Shown in pieces: positions 1 to 64,000 of a stretch of 64,000 nucleotides of DNA. The notes beneath the pieces were generated by a model that did not search any database, was not told the DNA's origin, and saw only the letters and a list, made by a program, of their open reading frames with translations. The stretch's first letter is position 1; every line of letters starts with the position of its first letter. Source of the DNA: Prescottella subtropica. Its GTDB lineage: Bacteria > Actinomycetota > Actinomycetes > Mycobacteriales > Mycobacteriaceae. Where the stretch lies: contig NZ_SKCH01000007.1 in the NCBI RefSeq assembly GCF_005434945.1, forward strand, positions 124,001-188,000, read 5' to 3'. A program made the translations under genes and the position numbers.

Positions 1-308
<308 letters not shown>

Positions 309-327
309 TCGGAGTTCGACGACCATC

Positions 328-1539
328 ATGGCTGTCAAGACTCTGAAGGATCTGCTGGACGAGGGGGTCGAGGGCCGCACTGTGCTGGTGCGCTCCGACC
401 TCAACGTCCCGCTGGACAACGGCACGATCACCGATCCGGGCCGCATCGTGGCGTCCGCGCCGACCATCGCGGCACTGGCCGAGGCCGGCGCCAAGGTCAT
501 CGTGATGGCACACCTCGGCCGCCCGAAGGGTGCGGTCGATCCGGCGCTGTCGCTGGCCCCGGTCGCCGCGAAGCTCGGCGAGGTGCTGGGCCGCAACGTC
601 CAGCTCGCCGGTGACGTCGTCGGCCAGGACGCGCTCGCGCGTTCCGAGGGCCTCACCGACGGGGACGTGCTCCTGCTGGAGAACGTCCGCTTCGATCCGC
701 GTGAGACCAGCAAGGACGACGCAGAGCGGGCCGCGCTCGCGAAGGCACTCGTCGAGCTGGTCGACGGTGACGGCGCGTTCGTCTCCGACGGTTTCGGTGT
801 CGTGCACCGCAAGCAGGCGTCGGTCTACGACGTCGCGGCACTGCTGCCGCACTACGCGGGCACGCTGGTCGCGGCCGAGATCGAGGTCCTGCAGAAGCTG
901 ACGCAGGACTCCGAGCGCCCGTACGCGGTCGTGCTCGGCGGCTCGAAGGTATCGGACAAGCTCGCCGTGATCGAGGCGTTGGCCCCCAAGGTCGACACCC
1001 TCGTCATCGGTGGCGGCATGTACTACACCTTCCTTGCCGCACAGGGCATCTCGGTGGGCAACTCGCTGTGCCAGGAAGAGATGATCGGCACCTGCAAGGA
1101 CCTGCTCGAGCGGTTCGCGGACGTCATCCACATCCCGCAGGACGTGGTGATCGCGGACTCGTTCTCGGCGGATGCCGAGTCGAAGACGGTCTCCGTCCTC
1201 GAGATCGAGGACGGCTGGATGGGCCTGGACATCGGACCGGAGTCGGTGGAGCGCTTCGCGGCGATCCTCTCGGGTGCCAAGACGGTGTTCTGGAACGGCC
1301 CGATGGGCGTGTTCGAGTTCCCGAAGTTCGCGGCCGGCACCAAGGGTGTCGCCGAGGCGATCGTCGAGGCCACCGGCAAGGGCGCGTTCAGCGTCGTCGG
1401 CGGCGGCGATTCCGCGGCGGCCGTGCGTCAGCTCGGTCTGCCCGAGGACGGCTTCTCGCACATCTCGACCGGCGGCGGTGCGTCCCTCGAATACCTCGAG
1501 GGCAAGACGCTTCCCGGCATTTCGGCACTGGAGGACTGA
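328..1539 (+). CDS. pgk: Phosphoglycerate kinase
   Basis: 403 residues, the usual bacterial length. Pgk transfers the acyl phosphate of 1,3-bisphosphoglycerate to ADP in glycolysis. Visible family features are the N-terminal substrate loop [10 protein letters not shown] (about 22-31), [12 protein letters not shown] (about 57-68), [12 protein letters not shown] (about 115-126), [10 protein letters not shown] and the C-terminal nucleotide-domain segments [10 protein letters not shown] and [14 protein letters not shown]. The ATG at 328 follows gap by 19 bases, and tpiA begins 3 bases after the stop, so co-transcription and probably translational coupling are expected. Confidence 0.98.
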
Positions 1540-1542
1540 CGC

Positions 1543-2328
1543 ATGGCTCGTAAGCCTCTGATCGCCGGCAACTGGAAGATGAACCTCAACCATCTCGAGG
1601 CCATCGCACTGGTGCAGAAGCTGGCGTTCGCGCTGCCGGAGAAGTACACCGAGAAGGTCGACGTGACGGTGATCCCGCCGTTCACCGACATCCGCAGCGT
1701 GCAGACGCTGGTCGAGGGCGACAAGCTGCACGTCAGCTACGGCGCCCAGGACGTCTCGGCGCACGACTCCGGCGCCTACACCGGCGAGGTCAGCGGTTCG
1801 ATGCTGGCCAAGCTGGGCTGCACGTTCGTGGTGGTCGGGCATTCGGAGCGTCGCCAGTACCACGGCGAAACCGACGAGATCGTGCTCGCCAAGGCTCAGG
1901 CCGCGCTGCGTCACGGCATCACCCCGATCGTGTGCATCGGTGAGGGCCTGGACGTCCGCGAGGCCGGCGACCACGTCGCGTACAACGTCGCACAGCTGAA
2001 GGGTTCACTCGCGGGCCTGTCGGCCGACGACATCGCGAAGACCGTCGTCGCGTACGAGCCCGTGTGGGCCATCGGCACCGGCAAGGTGGCCTCGGCCGCC
2101 GACGCCCAGGAGGTCTGCAAGGCGGTGCGGGACACGCTCGCCGAGCTGGCCGGCCCGGAGATCGCCGAGCAGGTGCGGGTCCTCTACGGCGGATCCGTCA
2201 ACGCCAAGAACGTCGGTGAGCTCATCGCTCAGCCCGACGTCGACGGCGGCCTGGTCGGTGGCGCGTCGCTCAAGGCGGACGAGTTCGCGCAGCTGTCGGC
2301 GATCGCCGCCGGCGGTCCGCTGCTCTGA
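1543..2328 (+). CDS. tpiA: Triosephosphate isomerase
   Basis: 261 residues, full length for bacterial TIM. It interconverts dihydroxyacetone phosphate and glyceraldehyde-3-phosphate. The start shows AGNWKMNLN (catalytic Asn and Lys), the catalytic His is in VVGHSERR, the catalytic Glu is in [12 protein letters not shown] (with flexible loop 6), and the phosphate-binding C-terminal motifs LYGGSVN and GLVGGASLK are present. It is the last gene of the gap-pgk-tpiA operon; a strong hairpin follows about 50 bases downstream. Confidence 0.98.
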
Positions 2329-2375
2329 CGCGGCGGACGCCACTGCGGTGATCTGATCGATCGCAGTACGAGACG

Positions 2376-2415
2376 CGGTGGGCGCGTGGACCTTTCGAGG
2401 TCCACGCGCCCACCG
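2376..2415. terminator. Bidirectional terminator hairpin between tpiA and speG
   Basis: Perfect 18-bp inverted repeat with a TTCG tetraloop (left arm 2376-2393, right arm 2398-2415). It lies between the convergent ends of tpiA and speG and can serve both. There is no long T tract, which is common for actinobacterial terminators. Confidence 0.8.
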
Positions 2416-2470
2416 CCGTTTCGGCGTCGATGTGACCGCCGTTTCGGCGTCGAGATCGCCGCCGTTGCGG
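2413..2470. repeat. 23-bp tandem repeat, about 2.5 copies
   Basis: Units begin at 2413, 2436 and 2459, each starting CCGCCGTT. The first two share 18 bases and the third is partial and diverged. The repeat overlaps the right arm of the tpiA terminator and runs to the stop codon of speG. No function is evident. Confidence 0.6.
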
Positions 2471-2472
2471 TC

Positions 2473-2997
2473 CTAGTCCCGTGTGGCGAGGAAGTCGCGT
2501 TGGAAGATGCCCATGCGGGTGGCGTCCCGGTAGCGGCCCGCCGCGAAGTATTCCTCGCGTAGCACTCCCTCGACGGCGAAGCCGACCTTCTCGTAGATGT
2601 GGACGGCGGCATGATTCTCGGTGTCGACGAGTAGATACACCTTGTGCAGGTTGAGGGTCGCGAACGCGTGCGCGAGCACCTTGCGGGTCGCGACGCCGGC
2701 GTATCCGCGGCCCTGATGTCCGGGGGCGACGATGATCTGGAACTCGCAATTGCGGTGGATGTGGTCGATCTCCACGAGTTCGACGAGGCCCACCGCATTG
2801 CCGTCGACCTCGATGACGAAACGCCGCTGCCGCTCGTCGTGAACGTGCCGGTCGTACAGTTCGGTGAGTGCGGCGAGCGACGTGTACGGTTCCTCGAACC
2901 AGTACCGCATCACCTGCGCATCGATGAACAGTGCATGCACGAACGGCAGGTCCGCTCGCTCGAGGGGACGAAGGGCGACGGTCGAATTGTCGGTCAC
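2473..2997 (-). CDS. speG: Spermidine N1-acetyltransferase (GNAT family)
   Basis: 174 residues. It closely resembles SpeG along its whole length: LRPLERADLPFVHALF at the start, VMRYWFEEPY (polyamine-site region), RRFVIEVDG, GLVELVEIDHIHRNCEFQII and the acetyl-CoA loop QGRGYA. SpeG acetylates spermidine or spermine with acetyl-CoA to limit polyamine toxicity; the exact substrate here is inferred. It is convergent with tpiA and divergent from secG. From memory M. tuberculosis has an unrelated gene (Rv1439c) in this slot, so this is probably a local replacement. Confidence 0.85.
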   Translation of the reverse strand: MTDNSTVALRPLERADLPFVHALFIDAQVMRYWFEEPYTSLAALTELYDRHVHDERQRRFVIEVDGNAVGLVELVEIDHIHRNCEFQIIVAPGHQGRGYAGVATRKVLAHAFATLNLHKVYLLVDTENHAAVHIYEKVGFAVEGVLREEYFAAGRYRDATRMGIFQRDFLATRD

Positions 2998-3133
2998 GGA
3001 TCGAGCCTATCGGCGACGGACCCGATGCGGCAGGACCGGCGCGACGGGAGTGCGGACGGCCCGGCGGGCAGCAGGTAAGCTGAGCGCGCTAGTGGCCGAC
3101 ATCCGACGTGTGTGAAGGGCAGCGAATACCGAA

Positions 3134-3367
3134 ATGGCACTGTTCCTGGAGATTCTGCTGGTGATCACCAGTCTGCTGCTCATCCTGCTGGTGCTGCTGC
3201 ACCGGGCGAAGGGCGGCGGTCTGTCCAGCCTCTTCGGTGGTGGTGTCCAGTCCAGCCTGTCCGGTTCGACGGTGGTGGAGAAGAACCTCGACCGCATCAC
3301 CGTGTTCACGGCGCTGGTGTGGCTGATCGCGATCCTCGGTATCGGGCTCGAGATCAAGTTCAGCTGA
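3134..3367 (+). CDS. secG: Preprotein translocase subunit SecG
   Basis: 77 residues, typical SecG size. Two hydrophobic membrane segments (about 2-22 and 54-72) flank a glycine/serine-rich cytosolic loop containing KGGGLSSLFGGG, the SecG signature. SecG assists SecYE in protein export across the inner membrane. The ATG is preceded by GAAGGG. A downstream gene starts 2 bases after the stop. Position after gap-pgk-tpi agrees with the mycobacterial order. Confidence 0.95.
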   Translation: MALFLEILLVITSLLLILLVLLHRAKGGGLSSLFGGGVQSSLSGSTVVEKNLDRITVFTALVWLIAILGIGLEIKFS

Positions 3368-3369
3368 TC

Positions 3370-3780
3370 GTGGCGGGACACGAATCCTTCACGTCGCTTC
3401 CCGAGGCCACTGCGGCCCTGATCGACGCCCCCGAGTTCGCGACGCTGGCGACTGTCGAACCGGACGGGCATCCGCAGTTGTCGGTGGTGTGGCTGGACCG
3501 GGACGGCGACGACATCCTCGTCTCCACCGTCCGGGGCCGGCGTAAGACCGACAATCTGTTGCGTGATCCGCGGGCCACGGTGCTGGTGTATCCGGCGTCC
3601 GGCCCGTACAGCTACGTCGAGATCCGTGGCACCGTGACGGTCACCGACGATCCGGGTGGTTCCCTGATCCACACCCTGGCGCGCAAGTACACCGGCGCCG
3701 AACGCTGGGAGCAGGACACCCCGGACACCCCTCGGGTGATCGTCCGATTGACGCCGTCGAAGGTGGTCGTCAAGGGCTGA
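3370..3780 (+). CDS. PPOX-class (pyridoxamine 5'-phosphate oxidase fold) protein, likely F420-dependent
   Basis: 136 residues, a single split-barrel flavin/F420-binding domain. Features are the N-terminal [19 protein letters not shown], the strand-turn [19 protein letters not shown] and the closing [22 protein letters not shown], all common in actinobacterial F420-dependent TIGR03618-like proteins. The substrate is unknown. I chose the GTG at 3370, two bases after the secG stop, because the domain begins directly after it; the open frame extends further upstream but would overlap secG entirely. It is probably co-transcribed with secG. Confidence 0.85.
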
Positions 3781-3829
3781 GCGGCCCCCTCGTCGTCGTG
3801 CGGGGGACCGGTCCACGGCCGATAATCGG

Positions 3830-6613
3830 GTGATGACCGGGAACCCTGAGTCGTCGTCCGTACCGTCTGCCACCGAGCCGTTGCGGGAGGACATCCGTCT
3901 CCTCGGTGGCCTGCTCGGTGACATCGTGCGGGAGCAGGCCGGCGCCGACGTGTTCGCGCTCGTCGAACGGGCGCGGGTCGAATCGTTCCGGCTGCGCCGT
4001 TCGGAGATCGACCGGACGCAGCTCGCGGAGATGTTCGCGCAGATCGACACCGGTGATGCGATCCCGGTGATCCGCGCGTTCAGCCATTTCGCGTTGCTCG
4101 CGAACGTCGCCGAGGACCTGCACCGGGAGCGGCGTCGCGCGATCCACGTCCGGGCGGGGGAACCACCGCAGGACAGCAGTCTCGCCGCTACCTACACGAA
4201 ACTCGATGCCGCGAACGTGGATTCGGCCACCGCGGCGCGGGCGTTGACGGGGGCGCTGGTGGCGCCGGTGATCACCGCGCATCCCACCGAGACCCGGCGC
4301 CGGACGGTGTTCGAGACGCAGCATCGGATCATCGAACTGATGCGCCGGCGGGCCTGGGTGTCGTCGGATCCCGGGGAGACCGCGGACGTGGACCGGCAGC
4401 TGCGCCGGCAGATTCTCACGCTGTGGCAGACCGCGCTGATCCGGTTGTCCCGCTTGCGGATCCAGGACGAGATCGAGGTCGGCCTGCGCTACTACGACGC
4501 GTCCTTCTTCGAGGTGATCCCGCAGATCAACGCGGACCTGCGGGACGCGCTGCAGGCCCGCTGGCCCGGTTCGCGTGTGCTCGACACGCCGATGCTGCGG
4601 CCCGGATCGTGGATCGGCGGCGATCGGGACGGCAACCCGTTCGTCACCGCCGACGTGGTCACGCGGGCGACGCACCGGGCCGCGGAAACCGCACTCGACC
4701 ACCATCTGTCGGAACTCGAACTGCTGGAACGGGACCTGTCGATGTCGGCGCGGCTGGTGACCGTCACCGACGATCTGACCCGGCTCGCGGACGTGTCGGG
4801 TGACGAATCCGCGTTCCGCGCCGACGAACCCTACCGGCGCGCCGTCCGCGGTCTGCGGATGCGCCTGTCCGTCACAGCCGCACGGATTCTCGGGCACCCC
4901 GCAGGAGCCGGTGTCGCCGGGGACCGGCCGGGCTACGACGACCCGGGTGATCTGCTGGCCGACCTGGACGTGATCGACGTGTCGCTGCGGTCGCACGGCG
5001 ATGCGACGGTGGCCGACGACCGGCTTGCCCGGCTGCGGAACGCGGTGGCGGTCTTCGGGTTCCATCTGTGCGGGCTGGATCTGCGGCAGAACTCGGAGAT
5101 CCACGAGACGGTGATCGCGGAGTTGTTCGCGTGGGCGGGGGTGCACCCCGACTACCGGTCGTTGCCCGAGGAGCAGCGGGTCCGGCTGCTCGCCGCCGAA
5201 CTGGCCACCCGCCGACCCCTGGCCGGCCCGCACACCGAGTTCAGCGAACTCACCGCGAAGGAACTCGGCATCCTGCGGGCCGCGGCCGACGCGGTGGACC
5301 GGATCGGCCCGGCCGCGATCCCGAACTATGTGATCAGCATGTGCGATTCGGTGAGCGATATGCTCGAGGTGGCGGTGCTGCTCGCCGAGGTCGGGCTGTT
5401 CGACCCCGGCACCCCGGACGGCGGTGCCGGCCCGACCTGTCCGGTGGGGATCGTGCCGCTGTTCGAGACCATCGACGATCTGCGGGGTGGTGCCGCCACC
5501 CTCACCGCGACCCTGGACGTGCCGATCTACCGGACGCTGGTCACGAACCGGGGTGAGCGTCAGGAAGTGATGCTCGGCTACTCCGACTCCAACAAGGACG
5601 GTGGCTATCTCGCGGCGAACTGGGCGCTGTACCGGGCCGAACTCGATCTCGTCGCGGTCGCCCGGACGGCGGGAATCCGGTTGCGGCTCTTCCACGGTCG
5701 TGGCGGCACCGTCGGACGCGGGGGAGGGCCCAGCTACGACGCGATCCTCGCGCAGCCGCCCGGTGCGGTGCAGGGGGCGCTGCGGCTCACCGAGCAGGGG
5801 GAGATCATCGCCGCCAAGTACGCCGAGCCGCGGCTGGCCCGACGCAACCTCGAGGCACTGGTGTCGGCCACTCTGGAATCGACGCTGCTCGACGTCGAGG
5901 GGCTCGGTGACGACGCGTCCGCCGTGTACGAGATCCTCGACGAGCTCGCGGAACTGGCCCGCGCCGCCTACGCGGACCTCGTGCACGACACCCCCGGATT
6001 CGTCGACTACTTCACGGCGTCGACGCCGGTCGCCGAGATCGGGGCACTCAACATCGGCAGCCGTCCGGTGACGCGGAAACCGACGCAGTCGATCGCGGAT
6101 CTGCGGGCGATCCCGTGGGTGCTGTCGTGGAGTCAGTCGCGGGTGATGCTGCCCGGCTGGTACGGCACCGGCTCGGCGTTCGAGACGTGGGTGGGCGGGG
6201 ACCGGGACCGCCTGGCCGTGCTCACCGACCTGTACGAGCGGTGGCCGTTCTTCCGGACGGTGCTGTCGAACCTGGCGCAGGTGATGTCGAAGTCGGACAT
6301 GGGATTGGCGGCCCGCTATTCCGAACTCGTCCCGGACGTCGCGCTCCGGGACGAGGTGTTCGGGAAGATCGCTGCCGAGCATGCCCGCACGATCGCGATG
6401 GTCCGGGCGATCACCGGGCACGACGAGCTGCTGTGGGACAACCCGGCCCTCGACCGGTCCGTGCACAACCGGTTCCCGTACCTCGAGCCGCTCAACCATC
6501 TGCAGGTGGAGTTGCTGCGCCGTTACCGTGCCGGCAACGACTCCGACACCGTCCGGCGCGGCATCCAACTGACGATGAACGGGCTCGCGACCGCGCTGCG
6601 CAACAGTGGCTGA
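3830..6613 (+). CDS. ppc: Phosphoenolpyruvate carboxylase
   Basis: About 927 residues, normal for the enzyme. It carboxylates phosphoenolpyruvate with bicarbonate to oxaloacetate, replenishing the TCA cycle. Active-site motifs are all visible: the catalytic His region [11 protein letters not shown] (about 143-153), the bicarbonate/PEP region [10 protein letters not shown], the glycine-rich loop [14 protein letters not shown], and [12 protein letters not shown] at 3830 and ATG at 3833 are adjacent alternative starts; the sequence does not separate them. From memory ppc is not in this slot in M. tuberculosis. It forms the left border of the Ter island. Confidence 0.97.
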
Positions 6614-6621
6614 CACACGGA

Positions 6622-6654
6622 ACCGCCCGTGGGACGTGTGGTCCCACGGGCGGT
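6622..6654. terminator. Strong hairpin terminator after ppc
   Basis: Perfect 14-bp inverted repeat (6622-6635 and 6641-6654) with a 5-base loop, 8 bases beyond the ppc stop. It lies between convergent genes and probably stops transcription from both sides. Confidence 0.8.
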
Positions 6655-6677
6655 GTCCGGCCGGAACCGGGTGCGGG

Positions 6678-6824
6678 TCAGGACCCGAAGTCGAACCCGC
6701 CGCCACCGTTACCGCCACCACCGGCGTTGCCGGTGGATCCGAATCCGCTGTCCCCGGAACCGACGTTGAACTGGCCGCCGAACATCGCGTTGAGCATGGA
6801 CGAGAAGAGAGCCGAAAGGGACAT
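6678..6824 (-). CDS. Small glycine-rich protein, unknown function
   Basis: 48 residues starting at an ATG that is well placed behind AGGAG (7-base spacing). An in-frame start further upstream would add 18 residues without family character. The N-terminal third is amphipathic/hydrophobic (MSLSALFSSMLNAMFGG), and the rest is a low-complexity Gly/Asn/Ser/Phe tail with GGGGNGGGG. No domain is recognised. It is convergent with ppc and divergent from the first Ter gene, so it sits at the island edge. Coding status rests on the good ribosome site and clean boundaries. Confidence 0.55.
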   Translation of the reverse strand: MSLSALFSSMLNAMFGGQFNVGSGDSGFGSTGNAGGGGNGGGGFDFGS

Positions 6825-7069
6825 GGGTGCTCCTGTGGTGACTCGAACCGGTCGACACCGGACGGTGTCAGGAGCCATTCGATCGCGCGGCGGGGCCGTC
6901 GATGTACCGATCGGCCGCGGATTAGGGGACGATTAGGGGCGGATAGGGGATTCGGGGTACTCGATCCCGAGGGCCGGATACGATAGTCCATATTGTCCGA
7001 AAATGATCGTCGGTGCGGGTGTGTCCGGCCGGGATCGGGGAAACCGATGCAATCGGTAAAGGGGGACGG
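6825..7069. promoter_or_regulatory. Divergent control region at the left edge of the Ter island
   Basis: 245 bases without a gene, between the glycine-rich small protein (minus) and the first TerD gene (plus). It contains three near-copies of GATTAGGGG spaced 10-12 bases apart (about 6919-6950), then a locally AT-rich stretch around 6980-7005 (CATATTGTCC and GAAAATGATC) that is the best candidate for promoter elements. I cannot assign -35/-10 boxes with confidence. Confidence 0.4.
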
Positions 7070-8359
7070 GTGGAGCTGGTGAAGGGGTCGAAGACCGACC
7101 TGACCGGTGACCGGTACACCGTCGCGATCACCGCGACGGCCGCGGCGAACGCCGTCGATATCGCCGCAGTACTCCTCGGCGCTGACGGCCGGGTCCGTAG
7201 CGACGACGACTTCGTGTTCTTCAACAACCCGAAAGCCGACGGGGTCACGCTGGCCTCGGATGCGGCGATCACCGTCGACCTGGGATCCGTTCCGGCGGAC
7301 GTGCACCGGGTGCTGGTCACTGCGAGCACCGAAGCGCAGGGCACGACGTTCCAGGCGGTGCCGGGGCTGTCCGTCGACCTCACCGCGCCCGGGCAGCAGT
7401 CGACGTTCGTCCCGCCGGGGCTGAGCGTCGAGACGGTGCTGCAGGTGGTCGCGTTCTACCGCCGCGGGGCCGGGTGGCGGCTCGACGCGATCGGGCAGGG
7501 CTACAGCGAGGGCCTGGCGGCATTCGCCACCGAGCACGGCATCACCGTCGACGACCCCGGTACCACCGAGAGTCCGGCTGTGGCCGCACCGGTCCCGGCT
7601 GCCGCGCCGATCAGCTTCGCCAAGGTGCAGGTGTCCCTGACGAAGGACTCGGCCGACAAGACCGCCCGCATCGACCTGCGGAAGAGTCAGGGCGACCCGA
7701 ACTGGGTGCTGACCGTCGGACTCGAGTGGGACGGCCGCGGCGTCAAGTACGACCGCAACGGCAATGTGAAGCGGTACGGGGACGGCGATCTCGACGTCTA
7801 CTTCTTCTGCCGGAACGAGGACACCGACGGGTTCGTCGTCGTCAGCGGCGAGAACGGGCACCGCGGCAGCCTCGACACCTGGCCGTACATGCACCACTAC
7901 GGTGACAGCGCGGGGCCCGGCCGCGGCAACAGGCCGGCCACCGAGCAGGTGCGGGTTCTTCCCCAGGAGAACGGGGATCTGCTGGTGAACGTCTACCAGA
8001 GCGTGGACAACGGCGGCGGCGCGATCGACACGTTCGGCCGGCCCCGCGTCGCGATCCGGTACGGCCGCGCCGGATTCGACGGTCTCCCCGGACCCGACGC
8101 CGACGAGATCCTCGTCTACGTCGGCAACGGCCGTGATTCCTACTGGGCGACGGTCGCGCACATCGACGTCCGCGACGGTGTCCTCACCGTCGACGGGGAA
8201 ACGCGCTACAGCCTGCCCGGCAGCGAACGGATGCCGGTCCTGGACAGGACCGGCGGCTGGGTGCAGGAATCTGCGGACGGTCCGGTGGGCCGCAGCAAGA
8301 AGGCTCATCGCGGAATCGGGCTCACGACGTACACCGGGCGGTGTCCCGACCCGAGATGA
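7070..8359 (+). CDS. Protein with two TerD-like domains
   Basis: 429 residues. The N-terminal domain (about 1-160) is TerD-like: SDDDFVFFNNP, a VDLGSVPADVHRV strand and the closing AIGQGYSEGLAAFATEHGI. An Ala/Pro linker (about 165-180) leads to a longer, diverged TerD-like domain (about 181-429) carrying WVLTVGLEWDGRG and YGDGDLDVYFFC in place of the canonical DLDAS and FYNN motifs. TerD domains bind calcium in characterised members; how well it is kept here is unclear. The GTG at 7070 follows a G-rich stretch and gives an N-terminus (VELVKGSK) matching other TerD proteins; a GTG at 7079 is possible. It opens the left Ter gene series. Confidence 0.8.
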   Translation: MELVKGSKTDLTGDRYTVAITATAAANAVDIAAVLLGADGRVRSDDDFVFFNNPKADGVTLASDAAITVDLGSVPADVHRVLVTASTEAQGTTFQAVPGLSVDLTAPGQQSTFVPPGLSVETVLQVVAFYRRGAGWRLDAIGQGYSEGLAAFATEHGITVDDPGTTESPAVAAPVPAAAPISFAKVQVSLTKDSADKTARIDLRKSQGDPNWVLTVGLEWDGRGVKYDRNGNVKRYGDGDLDVYFFCRNEDTDGFVVVSGENGHRGSLDTWPYMHHYGDSAGPGRGNRPATEQVRVLPQENGDLLVNVYQSVDNGGGAIDTFGRPRVAIRYGRAGFDGLPGPDADEILVYVGNGRDSYWATVAHIDVRDGVLTVDGETRYSLPGSERMPVLDRTGGWVQESADGPVGRSKKAHRGIGLTTYTGRCPDPR

Positions 8360-8400
8360 ACCCGGTATCAATGACCTACACCACCGACACAGGAGGACGA

Positions 8401-8856
8401 ATGGGATTCTGGGACCAGCTCAAGGCCAAGACGCAGGAGCTGAACGGGCAGCTGCAGGTGCGGACGGCGCAGTTCAAGAACAAGGAGTTCGCGAACGGTG
8501 CGATGGCGATGTGCGCACTGATCGCCGCCGCGGACGGCAGCATCGACCCGTCGGAGCGGCAGAAGACCGCGGCACTGATCATGTCGAACGAGTCGCTCAA
8601 GGTGTTCACCCCGGACGAACTGCGTCAGAAGTTCGACTGGTACTGCGACAAGCTGCAGGGCGACTTCGACTTCGGCAAGGTCGAGGCCACCGCCACGATC
8701 GGCAAGCTCAAGGCCAAGCCGGAACAGGCGCGTGCGGTGATCCAGATCGGCATCATCATCGGTGGTGCGGACGGCAACTTCGACCAGTACGAGAAGACCG
8801 CGGTCAAGGAAGCGTGCTTCGCCGTGGGCATCGATCCGGCCGAGTTCGACCTCTGA
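8401..8856 (+). CDS. terB: TerB-family tellurite-resistance/stress protein
   Basis: 151 residues, typical TerB length; an all-helical protein whose two acidic loops (AAADGSIDPSER at about 40-51 and GGADGNFDQYEK at about 121-132) carry the conserved carboxylates. TerB proteins are thought to work at the membrane with TerC and TerD-type proteins; the biochemical role is not settled. The ATG at 8401 is preceded by AGGAGGA. It follows the double-TerD gene by 41 bases and precedes terD, the usual ter neighbourhood. Confidence 0.92.
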   Translation: MGFWDQLKAKTQELNGQLQVRTAQFKNKEFANGAMAMCALIAAADGSIDPSERQKTAALIMSNESLKVFTPDELRQKFDWYCDKLQGDFDFGKVEATATIGKLKAKPEQARAVIQIGIIIGGADGNFDQYEKTAVKEACFAVGIDPAEFDL

Positions 8857-8926
8857 TCGCCGCTTGTCCTCGAGCATTGTCGGTGGCCCCGACTATGTTC
8901 GGTGGGTGACCCCGCACACAGACCCC

Positions 8927-8950
8927 GATTCCCGGGAGATGCCGGGAATC
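8927..8950. promoter_or_regulatory. Short hairpin in the leader of the first terD
   Basis: An 8-bp perfect inverted repeat (8927-8934 and 8943-8950) lies 31 bases before the terD ATG, upstream of its AGGAGGAC ribosome site. It could be an operator or leader hairpin. There is no independent evidence. Confidence 0.3.
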
Positions 8951-8981
8951 GTTTCAGCACAACGAGTCCAGGAGGACGAAC

Positions 8982-9557
8982 ATGGGCGTGAGCCTGACCA
9001 AGGGTGGCAATGTCTCGCTGACCAAGGAGGCTCCCGGACTGACCGCGGTCGCCGTCGGTCTCGGCTGGGACGTGCGTACCACGACCGGGCAGGACTTCGA
9101 CCTCGACGCGTCCGCGATCGGCCTGGGCGCGGACAAGAAGGTGGTCTCCGACCAGCACTTCGTGTTCTTCAACAACCTCAAGTCCCCGGACGGCTCGATC
9201 GAGCACACCGGTGACAACACCACCGGTGAGGGCGAGGGCGACGACGAGGTCATCAAGGTCGATCTCGCGGCGGTGCCGGCGAACATCGACTCGATCGTGT
9301 TCCCGGTCTCGATCTACGATGCCGACAACCGCAGCCAGTCGTTCGGCCAGGTCCGCAACGCCTACATCCGTGTCGCCAACCAGGCCGACAACTCGGAGCT
9401 GGCCCGCTACGACCTGTCGGAGGATGCGTCCACCGAGACCGCGATGGTCTTCGGTGAGCTGTACCGCAACGGTGCGGACTGGAAGTTCCGGGCCGTCGGC
9501 CAGGGCTACGCGTCGGGTCTGTCGGGCATCGCCCGCGACTACGGCGTCAACGTCTAA
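8982..9557 (+). CDS. terD: Canonical TerD family calcium-binding stress protein
   Basis: 191 residues, the standard TerD length. It carries the full set of family motifs: [14 protein letters not shown] at the start, VGLGWD, the acidic [35 protein letters not shown] (calcium-site acidic loop) and the C-terminal [15 protein letters not shown]. Characterised homologues bind two calcium ions and are tied to tellurite, phage and oxidative-stress responses. The ATG at 8982 follows AGGAGGACGAAC. About two thirds of its residues match the next TerD by eye, so the pair is a tandem duplication. Confidence 0.96.
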
Positions 9558-9568
9558 TACGTAACACC

Positions 9569-9608
9569 CGGTGGCGGCGCTCCGATGAGAACGGTTGCGC
9601 CGCCACCG
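9569..9608. terminator. Hairpin between the two tandem terD genes
   Basis: Perfect 12-bp inverted repeat (9569-9580 and 9597-9608) with a 16-base loop, starting 11 bases after the first terD stop. It suggests that the two terD genes can be transcribed separately. Confidence 0.6.
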
Positions 9609-9732
9609 TTTCCGAGCGGCGTCGGCAGCGAAGTTCCGGGGGAGCTGCCGCACCGTTCACATCATCATCAGCAGGGGGTGGCGTAGTCGTGCGATCGTCC
9701 CCTCCTTCCCACTACTTTCGGATGGAGTTTCC

Positions 9733-10308
9733 ATGAGCGTGTCACTGGCCAAGGGCGGCAACGTCTCCCTGTCGAAGCAGTCGGCGAACCTGACGTCGAT
9801 CACCGTCGGTCTCGGATGGGATCAGCGCACCACCACCGGCGCCGCCTACGATCTCGACGCCTCCGTGCTGCTGACCGGACCGGAGCGCAAGGTGCTCTCC
9901 GACAGCCACTTCGTGTTCTACAACAACCTCAAGTCCCCGGACGGTGCGGTCGAGCACACCGGCGACAACCTCACCGGCGAGGGCGAGGGCGACGACGAGT
10001 CGATCAACATCGACCTCACGGCCCTGGACCCGAAGGTCACGAACATCTTCTTCCCGGTCTCGATCCACGAGGCTGTCGAGCGCGGCCAGTCGTTCGGTCA
10101 GGTCATCAACGCGTTCATCCGTGTCGTCGACCGCAACACCGGTGTCGAGCTGGCCCGCTACGACCTGTCGGAGGACGCGTCCACCGAGACCGCCATGATC
10201 TTCGGCGAGGTCTACCGCAACGGCGCCGAGTGGAAGTTCCGGGCGATCGGCCAGGGCTACGCCTCCGGACTGGCGGGCATCGCCCGCGACTACGGCGTCA
10301 ACATCTGA
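9733..10308 (+). CDS. terD: Canonical TerD family calcium-binding stress protein (second copy)
   Basis: 191 residues with all TerD motifs: [54 protein letters not shown] and [15 protein letters not shown]. The ATG at 9733 is preceded by GGATGGAG. A longer in-frame reading upstream to 9595 would include an unrelated hydrophobic/basic stretch that overlaps the preceding terminator, so it was not used. The 124 bases upstream, after the hairpin, probably hold its own promoter. It is a close paralogue of the preceding terD. Confidence 0.96.
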
Positions 10309-10334
10309 CCGCCGCCCCATCATCTGATCGGTGA

Positions 10335-10365
10335 GTGCGGCCGCGAACCTCGATCGCGGCCGCAC
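10335..10365. terminator. Hairpin between terD and the TerC-like gene
   Basis: Perfect 12-bp inverted repeat (10335-10346 and 10354-10365) with a 7-base loop, 26 bases after the terD stop. The TerC-like gene starts 32 bases later, so this may be a terminator or a partial attenuator. Confidence 0.55.
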
Positions 10366-10397
10366 CACCCCCTCACACGAGAAAGGGCCACCACCCC

Positions 10398-11513
10398 GTG
10401 GTTCTCCGCATTTTCGGAGTCTCGTTTGCCGTCACCGTCGTCTCCCTCGTGGTGGCGTTCCTCTACGGTGGCCCGCAAGCACTGCTCCTCGTCACCATCC
10501 TCGGCATCCTCGAGGTGTCCCTGTCGTTCGACAACGCCGTCATCAACGCCACCGTCCTGCGACGGATGAGCGAGTTCTGGCAGAAGATCTTCCTCACCGT
10601 CGGCATCCTGATCGCCGTCTTCGGTATGCGCCTGGTGTTCCCGCTGGCGATCGTGTGGATCGCTTCCGGTCTCGGCCCGATCGACGCGATCGACCTCGCC
10701 CTGAATCCGCCGGCGGACGGTGCCGCGTACTTCCCCGACGGCTCGGCCAGCTACGAAACGCTGATCACCGACGCTCACCCGCAGATCGCGGCGTTCGGCG
10801 GCATGTTCCTGCTGATGCTGTTCCTCGGCTTCGTGCTCGAGGAGAAGGAGATCACCTGGCTCTCCTGGATCGAGCGGCCCCTCGAGAAGATCGGCAAGCT
10901 CGCCCAGCTCGAGGTCGTCATCGCCACCGCCCTGCTGGTGGTGACCGCGGTGTTCATCGCCCCGGAGGACAAGACCGCCACCGTGATGATCGCCGGCGCA
11001 CTCGGCATGATCACCTACATGATCGTCAACGGTCTCGGCGAGATGTTCAACGTCGACGAGGACAGCGACGAGAAGAGCAGCGGCCCCAGCGATCTCGCGA
11101 AGGCCACCGGTAAGGCCGGCTTCTTCCTGTTCCTGTACCTCGAGGTGCTCGACGCGTCGTTCTCGTTCGACGGTGTGATCGGCGCGTTCGCGATCACCGC
11201 CGACCCGATCATCATCGCCCTCGGCCTCGGCTTCATCGGCGCCATGTTCGTCCGCTCGCTGACCGTGTACCTGGTCCGTCAGGGCACCCTGTCGGAGTAC
11301 GTGTACCTCGAGCACGGCGCGCACTGGGCGATCGGCGCACTCGCCCTGATCCTGATGTACTCCATCGGCACCCACGTTCCGGAGGTCGTCACCGGCCTCG
11401 TCGGTGTCGTCCTGATCGCCGCGGCCCTGATCACCAGCATCATCCGCAACAAGCGCAACCCGGAGGCCGGCGACGACGCCGACACCTCGGCCGACATACC
11501 CGCCAACGCCTGA
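10398..11513 (+). CDS. TerC-like integral membrane protein (DUF475/YceF type)
   Basis: 371 residues with about eight or nine hydrophobic segments. It has the two TerC-superfamily repeats LEVSLSFDNAVINA (about 36-49) and LEVLDASFSFDGVIGAFA (about 249-266), whose acidic residues sit in the membrane and are thought to bind metal. The length, the inserted loop with NPPADGAAYFPDG and the motif EEKEITWL fit DUF475 better than classical TerC. TerC-superfamily members are implicated in manganese export and Ter stress responses. GTG at 10398 is used, behind GAAAGGG. It is in the same direction as the flanking Ter genes. Confidence 0.88.
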   Translation: MVLRIFGVSFAVTVVSLVVAFLYGGPQALLLVTILGILEVSLSFDNAVINATVLRRMSEFWQKIFLTVGILIAVFGMRLVFPLAIVWIASGLGPIDAIDLALNPPADGAAYFPDGSASYETLITDAHPQIAAFGGMFLLMLFLGFVLEEKEITWLSWIERPLEKIGKLAQLEVVIATALLVVTAVFIAPEDKTATVMIAGALGMITYMIVNGLGEMFNVDEDSDEKSSGPSDLAKATGKAGFFLFLYLEVLDASFSFDGVIGAFAITADPIIIALGLGFIGAMFVRSLTVYLVRQGTLSEYVYLEHGAHWAIGALALILMYSIGTHVPEVVTGLVGVVLIAAALITSIIRNKRNPEAGDDADTSADIPANA

Positions 11514-11539
11514 CCCCGTATCGACCCAAGGAGCCGACC

Positions 11540-12169
11540 ATGGCGATCAACCTGAACAAGGTCACCCTCGACAAGGCCAACCCCACCGTCTCGCTCGCCA
11601 AGTCGGGGGACGGGCAGGGCACCATGCGCGTCAACCTGAACTGGACTGCCGGCGCCGCCCCTGCCGGCAAGGGCCTCTTCGCGAAGCTCAAGGCGGCCGC
11701 CGCCCCGTCCGTCGACCTCGACCTCGGTGCGATGTACGAACTGGCCGACGGCAGCCGTGGCGTCGTGCAGGCCCTCGGCAACTCGTTCGGTTCCCTGAAC
11801 CAGCCGCCGTTCATCCACCTCGACGGCGACGACCGCAGCGGCAGCAACACCGCCGGGGAGAACCTGCACATCAACCTCGCCGACATCACCAAGTTCCGGC
11901 GGATCCTGATCTTCGCCTACATCTACGAGGGTGTCCCGAACTGGTCGCAGGCCGACGGTGTCGTCACCCTGTTCCCGTCGTCCGGCCCCCAGGTCGAGGT
12001 CCGTCTCGACTCGGCCGACAACCAGGCCGTCTCGTGTGCGATCGCGATGCTCGAGAGCAACGGGCGGGAACTGACCGTCACCCGCGAGGTCCGCTACATC
12101 CGCGGCTCCCAGCAGGACATCGACAACACGTACGGATTCGGCATGAACTGGACACCCGGCCGCAAGTAG
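11540..12169 (+). CDS. TerA-like stress protein (TerD superfamily)
   Basis: 209 residues. The fold pattern is TerD-related, but several motifs match the TerA branch: VRVNLNW near the start, VDLDLGAMYELADG, FIHLDGDDRSGSNTAGENL and a C-terminal TYGFGMNWTPGRK. The aspartates of the acidic loop are kept. It starts 26 bases after the TerC-like gene with GGAGC upstream, so both probably share a transcript. The partner and metal are unknown. Confidence 0.82.
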   Translation: MAINLNKVTLDKANPTVSLAKSGDGQGTMRVNLNWTAGAAPAGKGLFAKLKAAAAPSVDLDLGAMYELADGSRGVVQALGNSFGSLNQPPFIHLDGDDRSGSNTAGENLHINLADITKFRRILIFAYIYEGVPNWSQADGVVTLFPSSGPQVEVRLDSADNQAVSCAIAMLESNGRELTVTREVRYIRGSQQDIDNTYGFGMNWTPGRK

Positions 12170-12176
12170 CAGCCGG

Positions 12177-12207
12177 CCGGTGGCCCCACCCGGCGTGGGT
12201 CCACCGG
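12177..12207. terminator. Terminator hairpin between convergent Ter genes
   Basis: 13-bp stem with one mismatch (12177-12189 and 12195-12207) and a 5-base loop, between the TerA-like gene (plus) and the TerD-vWA gene (minus). It probably serves both. Confidence 0.65.
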
Positions 12208-12215
12208 TGTCCGGG

Positions 12216-13535
12216 TCACCGCAGGATGTTCGCGGCGCGGGCGGCCCGCAACCAGTCCGGGTACTCCGACAGCAGCAGCTCGTAGAGGCGGCTGTCCGGC
12301 ACCGAGTCGACGTTGTCGACGGAGAAGAATCCGGCGTTGTCGACGGTCCGGCCGGATAGGGTGTCGAGCTTCTCCAGGACACCGAAGCCGCTGCGGCCGA
12401 TCCCGATGAACTGCCAGAACGCCGGCCGGGACGACGCCTGACGCATCAGCTTCTGGATGGCGCCGCGCTTGTTGAAGCCGCCGTCGGTGAAGAACAGCAC
12501 CAGCGTCGGAACCGTGGCGTCACGGTCGAGGCTCGCGATGATCTCGGACATGATCGGGATCTCGTCGTTGATGCCGCCGATCTGCTTGTCGTAGTCGATG
12601 CCGCCGTGCCGGCCGTGCAGGTGGATGTACTCGTCGATCCACTCGTCGGCCCGGTCGACGGTCACGTCGGGCAGCTTCGCGAACTTCACGCCGTACAGGT
12701 ACGCCTCGAGCTGCCCGTCCGAGTCGAGCTGGGTGGCGACCGGCACCATACGTCGGACGGTCTCGGCGACTTCGCCGCCGGAGTAGCGGCGGCTCATCGA
12801 CCCGGTCTTGTCGATCACCAGGATCACCCGCCCGACGTAGTCCCGCGCCCCCTTGGTCAGGAGAACCTTGGCGACTTCCTTCTTCCGCAGATCGAGTTTC
12901 TGCCGCTTCTCGAGCGACAGCCTCGCCTCCGCGGGCACCGTCCGCACCCCGGACGCATCGACCGTCGCCACACCCGACGGTGCCGCCGGTACGGGTGCCG
13001 GTGTCGGTGCGGCAGGTGCCGGGTGCTCGCCGGGGGCGTCGTCGACGGCGACACCGTGCTCGGTGACCAACGCGACCAGACCGCCCTCCCAACCGGCGGA
13101 CACGTTGCGGGCCTTCCAGATTCCGTTCCGGCGGTACACCTCGAGCAGCACCGCCGACCGTTCCGTGGTGAGCCCGTCGACGGCGGCGGTGAGGGTCTCC
13201 CCGCCGGGCTGGGTGAGGGTGACCGCCAGTGTCGGGACCGCCGAGAGCGGGCCGGGCACCGTCTCGTCCACCGACACGGCGACGGCGATCATGCCGATGT
13301 CGGCGGGGATCGCGGGAAGGTCGAGGCGTACCTGCCCGGCCGCATCGAGGGTGACCGAGCCGTCGGGGGAGGCCGGATTGTTGAAGAACACCAGGTCGTC
13401 GTCGCTGCGGACGGTGCGGGTGGCGTCGAGCAGGAACACGAACAGGTCGACGCTGCCGGGAGTGGTTCCGGTGACGGCGACGGTGGCGGGGGCATCCGAG
13501 ACGGCGGTGTTCGCGCCTCGGGTCAGGACGGTCAC
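12216..13535 (-). CDS. TerD domain fused to a von Willebrand A domain
   Basis: 439 residues. The N-terminal TerD-like domain (about 1-165) shows SDDDLVFFNNPASPDGS and WEGGLVALVTEHGVAVDD. A Pro/Ala linker (about 170-190) leads to a basic segment rich in Lys/Arg and then a vWA domain (about 230-439) whose metal-site motif is VIDKTGSMS, with VLFFTDGGF as the second metal loop. vWA proteins are frequent in Ter clusters and may bind TerD partners through a metal ion. The GTG at 13535 follows AAAGGA by about 10 bases and aligns with other TerD N-termini. It is divergent from the following operon. Confidence 0.85.
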   Translation of the reverse strand: MTVLTRGANTAVSDAPATVAVTGTTPGSVDLFVFLLDATRTVRSDDDLVFFNNPASPDGSVTLDAAGQVRLDLPAIPADIGMIAVAVSVDETVPGPLSAVPTLAVTLTQPGGETLTAAVDGLTTERSAVLLEVYRRNGIWKARNVSAGWEGGLVALVTEHGVAVDDAPGEHPAPAAPTPAPVPAAPSGVATVDASGVRTVPAEARLSLEKRQKLDLRKKEVAKVLLTKGARDYVGRVILVIDKTGSMSRRYSGGEVAETVRRMVPVATQLDSDGQLEAYLYGVKFAKLPDVTVDRADEWIDEYIHLHGRHGGIDYDKQIGGINDEIPIMSEIIASLDRDATVPTLVLFFTDGGFNKRGAIQKLMRQASSRPAFWQFIGIGRSGFGVLEKLDTLSGRTVDNAGFFSVDNVDSVPDSRLYELLLSEYPDWLRAARAANILR

Positions 13536-13681
13536 GGGAAGCAGGGTCCTTTCGGGAGGGAACCGGTCGACGACGGAAAAGGTTGCGGTACCGGCGTTTC
13601 GCAGCGCATCGTACGACGGCCGCAGGCGGCACCGGAGTGGGGAGTCGTGGCGCTGTCGGGGCACGTCGATACCATCGACGG
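13536..13681. promoter_or_regulatory. Divergent intergenic region of the TerD-vWA gene and the biosynthetic operon
   Basis: 146 bases between two divergent starts; it must hold promoters in both directions if the annotated starts are right. No clear repeat or operator stands out beyond a locally less GC-rich stretch near 13565-13590. Confidence 0.4.
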
Positions 13682-14872
13682 GTGGCCAGAACCTTCATGC
13701 GCCGCTGGTTTCCTGGGGGACCGGACGATGATCCTGCGGCGATCAGCGCCTACAACGCGATGACGACCGCGTTCCTGCAGACCGACCGGCTCCTCGCCGA
13801 CATCGAGGACGGTGTCGCGGCGTCCCGCGACACCGACCCGACCCGTGATGTCGTGTCCCGGTGGGCTCCGGTGCGGGAGAGTCACGCGCAGGCGACGTCG
13901 ACGTACCTGCAGTTGCAGCGCCCCGAACCCGACTCCCCGTACGCGGCGGCCGCCGTCTACCAGGACTGCACCCGGGCGCTCGAGCAGGTGTCGGCGGACA
14001 TGACCGCGTTCCGGGACCGGTTCGGGGAGAACCTGTCCCGCGCGCGGGCGGCCCGGCAGATCGCGGCCGGGGCGGTGCAGCAGGCACGGGTCGCCGCGAA
14101 CCGGGCCGTCGCCGCCCTCGACCGGCCGGAGAGTCTGCCGTTCCTGCAGTACCCGTCGGTGATCGCCGCCGTCGACGTCCTCGCCGCGCAGATCCGCACA
14201 CTCGACACGGTCGCCGACAGCGCCGATCAGCAGGAGGCCGCGGCCGCGGTCACCACGGCGGCCGCCTCCGTGCACACCGCACTGTCGGCCGCCCCCGGAC
14301 GGGGGACGGAAGCGCAGAACGCGGTCCGGTCGATCGCGACCCGGATCAGTGCGGTCGCCACCCGTGCCGACCAGTTGGGGCCGGTCCGCTCGGCGTTGCT
14401 ACGGGAATTCAGTGCCGCCTGCTCGAACGACCTGGTCGACAACGACCGGATCGCCGCCGCGGCGGCGGCCGCCGCCGAGCAGGAGGTGCAGGCCGCCCGC
14501 GGCGAGATCACCGCCGGCCGGCCCGAGGCCGCCCTGGCGCACTGCGCGTCGGCCCGCGACCAGTTGCGGGAGGCCGACGCCGCCGTGGACGCGGTCACCG
14601 ACCGACTGCGGTCCCTGCACGACGTACGCGCGAACCCCGCCCGGACGGCGGACAAGGTGCGGTTCCGGTTGCGGGACGCACAACAGTTGGCGATGCAACG
14701 CGACCTCGTCGGTGAGTGGGGGTCGGTCCTCGACGCCCAGGTCGACCGCATCGACCGTGCGTGTGTCGCACTCGACGGGGTGCATCCCGACTATTGGACC
14801 TACACGACCGACCTCGAGGCGATCGACCGCTTCGTCAGCGGGGTCGTCGACCGCATGAGAGGACGCGGATGA
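13682..14872 (+). CDS. Ter-operon alpha-helical protein, unknown function
   Basis: About 396 residues, almost wholly helical and alanine-rich, with long amphipathic stretches (about 30-330) consistent with coiled coils. A basic N-terminus (RTFMRRWF) and a more mixed C-terminal segment (VHPDYWTYTTDLEAIDRF) flank them. No signal peptide or membrane span is seen, and no enzyme motif is recognised. It is not clearly TelA-like. Start choice is uncertain: GTG at 13682 or ATG at 13697. Its stop overlaps the next start as ATGA, so it is the first gene of a translationally coupled seven-gene operon. I infer a structural or scaffold role. Confidence 0.75.
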   Translation: MARTFMRRWFPGGPDDDPAAISAYNAMTTAFLQTDRLLADIEDGVAASRDTDPTRDVVSRWAPVRESHAQATSTYLQLQRPEPDSPYAAAAVYQDCTRALEQVSADMTAFRDRFGENLSRARAARQIAAGAVQQARVAANRAVAALDRPESLPFLQYPSVIAAVDVLAAQIRTLDTVADSADQQEAAAAVTTAAASVHTALSAAPGRGTEAQNAVRSIATRISAVATRADQLGPVRSALLREFSAACSNDLVDNDRIAAAAAAAAEQEVQAARGEITAGRPEAALAHCASARDQLREADAAVDAVTDRLRSLHDVRANPARTADKVRFRLRDAQQLAMQRDLVGEWGSVLDAQVDRIDRACVALDGVHPDYWTYTTDLEAIDRFVSGVVDRMRGRG

Positions 14873-16071
14873 CCCGTCACCTTGCCGACCCCGAACCCCG
14901 GATCGGGCAGGCCCTGACACATTTCCACCAGCTCGATCCGCAGACCCGGGACCGGCTGTTCCTGCACCGGCCGACCCCGGTCACCGACACCGACACCCGG
15001 GAACGCCTGGCACTCGCGCTCGGCGCCACCCTGTACGTGCCGGGGAACCGGCCGGATCTGGCCGACACCATCGCCCGACGCTGCACCGAGGGGGTGATGT
15101 CGATGGTGATCGACCTCGAGGACGCGGTCGCCGACGACCAGGTCGACGCCGCCCTCGCCGGTGCGGTCGACGCCCTCGACACGCTCGCCGGCACTCCGGC
15201 CGCCGGGATGCTGCTGTTCGTGCGGGTCCGCACCGCCACCGAGATCCGTGCCGTCACCGCGGCACTCGGCGCCGGAGTCGAGGCACTGACCGGGTTCGTG
15301 GTCCCGAAGTTCACCGCCGCCACCGGCGGCGACACCCTGACCGCGGTGCGGGAGGCGTCGGAGACGTCGGGCAAGCACCTGTACGTGATGCCGGTCCTCG
15401 AATCCCCGGTCCTGGCGTATCGGGAGGCCCGCGACACCGAACTGCAGGCGATCGCGGCCCTGCTCGCCGAGCATCGGGACCGGGTACTCGCGGTGCGGAT
15501 CGGGGCCACCGACATGTGCGGGCTGTTCGGGATCCGCCGCGACCGCGACCTGACGATCTACGACGTGCGCGTCGTCTCCGACGTGATCGCCGGCATCGTC
15601 AACTATCTGGGCCGCGCGGACGGCACCGGGTTCGTGATCACCGGCCCGGTGTGGGAATACTTCGCCGACCACGAACGCATGTTCCGGCCGCAACTACGGG
15701 AAACCCCGTTCGCGGAACAGGACGCGGTGCGGTTCCGACAGCAACTCGTCAGCCGCGACCTCGACGGACTGCTGCGGGAGATCGCCCTCGACCACGCCAA
15801 CGGCATCCAGGGCAAGACCGTCATCCATCCCTCGCATGTCGCGCCGGTGCACGCGCTGGCCGCGGTCACCGCGGAGGAGTACCACGACGCGGTCGACATC
15901 CTCGGCGGCGACACCGGCGGGGTCCTCGCGTCGGGGTACGGCAACAAGATGAACGAACTCAAACCACACCGGCAGTGGGCGCAGCGGGTCGTGCTGCGCG
16001 CCTCGGTGTTCGGTGTGACCAACCCGGGAGTGACCTTCGTGGACCTGCTGACCGCCCTGGCGGCCCGATGA
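14869..16071 (+). CDS. HpcH/HpaI aldolase / citrate-lyase beta (CitE-like) family protein
   Basis: 400 residues. The TIM-barrel C-C lyase signatures are visible: LYVPGNRPDL (about 55-64), the metal-ligand region VIDLEDAV (about 80-87), FVRVRT, VVPKF and GIQGKTVIHPSHV in the last third. CitE-like proteins cleave or form C-C bonds in acyl-CoA or keto-acid substrates; here the length and neighbours match the version seen in Ter-linked biosynthetic operons, where it is thought to prepare a side chain for a nucleoside-like product. The substrate is inferred, not shown. It overlaps both neighbours by ATGA. Confidence 0.85.
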   Translation: MTRHLADPEPRIGQALTHFHQLDPQTRDRLFLHRPTPVTDTDTRERLALALGATLYVPGNRPDLADTIARRCTEGVMSMVIDLEDAVADDQVDAALAGAVDALDTLAGTPAAGMLLFVRVRTATEIRAVTAALGAGVEALTGFVVPKFTAATGGDTLTAVREASETSGKHLYVMPVLESPVLAYREARDTELQAIAALLAEHRDRVLAVRIGATDMCGLFGIRRDRDLTIYDVRVVSDVIAGIVNYLGRADGTGFVITGPVWEYFADHERMFRPQLRETPFAEQDAVRFRQQLVSRDLDGLLREIALDHANGIQGKTVIHPSHVAPVHALAAVTAEEYHDAVDILGGDTGGVLASGYGNKMNELKPHRQWAQRVVLRASVFGVTNPGVTFVDLLTALAAR

Positions 16072-17363
16072 CCACCACCGCCGCCTCTGCCGCGCCGGCG
16101 TGGGCGACCGCACGATTCGGCCTCACCCTCCACGACAGCGACAGCGACAGCGACAGTCGGTGGCGGGTCACCGATCTCGTGCAGCCCGGCCTGCGCCGCA
16201 ACCCGCGGCGCGCACACCTGCTGGTGTCCACCGTCCTCGGCAAGCATGTGCCGACCGACCCGGTGCGGGTGCGCGCGGCCGCGGACGACCTCGCCGAGAA
16301 GGTGACCGCGGTCCTCGGCGCCGATGTCGCCGCCGACGCGATCGTCCTCGGATTCGCGGAAACCGCAACCGGTCTCGGGCATGCGGTCGCCGCCCGGATG
16401 GGTGCCGCCTGCTATCTGCACTCGACCCGCCGCCGCACCCCGGGTGTCCCGGTCCTGGGCGGGTTCGAGGAGGGGCATTCGCACGCCACCTCGCATCTGC
16501 TGCAGCCGACCTCCCCGGACCTGTTCACCGGTGATGCGCCGCTGGTTCTCGTCGACGACGAGATCTCCACCGGCGCCACCGCCGTCGACGCGATCCGGGC
16601 CCTGCACCGGATCACGGCCCGCGACCGGTACGTGATCGCGTCGCTGGTCGACATGAGCGAACCCCACCACCGGGCGGCGATCGATGTGGCCGCCGCCGAA
16701 ATGGGAACCCGGATCGACCACGTCGCGCTCGCCGCCGGCCGCACCCACCTCCCGGACGGGCTCACCGCACAGGTCACCGCGCTGGAAGCGCCGACCCTGA
16801 ACCCGGTCGCCGACCGGGTCGGGGAGGTGGCAGACGTTCGGATCGCATGGCCCGCGCACGTGCCCGACGGCGGCCGCTACGGCATCCTCGCCGCCGACGC
16901 CGGCGCGTTCACCGCCGCCACCGCGGCGGCCGCGGACACCGTCGTCCCGCACCTGGATCCGGCACGCCCGGTGATCGTGATCGGGCACGAGGAGTTGATG
17001 TACCTGCCGCTGTGCATCGCCGAACATCTCGCGCACCGAGGGTTCGCGGTCCGCTACCAGACCACCACCCGGTCCCCGGCGTACGTCCACGATCATCCCG
17101 GCTACCCGCTGCGCCGCGGCTTCGAGTTCTGTGCCCCGGAGCCGGATCCCTATGCTCGCCGCTACCTGTACAACGCCGTCCGGCCCGATCCGGGACCGGA
17201 TGCGCAGCTGCTGGTGGTGATCGACAGCCCCGCCGACACCGTCGAACTGCGTTCTCCCGGTGGGCTTCTCGACGTTCTCACGGCCGCCGGCCACGACGTC
17301 GTCGTCGCTGTCGTCCCGACCACCGACCACCAGGCCCTCACCGCCGCGAGGAACCACCCATGA
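16068..17363 (+). CDS. Phosphoribosyltransferase-TRSP domain protein
   Basis: 431 residues. The N-terminal half has a type-I PRTase fold with the PRPP-binding loop LVLVDDEISTGATA (about 159-172) and an upstream LGFAETATGLGH. The C-terminal half (about 240-431) matches the TRSP domain that accompanies such PRTases, with VIGHEELMYLPL and a late cysteine-bearing FEFCAPEPDPYARRYLYN. The predicted role is to link a base-like group to PRPP. Near the N-terminus four Asp-Ser pairs (about 23-30) come from a short GACAGC repeat at 16135-16158. Starts by ATGA overlap with the CitE-like gene and ends by ATGA with the next. Confidence 0.85.
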   Translation: MTTTAASAAPAWATARFGLTLHDSDSDSDSRWRVTDLVQPGLRRNPRRAHLLVSTVLGKHVPTDPVRVRAAADDLAEKVTAVLGADVAADAIVLGFAETATGLGHAVAARMGAACYLHSTRRRTPGVPVLGGFEEGHSHATSHLLQPTSPDLFTGDAPLVLVDDEISTGATAVDAIRALHRITARDRYVIASLVDMSEPHHRAAIDVAAAEMGTRIDHVALAAGRTHLPDGLTAQVTALEAPTLNPVADRVGEVADVRIAWPAHVPDGGRYGILAADAGAFTAATAAAADTVVPHLDPARPVIVIGHEELMYLPLCIAEHLAHRGFAVRYQTTTRSPAYVHDHPGYPLRRGFEFCAPEPDPYARRYLYNAVRPDPGPDAQLLVVIDSPADTVELRSPGGLLDVLTAAGHDVVVAVVPTTDHQALTAARNHP

Positions 17364-18487
17364 CCACCATCCCTGTCGCGACACCGCCGTTGACCGGCCC
17401 CGGCTTCGGCTCCTACGACGCCGACGAGGTCACCTGGCTGCTCAAGGACCTCTCCGACCTCGACCTCGAGGCCGACCTCGCCGACCGCGAGAAGGCCATC
17501 CAGGCGGGGACCGCGCACTACGCCGAATCCCTGCCCGTCGAATACCAGCCCGACGCCGCCTACCGGGAACTCTTCGACACCGCCCTGGCCGACTCCGCGG
17601 CGCGTCTCGCGCACGCGGTCGGCACCGTCACCGAACTCCTCGTCGCCGAACGCGGCCCGAACCTGACCCTGGTGTCGCTGGCGCGGGCCGGTACTCCCGT
17701 CGGCATCCTGATCCGCCGCTGGGCCAGGCGATTCCATCAGGTGTCGTGGCCGCACTACGCGGTCTCGATCGTCCGCGGCCGCGGAATCGACACCGTCGCC
17801 CTCGACCACATCACCGGCCGCCACGACCCCGGCTCGGTGGTGTTCGTCGACGGCTGGACCGGCAAGGGCGCCATCACCCGCGAACTCACCGCTGCACTGG
17901 ACGCCTACGCCGCCGCCGGTGGCCCGCGCCTGTCGGACGATCTCGCGGTCCTCGCCGACCCCGGCCACTGCGTCCGCACCTACGGCACCCGCGACGACTT
18001 CCTCATCGCGTCCGCCTGCCTGAACTCCACCGTCTCCGGGCTGGTGTCGCGCACCGTCCTGAGCGACCGGCACATCGGGCCCGGCGAATTCCACGGCGCC
18101 AAGTTCTACCGCGACCTCACCGGCCAGGACGTGTCGAACCGCCTGCTGGACACCGTCACCGCCGAGTTCGACGCCGCCCACCCGGCGGCCGCCGTGGCCG
18201 CCGGCGCGATCGCCGCGGGGGACCGGACACCGTCGTGGACGGGATGGGCGTCGGTGGACGCGGTCCGCGTCGAGTACGGCATCGGCTCGGTGAACTTCGT
18301 CAAACCCGGTGTCGGGGAAACCACCCGCGTCCTACTGCGACGCATCCCGTGGAAGGTCCTCGTCCGCGACGCCGACGCCCCCGAACACGCCCACATCCGC
18401 ATGCTCGCCGCCGCCCGCGACGTCCCCGTCGAGGTCGTGCCCGACCTCGCGTACTCGTGCATGGGCCTGATCAAGGAACAGCCGTGA
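17360..18487 (+). CDS. StiP-type PRTase-related protein with PELOTA-like C-terminal domain
   Basis: 375 residues. The central part has a PRTase-like pattern: SLARAGTPVGILIRR (about 106-120) and SVVFVDGWTGKGAIT (about 159-173), the latter in the position of the PRPP loop. The C-terminal ~60 residues (IPWKVLVRDADAPEHAHIRM onward) look like an L7Ae/PELOTA RNA-binding-type domain. This family is often labelled cysteine protease StiP; the visible sequence favours a phosphoribosyltransferase-fold enzyme. It probably acts with the preceding PRTase on the same pathway. It overlaps neighbours by ATGA (start) and GTGA (stop). Confidence 0.82.
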   Translation: MTTIPVATPPLTGPGFGSYDADEVTWLLKDLSDLDLEADLADREKAIQAGTAHYAESLPVEYQPDAAYRELFDTALADSAARLAHAVGTVTELLVAERGPNLTLVSLARAGTPVGILIRRWARRFHQVSWPHYAVSIVRGRGIDTVALDHITGRHDPGSVVFVDGWTGKGAITRELTAALDAYAAAGGPRLSDDLAVLADPGHCVRTYGTRDDFLIASACLNSTVSGLVSRTVLSDRHIGPGEFHGAKFYRDLTGQDVSNRLLDTVTAEFDAAHPAAAVAAGAIAAGDRTPSWTGWASVDAVRVEYGIGSVNFVKPGVGETTRVLLRRIPWKVLVRDADAPEHAHIRMLAAARDVPVEVVPDLAYSCMGLIKEQP

Positions 18488-19347
18488 CCGCACGTTCGGT
18501 GCTGGTGGCCACCGACCTCGACCGCACCATGATCTACTCCCGAACCGCCGCCGGCGAGGAGCAGTTCGCGGCCACCGCGCCGGTGTGCGTGGAGATCTAC
18601 GACGACGCCCCGCTGTCGTACATGACCGCCACCGCCCACACCCTCCTCGCCGACCTGACCGCGCGCACGGTGGTCGTGCCCACCACCACCCGCACCCCCG
18701 CCCAGTACCGGCGGATCACCCTGCCGGGCGGCCCGTATCGGTACGCGGTCACCAGCAACGGCGGCGCCGTCCTCGTCGACGGCCGGCCGGATCCGGTGTG
18801 GCGGCAGCGGATCGACCGGGCCGTCGCTGCCGCCGGCCCGCCGGTCACCGCGGTCGTCGATGCACTGGGCACCCGCATCGACGACGGCTGGGTGCGCAGC
18901 CTGCGGACCGCCGACGACCTGTTCTGCTACCTCGTCGTCGACACCGCCGCCCAACCCGACGGCTTCGTCGCCGCCTGGCGGGCGTGGTGCGAGCCGCGCG
19001 GCTGGAACGTCTCCCAGCAGGGCCGCAAGATCTACACGATGCCGAACGCGGTCACCAAGAGCGCCGCCCTGCGCGACGTCCACGACCGTCTCGTCGCCGA
19101 CGGCACCCTGGACCCCGGCAGCCGGGTCCTCGCCGCCGGTGACGGTGTCCTCGACATCGACCTCCTCGAACACGCCGACGCCGCGATCCGCCCCCGCCAC
19201 GGCGAACTCGAGGACACCGGCTGGCAGCACCCGGACGTCGCCGTCACCGCGGCCCGCGGTATCACCGCCGGCGAGGAGATCCTCACCTGGTTCCACCACC
19301 ACACCGCCCCCACCGAAGCACTTCTCCCGCAAAGGAAGTCGATGTGA
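18484..19347 (+). CDS. HAD-superfamily hydrolase of the Ter biosynthetic operon
   Basis: 287 residues. HAD motif I is ATDLDRT (Asp11 nucleophile, Asp13 acid/base), motif II is probably the VVPTTTRT region, and motif IV is AAGDGVLDIDLL. The layout with an inserted cap (about 60-190) fits C2-type HADs such as sugar- or nucleotide-phosphate phosphatases. In this operon the likely task is dephosphorylating the ribosylated intermediate; that is inference from neighbours. The GTG at 18484 overlaps the upstream TGA, and the stop overlaps the next GTG. Confidence 0.88.
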   Translation: MTARSVLVATDLDRTMIYSRTAAGEEQFAATAPVCVEIYDDAPLSYMTATAHTLLADLTARTVVVPTTTRTPAQYRRITLPGGPYRYAVTSNGGAVLVDGRPDPVWRQRIDRAVAAAGPPVTAVVDALGTRIDDGWVRSLRTADDLFCYLVVDTAAQPDGFVAAWRAWCEPRGWNVSQQGRKIYTMPNAVTKSAALRDVHDRLVADGTLDPGSRVLAAGDGVLDIDLLEHADAAIRPRHGELEDTGWQHPDVAVTAARGITAGEEILTWFHHHTAPTEALLPQRKSM

Positions 19348-20540
19348 CCCACCAGCTGACCAAAGGCCAGAACGCGCCCCTGCACTCCGACACGATCGTC
19401 GTCTCCGTCGCCCTGTCGGCGCCGGCCGACGTGTCCGCACTGTTGCTCACCGAATCGGGGAAGGTGCGCACCGACGCGGACTTCGTCTTCTACAACCAGC
19501 CCACCGGCCCCGGTGTGCAACTGGTGACCGGCGCCGCCGGGACGAACCTGCGGATCACCACCGGCGGGATCCCCGCCGACATCGACAAGGTCCGCGCGAT
19601 CATCACCCTGGACGATCCGGGTGCCGCGTTCGGGCAGTTCCCGGCTCCGACCGCGCACGTCGCCGACGCGTCCGGGAACCCGCTGTACGAGTACAGCATC
19701 GACGGACTGTCCAGCGAGTCCGTCGTCATCGCCCTCGAGATCTACCGCCGCCAGGACACCTGGAAGGTGCGCGCCGTCGGGCAGGGATACGCCGGTGGGT
19801 TCGCGGCCCTGGTCACCGACCACGGCATCACCGTCGACGACGCACCCGCGCCTGCACCTGCACCGACACCGCCCCCGGCGCCCGCACCGCAGCCCTCGTA
19901 CACGCCGCCGCCCGCCCCCGCGCCCCCGGCGGCGCCCGCCGAGGTCAATCTCACCAGGGGGCGTCCCGTCAGCCTCGCCAAGGGACAGAAGGTGAGCCTG
20001 CGTAAGGACGGTGGTGTCGCACTGACGATGGTGAAGATGGGTCTCGGCTGGGATCCGGTGGAGAAGCGCGGCATGTTCGGCAGCCGCGCCGTCGACATCG
20101 ACCTCGACGCCTCCGCAGTCCTGTTCGCCGACGACCAGATCGTCGACGTCTGCTACTACGGGCAGCTCCGCTCGAAGGACGGCTCCATCCACCACCAGGG
20201 CGACAACCTCACCGGCGCCGGTGACGGCGACGACGAGGTGATCAACGTCGACCTCACCCGCATCCCCCCGTACGTCACCACCGTCCTGTTCATCGTCACC
20301 TCCTACAAGGGACAGACGTTCGCGCAGGTCCAGAACGCGTTCTGCCGGCTCGTCGACGCCACCACCGACAGCGAACTCGCCCGCTACACCCTCCACGGCG
20401 GCATGCCGTTCACCGGCATGGTGATGGCCAAGGTGTTCCGCGGCCCCGACGGCTGGAAGCTCCAGGCGATCGGTGACGGCATCCAAGCCAAGCACCCCGG
20501 CGAGGCCGCACCGCAACTGGCGCCGTTCGCCCGGAACTGA
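19344..20540 (+). CDS. Double-TerD protein with proline-rich linker
   Basis: 398 residues. First TerD-like domain (about 1-165): LTKGQNAPLHSD, TDADFVFYNQP and GQGYAGGFAALVTDHGI. A Pro/Ala linker of about 35 residues follows, then a second, fuller TerD domain (about 205-385) with SLAKGQKVSLRK, MGLGWD, DIDLDASAVLF and HHQGDNLTGAGDGDDE, the intact calcium-type acidic loop. The first domain lacks the DLDAS acidic strand, so probably only the second binds metal. GTG at 19344 overlaps the HAD stop and is preceded by AAAGGAAG. It is co-transcribed with the biosynthetic genes. Confidence 0.88.
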   Translation: MTHQLTKGQNAPLHSDTIVVSVALSAPADVSALLLTESGKVRTDADFVFYNQPTGPGVQLVTGAAGTNLRITTGGIPADIDKVRAIITLDDPGAAFGQFPAPTAHVADASGNPLYEYSIDGLSSESVVIALEIYRRQDTWKVRAVGQGYAGGFAALVTDHGITVDDAPAPAPAPTPPPAPAPQPSYTPPPAPAPPAAPAEVNLTRGRPVSLAKGQKVSLRKDGGVALTMVKMGLGWDPVEKRGMFGSRAVDIDLDASAVLFADDQIVDVCYYGQLRSKDGSIHHQGDNLTGAGDGDDEVINVDLTRIPPYVTTVLFIVTSYKGQTFAQVQNAFCRLVDATTDSELARYTLHGGMPFTGMVMAKVFRGPDGWKLQAIGDGIQAKHPGEAAPQLAPFARN

Positions 20541-20567
20541 GCACACCCGAACGAAGGAGGAGCGACA

Positions 20568-22115
20568 GTGCAGCTGACCTGCGGGCAGAACATCGTGCTG
20601 CCGACCACGACACTGCGGTTCACCGCCACCGGTGACACCGCACTCGACGTGTCCGCGTTGGTCACCGACACCGCCCTGCGGGCACTGTCGTCCGAGGATT
20701 TCGTGTTCTACAACCAGCCGCACACGCGTGGCGTCCGGATGGGGGAGGGCAGCGTCGAGATCGACCTCGACGCTGTCCGCCCCGACGCCCACGCGGTGCT
20801 GTGCATCGCCAGCGTCGACCCCCTCGCCGCCGGGTCCGTCGTCACCACCGTCACCGCGGCCCTGACCGACCCGGCGGGGACACCGGTCGCCGCAGTGGAC
20901 GTCGACTGCCGGTCCGCCGAAACCGCGGTGATCTGCTGGGAGCTGTACCGGCGGTCCGGGCAGTGGAAGGTCCGGGCCGTCGGCCAGGGCTACGCCGACG
21001 GACTCGCCGGCCTGATCACCCACCACGGCGTCGACGTCGACCCCGGTGACACCGACCCCGGATCCACCTCGGAACCGATCCCGGACGCCGGAACCTACGG
21101 GCCGATCGAACCCCTCGACCCGAACCACATCGTCGAACGATTCACCATGATCATGGAAGATGCGGCCCGCTCCGCCGGCGCCCTGATCGCTGCCCGCAGC
21201 TTCGCCGAGAACCGTCTCGACCGGGAACTGACCGCCGCCGTCGCCGACCCGGCCACCCGCAACAGCGCCCACACCGCCGGCATCCGCGACCAGGCCCGCC
21301 GTCGGCACGACACCGTCGTCGCCGACGCCGACACCCGCTACCGTCGGGACGCCGCCCACCTCGACACCGAACTGCGCACCATCGGCCCGCTGTTGCCGCG
21401 GTTGTTCGCCGACTGGAACGCCCCCGCCTGGACCGCCGGCACCCCGGAATCCGGTACGGCCGACGGGATCCGGATCGGTGACCTGTCCGCCCCCGGGTGC
21501 GGGCCCCTCCGCGTCCCGGTCTGCCTGCCGTTCCCGCTGAGGCAACCGCTGCACATCCTGGGCGCCGACACCCCGGCGACCGCGTCCGTCACCGCCGCCG
21601 CCGTCCTCCGGATCCTGGCCGCCGACCCGGACGTCGTCCTCGACGTCGTCGACCTGTCCGGTGGCCTCCGCCCGCTCGCCGACGGATTCGCCCACCGTGG
21701 GGGAGTCACGATCACCCGAGCCGACGACATCGGCCCCTACCTCGACACCACCGCGGCGGCCGCCGAACTCGCGCTCCTCGACCGCGGGACCCCGCACAGC
21801 GTTCCGCCGGCGCCGCGGCTGATCGTGCTCGACCACTTCCCCTACGGTTACGACCCGAGGCAGCTACCGGCCATCGCGTTCCTCACCGAACACGGCCCGG
21901 CACTCGGTGTCTCCACCGTCCTCGTCTCCGACGACCCCGCCGCGGTCGAACAGATCCACCCCGACCTGCCGCACCGCAGCTACGCCCTGCCCGTCGCCGG
22001 CAACGACGACTGGCGCGACCCCTGGACCTCGAACCCGTGGACGTTCACCCCCGACCGGGCCCCCGCCGACATCGGCCGCGTCGTCGACGTCCTCACACAC
22101 GCCACGAGGCGGTAG
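20568..22115 (+). CDS. TerD domain fused to a P-loop-ATPase-like domain with degenerate Walker A
   Basis: 515 residues. TerD-like domain at about 1-160 (EDFVFYNQP, GQGYADGLAGLITHHGV). A helical, Arg/Ala-rich stalk follows (about 185-280). The last ~220 residues have the spacing of FtsK/HerA-like ATPases: PFPLRQPLHILGADTPATAS (about 321-340) where Walker A would be, but without the GK[ST], and APRLIVLDHFPYGYD (about 415-429) where Walker B would be, then LGVSTVLVSDDP as a sensor-like strand. I infer an inactive or nucleotide-independent relative that could scaffold DNA work. The GTG start follows AAGGAGGAGC. It is the last gene of the operon. Confidence 0.72.
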   Translation: MQLTCGQNIVLPTTTLRFTATGDTALDVSALVTDTALRALSSEDFVFYNQPHTRGVRMGEGSVEIDLDAVRPDAHAVLCIASVDPLAAGSVVTTVTAALTDPAGTPVAAVDVDCRSAETAVICWELYRRSGQWKVRAVGQGYADGLAGLITHHGVDVDPGDTDPGSTSEPIPDAGTYGPIEPLDPNHIVERFTMIMEDAARSAGALIAARSFAENRLDRELTAAVADPATRNSAHTAGIRDQARRRHDTVVADADTRYRRDAAHLDTELRTIGPLLPRLFADWNAPAWTAGTPESGTADGIRIGDLSAPGCGPLRVPVCLPFPLRQPLHILGADTPATASVTAAAVLRILAADPDVVLDVVDLSGGLRPLADGFAHRGGVTITRADDIGPYLDTTAAAAELALLDRGTPHSVPPAPRLIVLDHFPYGYDPRQLPAIAFLTEHGPALGVSTVLVSDDPAAVEQIHPDLPHRSYALPVAGNDDWRDPWTSNPWTFTPDRAPADIGRVVDVLTHATRR

Positions 22116-22136
22116 GCCGGTCCGAGGCGTGCGCGC

Positions 22137-23990
22137 TCAGTCGTCCTCGACCTCGAGGCCGTATCCGGTGGCCATCGCCGCCAGATCGTCGTCGTGGCCC
22201 TGGCCGACGGCGCGAATTCGCCAGACGCCGTGCCGCCGGTAGATCTCGGTGAGGATCATGGTCCGTTCGACGGTGCCGGCGTCCAGCACGAACGTCGCGA
22301 AGGTGTGATCCGGGCCGTCGACGCCGACCGCGACCGCACCGAGGTCACCGAAGGTGCGGCCGCCCTCGATCGCCGCGGCGATCACGATGCGGTGGCATTC
22401 GTCGGGCAGTGCCGCGAGGTCGACCCGGATGCACTGCTCGCTGCTGCCGTCGATGGAGAGTGCGACCGCGTCGTCCCCGTCGGCGGGATTGTTGTAGAAC
22501 ACGAAGTCCTGATCCGAATCCACCCGCCGGTCCTCCCCGAGCAGGAAGGCGACGACATCGACGTCGAACTCGTCGCCGACATTCTCGGCCCGCCACGACA
22601 CGTTGACGGACCACACCGTCGGTGCCGCGGGTAGATCGACCGTCTGCCCACGCAGCAGGACCGGGGCGGACACCCGCGATTCGTGACGCATGTGCGGCGG
22701 GACGAACCCGGAGGTGACCCCGTCGTTCACGTCGGACTCCCGGATCACCGGCAGCCCGCGTGCCTCGACCCGCGGCATGCGCCGGTCGGTGTCGCCGCCC
22801 GACAACACGAGCACATCCGTGACCGCAGCGGTGAGGTTGAGCGAGGGGCGGGCACCGAGCTGGATGATGCGGGACCGCATCATCACGCATTCCAGGTGTG
22901 TCCCACCCATCAGCAGCACACGGCGTCCCCGCCACGCCGCACCCCTACCCGTGGCGGCCGGCACGGGAGCCGGGGCCGGAACGGGGGTCGGCACCGTCGC
23001 CGGAGCCACCACCTCGAGCACCGCGACACTCGGGATCGCGACGTTCGGGAGCACGGTGGGCTGCGACGCCTTCGGGACACCGGGGACGACCCGCGTCAGC
23101 AGGGCGTCCAACTGTGTCTCGGAGACGATCGGGATCCCCTCCGCGGCCGCCCGCCGCACCTTGGCGTTCGACGAGCCCGGGTCGTTGCAGACGACGACAC
23201 TGGTATGGCGGCTCACCGAATTCATGACGTCGAATCCGGCGGCGGACAGGGTGGCGGCGAGCGCGAGCCGCGGGGTACGTGTCGCGCCGCTGACGACCAC
23301 TTTCATGCCCTGCACGAGACCGACCGCCGGATCGAGCCGGCCCGGATTCCGGTAGTCGGACGGCACCCGCTGCACCTGATCCGGATACACTGCGGTGCGC
23401 CGGCCCGCGCAGTCGACGACGGGCAGCGGCAACTGCAGCGTCTCCGCCAGCGACACGCTGCGGGTGAAGATCTCGGTGAGGACCCGGGCGTCGTCGCCGG
23501 CGTCGTGCGCATGGAACTGCGGGACGTGCCAGTAGTCGGCGAGAGTGGCCAGCTGATGGTTGGGGACGTCGAGTTCGAGCCGCCGCGACAACGCCAGCGT
23601 GCACAGCCGATTCTCGATCGGGGTGTTCGCCCCGGCGCGCTGGAACTCCGCGTCCAGGAAGCCGTAGTCGAACGACGCATTGTGCGCGACCATCGTCCGG
23701 CCGGTCAGGAGTGCGGCGAACTCGTCGGCGATGTCACCGAACCGCGGTGCCCCCGCCAACCGGTCCGGGGTGAGACCGTGCACGTGGACGGGCCCCGGAT
23801 CGCATCCCGGATTCAGCAGCGTCGAGAACTCGCGTTCGACGGACCCGTCCTCCCGCAACACCAGTGCCGCCACACTCAGGATCCGATGCGACGCCGCCCG
23901 CATGCCGGACGTCTCGGTGTCGACCACTACCCACTTACGGCCCTTCGGTAGGCCTCGGGTCCCGGCCTCGTCGACCCCCGCGCTCGTCAT
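22137..23990 (-). CDS. DEDDh 3'-5' exonuclease-BRCT-TerD fusion protein
   Basis: 617 residues with four regions. A DnaQ-type exonuclease (about 18-180) has ExoI VVVDTETSG (Asp24, Glu26), ExoII AHNASFDYGFL (Asp108) and ExoIII HDAGDDARVL (His162, Asp167). A BRCT domain (about 226-300; GMKVVVSGATRTPRLALAAT) follows, then a Pro/Ala linker and a weaker BRCT-like segment (about 353-425; RGRRVLLMGGTHLE). The C-terminus is a TerD domain (about 440-617; DQDFVFYNNPADGDD). The catalytic set looks complete, so nuclease activity is likely. It converges on the TerD-ATPase-like gene with 21 bases between stops. Confidence 0.88.
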   Translation of the reverse strand: MTSAGVDEAGTRGLPKGRKWVVVDTETSGMRAASHRILSVAALVLREDGSVEREFSTLLNPGCDPGPVHVHGLTPDRLAGAPRFGDIADEFAALLTGRTMVAHNASFDYGFLDAEFQRAGANTPIENRLCTLALSRRLELDVPNHQLATLADYWHVPQFHAHDAGDDARVLTEIFTRSVSLAETLQLPLPVVDCAGRRTAVYPDQVQRVPSDYRNPGRLDPAVGLVQGMKVVVSGATRTPRLALAATLSAAGFDVMNSVSRHTSVVVCNDPGSSNAKVRRAAAEGIPIVSETQLDALLTRVVPGVPKASQPTVLPNVAIPSVAVLEVVAPATVPTPVPAPAPVPAATGRGAAWRGRRVLLMGGTHLECVMMRSRIIQLGARPSLNLTAAVTDVLVLSGGDTDRRMPRVEARGLPVIRESDVNDGVTSGFVPPHMRHESRVSAPVLLRGQTVDLPAAPTVWSVNVSWRAENVGDEFDVDVVAFLLGEDRRVDSDQDFVFYNNPADGDDAVALSIDGSSEQCIRVDLAALPDECHRIVIAAAIEGGRTFGDLGAVAVGVDGPDHTFATFVLDAGTVERTMILTEIYRRHGVWRIRAVGQGHDDDLAAMATGYGLEVEDD

Positions 23991-24279
23991 TCCCTACCTC
24001 CGTCGTCCCCTGACCCAGAATTGTCCGGCCATCATCGCCGATGCCACCGACAGTCGACGGAGCACCCCGGCCGTCGGCGGGAACCGATCGGCGTCCGCCC
24101 GCGTCCAAGCAGTCACACGGGCCGGACCACCGGGACCGGCAGGGGAGGGGTGCGTCGATGGGGCAGCACGGTGCGGGACGGGCGTATCGGCGGGGGATCA
24201 CGCGGGCGGGCAGCGGGCCGCGCAGCCAGGGGCTGTGGGCGAGGTGCCCGACGGTTCCGGTGGACGACGGTGCGCCGCA
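23991..24279. other. Intergenic region with a doubtful small open frame
   Basis: The DNA between the exonuclease fusion start (minus) and the end of pgl contains one plus-strand frame with an ATG at 24158 behind a GGAGGGG tract, running to 24322 (54 codons, Gly/Arg/Pro-rich, no motif). Its codon use looks like random high-GC sequence, and the pgl terminator hairpin lies inside it, so I do not call it a gene. The promoter for the exonuclease fusion should lie near 23995-24050; no clear boxes were seen. Confidence 0.4.
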
Positions 24280-24302
24280 CCCGGTCCCGGGTGGGGACCG
24301 GG
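24280..24302 (-). terminator. Terminator hairpin of the pentose-phosphate operon
   Basis: Perfect 9-bp inverted repeat (24280-24288 and 24294-24302) with a 5-base loop, 22 bases beyond the pgl stop on the minus strand. Confidence 0.5.
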
Positions 24303-24324
24303 GCGACGACCCCGCCGAGTGAAC

Positions 24325-25074
24325 TCAGGCGCGGGGCAGTCCGGCCGCCGCGGTCTCGTCGAGCAGCCACACCGTCTTCTCGATGCCGACCGCACCGGCG
24401 GCCGGGATCTCCTCGGGGGACGCGCCGTCGACCGCGGCGGCGACCGCGTCGGCCTTGGCTCCGCCGGAGGTGATCAGCCACACCTCGCGGGCGGAACGCA
24501 GCGCGGGCAGGGTCAGTGTCACCCGCACCGCCGGCGGCTTCGGCGAATCGGTCACCGCGACCACCAGCTTCTCGGCTTCACGAACCGCGTCGGTGTGCGG
24601 GAACAGCGAATTGACGTGTCCCTCCCCGCCCATGCCGAGCAGGTGGACGTCGAACAGGGGGCCGGTCCGGTCGGCGGCGAACGCGTCGAGCACCTCGGCG
24701 TACGCGGCGGCCGCGGTCACCGGATCGCTACCGTACGCACCGTCGGAGGCGGCCACGACGTGCACCCGCGCCGGATCGACCGGCACGTGGTCGAGCAGCG
24801 CGGTATGCGCTTGCACCTCGTTGCGTTCGGGATCCCCGGCCGGCAGGAACCGTTCGTCACCGAAGAACACGTCCAGCGCCGACCAGTCGATCGCCCCCGG
24901 GTTCTCGCGGACATGCTCGAGCAGTGCGATGCCGGTGCCGCCGCCGGTGAGGACGACCGCCGCCGAGCCGCGGGCCCGCTGCGCCGCGACGACCGCATCG
25001 ACGAACCGTTCCGCGGCAGCCCGCACCAGGGCGTCGGTGTCGGGGTAACGGCGAATCTCGTTGGAGTCAGACAT
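24325..25074 (-). CDS. pgl: 6-phosphogluconolactonase
   Basis: 249 residues, normal for bacterial DevB/Pgl. It hydrolyses 6-phosphogluconolactone to 6-phosphogluconate in the oxidative pentose-phosphate pathway. Visible motifs are VVLTGGGTGIALLEHV (about 40-55), VFFGDERFLP (about 69-78), HLLGMGGEGHVNSLFPH and the C-terminal WLITSGGAKADAV. Its start lies 8 bases inside the opcA end, so the two are translationally coupled. It is the last gene of the operon tkt-tal-zwf-opcA-pgl. Confidence 0.96.
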   Translation of the reverse strand: MSDSNEIRRYPDTDALVRAAAERFVDAVVAAQRARGSAAVVLTGGGTGIALLEHVRENPGAIDWSALDVFFGDERFLPAGDPERNEVQAHTALLDHVPVDPARVHVVAASDGAYGSDPVTAAAAYAEVLDAFAADRTGPLFDVHLLGMGGEGHVNSLFPHTDAVREAEKLVVAVTDSPKPPAVRVTLTLPALRSAREVWLITSGGAKADAVAAAVDGASPEEIPAAGAVGIEKTVWLLDETAAAGLPRA

Positions 25075-25990
25075 AGTTCACCTTCGACAGTCCGGTCAGG
25101 GCGGCTTCGTAGATCTCGTCGTGGTCGAGCCGGCGCAACTCTTCCGCGAGACAGTCCCGCGTCTCCCGGCGAGCGAGGGCGACGAGAGCGTCCGGCTGCC
25201 CGGTGCGGGCCAGGGTCGCGGTCGTCTCACCCTGCGGACGGCTGATCGAGATCCGGTCGTCGCCGGTCAACTGCAGTTCGACGAACAGGTCACCGGTCTG
25301 CCGGCGGACCGGGCCGTCGATCCGGTCGGCCAGCCAGCCGGCGAGGATGTCGAGCGCCGGTTCGGTCGCCAGACCGGACACGGTCGCCGACAGGATCTTC
25401 CCGTGCGGCGGCTGGTCGAGTGCGGACGTGAGCAGCGCCCGCCAGTACGTGACCCGGCTCCACGCCAGATCGGTGTCGCCGGGCGCGTACGAGCCGAGCC
25501 GACTCTTGATCGTCGCCGTCGGCTCGTCGGCGCGGGTGGCGTCGGTGATCCGCCGGATCGCCAAACGCCCCACCGGATCCAGCGACGGGAACGTCGGGGC
25601 GTCGTCCGGCCACCATGCCACCACCGGGGTGTCGGGCAGCAGGAACGGCACCACGACACTGGACTCGTGGTCGGCGAGCTCACCGTGCAGCCGCAGGATC
25701 ACCACCTCGGACGCGCCGGCGTCACCACCGACCCGGATCTCCGCGTCCAGCCGCGTCTCCTCCGACCGGGAGCCGCGGGCGACGACGATGACACGGCACG
25801 GATGCTCGCGGCTGGCGTCGTTCGCGGCGTCGATGACGTCCTCGGAGTTCTTGGACTCGCGGGTGGACACCACCAGCGTCAGCACCCGGCCGAGGGTGAC
25901 CGCGCCACCCGTCTCCCGCAGTTCGACGAGTTTCTTGTTGACGGCGCCGGTCGTGGTCGACGGCAACTCGATGATCACGGTCTTCTCCAT
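25067..25990 (-). CDS. opcA: Glucose-6-phosphate dehydrogenase assembly protein OpcA
   Basis: 307 residues. OpcA is needed for assembly or allosteric control of glucose-6-phosphate dehydrogenase in actinobacteria and cyanobacteria. Family features are the N-terminal IIELPSTTTGAVNKKLVELR, SEVVILRLHGELADHESSVV and PVVAWWPDDAP in the centre. It overlaps the zwf stop by 16 bases and pgl by 8, so expression is coupled with its partner enzyme. Confidence 0.95.
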   Translation of the reverse strand: MEKTVIIELPSTTTGAVNKKLVELRETGGAVTLGRVLTLVVSTRESKNSEDVIDAANDASREHPCRVIVVARGSRSEETRLDAEIRVGGDAGASEVVILRLHGELADHESSVVVPFLLPDTPVVAWWPDDAPTFPSLDPVGRLAIRRITDATRADEPTATIKSRLGSYAPGDTDLAWSRVTYWRALLTSALDQPPHGKILSATVSGLATEPALDILAGWLADRIDGPVRRQTGDLFVELQLTGDDRISISRPQGETTATLARTGQPDALVALARRETRDCLAEELRRLDHDEIYEAALTGLSKVNYV

Positions 25991-27516
25991 TCACGACCGG
26001 ACCGGCGCAGCATCTCCTGCGCCGACGGCGGACCCCACGTCCCGGCCTCGTACGGCTCGGGCCTGCCCTGCGTCGCCCAGTGCTCGAGCACCGGGTCGAG
26101 GATCTTCCAGGACAACTCCACCTCGGCGTTCACCGGGAACAGGGACGGCTCGCCGAGGAGGACGTCGAGGATCAGCCGCTCGTAGGCTTCCGGCGACGAC
26201 TCGGTGAACGCCTGCCCGTAGCTGAAGTCCATGTTGACGTCCCGGACCTCCATGCTCGAACCCGGCACCTTCGACCCGAACCGCATGGTGACACCCTCGT
26301 CGGGCTGCACCCGGATGACGAGCGCGTTCTGGCCGAGTTCCTCGGTCATGGTGGCGTCGAACGGCAGGTGCGGGGCCCGTTTGAACACGACCGCGATCTC
26401 GGTGACCCGCCGGCCCAGCCGCTTGCCGGTCCGCAGATAGAACGGCACCCCCGCCCAGCGGCGGGTGTCCACCTCGAGGGTGATCGCGGCGTACGTCTCG
26501 GTGGTCGAGTCCTGCGCGAACCCGTCCTCCTCGTGCAGTCCGACGACCTTCTGGCCGCCCTGCCAGCCGCCCGAGTACTGGCCGCGGGCGGTGGTCTCGT
26601 CGAGCGGCTGCGCGAGCCGGGTCGCCGACAGCACCTTGATCTTCTCGGCCTGCAACTCCGACGGATCGAAGCTCACCGGCTCCTCCATCGCGGTGAACGC
26701 GAGGAGCTGCAGCAGATGGTTCTGGATGACGTCGCGGGCGGCGCCGATACCGTCGTAGTAGCCGGCCCGGCCACCGAGACCGATGTCCTCGGCCATCGTG
26801 ATCTGCACGTGGTCGACGTAGTGGGCGTTCCAGATCGGGTCGAACAACTGGTTCGCGAAGCGCAACGCCAGAATGTTCTGGACCGTCTCCTTGCCCAGGT
26901 AGTGGTCGATGCGGAACACCGCGTCCTCGGGGAAGACGGTGTTCACCACCGCGTTCAGTTCCTTCGCCGACTCGAGGTCGTGGCCGAACGGCTTCTCGAT
27001 GACGACGCGGCGCCACTGCCCGTCCGTCGACTGCGCGAGCCCCGACGTGGAGAGCTGCTCGCACACCGTCGGGAACTGCGCCGGCGGCACCGACAGGTAG
27101 AACGCATGATTGCCGCGGGTGCCGCGTTCCCGGTCGAGCGCGGCCAGGGTGTCGGCCAGCTCGGTGAACGCGGCCTCGTCGTCGAAGCTGCCCTGCACGA
27201 AGCGGATGCCCTGCGACAACTGCTCCCACACGTCCTCACGGAACTCGGTGCGCGCATGTTCACGCACCGCGTCGTGGACGATCTTTCCGAAATCCTCGTT
27301 CGCCCAGTCCCGCCGGGCGAACCCGACGAGAGCGAACCCGGGCGGCAACAGCCCCCTGTTGGCGAGGTCGTACACCGCCGGCATCAGCTTCTTGCGTGCC
27401 AGATCACCGGTGACGCCGAAGATCACCAGGCCGCAGGGGCCGGCGATGCGAGGCAGTCGCCGGTCCCTGCTGTCCCGGAGTGGATTACTCCACCGGTCCG
27501 CCGCGGGTCCGCTCAC
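25975..27516 (-). CDS. zwf: Glucose-6-phosphate 1-dehydrogenase
   Basis: 513 residues. It oxidises glucose-6-phosphate to 6-phosphogluconolactone and is the entry enzyme of the oxidative pentose-phosphate pathway. The nucleotide-binding VIFGVTGDLARKKLMPA lies near residue 32, and the active-site motif RIDHYLGKE contains the catalytic His region. Other family blocks are EKPFGHD and the C-terminal YERLILDVLLGEPSLF. The GTG start at 27516 is 3 bases after the tal stop. Position and opcA partnership match the mycobacterial zwf2. Confidence 0.97.
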   Translation of the reverse strand: MSGPAADRWSNPLRDSRDRRLPRIAGPCGLVIFGVTGDLARKKLMPAVYDLANRGLLPPGFALVGFARRDWANEDFGKIVHDAVREHARTEFREDVWEQLSQGIRFVQGSFDDEAAFTELADTLAALDRERGTRGNHAFYLSVPPAQFPTVCEQLSTSGLAQSTDGQWRRVVIEKPFGHDLESAKELNAVVNTVFPEDAVFRIDHYLGKETVQNILALRFANQLFDPIWNAHYVDHVQITMAEDIGLGGRAGYYDGIGAARDVIQNHLLQLLAFTAMEEPVSFDPSELQAEKIKVLSATRLAQPLDETTARGQYSGGWQGGQKVVGLHEEDGFAQDSTTETYAAITLEVDTRRWAGVPFYLRTGKRLGRRVTEIAVVFKRAPHLPFDATMTEELGQNALVIRVQPDEGVTMRFGSKVPGSSMEVRDVNMDFSYGQAFTESSPEAYERLILDVLLGEPSLFPVNAEVELSWKILDPVLEHWATQGRPEPYEAGTWGPPSAQEMLRRSGREWRRP

Positions 27517-27519
27517 GGA

Positions 27520-28638
27520 TCAGCTCTCGCGAGCAGCCGCGAGCTGCTCCGTGATCGCGTCGAGCAGCTCGTTCCACGCCACCTCGAACTTGTCGACCCC
27601 CTCGGTCTCGAGCGTCTCGAACACCGCGGGGATGTCGATGCCGACCGCGGTGAGCGCGTCGAACACCTGCTGCGACGCCGCCGCCGTCCCGGAGATGGTG
27701 TCCCCGGTGACGGTGCCGTGATCGGCAACCGCCTCGAGGGTCTTCTCCGGGATCGTGTTGACGGTGTGCGGGGCGACGAGCTCGGTCACGTACAGCGTGT
27801 CCGGGTAGGCGGGGTTCTTCACACCCGTCGACGCCCACAGCGCGCGCTGCACGCGCGCCCCGGCGGCCGCGAGCGGCGCCCAGCGGTCGCCGCCCTCGAA
27901 CACCCGCTGGTACGACGCGTACGCGAGCCGCGCATTGGCCAGACCGGCCTGGCCGCGCAGCGCGAGCGCCTCCTCGGAGCCGATCTTGTCGAGCTGTGCG
28001 TCGATCTCGGTGTCCACCCGGGAGACGAAGAACGACGCCACCGAATGGATCTTCGACAGGTCGTGCCCGGCGGCGTGGGCGGCCTCGAGGCCGGACAGGT
28101 AGGCGTCGATGACGGCCTCGTAGCGTTCCACCGAGAAGATCAGGGTCACGTTGACGCTGATGCCCTCCGCGATCACCCGGGTGATCGCGGGCAGGCCCGC
28201 CTTCGTGGCCGGGATCTTGATGAACAGGTTGTCCCGGTCGACGGCCTTCCACAGTTCGATCGCCTGCGCGACGGTGCCGTCGGTGTCGTGGGCGAGCCGC
28301 GGATCGACCTCGATCGACACGCGTCCGTCGACGCCGCCGGTCGCGGCCGCCGTCGGGGCGAGCACGTCGCACGCGTCGCGCACGTCGTCGGTGGTCAGCG
28401 CCCGGACCGTTTCGTCGACGCCGGCACCGCGCGCGGCCAGCTCGTGCAGCTGCGCGTGGTACTCGGGGCCCTTGAGTGCGGCCTGGAAGATCGACGGGTT
28501 CGTGGTGACGCCGACGACGCTGCGGGTCGCGACCAGATCGGCGAGGTTGCCGGTCTGCAGCCGCGAACGGGACAGGTCGTCGAGCCACACGGACACGCCG
28601 GCCGCGGACAGTGCCGCAAGGTTCTGGTTCTGTGTCAT
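27520..28638 (-). CDS. tal: Transaldolase
   Basis: 372 residues, the long actinobacterial transaldolase type. It moves a dihydroxyacetone unit between sugar phosphates in the non-oxidative pentose-phosphate branch. The N-terminal [15 protein letters not shown] and [13 protein letters not shown] are family-typical, and the Schiff-base lysine is in [13 protein letters not shown] (about residue 142). It lies 5 bases downstream of tkt and 3 bases upstream of zwf, on one transcript. Confidence 0.97.
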
Positions 28639-28643
28639 GGAGA

Positions 28644-30746
28644 TCAGCCCTTCACTCGAGTCAGGGTGCGGCGGGCGGCGTCGGTGACCGCGTCGGCGGT
28701 GATACCGAACTCGCGGAACAGCGTCTTGTAGTCGGCCGAGGCACCGTAGTGCTCGAGCGACACGGCCTCGCCGTCACTTCCGATGATCTTGTACCACGGC
28801 ATCGCGATACCGGCCTCGACCGAGACCCGCGCCCGCACCGACGGCGGCAGGACCTCGTCGCGGTAGCCCTGGTCCTGCTGCTCGAACCAGTCGAGGCACG
28901 GGACCGACACGACGCGGGTGGCGATGCCGTCCGCCTCGAGCGCCTCGCGGGCGGCGACGGCCAGCTGCAGCTCCGAACCGGTGCCGAGCAGGATCACCTC
29001 GGGGGTGCCGGTCGACGCCTCGGCGAGCACGTATGCGCCGCGCGCAACACCCTCGGCGGCCTTGCTCTTGGTGCCCTCGAGGACGGGGACGTCCTGACGG
29101 GTCAGGGCCAGCGCGGTCGGGCCGGTCTTGTGCTCGAGCGCGGCCTTCCACGCCTGCGCGGTCTCGTTGGCGTCACCCGGGCGGATCACCGACAGGTTCG
29201 GGATCGCGCGCAGCGCCGCGAGGTGCTCGATCGGCTGGTGCGTCGGGCCGTCCTCGCCGAGACCGATGGAGTCGTGCGTCCACACGTACAGCGACGGGGT
29301 GCCCATCAGCGCGGCCAGGCGCACCGCGGGACGCATGTAGTCGCTGAACACCATGAACGTGCCGCCGTACGGGCGGGTCGGGCCGTGCAGCGCGATGCCG
29401 TTGAGGATCGAGCCCATCGCGTGCTCACGGATACCGAAGTGGAGGGTCCGGCCGTACGGCTGGGCGTTCCAGTCCTTCGTGGAGATCGACGACGGGCCGA
29501 ACGAGTCGGAGCCGTCGATCGTGGTGTTGTTGGAGCCGGCGAGGTCGGCCGAGCCGCCCCACAGCTCCGGCAGGATCGGGCCCAGCGCGTTGAGGGTCTT
29601 GCCGGACGCCTTGCGGGTCGCGACACCCTTCGCGTCGGCGTCCCACGACGGCAGGACGTCCGCCCAGCCCTCCGGGAACTCGCCGGCGTGCAGACGGTCG
29701 AACAGGGCCTTGCGCTCGGGCTCGCGGGCGGCCCACGCGTCGAACTCGGCCTGCCACGCGGCGTGCGCCTGCGCGCCCCGGTCGGCGACCTGGCGGGCGT
29801 GCGCGAGGGCGGCCGGATCGACGTCGAAGCTCTTCTCCGGATCGAAACCGAGGGCCCGCTTGACGCCCGCGACCTCGTCGGCGCCGAGCGCGGCACCGTG
29901 CACGTCACCGGTGTTCATCATGGTCGGGGCCGGGTAGCCGATGATGGTGCGCATCACGATGATCGACGGCTTGTCGGTGACCGCCTTCGCGGCCTCGACG
30001 GCGTCCAGGAGCGCGGAGACGTTCTCGCCGCCCTCGACCCGCTGCACGTGCCAGCCGTACGCCTCGTACCGCTTCGCGACGTCCTCGCCGAACGCGATCG
30101 CGGTGTCGTGCTCGATGGAGATCTCGTTGTCGTCGTAGAAGACGATCAGGTTGCCCAGCTGCTGCACGCCCGCGATGGACGACGCCTCGGAGGTGACACC
30201 CTCCTGCAGGTCGCCGTCGGACGCGATCACGTACACGTGGTGGTCGAACGGGCTGGTGCCGGCCGCGGCGTCCGGATCGAACAGGCCGCGCTCACGGCGG
30301 GCCGCCATCGCCATACCCACCGACGACGCCAGACCCTGACCCAGCGGACCGGTGGTCATCTCGACGCCGGTGGTGTGACCGAACTCCGGGTGGCCCGGGG
30401 TGAGCGAGCCCCACGTGCGCAGCGCCTCGATGTCGGACAGCTCCAGGCCGTACCCCGACAGGTACAGCTGCAGGTACAGCGTCAGGCTGGAGTGGCCGCA
30501 CGACAGGACGAAACGGTCACGTCCGACCCAGTCGGCGTCCTTCGGGTCGTGCCGCAGCACCCGCTGGAACAGTGTGTAGGCGAGCGGCGCCAGGCTCATC
30601 GCGGTGCCCGGATGGCCGTTGCCGACCTTCTGGACCGCGTCCGCGGCGAGAACGCGAGCGGTGTCGACGGCCTTGGTGTCCAGGTCGGTCCAGTCGCTGG
30701 GATGGACCGGCTGGGTGAGGACGCGGATCTCGTCTGTGATCGACAC
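28644..30746 (-). CDS. tkt: Transketolase
   Basis: 700 residues, full length. The thiamine-diphosphate enzyme transfers two-carbon ketol units between sugar phosphates. Visible are the N-terminal [27 protein letters not shown] (ThDP/metal-binding GDG motif), the pyrimidine-domain segment [16 protein letters not shown] and [14 protein letters not shown]. The GTG at 30746 was chosen because AGGAG lies 10 bases upstream and the family N-terminus begins there; upstream in-frame sequence is low-complexity Arg/Ser. It is the first gene of the minus-strand operon. Confidence 0.97.
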
Positions 30747-30952
30747 GGGCAGATGTCTCCTGACATGGTTGGACGTGGAGCCGGAGGACAGCACGATGAT
30801 GCGGTGGGCGTCGCCGAGCCTCTGGTGCGCCTCCAGCCTAATAGGCCACCCAGTTCGGGTCGATTCGGTTGGCGCCCGAGTGCCGTCTACCATCGGTTGT
30901 AGTAGTGCACCAGCAAAAATGAGGATGTAGTCGCGTGGGGCAAGGAGACAGC
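30747..30952. promoter_or_regulatory. Divergent promoter region of tkt and ctaB
   Basis: 206 bases between divergent starts. It should contain the main promoter of the pentose-phosphate operon and that of ctaB. The part nearest ctaB (about 30880-30930) is AT-richer and is the best place for a -10 box, but I cannot fix it. No repeats were seen. Confidence 0.45.
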
Positions 30953-31942
30953 GTGCGTACAGGGCATAGGCCGAGCGGACACGGCTTCGGCGGCCCGGGC
31001 GACGCTTCCGGATCGAACACTGCGCGGGACACCTCGACGCTGTGGGGTCGTGTGACGTCGACCATTCTGGCGTACATCGCACTGACCAAGCCGCGCGTCA
31101 TCGAGTTGCTGCTCGTCGCGACGATCCCGGCGATGCTCCTCGCGGACCGCGGGCACATCGACCTGCCGCTCATCCTCAGCACCCTGTTCGGTGGCTGGAT
31201 GGGTGCCGCGAGCGCCAACTCCCTCAACTGTGTCGTCGACGCCGACATCGACAAGGTGATGAAGCGCACGGCGCTGCGCCCCCTCGCCCGCCAGGCGGTG
31301 CCGACGCGGAACGCGTTCGTGTTCGGCATGACCCTCGGGGTGGCGTCGTTCCTGTGGCTGTGGTGGGCCACCACCCTGCTCGCCGGCATCCTCGTCGTCG
31401 TCACGATCGCGTTCTACGTGCTCGTCTACACGATGGTCCTCAAGCGCCGCACCTGGCAGAACGTCATCTGGGGCGGTGCCGCCGGGTGTATGCCCGTCAT
31501 GGTCGGCTGGGCCGCCGTCACCGGCTCGCTCAGCTGGGAACCGGTCGTCCTGTTCCTGATCATCTTCTTCTGGACGCCGCCGCACACGTGGGCGCTCGCG
31601 ATGCGCTACAAGGAGGACTACAAGGCCGCGGGCGTGCCGATGCTCCCCGTGATCGCCTCCGAGGAACACGTCACCAAGCAGATCGTCATCTACACGTGGG
31701 CCACCGTCCTCGCGTCCCTGGCACTGGTGCCCGCCGCCGGCTGGATCTACGCGATCGTCACCCTCCTCGCCGGCGCCTGGTTCCTGTTCGTCGCCCACCA
31801 GCTGTACCGCAGCGTCCGCGGCGGCACCCCCATCAAACCGCTGAAACTGTTCCTGCAGTCCAACAACTACCTCGCCGTCGTCTGCTGCGGCCTGGCCGTC
31901 GACTCGATCCTCGGCTGGAACACCATCGCCGGCTACTTCTGA
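30953..31942 (+). CDS. ctaB: Protoheme IX farnesyltransferase (heme O synthase)
   Basis: 329 residues from the chosen start. It attaches a farnesyl group to heme b to give heme O for cytochrome oxidase. The UbiA-type aspartate-rich motif is [18 protein letters not shown], with the second motif [17 protein letters not shown]. About eight or nine membrane spans follow the polar N-terminus. GTG at 30953 is preferred because AAGGAG lies 5 bases upstream; a GTG at 30935 would place this ribosome site inside the gene. ctaA lies 1.5 kb away, the next step of heme A synthesis. Confidence 0.96.
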
Positions 31943-31952
31943 CGCGCGGATC

Positions 31953-31988
31953 ACGGAGGCCCCGGTCGACCACGACCGGGGCCTCCGT
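31953..31988. terminator. Terminator between ctaB and the quinone reductase gene
   Basis: Perfect 16-bp inverted repeat (31953-31968 and 31973-31988) with an ACCA loop, 10 bases past the ctaB stop and before the convergent quinone reductase end. It is likely to be bidirectional. Confidence 0.85.
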
Positions 31989-32002
31989 CGTCTATGTAGC
32001 GG

Positions 32003-32968
32003 TCACGGCACCAGCACGATCGCCCCGGTCGTCCGGCGTCCTTCGAGATCTCGGTGCGCCTGTGCGGCGTCGTCCAGTCGGTAGCTGCCGCCGACCCGCA
32101 GTCGCAGGGTGCCGGCGGCGATCGCGTCGAGGACGGCACCGGCCCGCCACGTGAGTTCGTCGCGGTCCCGGACGTAGTGGGCGAGGGTGGGGCGGGTGAC
32201 GAACAGGGAGCCGCCCGCGTTGAGACGCTGCAGATCGAACGGCGGCACCGGGCCGCTCGCGCCACCGAACAGCACCAGCGTGCCGCGGATCCGCAGCGAC
32301 GCCAGACTCGCATCGACCGTGTCCTTGCCGACGCCGTCGTACACCGCGGCGACGCCCTCGCCGCCGGTCAGCTCCCGCACCCGCTCCGCCAGGTCGTCGC
32401 CGTACCGCAGCACCCGCCACGCGCCCGCCTCGCGGGACAACTGCTCCTTCTCGTCCGTCGACACCGTCGTGATCACCTGGACGCCCTTCGCGGCTGCCAT
32501 CTGCGTCAGCAGCAGCCCCACACCGCCCGCCCCGGCATGCACGAGCACCGTGTCACCGGGCTGCGCCGGATATGCGGACTCGATCAGATAGTGCGCGGTC
32601 ATGCCCTGCAGCAGCGCCGACGCCGCCTGCTCCGGCGCGACCCCGTCGGGCACCGCCACCGCGACGTCGGTGGGGACGAGTACCTGCTCGGCGTAACTGC
32701 CCGGCGCCGTCGCCCACGCCACCCGGTCACCGACCGCGAACCCGGTCACCTCGGCGCCGACCGCAGTGACCCGGCCGGTGCCCTCCTGGCCGGGGACGAA
32801 CGGCAGATCCTGGGTGTAGGTGCCGGTGCGGAAGTAGGTGTCGATGAAGTTGACGCCGATCGCCTCGGTCGCCACCAGCAGATCCCGCGGACCGGGCTGC
32901 GGGACGGGGACCTCCGACGGGGTGAGGACGTCGGGACCACCAGTGTGGGACACCACGATTGCGCGCAT
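32003..32968 (-). CDS. qor: NADPH:quinone oxidoreductase (zinc-independent MDR family)
   Basis: About 321 residues of the medium-chain dehydrogenase/reductase family. The catalytic domain has VNFIDTYFRTGTY and PGQEGTGRVTAVG, typical of quinone oxidoreductase 1 (Qor), and the NADPH site is VLVHAGAGGVGLLLTQMAA. The zinc ligands of alcohol dehydrogenases are absent. It reduces quinones by one electron in known members. The ATG at 32968 begins MRAIVVSHTGG; a GTG three codons upstream is possible. It is divergent from the next gene. From memory M. tuberculosis has qor at the same place. Confidence 0.92.
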   Translation of the reverse strand: MRAIVVSHTGGPDVLTPSEVPVPQPGPRDLLVATEAIGVNFIDTYFRTGTYTQDLPFVPGQEGTGRVTAVGAEVTGFAVGDRVAWATAPGSYAEQVLVPTDVAVAVPDGVAPEQAASALLQGMTAHYLIESAYPAQPGDTVLVHAGAGGVGLLLTQMAAAKGVQVITTVSTDEKEQLSREAGAWRVLRYGDDLAERVRELTGGEGVAAVYDGVGKDTVDASLASLRIRGTLVLFGGASGPVPPFDLQRLNAGGSLFVTRPTLAHYVRDRDELTWRAGAVLDAIAAGTLRLRVGGSYRLDDAAQAHRDLEGRRTTGAIVLVP

Positions 32969-32991
32969 GACCCGCACAGTAGTCTGGCCCC

Positions 32992-33345
32992 ATGAGCACC
33001 GACACCCAGAGCACCGCCGCGGCCCCGGTTCTGCCGTCGGGCACGGTCGCCGCGATCCGTAAGTTCCTGTCCGAGCACGGAGGCACCGCCAGCGCCGTCG
33101 TCCAGCCCGTCGGCCGGGCGGGCGTGCGCATCACCCTCGTCGGCGCCGACGGCATCCTCGGCGACCAGGTCGTCGACACCCTCGCGATCGCCAACGCCGT
33201 CGTCGCGTCGTTCGACGAGATCACCGTCTCCGAATGGGAGCGCGCGTTGGTCAGCGTCGTCACCCCGCGTCAGGGTCACTGGGCCAAGATGGCCGGCTGG
33301 GTCGCGAACCAGAAGCGGTTCCCGAAGGCGCGCAACGAGCGCTGA
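32992..33345 (+). CDS. Conserved small actinobacterial protein, unknown function
   Basis: 117 residues, no signal peptide or membrane segment. An alpha/beta pattern is visible: a helix (SGTVAAIRKFLSEHGG), a strand (VRITLVGADGILGDQVV), a helix (DTLAIANAVVASFDEI) and a basic C-terminus (MAGWVANQKRFPKARNER). No family is recognised. The ATG lies 23 bases from the divergent qor start, so both promoters must be very close or transcripts leaderless. A strong terminator follows directly. Confidence 0.8.
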   Translation: MSTDTQSTAAAPVLPSGTVAAIRKFLSEHGGTASAVVQPVGRAGVRITLVGADGILGDQVVDTLAIANAVVASFDEITVSEWERALVSVVTPRQGHWAKMAGWVANQKRFPKARNER

Positions 33346-33359
33346 CACCCACCGACGAC

Positions 33360-33393
33360 CGAAGGCCGGGACCCGAACGGGTCCCGGCCTTCG
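33360..33393. terminator. Terminator between the small protein gene and ctaA
   Basis: Perfect 15-bp inverted repeat (33360-33374 and 33379-33393) with a GAAC loop, between convergent genes. It is likely to act on both. Confidence 0.85.
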
Positions 33394-33406
33394 TGGTTCG
33401 TGCGGG

Positions 33407-34375
33407 TCAGGCCACTGCCGTCTCCCGATCGGGTGCGGGCGCGGTCTCGCGGACCCGACCCGCGGCATACAGGGCGGCGGTCGCGGCGGTGCAGGCCCCG
33501 GCCATCGCAACGTGGATCGTGACGAGGACGGCCGGAATGTCGGTCCAGAACTGGATCAGACCCACACACGCCTGCCCGACGACCAGCGCGATCACGACCT
33601 TGAGTCGCAGCTTCACCGCCGCGCGCGCCCCGACGGCATACAGGCCGAACCCGAGACCGACGAGCAGCGCCAGGTAGCCGACCACCAGTTCCGCGTGCAG
33701 ATGCACCAGATTGGTGATGTCCAGGTTCAGGCGTTCGACGGTGCGCTCGGGGTTCTTGTCACCGGCGTGCGGGCCGGCACCGGTGACCATCGTGCCCGCG
33801 ACCAGCGACCCGGCGAGCACGACACCGGACAGCGCGGTCAGCCAGCGCAGCTGCTTGGGCAGCGTCGTGACCTCCACACCGTCGTCCGGCTGATCGATCT
33901 TGTGGTAGAGCAGCACCGACAGCCACACCATGCCCATCGACACCAGCAGATGGACGGCGACCGTCCACCACAGCAGACCGGTCAGGACGGTGATGCCACC
34001 GATGATCGCCTGCGCGACCGTCGACGCCGGCATCAGCCACGCGTAGAACCGGACCTCGCTGCGGCGGGCGGCGCGGGTGACCGCGATGACGACCGCCGCG
34101 GACACGGCGACCACCACGAACGTGAGCAGCCGGTTACCGAACTCGACGGCTTGATGGAACCACGGTGCCGTCGACGACCCGGTCGGGACGAAACTGCCCG
34201 GATAGCACTGCGGCCACGTGGTGCAGCCCAGCCCGGACGCCGTCACCCGGACCACCGAACCGGTGACCGCGATGCCGCCCTGGGCGACGATCACCGCGAA
34301 CGCGATCCACTTCTGGACCGCGAGCGACGGCAGCGGCAGACGATTGACGAGGTTCACAAAGCCGCGATACAGCAC
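33407..34375 (-). CDS. ctaA: Heme A synthase (CtaA/COX15)
   Basis: 322 residues with about eight membrane spans. It oxidises the methyl group of heme O to give heme A for the aa3-type cytochrome oxidase. Family hallmarks are IAVTGSVVRVTASGLGCTTWPQCYPGSF near the N-terminus (two loop cysteines and the GLGC motif) and membrane histidines such as in VEFGNRLLTF, VHLLVSMGMVW, LVHLHAELVVG and TIHVAMAG. It functions after CtaB, encoded 1.5 kb away on the other strand. Confidence 0.94.
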   Translation of the reverse strand: MLYRGFVNLVNRLPLPSLAVQKWIAFAVIVAQGGIAVTGSVVRVTASGLGCTTWPQCYPGSFVPTGSSTAPWFHQAVEFGNRLLTFVVVAVSAAVVIAVTRAARRSEVRFYAWLMPASTVAQAIIGGITVLTGLLWWTVAVHLLVSMGMVWLSVLLYHKIDQPDDGVEVTTLPKQLRWLTALSGVVLAGSLVAGTMVTGAGPHAGDKNPERTVERLNLDITNLVHLHAELVVGYLALLVGLGFGLYAVGARAAVKLRLKVVIALVVGQACVGLIQFWTDIPAVLVTIHVAMAGACTAATAALYAAGRVRETAPAPDRETAVA

Positions 34376-34422
34376 ACGACGATGGTAGAGGTACGTCCAC
34401 TACGTGATGTAGTTGCCCCTGG

Positions 34423-36006
34423 TTACGAGCCCGTCGAGCCACCGGATCCGGACGACCCGCCGGAGCCCGATCCGCCCGGATTCACGGCCGCGATCCCGGA
34501 GATGGTGCCCTGCAGGTAGCGGCCGTCGTCCGTGATGAGCGCCGCCATCTGCAGGGTGTCTCCGAGCAGGGTTCCGGTCGCGGTCTTCGTCGTTTTCACC
34601 GCACCGGTCTCGGGGTCGATCACCGCGAACGCGAACGAATCCAAGGGGGTGGTGGAGTCGAGGCCCTGCCGGACCATCGTGTAGATGTTCCCGTCGGCGG
34701 TCGACAACTGCGGGACCGCGGAACTGCGCACCCGGTTCTGCCACACCGTCTCACAGCCGGCACCGGACGAGTCGACGTCCACACGGGTCATGCCGCCGTG
34801 GAACGGGGCGGACGCCGGGACCGCCTCACCGGCACCGGCCGGGACCGTCGGATACGGGTAGCCGTACGTGCTCGCCACGAACACCGACCGGCCGACGGCG
34901 ATGGGGGAGTTCTCGCTGCCACTGCCCGATCCGACGGACCCGCCGACACTGCCGGACAGGCTGCCCGCCGACCCGGTGTCGCTGCCCGAGCTGCCACCCC
35001 CATCGACGGCCGGGATCACCGGCTCCTTGCAGACTTCGCTGCCGTCGGCGGTCCGGTACACCAGCAGGTTCACCTGGCCGTCGGCGTTGTCGACGATCGT
35101 CACGTACTCGGAGCCGGTCTGCGGGCCGAAGTAGGTGGGGGTGGAGCCGGTGCCCCAGCTGAGCTGGCCGGGCTTGCGGGCCGACCCGCGGTCGTACGGC
35201 TGCCGCCAGTCGATGTGCGGCTGCCCGTCCGTACCGGCACTGAGCTGGTACGTCGCGTGGGTCGACGCGACCGACGTGCCGAGCACGGACGTCGAAATAC
35301 TGTTCTGCACCTGCTCGCCGGCCGGCAGCGGCACGGTTCGGGCCACCCCGGAGGCGTCGACGGTGCCGACGATGCCGCCGCCGGTCGCGAACCACACCCG
35401 ACCGTCCCAGTCGGGGGCGAGGCCGGTGACGTTGTCGCCGTCCGGGATGGCCGAGGTCAGGTCGACGCTCGAGTCGACGGTCAGCGCCCACTTCCCGTTC
35501 GTCTGCGTGTGCCCGATCCGCAGCAGGTGCCGGGTGCCGTCGACGACGACGAGCCGGTCGTCGGAGTCGAGGTACGCGTACACGCCGCCGAGGAGGCTGC
35601 CCTTGGTGAGCTGCAGCTGGGCGAGGGTGCCGCCGACCGGGACGGTCGGCGCGTTCGGATCGAGCAGGTGCACGGTCGGGTTCTGCCCGATCATCGTGGT
35701 GCACAGCGCGACGACCAGCCCGTCCGAGCCCTGCAGCAGTGTCGGGCACGCCGACAGCAGCGGATACTGCGCGATCGACACGTCCCCGATACCGGGTCCG
35801 GCGAGCCGCGTCGCGTCCGACGAGCCGGCGTCGCCGTGCATCGTGGACGTGCCGTCCGGCCCGAGATACGGATTCGGTGGGGCCAGCGGCCCCCACACGG
35901 GGGCGGCGGACGCGGTCAGGGGCGCGGTGGCCAGGGCGACCGCGCCGATCGTGGCGATCGAGGCGCGACGGACTCCGGTGAGCAATGAGGCAGACACGAC
36001 GCCCAT
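34423..36006 (-). CDS. Secreted protein with predicted beta-propeller-like repeats, unknown function
   Basis: 527 residues. An N-terminal signal peptide is clear (RR near residue 13, hydrophobic ATIGAVALATAPLTA, cleavage near ASA-AP). The mature part shows repeated short strands with D-x-D/G turns (LLDPNAPTVPVGG, DSDDRLVVVDGTRHLL, PDWDGRVWFATGGGIVG), which suggests a propeller-type fold. There is a Ser/Gly-rich insert (about 340-365) and a Gly/Ser tail. Few cysteines are present. It lies downstream of the ABC exporter genes on the same strand. Function is unknown. Confidence 0.8.
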   Translation of the reverse strand: MGVVSASLLTGVRRASIATIGAVALATAPLTASAAPVWGPLAPPNPYLGPDGTSTMHGDAGSSDATRLAGPGIGDVSIAQYPLLSACPTLLQGSDGLVVALCTTMIGQNPTVHLLDPNAPTVPVGGTLAQLQLTKGSLLGGVYAYLDSDDRLVVVDGTRHLLRIGHTQTNGKWALTVDSSVDLTSAIPDGDNVTGLAPDWDGRVWFATGGGIVGTVDASGVARTVPLPAGEQVQNSISTSVLGTSVASTHATYQLSAGTDGQPHIDWRQPYDRGSARKPGQLSWGTGSTPTYFGPQTGSEYVTIVDNADGQVNLLVYRTADGSEVCKEPVIPAVDGGGSSGSDTGSAGSLSGSVGGSVGSGSGSENSPIAVGRSVFVASTYGYPYPTVPAGAGEAVPASAPFHGGMTRVDVDSSGAGCETVWQNRVRSSAVPQLSTADGNIYTMVRQGLDSTTPLDSFAFAVIDPETGAVKTTKTATGTLLGDTLQMAALITDDGRYLQGTISGIAAVNPGGSGSGGSSGSGGSTGS

Positions 36007-36063
36007 TGTGGTACCGGACGGTCGGTCACGGAGGCGTTTCGCGCGACACGGCGTGGAACCGGC

Positions 36064-36861
36064 TCAGACGAACTTGAACGTCCTCGTCGCCAGCGTCCCC
36101 GCGGCGATCGCCCACACCGCGAGGATCGCGACGCAGGCGACGTTGATGCTGCCGCCGGACGCGTCCTCGAGGGCCTGCGCGAGCGCCCCGGACGGGACGA
36201 GTTGCGCACCGATCCGGGCGCCGGCGTGCAAGTTGTCGGCGAAGACGACGCTGCCGATACCGGCCATCACGAACCACAGCACGTTGGCGAGGGCGAGCAC
36301 GATCTCGGCGCGCAGGCTGCCGCCGAGCAGCAGGCCCAGGGACGCGAACGTGACGGTGCCGAGCGCGATGACCAGCGCGCCGAGGGCGAGTCCGAGCAGG
36401 CCCGGACGCCAGCCCAACGCGACGCCGATACCGCCGATGAGGAGCGACTGCAGGGCGACGACGATCACCACCGCGGCGCTCTTGCCGGCGATGATGCCCC
36501 ACCGCGGCAGCGGGGTGGCGCCGAGTCGTTTGAGGGCGCCGTAGCGGCGGTCGAAGCCGACGGCGATAGCCTGCCCGGTGAACGCCGTCGACATGATCGC
36601 CACCATCATCACGGCCGGCACGATCGTGTCGACGCGGTCCGGCCCGAAGTCGCCGATCGGGAGCAGCGTCAGTCCGATCAGCAGGGTGATCGGGATGAGC
36701 ATCGTCAGCAGCAACTGTTCGCCGTTGCGCAGCAGTAGCGTCAGCTCGAGCCGCGTCTGGGCGGCCAGCATCTGCGCGGGCGGTGCCGGCTGCGGGCGCG
36801 GCGTGAACGTGCCGTCGGCGAAGCGGTTGTCGGCCAGGCGGTCGTGGTGCGTCACGCTCAT
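36064..36861 (-). CDS. ABC transporter permease (ABC-2 type)
   Basis: 265 residues with six predicted membrane spans and a cytosolic N-terminus. FDRRYGALKRLGATPLPRWG is the typical cytoplasmic coupling segment of ABC-2 exporter permeases. The ATG overlaps the stop of the ATPase gene (ATGA), so the two products form one exporter. The mycobacterial homologues in this place are an uncharacterised ABC pair; the substrate is unknown. Confidence 0.92.
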   Translation of the reverse strand: MSVTHHDRLADNRFADGTFTPRPQPAPPAQMLAAQTRLELTLLLRNGEQLLLTMLIPITLLIGLTLLPIGDFGPDRVDTIVPAVMMVAIMSTAFTGQAIAVGFDRRYGALKRLGATPLPRWGIIAGKSAAVVIVVALQSLLIGGIGVALGWRPGLLGLALGALVIALGTVTFASLGLLLGGSLRAEIVLALANVLWFVMAGIGSVVFADNLHAGARIGAQLVPSGALAQALEDASGGSINVACVAILAVWAIAAGTLATRTFKFV

Positions 36862-37814
36862 CCCCTCAGATCCCGTCCGGTGAGTTCGAGGAAGACGTCC
36901 TCGAGGCGGCGCTGGTCGACCCGGATCTCGGTGGCCAGCGCATCCTGTCCGGCGCACCACGACGTGACCGCCGCGACGACGTGCGGATCGACGGCGCCGT
37001 GGACCACGTAGTTGCCGGGGGTGGACTCCTGCACCCGGAAGTCGGTGGGCAGCGCGGCCCGCAGCGGCGCGAGATCGAGACCGGCGGGCGCGACCAGGCT
37101 GAGCCGGCCCTCCGCACCGGTGCGGGTGACCTCCGACGGCGTCCCGGACGCCACGATCCGGCCGTGGTCGACGATGACGAGTTCGTCGGCGAGTTCTTCG
37201 GCCTCGTCCATGAGATGCGTGGTGAGCAGGACGGAGACGCCGTCGCGGCGCAGCGCGTCGATCAGTTCCCACACCAGCAGCCGGGCCTGCGCGTCGAGAC
37301 CGGCGGTCGGCTCGTCGAGGAACACCAGTTCGGGGCGGCCGACGAGCGCGCACGCGAGCGCGAGCCGCTGCTGCTGGCCGCCGGACAGGCGACGGTAGGG
37401 GGTGCGGCGGGCATCGGTCAGCCCGAGGCTGGACAGCAGCCAGTCGGGGTCGAGGGGGTCCGCCGAGTAGGACGCGACCAGGTCGAGCATCTCGCCGGCC
37501 TTGGAGCCGGGGTAGGCGCCGCCGCCCTGCAGCATGACGCCGATGCGGGGCCGCAGGGCCGCCGAGTCGGCGATCGGGTCGAGTCCGAGGACCCGGACGG
37601 TGCCGGCGTCGGGGGTGACGAAGCCCTCGCACATCTCGACGGTGGTGGTCTTCCCGGCACCGTTCGGTCCGAGCAGGGCCAGGACCTGGGCGCGTTCGAC
37701 GGTGAGGTCGAGGCCGCCGACGGCGCGGACGTCGCCGAACGACTTCACGACCCCGCGGAGGGAAACGGCGGGCGGGCCACTGCTCGACGTCGCGTCCGAC
37801 GCTCTGACACTCAC
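36858..37814 (-). CDS. ABC transporter ATP-binding protein
   Basis: 318 residues. Walker A is LLGPNGAGKTTT, the signature is LSGGQQQRLAL, Walker B is LVFLDEPTAGLD and the switch His is in TTHLMDEAEELAD. The C-terminal ~80 residues are the extra domain of DrrA/CcmA-type exporter ATPases. The GTG at 37814 (VSVRASDATSSS) gives the correct frame but has no strong ribosome site; it begins 11 bases after the mptB stop. It pairs with the following permease. Confidence 0.93.
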   Translation of the reverse strand: MSVRASDATSSSGPPAVSLRGVVKSFGDVRAVGGLDLTVERAQVLALLGPNGAGKTTTVEMCEGFVTPDAGTVRVLGLDPIADSAALRPRIGVMLQGGGAYPGSKAGEMLDLVASYSADPLDPDWLLSSLGLTDARRTPYRRLSGGQQQRLALACALVGRPELVFLDEPTAGLDAQARLLVWELIDALRRDGVSVLLTTHLMDEAEELADELVIVDHGRIVASGTPSEVTRTGAEGRLSLVAPAGLDLAPLRAALPTDFRVQESTPGNYVVHGAVDPHVVAAVTSWCAGQDALATEIRVDQRRLEDVFLELTGRDLRG

Positions 37815-37825
37815 GGGCAACCAGC

Positions 37826-39514
37826 CTAGGCGTTGGCGGCTTCGGGTCGTCCGGTGGCCGGGGACTGCACCCGCCACGGCAGGTGGTTGCGGGTGGCGGC
37901 GATGAGGACGACGGCGGTGAGGGTGGTCGCGATCGCGGCCTGCACGATCATGAACGGCTCGTATTCGGCGCCGTTGGGCATGAGGATACTGCTCACCACG
38001 GACGAGAAGACGATGGCGGGGATGCGGAACACCGGACGGGTGGCCCACGCCGCGAGGGGGATGACGGCCCACAGCAGATACCACGGCTGCACGACGGGGA
38101 ACAGCAGCACGATCGCGCCGAGGGAGACACCGAGTGCACCGACCGGGTGGATGCGGCCGATCAGGACCGCGATCAGCATTCGCAGCGTCACGAACGCGGC
38201 GACGACGGACGCGATCGGCCGGGTCAGGCTCAGGACCGCGGTGGTGTGGTCGCCGAGACCCAGGAGCACCCCGACCAGTCCGGTGCCCAGGCCGAGGAGA
38301 GTAGGGATCGACATCCAGCTGCGGACCTCGGTCGCGGTCCCGAGGGTCTGGGTCCAGCCCATGCCGAGTCCGCTCGCGACGCTGACGAACACGGTGACGG
38401 CGACGGTGACGACACCGAGCAGCGCGGCCGCCGCGGCGAGGGCCTTGACGCCGCCGCCCCAGCGTCGGGCCAGCGCCATGCCGACGAAGCCGAGGGCGAG
38501 CAGCGACGGAATCTTGATGGTCGACGACAGTGCGACGAGGGTGGCACCGGTGAGGAGCAGGGCCAGCGTGCGGCCTCGGATCGGTCCACGGTCCCCGATC
38601 GCCCGCAGCGCCAGTTCGACACCGGCGAGCATGAGGCCGAGCATGAGGGCCTCGTTGTGGATGCCCGCGACGAGGTGGAACAGGACGAGCGGGTTGGCGG
38701 CGCCGAGCCACAGCGCGCTGACGGCCGAGACGCCGCAGCGGCGGGCGAGGCGGGGCAGCGCCCACACGATCAGGCCGACGCCGACGAGCGCGAGCAGTCG
38801 GTGCAGGAAGATGCCGGCGACGATGTTCTCGCCGGTCAGCCAGGTGATGCCGCGGCCCATCCACAGGAACAGCGGCCCGTACGGGGCGGGGGTGTCGCGC
38901 CAGATGGTCGGGACCGTCCGGGTGAGGACGTGGTCGACGCCGAGCGCCCCGGCCGGGCCGATCGCATACGGGTCGAGTCCGCGGGCGGTGATCTCGCTCT
39001 GCGCGAGATACGAGTAGACGTCCCGGCTGAACATCGGCGGCGCGACGGTGAGCGGGATCACCCACAGCAGCAGGGTGCGGTCGAGTTGGGAGCGGCTGAG
39101 CTGGCGGGGGGCGCGGCCGCCGCGCACACTGCCGACCGCGAACCGGCCGAGCAGCAGCCACGCGAGGACCACCATGACGGTGCCGGTCATCGCCATGCTC
39201 AGGGTGGCGCTCGGCATGCGGGCGGGCAGCCCGAGGATCCGGAGTCCCTGGACCGGGTTCTGCAGTACCGGTTGGGCGCCGGCGCCGAGGGCCCCGACCG
39301 CCATGAGGACGGCACCGGTCGCGCCGAACAGGCGGATCCGGTGCAGTTGCCGGGTTTCGCGGGGGTTCAGGCCCGGCGCCTCGGTCTCGTCGCCGTGCAG
39401 TGCGTCGACGACGGTGGGGCGGGATGCGGGCCGGTCGATGCCGAGTGCGCGCGCAGCGGCGGACCTCACCCGGTCGGCCCGGGACCGGGTCGGGGCGTCC
39501 GACTCGTGATCCAT
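37826..39514 (-). CDS. mptB: Polyprenyl-phosphomannose-dependent alpha-(1->6)-mannosyltransferase (MptB-like, GT-C)
   Basis: About 562 residues with around 13-14 membrane spans after a polar N-terminus. The acidic first loop motif [15 protein letters not shown] is the GT-C signature and lies where MptB has its catalytic Asp. MptB-type enzymes extend the mannan core of lipomannan/lipoarabinomannan outside the membrane. The position next to sufR matches the mycobacterial order (Rv1459c). The start is uncertain: ATG at 39514 is used, GTG at 39529 is possible, and longer in-frame sequence runs into the sufR control region. Confidence 0.88.
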
Positions 39515-39647
39515 CTCGGTCTGCGGCACACGGTGCAGCGTAGCGGGATGTTCGGTGTGCCCTGTTCGGGACCGAACGCCACATTCGCGCAGGTCTGTGG
39601 TGCGGATCACCCAGGGTGCCCTTCGTGGACCGGCGCAGCTAATTCCG

Positions 39648-39664
39648 TCACACTGGTGTTGTGA
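39648..39664. promoter_or_regulatory. Putative SufR operator overlapping the sufR start codon
   Basis: Reads ACACT-N5-TGTGA (39650-39664) and, more symmetrically, TCACA-N7-TGTGA (39648-39664). As I recall, this is the site described for mycobacterial SufR. It covers the sufR GTG at 39661, which fits autorepression of a leaderless or nearly leaderless suf transcript. Confidence 0.6.
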
Positions 39665-40407
39665 AATCGGCAGCGACTCGACGCGTGAACGGAGAAGGTG
39701 CAGGTCGGCGACCTGCAGGCCACTCCGTCGGCTCGTCGCTGCCCGTCGCTGCCGGTCAGGAAGGCCGGACGCGGGCCGCCGTCGTGCAGTTGCTCGTCGA
39801 GGAGGGGCCGATCACGGCCACCGACATCGGCGACCGGCTCGGACTCGGCGCGGCCGGTGTCCGACGGCACCTCGACGTCCTCATCGAGGCCGGCGAGGCG
39901 CAGGAGGCCAGCTCTGCGAGCTGGCGTCAGCGCGGACGTGGACGTCCCGCGAAACTGTTCCAGATCACCGCGGCCGGCCGCGGCAAGCTCGGACACACGT
40001 ACGACGATCTCGCCGGTGCCGCGATGCGGCAGCTGCGGGAGATCGGCGGCGACGCCGCGATCGAGGAATTCGCCCGCCGTCGGGTGCATTCCATCGTGGG
40101 CGACGTGACACCGGTGACCGGGGACGAGCCGGCGGCCGTGGAATCGACCGCGGAGGAGATCGCGAACGCGTTCACCTCCGCCGGGTTCGCGGCGTCGATC
40201 CGTCCGGTCGGCAACGGTGTGCAGATCTGCCAGCACCACTGCCCGGTCTCGCACGTCGCCGAGGAGTTCCCCGAACTGTGCGAGGCGGAGCAGCAGGCGT
40301 TCGCCGATCTGCTCGGCCGGCACGTCCAGCAGTTGGCGACGATCGCGAACGGCGACTGCGCCTGCACCACCCACGTCCCCCTCGTGCCGCCGCGCACGAC
40401 CCCCTAG
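39661..40407 (+). CDS. sufR: SUF operon transcriptional repressor SufR
   Basis: 248 residues. A winged-helix HTH lies at about 38-105 ([34 protein letters not shown]). The C-terminal half carries cysteines and histidines arranged for an Fe-S cluster: [22 protein letters not shown] and later DCACTTHVP. Known SufR proteins sense Fe-S status and repress the suf operon. The GTG at 39661 overlaps the putative operator; the basic N-terminus before the HTH is longer than in some homologues, so a downstream start cannot be ruled out. It is the first gene of suf, divergent from mptB. Confidence 0.93.
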
Positions 40408-40466
40408 ATGTTCCCTCCGGTGACCAGCTCGCACCGGTACGCAACAAGACTCCGGAAGGAGCTCGC

Positions 40467-41912
40467 ATGACCGTCACACCAGACCAGGTGACAGCCGAGG
40501 CGCCACTCTCGCAGGAAGAGACGATCGCGTCGCTGGGCCACTACGAGTACGGCTGGTCGGATACCGACACGGCCGGTGCCAGCGCGCAGCGTGGTCTGTC
40601 CGAGGACGTCGTGCGGGACATCTCCGGGAAGAAGAACGAACCCGACTGGATGCTCGACGTCCGGCTCAAGGCGCTGCGCACCTTCGACAAGAAGCCGATG
40701 CCGCACTGGGGCTCCAACCTCGACGGCATCGACTTCGACAACATCAAGTACTTCGTCCGCTCGAGCGAGAAGCAGGCCGAGTCCTGGGAGGACCTGCCCG
40801 AGGACATCAAGAACACGTACGACAAGCTGGGCATCCCCGAGGCGGAGAAGCAGCGCCTGGTCGCGGGTGTCGCCGCGCAGTACGAGTCGGAGGTCGTCTA
40901 CCACTCGATCCGCGAGGACCTCGAGGCCCAGGGTGTGATCTTCCTCGACACGGACACCGGGCTCAAGCAGCACCCGGAGCTGTTCCAGGAGTACTTCGGC
41001 TCGGTCATCCCGGCCGGTGACAACAAGTTCTCCGCCCTGAACACCGCCGTCTGGTCGGGCGGCTCGTTCATCTACGTGCCGCCGGGCGTGCACGTCGACA
41101 TCCCGCTGCAGGCCTACTTCCGGATCAACACCGAGAACATGGGCCAGTTCGAGCGGACCCTGATCATCGTCGACGAGAACGCCTCCGTGCACTACGTCGA
41201 GGGCTGCACCGCGCCGATCTACAAGTCGGATTCGCTGCACTCCGCGGTCGTCGAGATCATCGTCAAGAAGGGCGGCCACTGCCGCTACACGACGATCCAG
41301 AACTGGTCGAACAACGTCTACAACCTGGTGACCAAGCGCACCAAGGTCGAGGCGGGCGGCTCGATGGAGTGGATCGACGGCAACATCGGCTCCAAGGTGA
41401 CGATGAAGTACCCGGCCGTGTGGATGATGGGCGAGCACGCCCGCGGCGAGGTGCTCTCCGTCGCGTTCGCCGGCGAGGGCCAGCACCAGGACACCGGCGC
41501 GAAGATGCTGCACCTGGCGCCGCACACGTCGTCGACGATCGTGTCGAAGTCGGTGGCGCGCGGTGGTGGCCGGTCGTCGTACCGCGGCCTGGTCCAGATG
41601 AACAAGGGCGCGTACGGCTCGAAGGCGAGCGTGCAGTGCGATGCGCTGCTCGTCGACCAGATCTCCCGCTCGGACACCTACCCGTACGTCGACATCCGCG
41701 AGGACGACGTGTCGATGGGTCACGAGGCGACGGTCTCCAAGGTGAGCGACGACCAGTTGTTCTACCTGATGAGCCGCGGCCTCACCGAGGAAGAAGCGAT
41801 GGCGATGGTCGTGCGCGGCTTCGTCGAGCCGATCGCGAAGGAACTCCCGATGGAGTACGCGCTCGAACTCAATCGCCTGATCGAACTGCAGATGGAAGGG
41901 GCCGTGGGTTAG
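40467..41912 (+). CDS. sufB: Fe-S cluster assembly scaffold SufB
   Basis: 481 residues, uninterrupted (the M. tuberculosis homologue carries an intein; none is seen here). SufB is the scaffold of the SufBCD complex. Landmarks are [48 protein letters not shown] with a conserved Cys, and the C-terminal [18 protein letters not shown]. The start ATG follows GGAAGGAGC. Its stop overlaps the sufD GTG by one base. Confidence 0.97.
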
Positions 41913-43108
41913 TGGCCAGCGCGAATGAGGCGACCGGCGTGAAAGCCGCTGTCGCCGGTGAGAATGTCGTCCCCGCCACGAACAAGGGCGAGGTGTTCAC
42001 GTCGTTCGACGTGAACGCGTTCGAGGTACCGGCCGGACGTGACGAGGCGTGGCGGTTCACCCCGATGCGCCGGCTGCGCGGCCTGCACGACGGCACCGCG
42101 GTCCGCTCCGGGGACGCGACCGTCGACGTGACCGCGGGCGACGGGGTCACCGTCGAGACCGTCGGACGCGACGACGCCCGCCTCGGTCAGGGCGGCGTGC
42201 CCGCCGACCGGGTGGCGGCGCAGGCGTACTCGTCGTTCGAGTCGGCCACCGTGGTGACCGTCGCCGCCGAGCGTGAGGTCGCCGAGCCGGTCACCGTCGT
42301 CGTCACCGGTCCCGGTGTCGATCAGGTGGCGTTCGGGCACATCCAGATCCGGCTCGAATCGTTCGCCGTCGCGACCGTCGTCCTCGACCAGAAGGGCAGC
42401 GGCACCTACGCGGAGAACGTCGAGTTCGTGCTCGGTGACAGCGCCAAGCTGACCGTCGTCGCGGTCCAGGAGTGGGCCGACGACGCCGTGCACACCGCCG
42501 CCCACCACATCCGGGTCGGCCGGGACGCGACGCTGCGCTACACGACCGTCACCCTCGGTGGCGACGTCGTGCGCGTCACCCCGACGGTCCGCTACGCGGG
42601 GCCGGGCGGTGACGCCGAACTGCTGGGCCTGTACTTCGCGGACGCCGGCCAGTTCTTCGAGCACCGTCTGCTCGTCGATCACGCGCAGCCGCACTGCAAG
42701 TCGAACGTCGTCTACAAGGGTGCGCTGCAGGGTGCCCCCGGGTCGGGCAAGCCGGACGCGCACACGGTGTGGGTCGGCGACGTGCTGATCCGGGCCGCGG
42801 CCGAGGGCACCGACACGTACGAGATGAACCGCAACCTGGTGCTCACCGACGGTGCGCGCGCCGATTCGGTGCCGAACCTCGAGATCGAGACCGGCGAGAT
42901 CGTCGGCGCCGGCCACGCCAGCGCCACCGGCCGGTTCGACGACGAGCAGCTGTTCTACCTGCGTGCCCGTGGTATCCCGGAGGAGCAGGCCCGCCGACTG
43001 GTGGTCCGCGGCTTCTTCCACGAGATCATCGAGCGCATCTCGGTCCCGGAGGTGCGGGAGCGCCTCGAAGCGGCCGTCGAGGTCGAGCTCGCCGCCATCG
43101 GCGTCTGA
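41912..43108 (+). CDS. sufD: Fe-S cluster assembly protein SufD
   Basis: 398 residues, paralogue of SufB and part of SufBC2D. The beta-helical core ends with FEHRLLVDHAQPHCKSNVVYKG (conserved His and Cys) and the C-terminal helical LRARGIPEEQARRLVVRGFF. The GTG at 41912 shares its G with the sufB stop TAG, so coupling is tight. Upstream and downstream genes are suf components in the same order as in mycobacteria. Confidence 0.95.
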   Translation: MASANEATGVKAAVAGENVVPATNKGEVFTSFDVNAFEVPAGRDEAWRFTPMRRLRGLHDGTAVRSGDATVDVTAGDGVTVETVGRDDARLGQGGVPADRVAAQAYSSFESATVVTVAAEREVAEPVTVVVTGPGVDQVAFGHIQIRLESFAVATVVLDQKGSGTYAENVEFVLGDSAKLTVVAVQEWADDAVHTAAHHIRVGRDATLRYTTVTLGGDVVRVTPTVRYAGPGGDAELLGLYFADAGQFFEHRLLVDHAQPHCKSNVVYKGALQGAPGSGKPDAHTVWVGDVLIRAAAEGTDTYEMNRNLVLTDGARADSVPNLEIETGEIVGAGHASATGRFDDEQLFYLRARGIPEEQARRLVVRGFFHEIIERISVPEVRERLEAAVEVELAAIGV

Positions 43109-43158
43109 CGCTCACCGACACAGTCGCCGGCACAACTCTTCTCACAAGGACTCAATCA

Positions 43159-45211
<2,053 letters not shown>

Positions 45212-45213
45212 GC

Positions 45214-45729
45214 GTGCGACTCGAGCAGATGTACCAGGAAGTGATCCTGGACCACTACAAGCACCCGCACGGCCGCGGGTTGCGGGATCCGTTCGGTGCC
45301 GAGGTACATCACGTGAACCCGACGTGCGGTGACGAGATCACGTTGCGTGCCGCGCTCACCGAGGGTGCGGACGGGCGGCTCGTCGTCGCCGACATCTCGT
45401 ACGACGGGCAGGGCTGCTCGATCAGCCAGGCGTCGACGTCGGTGCTGTTCGATCAGATCGTCGGTATGCCGCTCGACGAGGCACTCGCCGCCGTCGACGC
45501 GTTCAACGAGATGATCACCAGCCGCGGCACCGTCGAGGGTGACGAGGACGTCATCGGGGACGGCATCGCGTTCAGTGGGGTGTCGAAGTACCCGGCGCGC
45601 GTCAAGTGCGCGCTGCTGGGGTGGATGGCGTTCAAGGACGCCGTCGTGCAGATCGTCGACGAAACGTCAGTCGACATCGATACAGCGGACGACAACGGAC
45701 TGGCTCGAACCGGAGGACAGGCATCATGA
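45214..45729 (+). CDS. sufU: Sulfur-transfer protein SufU (zinc-dependent)
   Basis: 171 residues, IscU-fold. SufU accepts sulfane sulfur from SufS; its three metal cysteines are in NPTCGDEI, GQGCSISQAS and RVKCALLGW. The insertion of about 20 residues between the second and third cysteines is typical for SufU rather than IscU. The GTG at 45214 matches the conserved N-terminus LEQMYQEVILDHY. Its stop overlaps the sufT start by ATGA. Confidence 0.96.
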   Translation: MRLEQMYQEVILDHYKHPHGRGLRDPFGAEVHHVNPTCGDEITLRAALTEGADGRLVVADISYDGQGCSISQASTSVLFDQIVGMPLDEALAAVDAFNEMITSRGTVEGDEDVIGDGIAFSGVSKYPARVKCALLGWMAFKDAVVQIVDETSVDIDTADDNGLARTGGQAS

Positions 45730-46124
45730 CGGACACCCAGGCCGAGCAGGCCGGCGGCGAGCCCGCCGCGGAGGTTGCAGAGTACGGTGCGACGCTCACC
45801 CCGGAGCGTCTCGACGAGCTCGAGGAGGCAATGCGCGACGTCGTCGACCCCGAACTCGGCATCAACGTCGTCGATCTCGGGCTGGTCTACGACTTCAAAG
45901 AGCTCGACGAGAACGGCATCGACGTCGTCCTGCTGGACATGACGCTCACGTCGGCGGCATGCCCGCTGACCGACGTCATCGAGGAGCAGTCGAAGCGGGC
46001 ACTGGTGAACGCCAGCCTGTGCGACGAACTGCGCATCAACTGGGTGTGGATGCCGCCGTGGGGCCCGGACAAGATCACCGACGACGGACGCGAGCAGCTG
46101 CGTGCCCTCGGGTTCACCGTCTAG
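45726..46124 (+). CDS. sufT: SUF system maturation protein SufT (MIP18/DUF59 family)
   Basis: 132 residues. The DUF59 core shows MRDVVDPELGINVVDLGLVYD, DMTLTSAACPLTDVIEEQ with a single conserved Cys, and the C-terminal VWMPPWGPDKI. SufT helps mature Fe-S proteins and is usually the last suf gene in actinobacteria. It begins by ATGA overlap with sufU, and the next gene starts one base after its stop. Confidence 0.95.
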   Translation: MTDTQAEQAGGEPAAEVAEYGATLTPERLDELEEAMRDVVDPELGINVVDLGLVYDFKELDENGIDVVLLDMTLTSAACPLTDVIEEQSKRALVNASLCDELRINWVWMPPWGPDKITDDGREQLRALGFTV

Positions 46125-46125
46125 G

Positions 46126-46596
46126 TTGCTGACCTACCCGGAGGTCGGGGCCACCGCCGGCGATCTGCCGGCCGGCTACCGGCACATCCGGGAAACACTG
46201 TGCATCGGACGCGGTGAGGACACGTTCCTCGCCGCGTCCGACGCGCTTGTCGGGTGGGATGTGCACCGCCGTGCGGGACTGCGGGTGGAGGCGCCCGGTC
46301 CGGCCGCCGTCGGTGTCGACGTGGTGTTGCGCTGGTTCGGATTCCGGATCCCGTGCCGCGTCGTCTACACGATCGACGAACCGGGCCGCCGCGGCTTCGC
46401 GTACGGCACCCTGACCGGGCATCCGGAATCGGGGGAGGAACGCTTCTGCGTCGAACACCGGCCCGACGGATCGGTGTACGCCGTCGTCACCGCGTTCTCG
46501 CGGCCCGGACGCTGGTTCACCCGGATCGGGGACCCGGTCGCGCGGCGGGTGCAACGGCACATGACACGGCGGTATCTGCGGGCCATGACCGGCTGA
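46126..46596 (+). CDS. DUF1990 family protein
   Basis: 156 residues. DUF1990 features are TYPEVGATAGDLPAGYRH at the start, CIGRGEDTFLAASDALVGWDVHRRAGL, and the C-terminal GDPVARRVQRHMTRRYLRAM. The function of this family is unknown. The frame has no ATG near its beginning; TTG at 46126, one base after the sufT stop, is the likely start, so it may be translated by coupling with sufT. A further upstream in-frame ATG lies inside sufT and is less likely. It converges on Ku. Confidence 0.85.
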   Translation: MLTYPEVGATAGDLPAGYRHIRETLCIGRGEDTFLAASDALVGWDVHRRAGLRVEAPGPAAVGVDVVLRWFGFRIPCRVVYTIDEPGRRGFAYGTLTGHPESGEERFCVEHRPDGSVYAVVTAFSRPGRWFTRIGDPVARRVQRHMTRRYLRAMTG

Positions 46597-46610
46597 CCGA
46601 CTGGCACCGC

Positions 46611-47453
46611 TCACGCACGCCTGCGCCGCGCAGACCTCTTCTTCGCGGGCACCGATGCGGGGTGGGCGTGGGCCGCGGCCTCGTCGAGGCTGCGTTGCAG
46701 TGCGGCGACCAGGTCGACGACCTCGGCGTCCTCGGCGGCGCGGGCGCGTTCGGCGGCGGGGACGACTTTTTCACCGCCGTGGGAGATGGTGTCGTCGAGC
46801 AGGTGACGGAGTTCGACCTGGTAGTCGTCGGTGAAGGCGGTGGGGTCGAAGTCGTCGGCCATGGCGTCGACGAGCATGCCCGCCATCCGTAGTTCCCGGG
46901 ACTTCGGTGCCGGGACACCGTCGGGTATCGGGAACTCGGCGGCCCGCACCTCGTCGGGCCACAGCAGGGTCTGGAGCACCAGGATCCCGCCGCGTTCCCG
47001 CAGGGCCGCCAGTCGTGTCTTCTGCCGCAGGGTGAAGTGCACGAGCGCGGTGCGGTCGGTCGTCGCGAGTGTCTTCGCCAGCAGCGCATACGCTTTCGGT
47101 GAAGCCGAGTCGGGTTCGAGGTAGTAGCTCTTCTCGAGCAGGATCGGATCGATCTGGTCGCTGGGGACGAACTGCAGCACCGGGATCTCGTGTTTCCCCG
47201 CGGCCGGAAGATGCTCGAAGTCGTCGTCGGTGAGGATCACCCGGTCGCCCTCGTCCGAGTCGTAGGCCCTGTCGATGTCGGTGTACTGCACGATCTCGCC
47301 GCACACGCTGCACGCCCGCTCGTAGCGGATCCGTCCGCCGTCCCGGGCGTGGACCTGATGGAAGTGGATGTCGTGGTCCTCGGTGGCCGAGTACACCTTG
47401 ACCGGCACGTCGACCAGGCCGAACGCGATGGATCCCGTCCACAGTGATCGCAT
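46611..47453 (-). CDS. ku: Ku DNA-end-binding protein
   Basis: 280 residues, bacterial Ku length. Ku forms a ring on double-strand ends and recruits LigD for non-homologous end joining. Visible are the N-terminal MRSLWTGSIAFGLVDVPVKVYSA, a CXXC-type turn ERACSVCGEIVQYTD, KSYYLEPDSASPKAYALL and a Lys/Arg-rich tail (SVPAKKRSARRRRA) that is typical for DNA contact. No LigD gene is adjacent in this window. It is convergent with the DUF1990 gene. Confidence 0.96.
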   Translation of the reverse strand: MRSLWTGSIAFGLVDVPVKVYSATEDHDIHFHQVHARDGGRIRYERACSVCGEIVQYTDIDRAYDSDEGDRVILTDDDFEHLPAAGKHEIPVLQFVPSDQIDPILLEKSYYLEPDSASPKAYALLAKTLATTDRTALVHFTLRQKTRLAALRERGGILVLQTLLWPDEVRAAEFPIPDGVPAPKSRELRMAGMLVDAMADDFDPTAFTDDYQVELRHLLDDTISHGGEKVVPAAERARAAEDAEVVDLVAALQRSLDEAAAHAHPASVPAKKRSARRRRA

Positions 47454-47523
47454 ACCTCCACTATCGTCCCGAATGCCGGTTCGGGATCGATCCGAGTGGA
47501 GATCATGACCGACTCGAGACGGT

Positions 47524-48645
47524 TCAGCGACCTGTTCGGATGCCGGCCCGTGCCAGTGTCCGACGGGTCGCCGGCGTCGCCGTCCGGAACAGCGTCCACA
47601 TCGCGGCCACGGTTCCGGTGACGTCGGTGCGCCCGGACAGGTAGGCGCGCTGACGGGTCACTGGCAGCGCGAAGAACGCGTCGAAGAATCCGGCGGTGGC
47701 GGACGGGTCGAGGTCGAGCAGCGCCGACAACCCCATCTCCCGCAGACGCCGTACCGTGCGGGCGGGCCACGGCCACAACGACTTCGACGGGTCGTGGCCG
47801 CGGCGCAGGGCGGCGACGACGGTGTCGACCGCGGTCAGGGACGCCGCGACGCTGTATCCGGTGCCCGGGTGGACGAGCCCGGCCCGGGCACCGAACACCG
47901 GCACCGACGTCGTCTCGCGCGGCGCCTGCACCGGGAACCGGACCCGCTCCACCTCGACGTTCGCCGGGACAGCCACGCCGCGGGCGGCCAGACGGGTGTC
48001 GAGGCGTCGCCGCAGTTCGGCTTGCGGCAGGCCGGGACGGCCGACCAGGCAGGTCTCCTCGAGCAGGACGGTGTCGTCGCCGAGCGGTACCGCGTACAGG
48101 AACGACGGCGGATCGCCGGGGGCGGCGGCGTTGTCGGGCCGCCAGTCCATGAACCAGGCGTCGGCGCCGCCCAGTGCCGGGGCCGCCACGATCGTCGGGA
48201 CCACGATCCCGAACGCGGTCTGCTCCGCGAGTGTCGGATCCGGTTGCAGCCCACGGGCGTCGATCACCCGGTGCGCGTCGATGCGGGTACCGTCGCGCAG
48301 CAGCACCGACCACGGCGTCAATGCCTCGGAGAATCCGGCGACCACCCGCACCCCGGTGAGGTCGAGACGGCGGTGCAGGGCGGCGTTGTCGAGGACGCCG
48401 TATGTGCGGCCCAGGATGCGTTCCCGGGTGCCCCACACGTGCGGGCGGGGGATGCGGGACCGCCAGACGTCGTCACCCACCCAGCCCGGGATCTCGTCCA
48501 CCCACGCCGCGTACGTCGCCGGCCACGGCCGGTCCGGATAGGGGTCGACCGCGACGACGTCGAGGCCGCGGGACGCCGCACGGTGTGCCAGCGCCCGGCC
48601 GGCGGGTCCGAGACCGACGACCGCGAGATCCGGGACGGTGGTCAG
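47524..48645 (-). CDS. crtY: Lycopene beta-cyclase (CrtY-like flavoprotein)
   Basis: About 373 residues. The N-terminal dinucleotide fold is LAVVGLGPAGRALAHRAASRG. Cyclase-family blocks are VIDARGLQP, FMDWRP, FLYAVPLGDDTVLLEETCLVGRP and HPGTGYSVAASL. It would cyclise lycopene ends to beta-rings. No ATG, GTG or TTG is in the right place: the first usable codon is a CTG at 48645 that overlaps the upstream SDR stop as CTGA, giving LTTVPDLAVVG. This looks like a coupled non-standard start; a sequencing error is an alternative. Confidence 0.82.
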   Translation of the reverse strand: MTTVPDLAVVGLGPAGRALAHRAASRGLDVVAVDPYPDRPWPATYAAWVDEIPGWVGDDVWRSRIPRPHVWGTRERILGRTYGVLDNAALHRRLDLTGVRVVAGFSEALTPWSVLLRDGTRIDAHRVIDARGLQPDPTLAEQTAFGIVVPTIVAAPALGGADAWFMDWRPDNAAAPGDPPSFLYAVPLGDDTVLLEETCLVGRPGLPQAELRRRLDTRLAARGVAVPANVEVERVRFPVQAPRETTSVPVFGARAGLVHPGTGYSVAASLTAVDTVVAALRRGHDPSKSLWPWPARTVRRLREMGLSALLDLDPSATAGFFDAFFALPVTRQRAYLSGRTDVTGTVAAMWTLFRTATPATRRTLARAGIRTGR

Positions 48646-49412
48646 AGCGACCCCGTCGCGAGCAGGCCGCCGTCGACGCGGACCGTCTCCCCGGTGATCC
48701 AGGCGGCAGCGTCGGAGACGAGGAACCCGACGAGTTGCGCGACGTCCTCGGGGGTGCCGAGCCGCTGCATCGGGTACATGCTCGACACCTGGTCCTCGCC
48801 GGCCGCGACGAGCGCGGCCGCGAACTTCGTCTTCACCACGCCGGGGGCGACGGCGTTGACGCGGACGGTCGGGCCGAGCTGCCACGCGAGTTCCTCGGTG
48901 AGCCGGATCAGTGCCGCCTTCGACGCCCCGTACGCGGCGATCACCCCCGACGATCGCAGGCCTGCGACGCTCGCGAGGTTGACGATCGCGCCGCCGTGCG
49001 TCCCCATCCACGCCCGGTGCGCCTCCTGCACGAAGCCGAGTGCGGCGACGACGTTGACGTCGAAGATCTTGCGCACGGCGTCGAGGTCGGCGTCCAGGAG
49101 CGACCCGAACACCGGGTTGATGCCGGTGTTGTTGATCAGGATGTCGAGGGAGCCGAGTTCGGTGACGGCCCGGGTGACGGCGTCGTGGCGGTGCTCGGCG
49201 TCCCCGGCGTTCCCGGGCACCGCGAGGACGGTCCCGCCGTGTCCGAGGCCGCGCAGGTCGGCGGCGGCCGCGTCGAGCGGATCGGGTTTACGGGCGGTGA
49301 CGACGACGTCCGCGCCGCGCGCCAGGAGTTCGGCGGCGATCGCGTGGCCGATGCCGCGGCTCGCGCCGGTGACCAGCGCGGTGCGTCCCTGCAGGTCCTT
49401 CTCGCGTGTCAT
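48642..49412 (-). CDS. Short-chain dehydrogenase/reductase
   Basis: 256 residues, classical SDR. Cofactor motif TGASRGIGHAI, NNTGIN motif ILINNTGINP, active-site Ser in LASVAGLRSS, YGASK (Tyr-x-x-x-Lys) and the C-terminal WITGETVRVDGG. It probably uses NAD(P)H; the substrate is unknown. The ATG at 49412 matches the family N-terminus; an in-frame start 8 codons upstream is less likely. It overlaps the lycopene cyclase gene by 4 bases. The pair sits between ku and the ABC-F gene and is a local insert relative to the mycobacterial order. Confidence 0.9.
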   Translation of the reverse strand: MTREKDLQGRTALVTGASRGIGHAIAAELLARGADVVVTARKPDPLDAAAADLRGLGHGGTVLAVPGNAGDAEHRHDAVTRAVTELGSLDILINNTGINPVFGSLLDADLDAVRKIFDVNVVAALGFVQEAHRAWMGTHGGAIVNLASVAGLRSSGVIAAYGASKAALIRLTEELAWQLGPTVRVNAVAPGVVKTKFAAALVAAGEDQVSSMYPMQRLGTPEDVAQLVGFLVSDAAAWITGETVRVDGGLLATGSL

Positions 49413-49532
49413 GGTGCGGACGGTAGTGCACGACACAGGGTCGGGGAGTGGCGACAGGCCGGGTTACCGGTAAAATCGGTGGTTCTTGTGCCCGGCGTCG
49501 CCGGGACGACCCCCGCTCCCGAGGAGTTCTTC

Positions 49533-51164
49533 GTGATTACCGCCACCGACCTGGAAGTTCGTGCCGGTGTGCGGACGCTGCTGTCCGCCCCCGGTTCGGC
49601 GTTGCGTGTGCAGGCCGGTGACCGGATCGGCCTGGTCGGACGCAACGGTGCCGGCAAGACCACGACGCTGCGGATCCTCGCCGGTGAGGGCGAACCGTAC
49701 GCGGGTGCGGTGATCCGCTCCGGTGACCTCGGCTACCTGCCGCAGGACCCGAAGGAGGGCGACCTGTCGGTGCTGGCGAAGGACCGGGTGCTCTCCGCGC
49801 GCGGCCTCGACGACATCCTCAAGAAGATGGAGAAGCAGCAGGCCATCATGGCCGAGGCGGTCGACGACGCCGCCCGGGACACGGCGGTCCGCAAGTACGG
49901 CAACCTCGAGGACCGGTTCTCGGCGCTCGGCGGGTACGTCGCCGAATCCGAGGCCGCCCGCATCTGCCACAGCCTGGGTCTGCCGGACCGGGTGCTGGAG
50001 CAGCCGCTGCAGACCCTCTCCGGTGGTCAGCGTCGCCGCGTCGAGTTGGCCCGCATCCTGTTCGCGGCGTCCGACGGGTCCGGTGGCAAATCCAATACGA
50101 CGCTCCTGCTCGACGAGCCGACGAACCACCTCGACGCCGACTCGATCACGTGGCTGCGTGGTTTCCTGCAGACCCACGACGGCGGCCTCATCGTCATCAG
50201 TCACGACGTGGACCTGCTGAACGACGTGGTGAACCGGGTGTGGTTCCTCGACGCGGTCCGCGGCGAGGCCGACATCTACAACATGGGCTGGAAGAAGTAC
50301 CTCGACGCCCGCGCCACCGACGAGCAGCGTCGTCGCCGCGAGCGGGCGAACGCGGAGAAGAAGGCCGGTGCCCTGCGGGTACAGGCGGCCAAGCTCGGTG
50401 CGAAGGCCACCAAGGCGACCGCGGCGCAGAACATGGCCAAGCGGGCCGACAAGATGATGGCCGCGCTCGACGAGGTCCGCGTGAGCGACAAGGTCGCGCA
50501 CATCCGCTTCCCGGAGCCCGCCGCCTGCGGCAAGACTCCGCTGATGGCGGAGAACCTGACCAAGATGTACGGCTCGCTGGAGATCTTTGCCGGGGTCGAC
50601 CTGGCCATCGACCGCGGCAGCCGGGTGGTCGTGCTCGGACTCAACGGTGCCGGCAAGACGACGCTGCTCCGCATCCTGGCGGGCACCGAGGTGCCCAACG
50701 CGGGCGAGTTGGTCCCCGGCCACGGGCTGAAGATCGGCTACTTCGCGCAGGAACACGACACCCTCGACGACGACGCGAGCGTGTGGGAGAACATCCGGCA
50801 CGCCGCCCCGGACACGGGGGAGCAGGAGCTGCGGTCCCTGCTCGGCGCCTTCATGTTCACCGGACCGCAGCTCGAGCAGCCCGCCGGCACCCTCTCCGGC
50901 GGTGAGAAGACGCGCCTCGCGCTGGCCGGTCTGGTGTCGTCGGCCGCGAACGTGCTGCTCCTCGACGAGCCCACCAACAACCTCGACCCGATCTCCCGCG
51001 AACAGGTCCTCGACGCGTTGCGCAGCTACAAGGGTGCCGTCGTCCTCGTCACCCACGATCCGGGTGCCGCCGAAGCCCTGAATCCGGAACGCGTCATCCT
51101 GCTGCCGGACGGTCAGGAAGACCACTGGTCCCAGGACTACCTGGATCTCATCACCTTGGCCTGA
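49533..51164 (+). CDS. ABC-F family ATPase
   Basis: 543 residues with two ABC domains and no membrane span. Walker A motifs are LVGRNGAGKTTT and VLGLNGAGKTTLL; signatures LSGGQRRRVELA and LSGGEKTRLALA; Walker B LLLDEPTNHLD and LLLDEPTNNLD. Between them lies the charged P-site linker (about 260-320) rich in Arg, Lys and Ala. ABC-F proteins act on ribosomes, some giving antibiotic resistance. The GTG at 49533 follows GAGGAG. The position matches Rv1473. Confidence 0.95.
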   Translation: MITATDLEVRAGVRTLLSAPGSALRVQAGDRIGLVGRNGAGKTTTLRILAGEGEPYAGAVIRSGDLGYLPQDPKEGDLSVLAKDRVLSARGLDDILKKMEKQQAIMAEAVDDAARDTAVRKYGNLEDRFSALGGYVAESEAARICHSLGLPDRVLEQPLQTLSGGQRRRVELARILFAASDGSGGKSNTTLLLDEPTNHLDADSITWLRGFLQTHDGGLIVISHDVDLLNDVVNRVWFLDAVRGEADIYNMGWKKYLDARATDEQRRRRERANAEKKAGALRVQAAKLGAKATKATAAQNMAKRADKMMAALDEVRVSDKVAHIRFPEPAACGKTPLMAENLTKMYGSLEIFAGVDLAIDRGSRVVVLGLNGAGKTTLLRILAGTEVPNAGELVPGHGLKIGYFAQEHDTLDDDASVWENIRHAAPDTGEQELRSLLGAFMFTGPQLEQPAGTLSGGEKTRLALAGLVSSAANVLLLDEPTNNLDPISREQVLDALRSYKGAVVLVTHDPGAAEALNPERVILLPDGQEDHWSQDYLDLITLA

Positions 51165-51168
51165 CGGC

Positions 51169-51214
51169 CCTGTGCGCCTTTTTGGTAGCAGCCACTACCA
51201 AAAAGGCGCACAGG
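51169..51214. terminator. Long perfect inverted repeat after the ABC-F gene
   Basis: 20-bp perfect stem (51169-51188 and 51195-51214) with a 6-base loop, 4 bases past the stop. The stem itself includes a T5/A5 block. It is likely to be a terminator, though the internal A/T block is unusual for this GC-rich genome. Confidence 0.75.
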
Positions 51215-51274
51215 CACCGCAGGTGCTCTAGCCTGGGTGGAACGGAGACTCGTTCAGGCGACCGGAGGTCCGTC

Positions 51275-51499
51275 ATGGCGGAGAGCACGGGAATCTCGCG
51301 GGGTGCCCGCGTCACCGGGGAATCGCGCGACAGGCTGCGCGACGAACTCAAATCCGAGTACGAGGCAGGCAAAAGCATTCGTAGCCTCGCCGAACAGACG
51401 GGCCGCTCCTACGGCTTCGTCCACAACGTCCTCGTCGAGGCCGACGTGACGCTACGCCGGCGTGGCGGACCGAACCGGCGCAAGAAGGTCGACCACTAG
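51275..51499 (+). CDS. Small helix-turn-helix protein
   Basis: 74 residues. The HTH is EYEAGKSIRSLAEQTGRSYG followed by FVHNVLVEADVTLRRRGG, a resolvase/Lsr2-like helix pair, ending in a basic tail RRKKVDH. Similar short proteins (around 70 residues with the SYGFVH motif) are conserved in actinobacteria, and I do not know an established function; DNA binding is expected. The ATG at 51275 follows GGAGG. It lies between the ABC-F terminator and the small membrane protein gene. Confidence 0.85.
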   Translation: MAESTGISRGARVTGESRDRLRDELKSEYEAGKSIRSLAEQTGRSYGFVHNVLVEADVTLRRRGGPNRRKKVDH

Positions 51500-51526
51500 C
51501 CGAATCCGGCGGCGTACCCTCGGCTC

Positions 51527-51829
51527 ATGCCAGGGGGAGTGCTCGCCGGTGCCGGTCTCAGTGATTGCGTGCAGAGCGGTGCCGACGACTGCCTGCCCGG
51601 CTTCGGGACGTTCGTGATCCTGCTCGGCGTCGGTGTGATCGTGGGTATCGCTGTGTTGGCCGCGTGGCTGAGCATGGCAACCGCGGCGAGTATCGACATC
51701 GCCCGATCCGGGGATCGGTCACTGCCCGGGAAGGCGCTGTGGACGGTCGCAGTGTGGGTATTGCCGATCGTCGGGGTACTGCTGTGGCGGTGGTGCGACA
51801 ACCATGCTCACATGGTCGGAATCGACTGA
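51527..51829 (+). CDS. Small membrane protein (PLDc_N-like)
   Basis: 100 residues with two membrane segments (about 28-48 and 71-87), the second ending WVLPIVGVLLWRWC, which matches the phospholipase-D-nuclease N-terminal (PLDc_N) small-protein family. No enzyme site is present. The ATG at 51527 is used; a GTG at 51539 would start inside the G-rich stretch. It may be co-transcribed with the preceding HTH gene (27-base gap). Function is unknown. Confidence 0.7.
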   Translation: MPGGVLAGAGLSDCVQSGADDCLPGFGTFVILLGVGVIVGIAVLAAWLSMATAASIDIARSGDRSLPGKALWTVAVWVLPIVGVLLWRWCDNHAHMVGID

Positions 51830-51912
51830 GGCGTATCAATCGTGAAGGTCCACACCGAGATCGGTGAGGAGTTCGCGAACTGCGGCGACATTGCGCTCGA
51901 CAGCCCACATCT

Positions 51913-52479
51913 TCACCGCGTCCGCCGCACCGATTCTTCGACGAGATCGAGGACGGCCGCGAGGTTTTCGGTGCCGTGTCCGGAGGCGAGGCGGGCGATG
52001 AGTCCGTCGAGGACGAGGTCGAGGTAGTCGGTCAGGACATCGGTGGGTAGGTCGTCGCGGAGGCGTCCGGCCGATTTCTGGGTTTCGAGGCGCAGGGCGG
52101 TGGCGGCGGTGAGTTCGGCGCTGCGCTGCATCCAGCCGCGGGCGAATTCGGGATCGGTGCGCAGGCGGCGCGCGATCTCCAATCGTGTTCCGAGCCAGTC
52201 GAATTGTTCGGGTGAGGCGAGCATGTCGCGCATCACCTGGACGAGGCCGCCTTCGGCGACGACGTCGGCCATGCGGGTGGCGTCCTCGTGGGCGAGGGCG
52301 AGGAACAGCCCGTCCTTGTCCTTGAAGTGGTGGAAGATCGCGCCCCGGGAGAGACCGGTGGTGTCCTCGAGGCGGCGCACGGTGGCGCCGTCGTAGCCGT
52401 ACTGCGCGAAGCACTGGCGGGCCCCGTCGAGAATCTGGCTCCGCCGCGCCGCGAGATGGTCTTCACTGACCTTCGGCAC
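51913..52479 (-). CDS. TetR family transcriptional regulator next to aconitase
   Basis: 188 residues. The N-terminal HTH (about 14-60) reads ILDGARQCFAQYGYDGATV and LSRGAIFHHFKDKDGLF, classical TetR. The C-terminal helical domain has no recognised ligand signature. It is downstream of acn on the same strand, separated by a hairpin. In mycobacteria and corynebacteria a TetR gene in this place (AcnR in Corynebacterium) represses aconitase, so the same role is likely. Confidence 0.9.
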   Translation of the reverse strand: MPKVSEDHLAARRSQILDGARQCFAQYGYDGATVRRLEDTTGLSRGAIFHHFKDKDGLFLALAHEDATRMADVVAEGGLVQVMRDMLASPEQFDWLGTRLEIARRLRTDPEFARGWMQRSAELTAATALRLETQKSAGRLRDDLPTDVLTDYLDLVLDGLIARLASGHGTENLAAVLDLVEESVRRTR

Positions 52480-52508
52480 CGCCGACTTCCTTTCGTCCGA
52501 TACTGCGA

Positions 52509-52544
52509 ACGGCGGGCCCGAGACTGACGTCCCGAGCCCGCCGT
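52509..52544 (-). terminator. Hairpin between acn and the TetR gene
   Basis: 12-bp stem with one mismatch (52509-52520 and 52533-52544), 56 bases past the acn stop in the minus direction and 30 bases before the TetR start. It may reduce read-through from acn into the regulator. Confidence 0.6.
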
Positions 52545-52599
52545 CAACGCGCTGAGTGATCTGCGGGGACCGCGATCACACGATCAGGTGATCAGATGA

Positions 52600-55401
52600 T
52601 CAGCCCTGGATCATGTTGCGCAGCACGTACTGCAGGATGCCGCCGTTGCGGTAGTAGTCGGCCTCACCGGGGGTGTCGATGCGGACGTCCGCGTCGAACT
52701 CCACCTTGCCGCCGTCGGTCTTGGTGGCGGTGACCTTGACGGTCTTCGGGGTCGAGCCCTCGTTCAGCTTCTCGATGCCCGCGATGTCGAAGGTCTCGGT
52801 GCCGTCCAATCCGAGACTGGACGCCGATTCTCCCGCGGGGAACTGCAGCGGGATGACGCCCATGCCGATGAGGTTGGAGCGGTGGATGCGCTCGAACGAC
52901 TCGGTGATGACGGCCTTGATGCCGAGCAGGTTGGTGCCCTTGGCGGCCCAGTCACGCGACGAACCGGAACCGTACTCCTTGCCGCCGAGGACGACCAGCG
53001 GGATGCCGGCGGCCTGGTAGTTGACCGACGCATCGTAGATGAACGACTGCGGGCCACCCTCGAGGGTGAAGTCGCGGGTGTAGCCGCCGGAGACGCCGTC
53101 GAGCAGCTGGTTCTGCAGGCGGATGTTCGCGAACGTGCCGCGGACCATCACCTCGTGGTTGCCGCGACGGCTACCGAGCGAGTTGTAGTCCTTGCGCGCG
53201 ACACCGTTGGCGTCCAGGTACTGGGCGGCCGGGGTGCCGGGCTTGATCGGGCCGGCCGGGCTGATGTGGTCGGTGGTGACCGAGTCGCCGAGCAGGGCCA
53301 GGACGCGGGCGCCCGTGATGTCGGTGACGGGCTCCGGGTCGATCGGCATGCCGTCGAAGTACGGGGCCTTGCGGACGTAGGTGGAGTCGTCGCTCCACGC
53401 GAACGTGTCACCCTCGGGGGTGGACAGGTTCTTCCAGCGCTCGTCGCCCTCGAAGACCGACGCGTAGGACTTGCGGAACATGTCCTGGCTGATCGCGCCC
53501 TTGATGGTGTCGTCGATCTCCTGCGCGGACGGCCAGATGTCCTTCAGGAAGACGTCGTTGCCGTCGGCGTCCTGGCCGAGGGCGTCGGACTCGAAGTCGA
53601 AGTCCATGGTGCCGGCGATGGCGTACGCGATGACCAGCGGCGGCGACGCCAGGTAGTTCATCTTCACGTCGGGGGAGATGCGTCCCTCGAAGTTGCGGTT
53701 ACCGGACAGGACGGCGACACCCGCGAGGTCGTTGTCGTTGACGGCCTGGGAGATCTCCTCCGGCAGCGGGCCCGTGTTGCCGATGCAGGTGGTGCAGCCG
53801 AAGCCGCCCAGGTAGAAGCCGAGCTTCTCGAGGTACGGCCACAGGCCGGCCTTCTCGTAGTAGTCGGCGACGACCTGCGAACCGGGCGCCATGTTGGTCT
53901 TGACCCACGGCTTGGACGACAGGCCCTTCTCGACCGCATTGCGGGCGAGGAGAGCGGCGCCGATCATGACCGACGGGTTCGAGGTGTTGGTGCAGGACGT
54001 GATGCCCGCGACCACGACGGCGCCGTGGTCGAGGACGAAGTCACCGCGCGACTCGGAGCGGACCTGGACCGGGTTCGACACGCGACCGTTGGAGCCGGTG
54101 GCGGCCGACGGGACGACGGCGTCGTCGTGCGCGGTCGAGTGCTCGACCGGATCCGATGCGGGGAACGACTCCTCGACGGCCTCGTCGAGCGCCGAGTGCG
54201 CGGCAGCGGCACCACCGGTGACGTAGGTGTTGATGTCGCGGCGGAACGCGTCCTTCGACTCCGACAGCAGGATGCGGTCCTGCGGGCGCTTCGGGCCGGC
54301 GATCGACGGCACGACGGTGCCCAGATCCAGCTCGAGGTACTCGGAGTAGGCGGGCTCGTGGTCCGGGTTGTGCCACAGGCCCTGCTCCTTGGCGTAGGCC
54401 TCGACGAGCGCGAGCTGCTCGTCGTCACGGCCGGTCAGGCGCAGGTAGTTGATGGTCTCGTCGTCGATCGGGAAGATCGCCGCGGTGGAACCGAACTCGG
54501 GGCTCATGTTGCCCAGGGTGGCGCGGTTGGCCAGCGGCACCTCGGCGACGCCCTTGCCGTAGAACTCGACGAACTTGCCGACGACGCCGTGCTTGCGCAG
54601 CATGTCGGTGACGGTGAGCACGACGTCGGTCGCGGTCACGCCCGGCTTGATCTCACCGGTCAGCTTGAAGCCGACGACACGCGGGATCAGCATGGAGACC
54701 GGCTGGCCGAGCATCGCGGCCTCGGCCTCGATGCCGCCGACACCCCAGCCCAGCACGCCGAGGCCGTTGACCATCGTGGTGTGCGAGTCGGTGCCGACGC
54801 AGGTGTCGGGGTACGCCTGGCCGTTACGGACCATGACGGTGCGGGCCAGGTACTCGATGTTGACCTGGTGGACGATGCCCATGCCCGGGGGGACGACCTT
54901 GAAGTCGTCGAACGCACCCTGGCCCCAGCGCAGGAACTGGTAGCGCTCGCCGTTGCGCTGGTACTCGAGGTCGACGTTGCGCTCGAGGGCGTCGGCCTGG
55001 CCGAAGACGTCGAGGATGACCGAGTGGTCGATGACCATTTCGGCCGGCGACAGCGGGTTGACCTTGTTGGCGTCGCCGCCCAGGGTGGCGACGGCCTCAC
55101 GCATGGTGGCGAGGTCGACGACGCAGGGGACGCCGGTGAAGTCCTGCATGATCACGCGGGCCGGCGTGAACTGGATCTCGACGCTCGGCTCGGCGGAGGG
55201 CTCCCAGCCGGCGATGGCGCGGATGTGGTCGGCGGTGATGTTGGCGCCGTCTTCGGTGCGCAGCAGGTTCTCGGCGAGAACCTTGAGCGCGTAGGGCAGC
55301 TTCTCGGTGCCGGGAACGGCGTTCAGGCGGAAGATCTCGTACGAGTTGTCTCCGACTGCGAGGGTTCCCTTTGCGCCGAACGTATCGATACTGGTGGTCA
55401 C
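52600..55401 (-). CDS. acn: Aconitate hydratase
   Basis: 933 residues, normal AcnA length. It isomerises citrate to isocitrate in the TCA cycle with a 4Fe-4S cluster. Cluster cysteines are in [10 protein letters not shown] and FGCTTCIGN; substrate motifs [21 protein letters not shown] and [15 protein letters not shown] are intact. GTG at 55401 is chosen: GGAG lies about 6 bases upstream and the N-terminus then aligns with mycobacterial Acn. ATG at 55419 is possible. Distal to the SUF operon, it is a main client of that system. Confidence 0.97.
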
Positions 55402-55724
55402 GTCAGCTCCACTCGTCATTGAGGTTCGCCGTCGACGGGGCTGTGACGACGGCTGAATCGAGGCACGGCAGCGGTGTTCGGTCCGATCGACGGACCGGAC
55501 CGGGGCTGCTGCGGGCTTCTCGGCATCGACTCTAACAGTACGCTTGTCCTGTGAGACCGTCGGGTCCGACGGCCGGGTTCGGCGTGTCGGATCGGCGCGC
55601 GTGATCCCATCCTCACGCAGGTGCGACGCCGGTGCAACGGAATGCGCCGGTCCGTCACGTACTGTGCATTCAGGCGTCACGCCTGTCCTGCTTGTCCTGT
55701 CCACCCACCGAATCCGGATGAGAA
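55402..55724. promoter_or_regulatory. Divergent region between acn and the Rv1476-like gene
   Basis: 323 bases between divergent starts, expected to contain the acn promoter and its TetR/AcnR site. The part around 55525-55550 (CTCTAACAGTACGC) is the most promoter-like on the minus strand. I could not identify an operator by eye. Confidence 0.4.
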
Positions 55725-56255
55725 ATGCCTGCCCACATCGCGCCCGCCCGCCTGCCGTTCGCCGCCACGATCCCCGACGGGGTGTCCGTGGACGCCGTGC
55801 TCGCCGACCTCGCCGACGACGGGGTGTCCGCACCCGCGGCCGACGTCGACGCACTGCGGGACGTTGTCGTGCGCGCCCAGAACGAGGGCATCGACCTGCG
55901 GATCGTCGTGCTCGAGGCGGATCCGCCGCGGGCCGAGCAGTTGCGGGACCTGGCCACCGAGATCGGCGCCGTCGACGGCGGCACCGTCCTCGTGCTGAGT
56001 CCGTCGGTGCCCGGCACCTACAGTGACACCCTCAGCCGGGTCGTGCTCGAGGGCGCGCAGGACCACACCTACACCGGCAACGCGGTGCAGTCCGCGAACA
56101 ACTTCGTCGACGAGGTCACCGCCCCGCATCTGCCGTGGGGTGCGATCACCGCCGTGCTGGTGCTGCTCGTCGCCCTCGTCGGCGGCGTGTCCTACCGGGC
56201 CAAGGTTCGACGCGGTCCGGCCGCCGCCGGTCCCGACACCGACGCCCGGGCCTGA
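55725..56255 (+). CDS. Rv1476-like membrane-anchored protein
   Basis: 176 residues. The N-terminal ~135 residues form a soluble alpha/beta domain ([36 protein letters not shown]), and one membrane span (about 138-158) is close to the C-terminus, with a short basic tail. It has the TPM-like look of proteins upstream of ripA in mycobacteria; the function is unknown. The ATG at 55725 gives a conserved-looking N-terminus. The following ripA-like gene is on the same strand. Confidence 0.8.
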
Positions 56256-56385
56256 TCTCCGCCGACACACCCACGGCCGCTTTTGTGACAAGAGAGCACC
56301 GGAGCGCGTCATGTGTCGTACGGTGCCTGTGGTGTTTCCGGGAGGGAAGTGCCGTGACGCTGACGTGCCCGGCCGGGAGAGTGAT

Positions 56386-57858
56386 GTGAGACGACGGAGT
56401 TCACGCGCAGGCGTGCGGAATCCGGGTCTTGCACAGGTGCGTTTCCGACTGGGGCGTGCCGTGGTCGTCGGCGGTGTCGTCGGGGCCCTCGTCCTCGGCC
56501 TGCCCGGTGCCGCGCTCGCGGTGCCCCCACCACCGCCCAACCCGTCGGATGCGCAGATCGAGAGCGGTAACGCGCAGGTCGGCGAGGGGGTGGCGCAGGT
56601 CGGTGACCTCATCAACCAGGTGGCGTCCGCGAACCAGCAGCTCGCCCGACTCGACGACGAGGTCGCGATCAGACGCGAGGGCGTCAACCGGGCCCTCGTG
56701 GACCTGCAGACCGCCCGCGACGAGGCGGACGCCGCCGGGGCGCTCGTCGACCGCAGCCGGCAGGCACTCGACGACGCGAACACCCGGATCGATCAGGCGC
56801 AGCAGCGGTTCACCGACTACGCGGTCGAGAGCTACACCAAGGGCCGCAACGTGGCATCGCTGTCGTCGTTCTTCGGTGCGTCCGGCCCCGACGACATCCT
56901 CGACCGCGCCCAGGTCATGCGCCGGCTGTCCTCGAGTCAGAAGGCGATCCTCGACAATCTGCAGCGGGCCCGCACCGAGCAGGCGAACCGGGACTCGGCG
57001 GCGCGGGAGGCCAAGCAGCGGGCGGACGCCGCGGCGAGCGCGGCGGAGGCGAAGAAGGCCGAAGCGGAGCAGGCGATCGCGAGTGCCCGCGCCGCATTGG
57101 AGGAGCAGGCCGCCCGCAAGACCGAGATCGAGGCGAACCGCAACGCCGCACAGGCGCAACTGGACGCGGCCCGCGACAATGTCGCCGGCCTGCAGGGGCA
57201 GCGCGACGCCTACCTGGCGTGGGACGAGCAGCGTCGCGCCGAAGAGGCTGCGGCAGCGGCGGCCGCCGCGGCCGCCGCCGAGGCCGCCCGCCGGGCCGCG
57301 GAGGACCGGGCCGCGAACGAGCGTGCCGCGCAGCTCGCGGGCGGGCAGCGGTCCCACACTCAGCTCGACGACGGCGGCCCCGCGACACCGTCGGTGCCGA
57401 CGTCGCCGCCGCCCATGGCTCCGTCCGTCACCGGTGCCGCCGCGATCGAGTCCGCGATCGACCGGGGCATGTCGCAACTCGGGGTGCCGTACGCGTGGGG
57501 CGGCGGCAACGCCACCGGCCCCACCCTCGGCATCCGCGACGGCGGTGTCGCCGACAGCTACGGCGACTTCGCGAAGGTCGGCTACGACTGCTCCGGGCTG
57601 ATGATCTACGCGTTCGCCGGTGCCGGGATCTCGCTGCCGCACTACACCGGCTACCAGTACACGGCCGGTACCCAGGTGCCGTCGTCGCAGATGCGCCGCG
57701 GCGACATGCTGTTCTGGGGTCCGTCCGCGAGCCAGCACGTCGCGCTGTACCTGGGGGACGGGCAGATGCTCGAGGCCCCGCAGTCCGGGTCGGTCGTGAA
57801 GGTCTCGCCGGTGCGCTGGGACGGGATGACGCCCTACGCTGTCCGTATGGTGGCGTGA
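56386..57858 (+). CDS. ripA: NlpC/P60 peptidoglycan endopeptidase (RipA-like)
   Basis: 490 residues. A signal peptide (basic RRRSSRAGVRN, then VVVGGVVGALVLGLPGAALA) is followed by a long coiled-coil domain (about 55-300), a Pro/Thr linker, and the NlpC/P60 domain (about 350-490) with catalytic Cys in GYDCSGLMIYAF and His in SQHVALYLGDGQ. It cuts D-Glu-DAP links in the cell wall during division. GTG at 56386 lies behind GGGAGAG. From memory M. tuberculosis has two tandem hydrolases (RipA, RipB) here; only one is seen. Confidence 0.93.
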   Translation: MRRRSSRAGVRNPGLAQVRFRLGRAVVVGGVVGALVLGLPGAALAVPPPPPNPSDAQIESGNAQVGEGVAQVGDLINQVASANQQLARLDDEVAIRREGVNRALVDLQTARDEADAAGALVDRSRQALDDANTRIDQAQQRFTDYAVESYTKGRNVASLSSFFGASGPDDILDRAQVMRRLSSSQKAILDNLQRARTEQANRDSAAREAKQRADAAASAAEAKKAEAEQAIASARAALEEQAARKTEIEANRNAAQAQLDAARDNVAGLQGQRDAYLAWDEQRRAEEAAAAAAAAAAAEAARRAAEDRAANERAAQLAGGQRSHTQLDDGGPATPSVPTSPPPMAPSVTGAAAIESAIDRGMSQLGVPYAWGGGNATGPTLGIRDGGVADSYGDFAKVGYDCSGLMIYAFAGAGISLPHYTGYQYTAGTQVPSSQMRRGDMLFWGPSASQHVALYLGDGQMLEAPQSGSVVKVSPVRWDGMTPYAVRMVA

Positions 57859-57913
57859 GAACGAAGTAGGACACGATGTTTCGGCTGGACTCGGTGGGAA
57901 GCGAGGGTTCTTG

Positions 57914-59032
57914 GTGACCTCACATGACGGTGCTGTTGCGGGGTCCGGTGCGGCGGGAGCCGTGCAGGGTACGGGCGGACCGGTGTCCGATCTCGCCCGC
58001 GACGTGCACCTGCTCGAGCGGGCGATCTACGAGGTCAAGCGGGTCATCGTCGGGCAGGACCGGCTCGTCGAACGGATGCTCGTCGGCGTCCTCGCCAAGG
58101 GGCACGTGCTGCTCGAGGGGGTGCCCGGTGTCGCCAAGACCCTCGCGGTGGAGACGTTCGCGAAGGTCGTCGGCGGTAGTTTCTCCCGCGTCCAGTTCAC
58201 CCCCGACCTGGTGCCGACGGACCTGATCGGTACCCGCATCTACCGGCAGGGCCGCGAGGCGTTCGACACCGAACTCGGCCCTGTCGTCGCGAACTTCCTG
58301 CTCGCCGACGAGATCAACCGCGCCCCCGCGAAGGTGCAGTCGGCGCTGCTCGAGGTGATGGCCGAACGGCACGTGTCGATCGGCGGCACCACCTACCCGA
58401 TGCCGGATCCGTTCCTGGTGATGGCCACCCAGAACCCCATCGAGAACGAGGGCGTCTACCCGTTGCCGGAAGCCCAGCGCGACCGGTTCCTGTTCAAGGT
58501 CCTCGTCGACTACCCGTCGATCGAGGAGGAACGCGAGATCGTCTACCGGATGGGTGTGGCACCGCCGCAGCCGCAGCAGATCCTCGACGCGCAGGAGATG
58601 GTGCGGCTGCAGCAGGTGGCGAGCACCGTGTTCGTGCACCACGCGCTCGTCGACTACGTGGTCCGGGTCATCGCCGCGACCCGCACCCCCCGGCAGTACG
58701 GGCTCGACGACGTCGCCGGCTGGATCGCGTACGGCGCGTCACCGCGCGCCACCCTCGGCATCATCTCGGCGTCCCGTGCGCTCGCCCTGCTGCGCGGCCG
58801 CGACTACGTCGTCCCGCAGGACGTCCTCGAGATCGTCCCGGACGTGCTGCGGCACCGGCTCGTGCTGTCGTACGACGCGCTCGCCGACGAGGTGTCACCC
58901 GACGACGTCATCACCCGCGTGCTGCAGACCGTCGGCCTGCCGCAGGTGGGGGCCCAGCCGGTGCCGCGACCCGCTGATGCCGGCGAACCCGGCCCGGTTC
59001 CCGCGACGGCGCCCGGACCCGCACCGCAGTGA
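57914..59032 (+). CDS. moxR: MoxR-type AAA+ ATPase
   Basis: 372 residues. AAA+ features are Walker A LEGVPGVAKTLAVE, Walker B FLLADEINRAP, sensor MATQNPIENEGVYPLPEAQRDRF (arginine finger included). MoxR ATPases act as chaperones that insert cofactors or assemble vWA proteins; the next genes are DUF58 and vWA proteins, the standard MRP arrangement. GTG at 57914 is used; TTG at 57911 is adjacent. Its stop overlaps the DUF58 gene by GTGA. Confidence 0.94.
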   Translation: MTSHDGAVAGSGAAGAVQGTGGPVSDLARDVHLLERAIYEVKRVIVGQDRLVERMLVGVLAKGHVLLEGVPGVAKTLAVETFAKVVGGSFSRVQFTPDLVPTDLIGTRIYRQGREAFDTELGPVVANFLLADEINRAPAKVQSALLEVMAERHVSIGGTTYPMPDPFLVMATQNPIENEGVYPLPEAQRDRFLFKVLVDYPSIEEEREIVYRMGVAPPQPQQILDAQEMVRLQQVASTVFVHHALVDYVVRVIAATRTPRQYGLDDVAGWIAYGASPRATLGIISASRALALLRGRDYVVPQDVLEIVPDVLRHRLVLSYDALADEVSPDDVITRVLQTVGLPQVGAQPVPRPADAGEPGPVPATAPGPAPQ

Positions 59033-59988
59033 CGTCGAGCCCAGGGCCGGGGGTGCCGTCGTTCCGGGCCGGGTCGTTGCGCGACCCGGAGATGACGGCG
59101 GCACTGCGCACCCTCGAACTGACCGTGCGGCGTCGGCTCGACGGCGTCCTGCACGGCGACCACCTCGGACTCATCCCCGGACCCGGCTCCGAACCCGGTG
59201 ACGCCCGCGAATACCAGCCCGGCGACGACGTCCGGCAGATGGACTGGTCGGTCACCGCCCGCACCACCCACCCGCACGTGCGGCAGACCGTCGCCGACCG
59301 GGAACTCGAGACGTGGCTGGTGCTGGATCTGTCGTCGAGCCTGGACTTCGGCACCACCGGCTGCGAGAAACGGGATCTGGCGGTCGCCGCGGCGTCCGCG
59401 GTCACCTACCTGGCAGGGGGCAGCGGCAACCGGATCGGCGCGATCGTCGCGACCGGCGAACGGCTGCACCGCATTCCGGCCCGTGGTGGACGCGTCCACG
59501 CGCAGGCGATGCTGCGGCGCATCGCGTCCACCCCGCACGCCCCGGACGGGGTCCGCGGTGACCTGCGCGGCGCCCTCGAATCGCTGCGCCGCCCGCAACG
59601 CCGCCGCGGACTCGCCGTCGTCGTCAGCGACTTCCTCGGCCCCATCGACTGGGAGCATTCGCTGCGCGCCCTGTCCGGGCGGCACGACCTGCTGGCCGTC
59701 GAGGTCCTCGACCCGCGTGACCTCGAGCTGCCCGACGCCGGGGACGTGGTCCTGTACGACCCGGAGTCCGGTCGCACCCGCGAGTTCTCGACCACCCCGA
59801 CGCTGCGCGCCGACTTCGCGCGCGCCGCGGCCGCGCACCGCGCCGACGTCGAGGCGACGCTGCGCCGGTGCGGGGCCCCGCGGCTGAGCCTGCGCACCGA
59901 CCGGGACTGGATCGCCGACGTGGTCCGGTTCGTCTCCGCCCGCCGGCACACGTTCGGGGCGCCGACGCATCGGGTGGCCCGCGGATGA
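59029..59988 (+). CDS. DUF58 domain protein (MoxR-associated)
   Basis: 319 residues. The DUF58 signature [21 protein letters not shown] (about 65-85) is present, and the remainder has a vWA-like fold ([23 protein letters not shown]). No membrane span is seen. It starts by GTGA overlap with moxR and ends by ATGA overlap with the vWA gene, so all three are coupled. DUF58 proteins are thought to be MoxR partners in envelope stress. Confidence 0.92.
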
Positions 59989-60965
59989 GCCTGTCGCAGT
60001 TCGCGTCCCCGTGGTGGCTGCTGTTCCTGGCCGTCGTCGCCGCGCTCGGCGGCGGGTACGCGATGATCCAGCGGCGCCGGCAGAAGCACGTGCTGCGGTT
60101 CGCGAACATGGAACTGCTCGAGAAGGTGGCGCCGAACCGGCCCAACCTCACCCGGCACGTGCCGACGGCGCTGGTCCTCACCGGCCTGCTGCTGCTGACC
60201 GTCGCACTGGCCGGGCCCACCTCCGACCAGCGGGTGCCGCGCAACCGGGCGACCGTCGTCCTGGTGATCGACGTGTCGCTGTCGATGAAGGCCACCGATG
60301 TCGAGCCGAGCCGGCTCGAGGCCGCACAGGAGGCGGCGAAGGCGTTCGCGGACGGCCTGACCCCCGGCATCAACCTCGGCCTGGTCGCGTTCGCGGGCAC
60401 CGCGTCGGTGCTGGTGTCGCCCACCCCCAACCGGGACGAGACGAAGGCCGCGATCGACAACCTGAAACTGAGCGAGCGGACCGCGACCGGGGAGGCGATC
60501 TTCACGTCGCTGCAGTCGATCGACACGCTCGCCGCCGTCCTCGGCGGCAGCGAGCAGGCGCCGCCCGCCCGGATCGTGCTGCTGTCCGACGGCAAGCAGA
60601 CGGTGCCGGAGAGCCCCGACGATCCGCGCGGCGGATTCACCGCGGCCCGCAAGGCGAAGGAGAAGGGGGTGCCGATCTCGACGATCTCGTTCGGCACCGG
60701 TTACGGCACCGTCCAGATCGAGGGCGACCGGATCCCGGTCCCCGTCGACGACCCGTCGCTACGGGAGATCGCGAACCTGTCCGGCGGCAGCTTCTTCACC
60801 GCGTCCAGCCTCGAGGAACTGCGCCGGGTGTACGACACCCTCGAGGAGCAGATCGGATTCGAGAACACCCGCGGCGACGCCAGCCGGCCGTGGCTGATAC
60901 TCGGGGTCCTGTGCACCGCAGCGGGTCTCGGCGCCGCGCTGGTGCTGCGGCAACGTCTGCCGTGA
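59985..60965 (+). CDS. Membrane-anchored vWA protein (MoxR-associated)
   Basis: 326 residues. Two N-terminal membrane spans (about 9-26 and 59-77), a vWA domain with the metal motif [13 protein letters not shown] (about 96-108) and the loop [13 protein letters not shown], then a C-terminal membrane helix (about 304-322). This is the BatA-like layout of the MoxR operon (Rv1481 in M. tuberculosis by position). It probably acts at the membrane with the upstream ATPase. Confidence 0.92.
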
Positions 60966-61754
<789 letters not shown>

Positions 61755-61811
61755 AACCGTCCGGTTCGCTACGCACACCCCGACTTTCATCACACAGGAG
61801 GACCACCACCC

Positions 61812-62645
61812 ATGGGCGGACTGCTCGAGGGCAAGACCATTCTCGTCACCGGCATCATCACCGACGCGTCGATCGCGTTCCACACCGCGAAGGTGGCGCA
61901 GGAGCAGGGCGCGACGGTGATCATCACCGGTATCCCCGAGCGGCTGCGGTTGATCGACCGGATCGCCAAGCGGTTGCCGCAGGAGGTGCCGCCGGCCATC
62001 GCGCTGGACGTCACCGACGAGGAGTGCCTGGGCGTGCTCGCCGACCGGGTCCGCGAACTGGCGCCGCAGGGACTCGACGGTGTCGTCCACTCGATCGCGT
62101 TCGCACCCAAGACGCTGATGGGGCCCGACGCCGTGCCGTTCCTCGACGGTCCCGGCCCCGACGTCTCCAAGGCGTTCGAGATCTCCGCGTGGAGCTACGC
62201 GTCCCTCGCCCGCGCCGTGCTGCCCGTCATGAACGAGCGCGGGTCGATCGTCGGCATGGACTTCGATCCGCGCACCGCGATGCCGGACTACAACTGGATG
62301 GGCGTCGCCAAGGCGGCCCTCGAGTCGGTGAACCGGTACGTGGCCCGGGAAGTGGGCTACGCCAAGAAGATTCGCTCCAACCTGGTGGCAGCGGGTCCGA
62401 TCAAGACTCTCGCGGCCAAGGCGATCTCGGGGACGGCCACCGACGACGCCAAGAAGCTGACCATGCTCAACGAGTACTGGGACGGCGCGTCGCCCATCGG
62501 CTGGAACGTCGACGACCCGACCGTCGTGGGCACGAGCGTGTGTGCGGTGCTGTCGGACTTCCTGCCCGCCACCACCGGGTCGATCATCTACGTCGACGGT
62601 GGGGCCAGCCACAACACGTGGTTCCCCGAGAACTTCATGGGCTGA
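61812..62645 (+). CDS. inhA: Enoyl-ACP reductase InhA
   Basis: 277 residues. It reduces 2-trans-enoyl-ACP with NADH in FAS-II and is the isoniazid/ethionamide target in mycobacteria. Visible are [20 protein letters not shown] (cofactor site), [12 protein letters not shown], the catalytic [20 protein letters not shown] (Tyr and Lys), and [19 protein letters not shown] at 61812 is preceded by AGGAGG. hemH follows 4 bases after its stop. Confidence 0.97.
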
Positions 62646-62649
62646 CACC

Positions 62650-63696
62650 GTGTACGACGCGCTGCTGCTGCTGTCCTTCGGTGGACCCGAGAAACCCGAC
62701 GACGTCCGACCGTTCCTCGGGAACGTCACCCGCGGCCGCGGGGTGCCCCCGGAACGCCTCGACGAGGTGGTGGAGCACTACCTGCACTTCGGGGGAGTGT
62801 CGCCGATCAACGCCCTCAACCGCGACATCATCACGCGGGTGGAGGACGAGCTGCGCGGCGCCGGACTCGAGCTGCCGGTGTACTTCGGGAACCGCAACTG
62901 GCATCCGATGGCCGAGGACACGGTCGCCCGGATGCGCGACGACGGCGTCCGCAACGCGCTGGTGTTCCCGACGTCGGCGTGGGGCGGCTACTCGGGGTGC
63001 CGGCAGTACCACGAGGACATCGCGGCGGCGCGGGCCGCGGTCGGCGACGACGCCCCGGCGCTCACGAAACTGCGCCAGTACTACGACCATCCGCTGCTGA
63101 TCGGCTCGTTCGCCGACGCGATCCGCGCGGCCCGCGAGCAGTTGCCGGCCGATGTGCGCGACAGGGCGCGACTGGTGTTCACGGCGCATTCGGTGCCGCT
63201 GTCCGCGGATGCGGCGGCCGGTCCGGCGAGTGCGGGCGGGCACCTGTACAGCCGGCAGGTCGCCGAGGCGGCCCGTCTGGCGGCCACCGCGGCCGGCGTC
63301 GACGACTTCGACGTGGTGTGGCAGTCCCGGTCCGGGCCGCCGCAGGTGCCGTGGCTCGAACCGGACATCTGCGCGCACCTGGATCGGGTGGCGGCCGACG
63401 GGGTGCCCGCGGTGATCGTCTGCCCCGTCGGATTCGTCTCCGACCATCTCGAGGTGGTGTGGGACCTCGACACCGAGGCCCGCGACAAGGCCGCCGACCT
63501 CGGCATCGGATTCGTGCGCGCCGGAACGCCGGGCACCGATCCGCGCTTCGCGCGCATGGTCCGCGAACTCGTCACCGAACGAACCGCCGGGACACCGGCG
63601 GAGCGGCTCGGAACAGAACCGCTCCTGGGGGCCACGAGCAACGGCGCGGTGTGCGCCGTGGACTGCTGCGTGCCGGTGCGGCGGCCGAGGGTGTGA
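62650..63696 (+). CDS. hemH: Ferrochelatase / coproporphyrin III ferrochelatase
   Basis: 348 residues. N-terminal [20 protein letters not shown]; catalytic [10 protein letters not shown], with the His that inserts iron, and YSRQVAE. The C-terminal cysteines (CAVDCC) plus an earlier internal Cys are consistent with the [2Fe-2S] cluster of actinobacterial ferrochelatases, which use the coproporphyrin branch (CpfC). GTG at 62650 lies 4 bases after inhA, so fabG1-inhA-hemH is one operon, as in mycobacteria. Confidence 0.95.
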
Positions 63697-63736
63697 ACTC
63701 CGTGGCAACCGGATCCGTGGAATACGCTGCCACTAC

Positions 63737-63835
63737 GTGCACGACCCGAGCCGTGAAGTGGAGTCGGAGCCTGACACAGCCTCGAAGGCTCTGAAAGGAG
63801 ACCTCATTCCACCACCGTCAACCATCACCTACTGA
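63737..63835 (+). pseudogene. Short open frame, probably a gene start truncated by the insertion element
   Basis: 32 codons: starts with GTG at 63737 (VHDPSREVESEPDTASKALK in part) and ends at a TGA that lies at the point where insertion-element-like DNA begins. TACGCT at 63723-63728 is a fair -10 box, so transcription would begin close to the GTG (leaderless). The charged N-terminus with a PPP turn looks like the start of a longer protein whose remainder would continue past the element. The protein is not recognised; truncation is inference. Confidence 0.4.
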
Positions 63836-64000
63836 GGTTTTGTCACCAGGGGCGTGTTGACGACGGTCGCGTCGAGTCGAGGACCACGGGCTGAGGCAGG
63901 GACGTGGGGTCCCGCCTGGTAGAGAGTGGTTTCGACCAAGAAACCATTCCCGAAAACAGGACCTCACGTGATCTCCTATCGTGCCACGCTCGACGTGCCC
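63832..64000 (+). mobile_element. Left end of a probable insertion sequence
   Basis: The DNA from about 63832 differs in character from the coding-dense flank: it has about 130 bases of leader containing the 7-bp inverted repeat TGGTTTC/GAAACCA (63927-63946) and AGGA before a transposase-like start at 63968. The outer end of the element is estimated to be near 63830-63840; its terminal repeat cannot be checked because the other end is outside the window. Confidence 0.5.
63968..64000 (+). CDS. Transposase, N-terminal fragment (cut by window end)
   Basis: Only 11 codons are present: VISYRATLDVP, starting at GTG 63968 with AGGA 7-10 bases upstream. This start resembles N-termini of actinobacterial IS5-like transposases I remember, which begin with SYRATLDVP followed by a helical segment. 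The evidence is short and the assignment depends on the sequence beyond the window. Confidence 0.45.
   Translation, partial: MISYRATLDVP

What the first reader, a model, noticed from the sequence alone, without database searches (positions are those of the whole stretch)
13682..22115. Overlapping operon that probably makes and uses a nucleoside-like metabolite
The genes for a CitE-like lyase, a PRTase-TRSP protein, a StiP/PRTase-PELOTA protein and a HAD phosphatase overlap by ATGA or GTGA, and are followed by two TerD proteins. Two PRPP-type enzymes plus a phosphatase and a C-C lyase imply ribosylation of an unusual base-like unit and dephosphorylation to a nucleoside. Comparative-genomics work on Ter systems proposed such a product, but I know of no structure for it. 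An ATP-grasp ligase, which I recall from some versions, is not in this window.
Basis: partly seen in the sequence, partly recalled or inferred. Interest (0 to 1): 0.82.

Follow-up and report, generated by a model that had tools for sequence, protein, structure and literature searches.

The report
Ter operon with two phosphoribosyltransferases
A stress-linked gene cluster in an actinobacterium very probably builds an unidentified ribose-bearing compound; the cluster type is already known, but structure comparisons here suggest a more specific and testable chemistry for it.

Summary
A predicted coiled-coil protein, a CitE-like lyase, PRTase_2-TRSP, StiP-PELOTA, a HAD phosphatase and a TerD-TerD protein follow with 4-base overlaps. 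The system type is known (Anantharaman et al. 2012; not held, seen only through citing papers).

Results here:
- Of 99 actinobacterial loci, 94 keep CitE-PRTase-StiP-HAD in order and none shows an ATP-grasp; the own genome has none.
- In the genus, PRTase_2 (over cut-off), StiP, the upstream protein and TerD occur in the same 6 of 14 genomes.
- StiP, annotated "cysteine protease", models as a phosphoribosyltransferase plus an L7Ae-type RNA-binding domain. Its best match is CriT of Bcs3, which O-ribosylates with PRPP and works with a HAD phosphatase.
- The other PRTase is adenine-PRTase-like.
- The HAD matches PDB 6cj0/6d3v, "trehalose phosphatase".

"Makes a riboside" is supported. "Makes a nucleoside" is not established: an O-ribofuranoside or ribosylated RNA stays open. 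No activity or product has been shown.

The parts
13697..14872 (+). First gene of the operon, 391 aa (GTG 13682 possible start); probably coiled-coil, without a named family; overlaps the CitE gene by ATGA
   Evidence: No Pfam, NCBIfam, PADLOC or PHROGs match; a fragment of an actinobacterial homologue hits EzrA weakly, 22 bits, below its cut-off; homologue in 85 of 99 actinobacterial loci; in the genus only in the 6 of 14 genomes that have StiP and TerD
14869..16071 (+). CitE-like C-C bond lyase, 400 aa
   Evidence: PF15617 400 bits; E178, R210, D215 in 98 of 98; acyl-CoA and citrate lyases found by profile, best E 1.5e-11
16068..17363 (+). PRTase_2 + TRSP protein, 431 aa
17360..18487 (+). 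StiP + PELOTA_1 protein, 375 aa: PRTase fold plus L7Ae-type domain
18484..19347 (+). HAD phosphatase, 287 aa
   Evidence: D11, D13, T68, K192, G219, D220, D224 in 112 of 112; 6cj0/6d3v trehalose phosphatase E 9e-8
19344..20540 (+). TerD-TerD protein, 398 aa, GTGA overlap with the HAD gene
   Evidence: PF02342 256 bits, two stretches
20568..22115 (+). TerD domain + C-terminal extension, 515 aa
   Evidence: PF02342 70 bits
12216..13664 (-). Context: TerD + vWA-TerF protein, divergent neighbour
   Evidence: PF10138 248 bits, PF02342 74 bits
10335..11513 (+). Context: TerC-like membrane protein (DUF475)
   Evidence: PF04332 444 bits, PF03741 56 bits

Best explanation
It is the actinobacterial form of the Ter-linked PRPP pathway. 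PRTase_2-TRSP, an adenine-PRTase-like enzyme, puts 5-phosphoribose from PRPP onto a nitrogen acceptor. StiP, a second PRPP enzyme of CriT-like type, puts 5-phosphoribose onto a second acceptor, more likely a hydroxyl. The HAD phosphatase removes the 5-phosphate, leaving a small ribofuranoside. The CitE-like lyase trims or builds the acceptor and is an accessory step; in other lineages an ATP-grasp ligase adds another. TerD, TerF and TerC proteins bind or act on the product.
SHOWN here: predicted folds, motif conservation, operon structure, co-inheritance, no ATP-grasp found.
INFERRED: every enzymatic activity, the O-type reaction of StiP, the product, and its sensing by TerD.
Confidence: 0.5

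Rival explanations
1. RNA ribosylation: StiP uses its L7Ae-type domain to dock on a kink-turn or tRNA-like RNA and transfers 5-phosphoribose to it; the HAD removes the phosphate.
Against: The Asn of the L7Ae NE pair is Gly or Ala in 111 of the 112 motif copies shown. Modelling and dynamics in PMC5571608 (passages) gave fewer hydrogen bonds to a kink-turn than L7Ae. It leaves the APRT-like PRTase, the CitE lyase and TerD unexplained, and I would expect a HAD of this type to act on small molecules (inference).
Confidence: 0.15
2. Classical nucleoside pathway: both PRTases act on bases and the HAD gives a nucleoside.
Against: StiP lacks the vicinal acidic pair in 113 of 113 and matches CriT best; the HAD's solved relative is named for a disaccharide phosphate.
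Confidence: 0.2
3. StiP is a cysteine protease, as the Pfam description and record annotations say, and the cluster is a proteolytic stress system.
For: Pfam description of PF11202 and annotations.
Against: PRTase fold at pLDDT 91.6; no invariant Cys: the best column, C204, is Cys in 103 of 113 and lost in 10, among them phage ME3, two Pseudomonas plasmids and three rhizobial plasmids.
Confidence: 0.03
4. The PRTase domains only sense PRPP or nucleotides (as PyrR and PurR do) and regulate; no product is made.
For: PyrR and PurR are among the structural matches; L7Ae-type domain next to the PRTase domain.
Against: HAD and CitE catalytic residues are invariant or nearly so and tightly coupled with the PRTases; the PRTase_2 motif is fully kept.
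Confidence: 0.12

Closest known systems
Ter-linked biosynthetic genes of enterobacterial plasmids (E. coli IncHI2 plasmid L047, Klebsiella plasmid L051)
   Same: PRTase_2-TRSP, StiP, HAD and CitE homologues beside terZABCDE
   Different: Those have an ATP-grasp gene and the order ATP-grasp-PRTase-HAD-StiP-CitE; the window has CitE-PRTase-StiP-HAD, no ATP-grasp, a coiled-coil-like first gene, and 20-37% protein identity
Prescottella equi plasmid p1-WH99 locus (L046)
   Same: Same gene order, 81-87% protein identity for the first five genes
   Different: An extra vWA gene after HAD; on a plasmid
Bcs3 of the Hib capsule, CriT and CrpP domains
   Same: PRPP-dependent transferase of PRTase fold without a vicinal acidic pair, working with a HAD phosphatase; best structural match of StiP
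   Different: Fused, acts on a capsule polymer; StiP has an L7Ae domain; no sequence match to Bcs3 among the hits
PDB 6cj0 / 6d3v, named trehalose phosphatase
   Same: Match of the window HAD over residues 6-228, E 9e-8; nearly identical to the HAD of a Pseudomonas plasmid Ter cluster
   Different: Window HAD is 23% identical to that plasmid HAD
Acinetobacter phage ME3 Ter genes
   Same: PRTase, HAD and StiP in a row beside a TerD-like gene; described in PMC7824862 (passages)
   Different: No CitE or ATP-grasp match in the whole phage record

Membership tests
Ter-linked PRPP biosynthetic operon (Anantharaman et al. 2012; features as told in citing papers and Pfam names) | PRTase_2-TRSP, StiP-PELOTA and HAD genes together | tested here: met
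Ter-linked PRPP biosynthetic operon (Anantharaman et al. 2012; features as told in citing papers and Pfam names) | Next to TerD/TerC/TerF genes | tested here: met
   TerD-like gene in 94 of 99 loci, the other five on pieces of 5-12 kb
Ter-linked PRPP biosynthetic operon (Anantharaman et al. 2012; features as told in citing papers and Pfam names) | ATP-grasp ligase (in the proteobacterial versions seen; not treated as defining, since the phage ME3 and Rhizobium records lack it too) | tested here: not met
   0 of 99 actinobacterial loci; own genome none; ME3 and Rhizobium records none
Ter-linked PRPP biosynthetic operon (Anantharaman et al. 2012; features as told in citing papers and Pfam names) | A nucleoside-like product | not testable with these tools
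   no metabolite data
Type I phosphoribosyltransferase (PRTase_2 protein) | Fold and PRPP motif with vicinal acidic pair | tested here: met
Type I phosphoribosyltransferase (StiP) | PRTase fold | tested here: met
Type I phosphoribosyltransferase (StiP) | Vicinal acidic pair in the PRPP loop | tested here: not met
   D164 followed by Gly or Ser in 113 of 113; so StiP is not filed as a canonical nucleobase PRTase
CriT-type PRPP O-ribosyltransferase (StiP) | Same catalytic fold | tested here: met
CriT-type PRPP O-ribosyltransferase (StiP) | Two acids from separate loops replacing the DD pair | tested here: inconclusive
   D164 invariant; a partner such as D144 is invariant but was not placed in space
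Cysteine protease (StiP annotation) | Invariant catalytic Cys | tested here: not met
   no invariant Cys column among 113
L7Ae/PELOTA RNA-binding domain (StiP C-terminus) | Fold and Pfam match | tested here: met
L7Ae/PELOTA RNA-binding domain (StiP C-terminus) | Full kink-turn motif with the NE pair (motif recalled) | tested here: inconclusive
   Glu, Thr and Arg kept in 113 of 113, Asn replaced in the copies shown
HAD phosphatase | DxD, T, K, GDxxxD catalytic set | tested here: met
   112 of 112
CitE-like lyase (HpcH/HpaI) | Metal-binding E and D (positions recalled) | tested here: met
   E178 and D215 in 98 of 98

The most novel reading that the evidence does not exclude
StiP is an RNA-directed, CriT-like PRPP enzyme: its L7Ae domain docks on a structured RNA and its PRTase domain O-ribosylates it, the HAD removing the 5-phosphate, so that the Ter stress system marks RNA with ribose. 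This joins two features that I have not seen linked: the best fold match to an O-ribosylating enzyme and the nearly invariant kink-turn-type motif.
Probability: 0.12. Interest if true: 0.88.

Novelty: new member of a known kind. Interest (0 to 1): 0.5.

Why it matters
The pathway is widespread on plasmids: 2554 of 72,556 plasmid records match this PRTase at E 1e-5, 1929 of them over at least 80% of its length. Its product has been open since the 2012 proposal. The results here narrow the test. PRTase, StiP and HAD form the core, found also without Ter genes nearby on rhizobial plasmids. StiP should be assayed as a PRPP enzyme, O-ribosylation included, with a HAD partner, not as a protease. A crystal structure of a near-identical relative of a Ter-cluster HAD already exists (6cj0/6d3v), filed under another name. 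A bean-nodulating Rhizobium with the core on its plasmid would give a simple, harmless test organism.

Tried and rejected
Cysteine protease reading of StiP: rejected by fold and by lack of an invariant Cys. Chance adjacency: rejected by conserved order and overlaps. ATP-grasp hidden elsewhere in the genome: not found. In 18 other genomes the nine of the same family show only weak matches in frames of 1129-1279 aa; seven of nine of another family (f4) have a strong match, all far from the operon; of those seven, five were fetched and none of the five has a TerD match nearby. Defence-system label: no PADLOC match for seven proteins, no PHROGs match for five. The upstream gene as a missing ligase: unlikely, a homologue looks coiled-coil; its fold was not predicted. 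StiP and PRTase_2 as detectable sequence homologues: not significant. TRSP fold: not resolved; barely tests residues beyond 233. Profile match of the HAD family to 6d3v (E 2.7e-91): not used as evidence, because the profile contained the near-identical plasmid HAD. Link to rhizolotine, a rhizobial riboside that I recall: no paper in the library holds the word, and one symbiosis-island paper holds none of the terms tried; left as a lead. Literature searches; in the listings and passages seen none tells an enzymatic test of PRTase_2 or StiP, but most subscription papers are not held.

Caveats on counts: the 99 loci are L046, L052-L064 and L067-L071 (18 of the 20 regions) and the 80 loci (L072-L151). 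L065 and L066 (divergent) and all proteobacterial and viral loci were left out of that count. The same species may occur twice. For the residue counts the window and 113 loci were used; fragments under 75% of the enterobacterial length and identical copies were dropped, leaving 113 StiP, 110 PRTase_2, 112 HAD and 98 CitE. In one search a seventh genus genome (G349) has a weak PRTase_2 match of 20 bits, below cut-off; one genus genome (G348) is 79% complete.
Full report
OBSERVATION. The range holds seven genes on the + strand. The first six are linked by 4-base overlaps: 13697-14872, 14869-16071, 16068-17363, 17360-18487, 18484-19347, 19344-20540; then 20568-22115 after 27 bases. Pfam gives C-C_Bond_Lyase, PRTase_2 + TRSP, StiP + PELOTA_1, TerD + TerD and TerD; the first gene and the HAD have no Pfam match. 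The HAD matches PDB 6cj0 and 6d3v at E 9e-8. Around them lie TerC-like (DUF475) and TerD-vWA genes. The genome has ten TerD matches, eight of them on the contig of the window.

CONSERVATION. In a phylum sample PRTase_2 passes its cut-off in 16 of 346 genomes, and in the genus in 6 of 14, a seventh having a weak match of 20 bits. StiP, the first gene and TerD are in exactly those 6 of 14; the other 8 show none of them, not even a TerD. Of 99 actinobacterial loci, 94 hold CitE-PRTase-StiP-HAD in that order on one strand; L121, L131, L145 and L146 are cut by contig ends and L143 lacks the lyase nearby, with only weak PF15617 matches in its genome. The first gene has a homologue in 85 of 99, directly upstream of the lyase in 33 and on the other strand in 52. 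None of the 99 has a match to the enterobacterial ATP-grasp at E 1e-4, a search that does find such proteins at 25-28% identity elsewhere. A TerD-like gene is found in 94 of 99. Five genes are under purifying selection against two relatives (dN/dS 0.16-0.36). The 80 loci lean to close relatives (see the caveats under Tried and rejected).

VARIANTS. The enterobacterial and Pseudomonas plasmids looked at carry ATP-grasp, PRTase, HAD, StiP, CitE. Phage ME3 has PRTase-HAD-StiP, and Rhizobium plasmids (p42d is the symbiotic plasmid, recalled) have PRTase-StiP-HAD with no Ter gene annotated within 10 kb; neither whole record searched has a CitE or ATP-grasp match. 33 plasmid records hold a StiP at least 95% identical to the Rhizobium one, 31 of them with Phaseolus vulgaris as source. 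Similar cores lie on plasmids of Mesorhizobium and another Rhizobium; in a R. leguminosarum plasmid an IS element lies between the PRTase and StiP genes. Two divergent actinobacterial loci, L065 and L066, have PRTase, StiP and a HAD beside TerD; Pfam confirms this for L066, PELOTA there being below cut-off. So PRTase, StiP and HAD are the core; CitE and ATP-grasp are additions.

The kink-turn-type motif of the StiP C-terminal domain is nearly invariant: K315, E320, T322, R323, L326, R327 and R328 in 113 of 113, but the Asn of L7Ae is Gly or Ala in 111 of the 112 copies shown. That the domain resembles L7Ae was already published (PMC5571608, passages).

HAD: catalytic residues in 112 of 112. 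The window protein alone finds 6cj0/6d3v, named trehalose phosphatase, at E 9e-8. The HAD between PRTase and StiP on a P. aeruginosa plasmid is nearly identical to 6d3v (528 bits). The family profile gives E 2.7e-91, but that profile contained this plasmid HAD, so the figure is inflated by construction. That this enzyme was shown to cleave trehalose-6-phosphate is my recollection of a 2018 paper that is not held. A phosphatase that accepts a disaccharide phosphate fits an O-ribosyl-5-phosphate substrate at least as well as a nucleotide; this is inference.

CitE-like: E178, R210 and D215 in 98 of 98; nearest solved relatives by sequence are acyl-CoA and citrate lyases.

MECHANISM. Best reading (0.5): two PRPP enzymes, one nucleobase-type and one CriT-like, followed by HAD dephosphorylation, give a small ribofuranoside; the lyase tailors it; Ter proteins sense or use it. 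Rivals are a classical nucleoside (0.2), RNA ribosylation through the L7Ae domain (0.15), PRPP sensing without product (0.12) and protease (0.03). The first four cannot be separated by sequence.

PRIOR ART. The Ter-linked biosynthetic genes and the idea of a nucleoside-like product are from Anantharaman, Iyer and Aravind 2012, not held and seen only through passages of PMC7824862, PMC4633105, PMC9933665, PMC8115787, PMC7159879, PMC3710099, PMC5571608 and PMC6790187. The last notes ter genes in one R. equi strain and in R. [quoted passage not shown] equi, which fits the patchy presence seen here. I cannot say whether the 2012 paper already described the actinobacterial order.

SCORE. Known kind, product still unknown, with sharper and cheaper tests: interest 0.5.

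Noticed in passing
22137-23990 (-): A fusion of a DnaQ-like exonuclease (RNase_T), BRCT and TerD domains lies convergent to the operon.
   Followed up: no
L049 13902-17158; L168 8753-12009: A PRTase-StiP-HAD core with no Ter gene annotated nearby sits on Rhizobium plasmids; the record of L049 has no CitE or ATP-grasp match; 33 plasmid records hold a StiP at least 95% identical to it. Could make a nodule riboside (speculation).
   Followed up: partly
L048 15004-15762: The HAD of a Pseudomonas plasmid Ter cluster is nearly identical to PDB 6d3v/6cj0, 'trehalose phosphatase': apparently a solved Ter-pathway enzyme filed under another function.
   Followed up: partly
L152 7925-13306: An IMG/VR contig of 67.5 kb has CitE-PRTase-StiP-HAD in actinobacterial order followed by an ATP-grasp gene, without a TerD match in the locus.
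   Followed up: no
L155 8129-9313 and L156-L159: Seven of nine genomes of family f4 have a strong ATPgrasp_Ter gene (117-128 bits) far from their PRTase operon; the five fetched have no TerD match beside it.
   Followed up: partly
L065 7971-10831; L066 7483-10477: Divergent PRTase-StiP-HAD genes next to TerD in distant actinobacteria; their StiP C-terminus has an L7Ae-like NE pair.
   Followed up: partly
window 13697-14872: Unnamed, probably coiled-coil family found in the genus only where Ter genes are; its position and strand differ between the loci.
   Followed up: partly
G000:C14:60638-61192 and C23:329754-330251: Two further TerD genes lie on other contigs of the genome.
   Followed up: no
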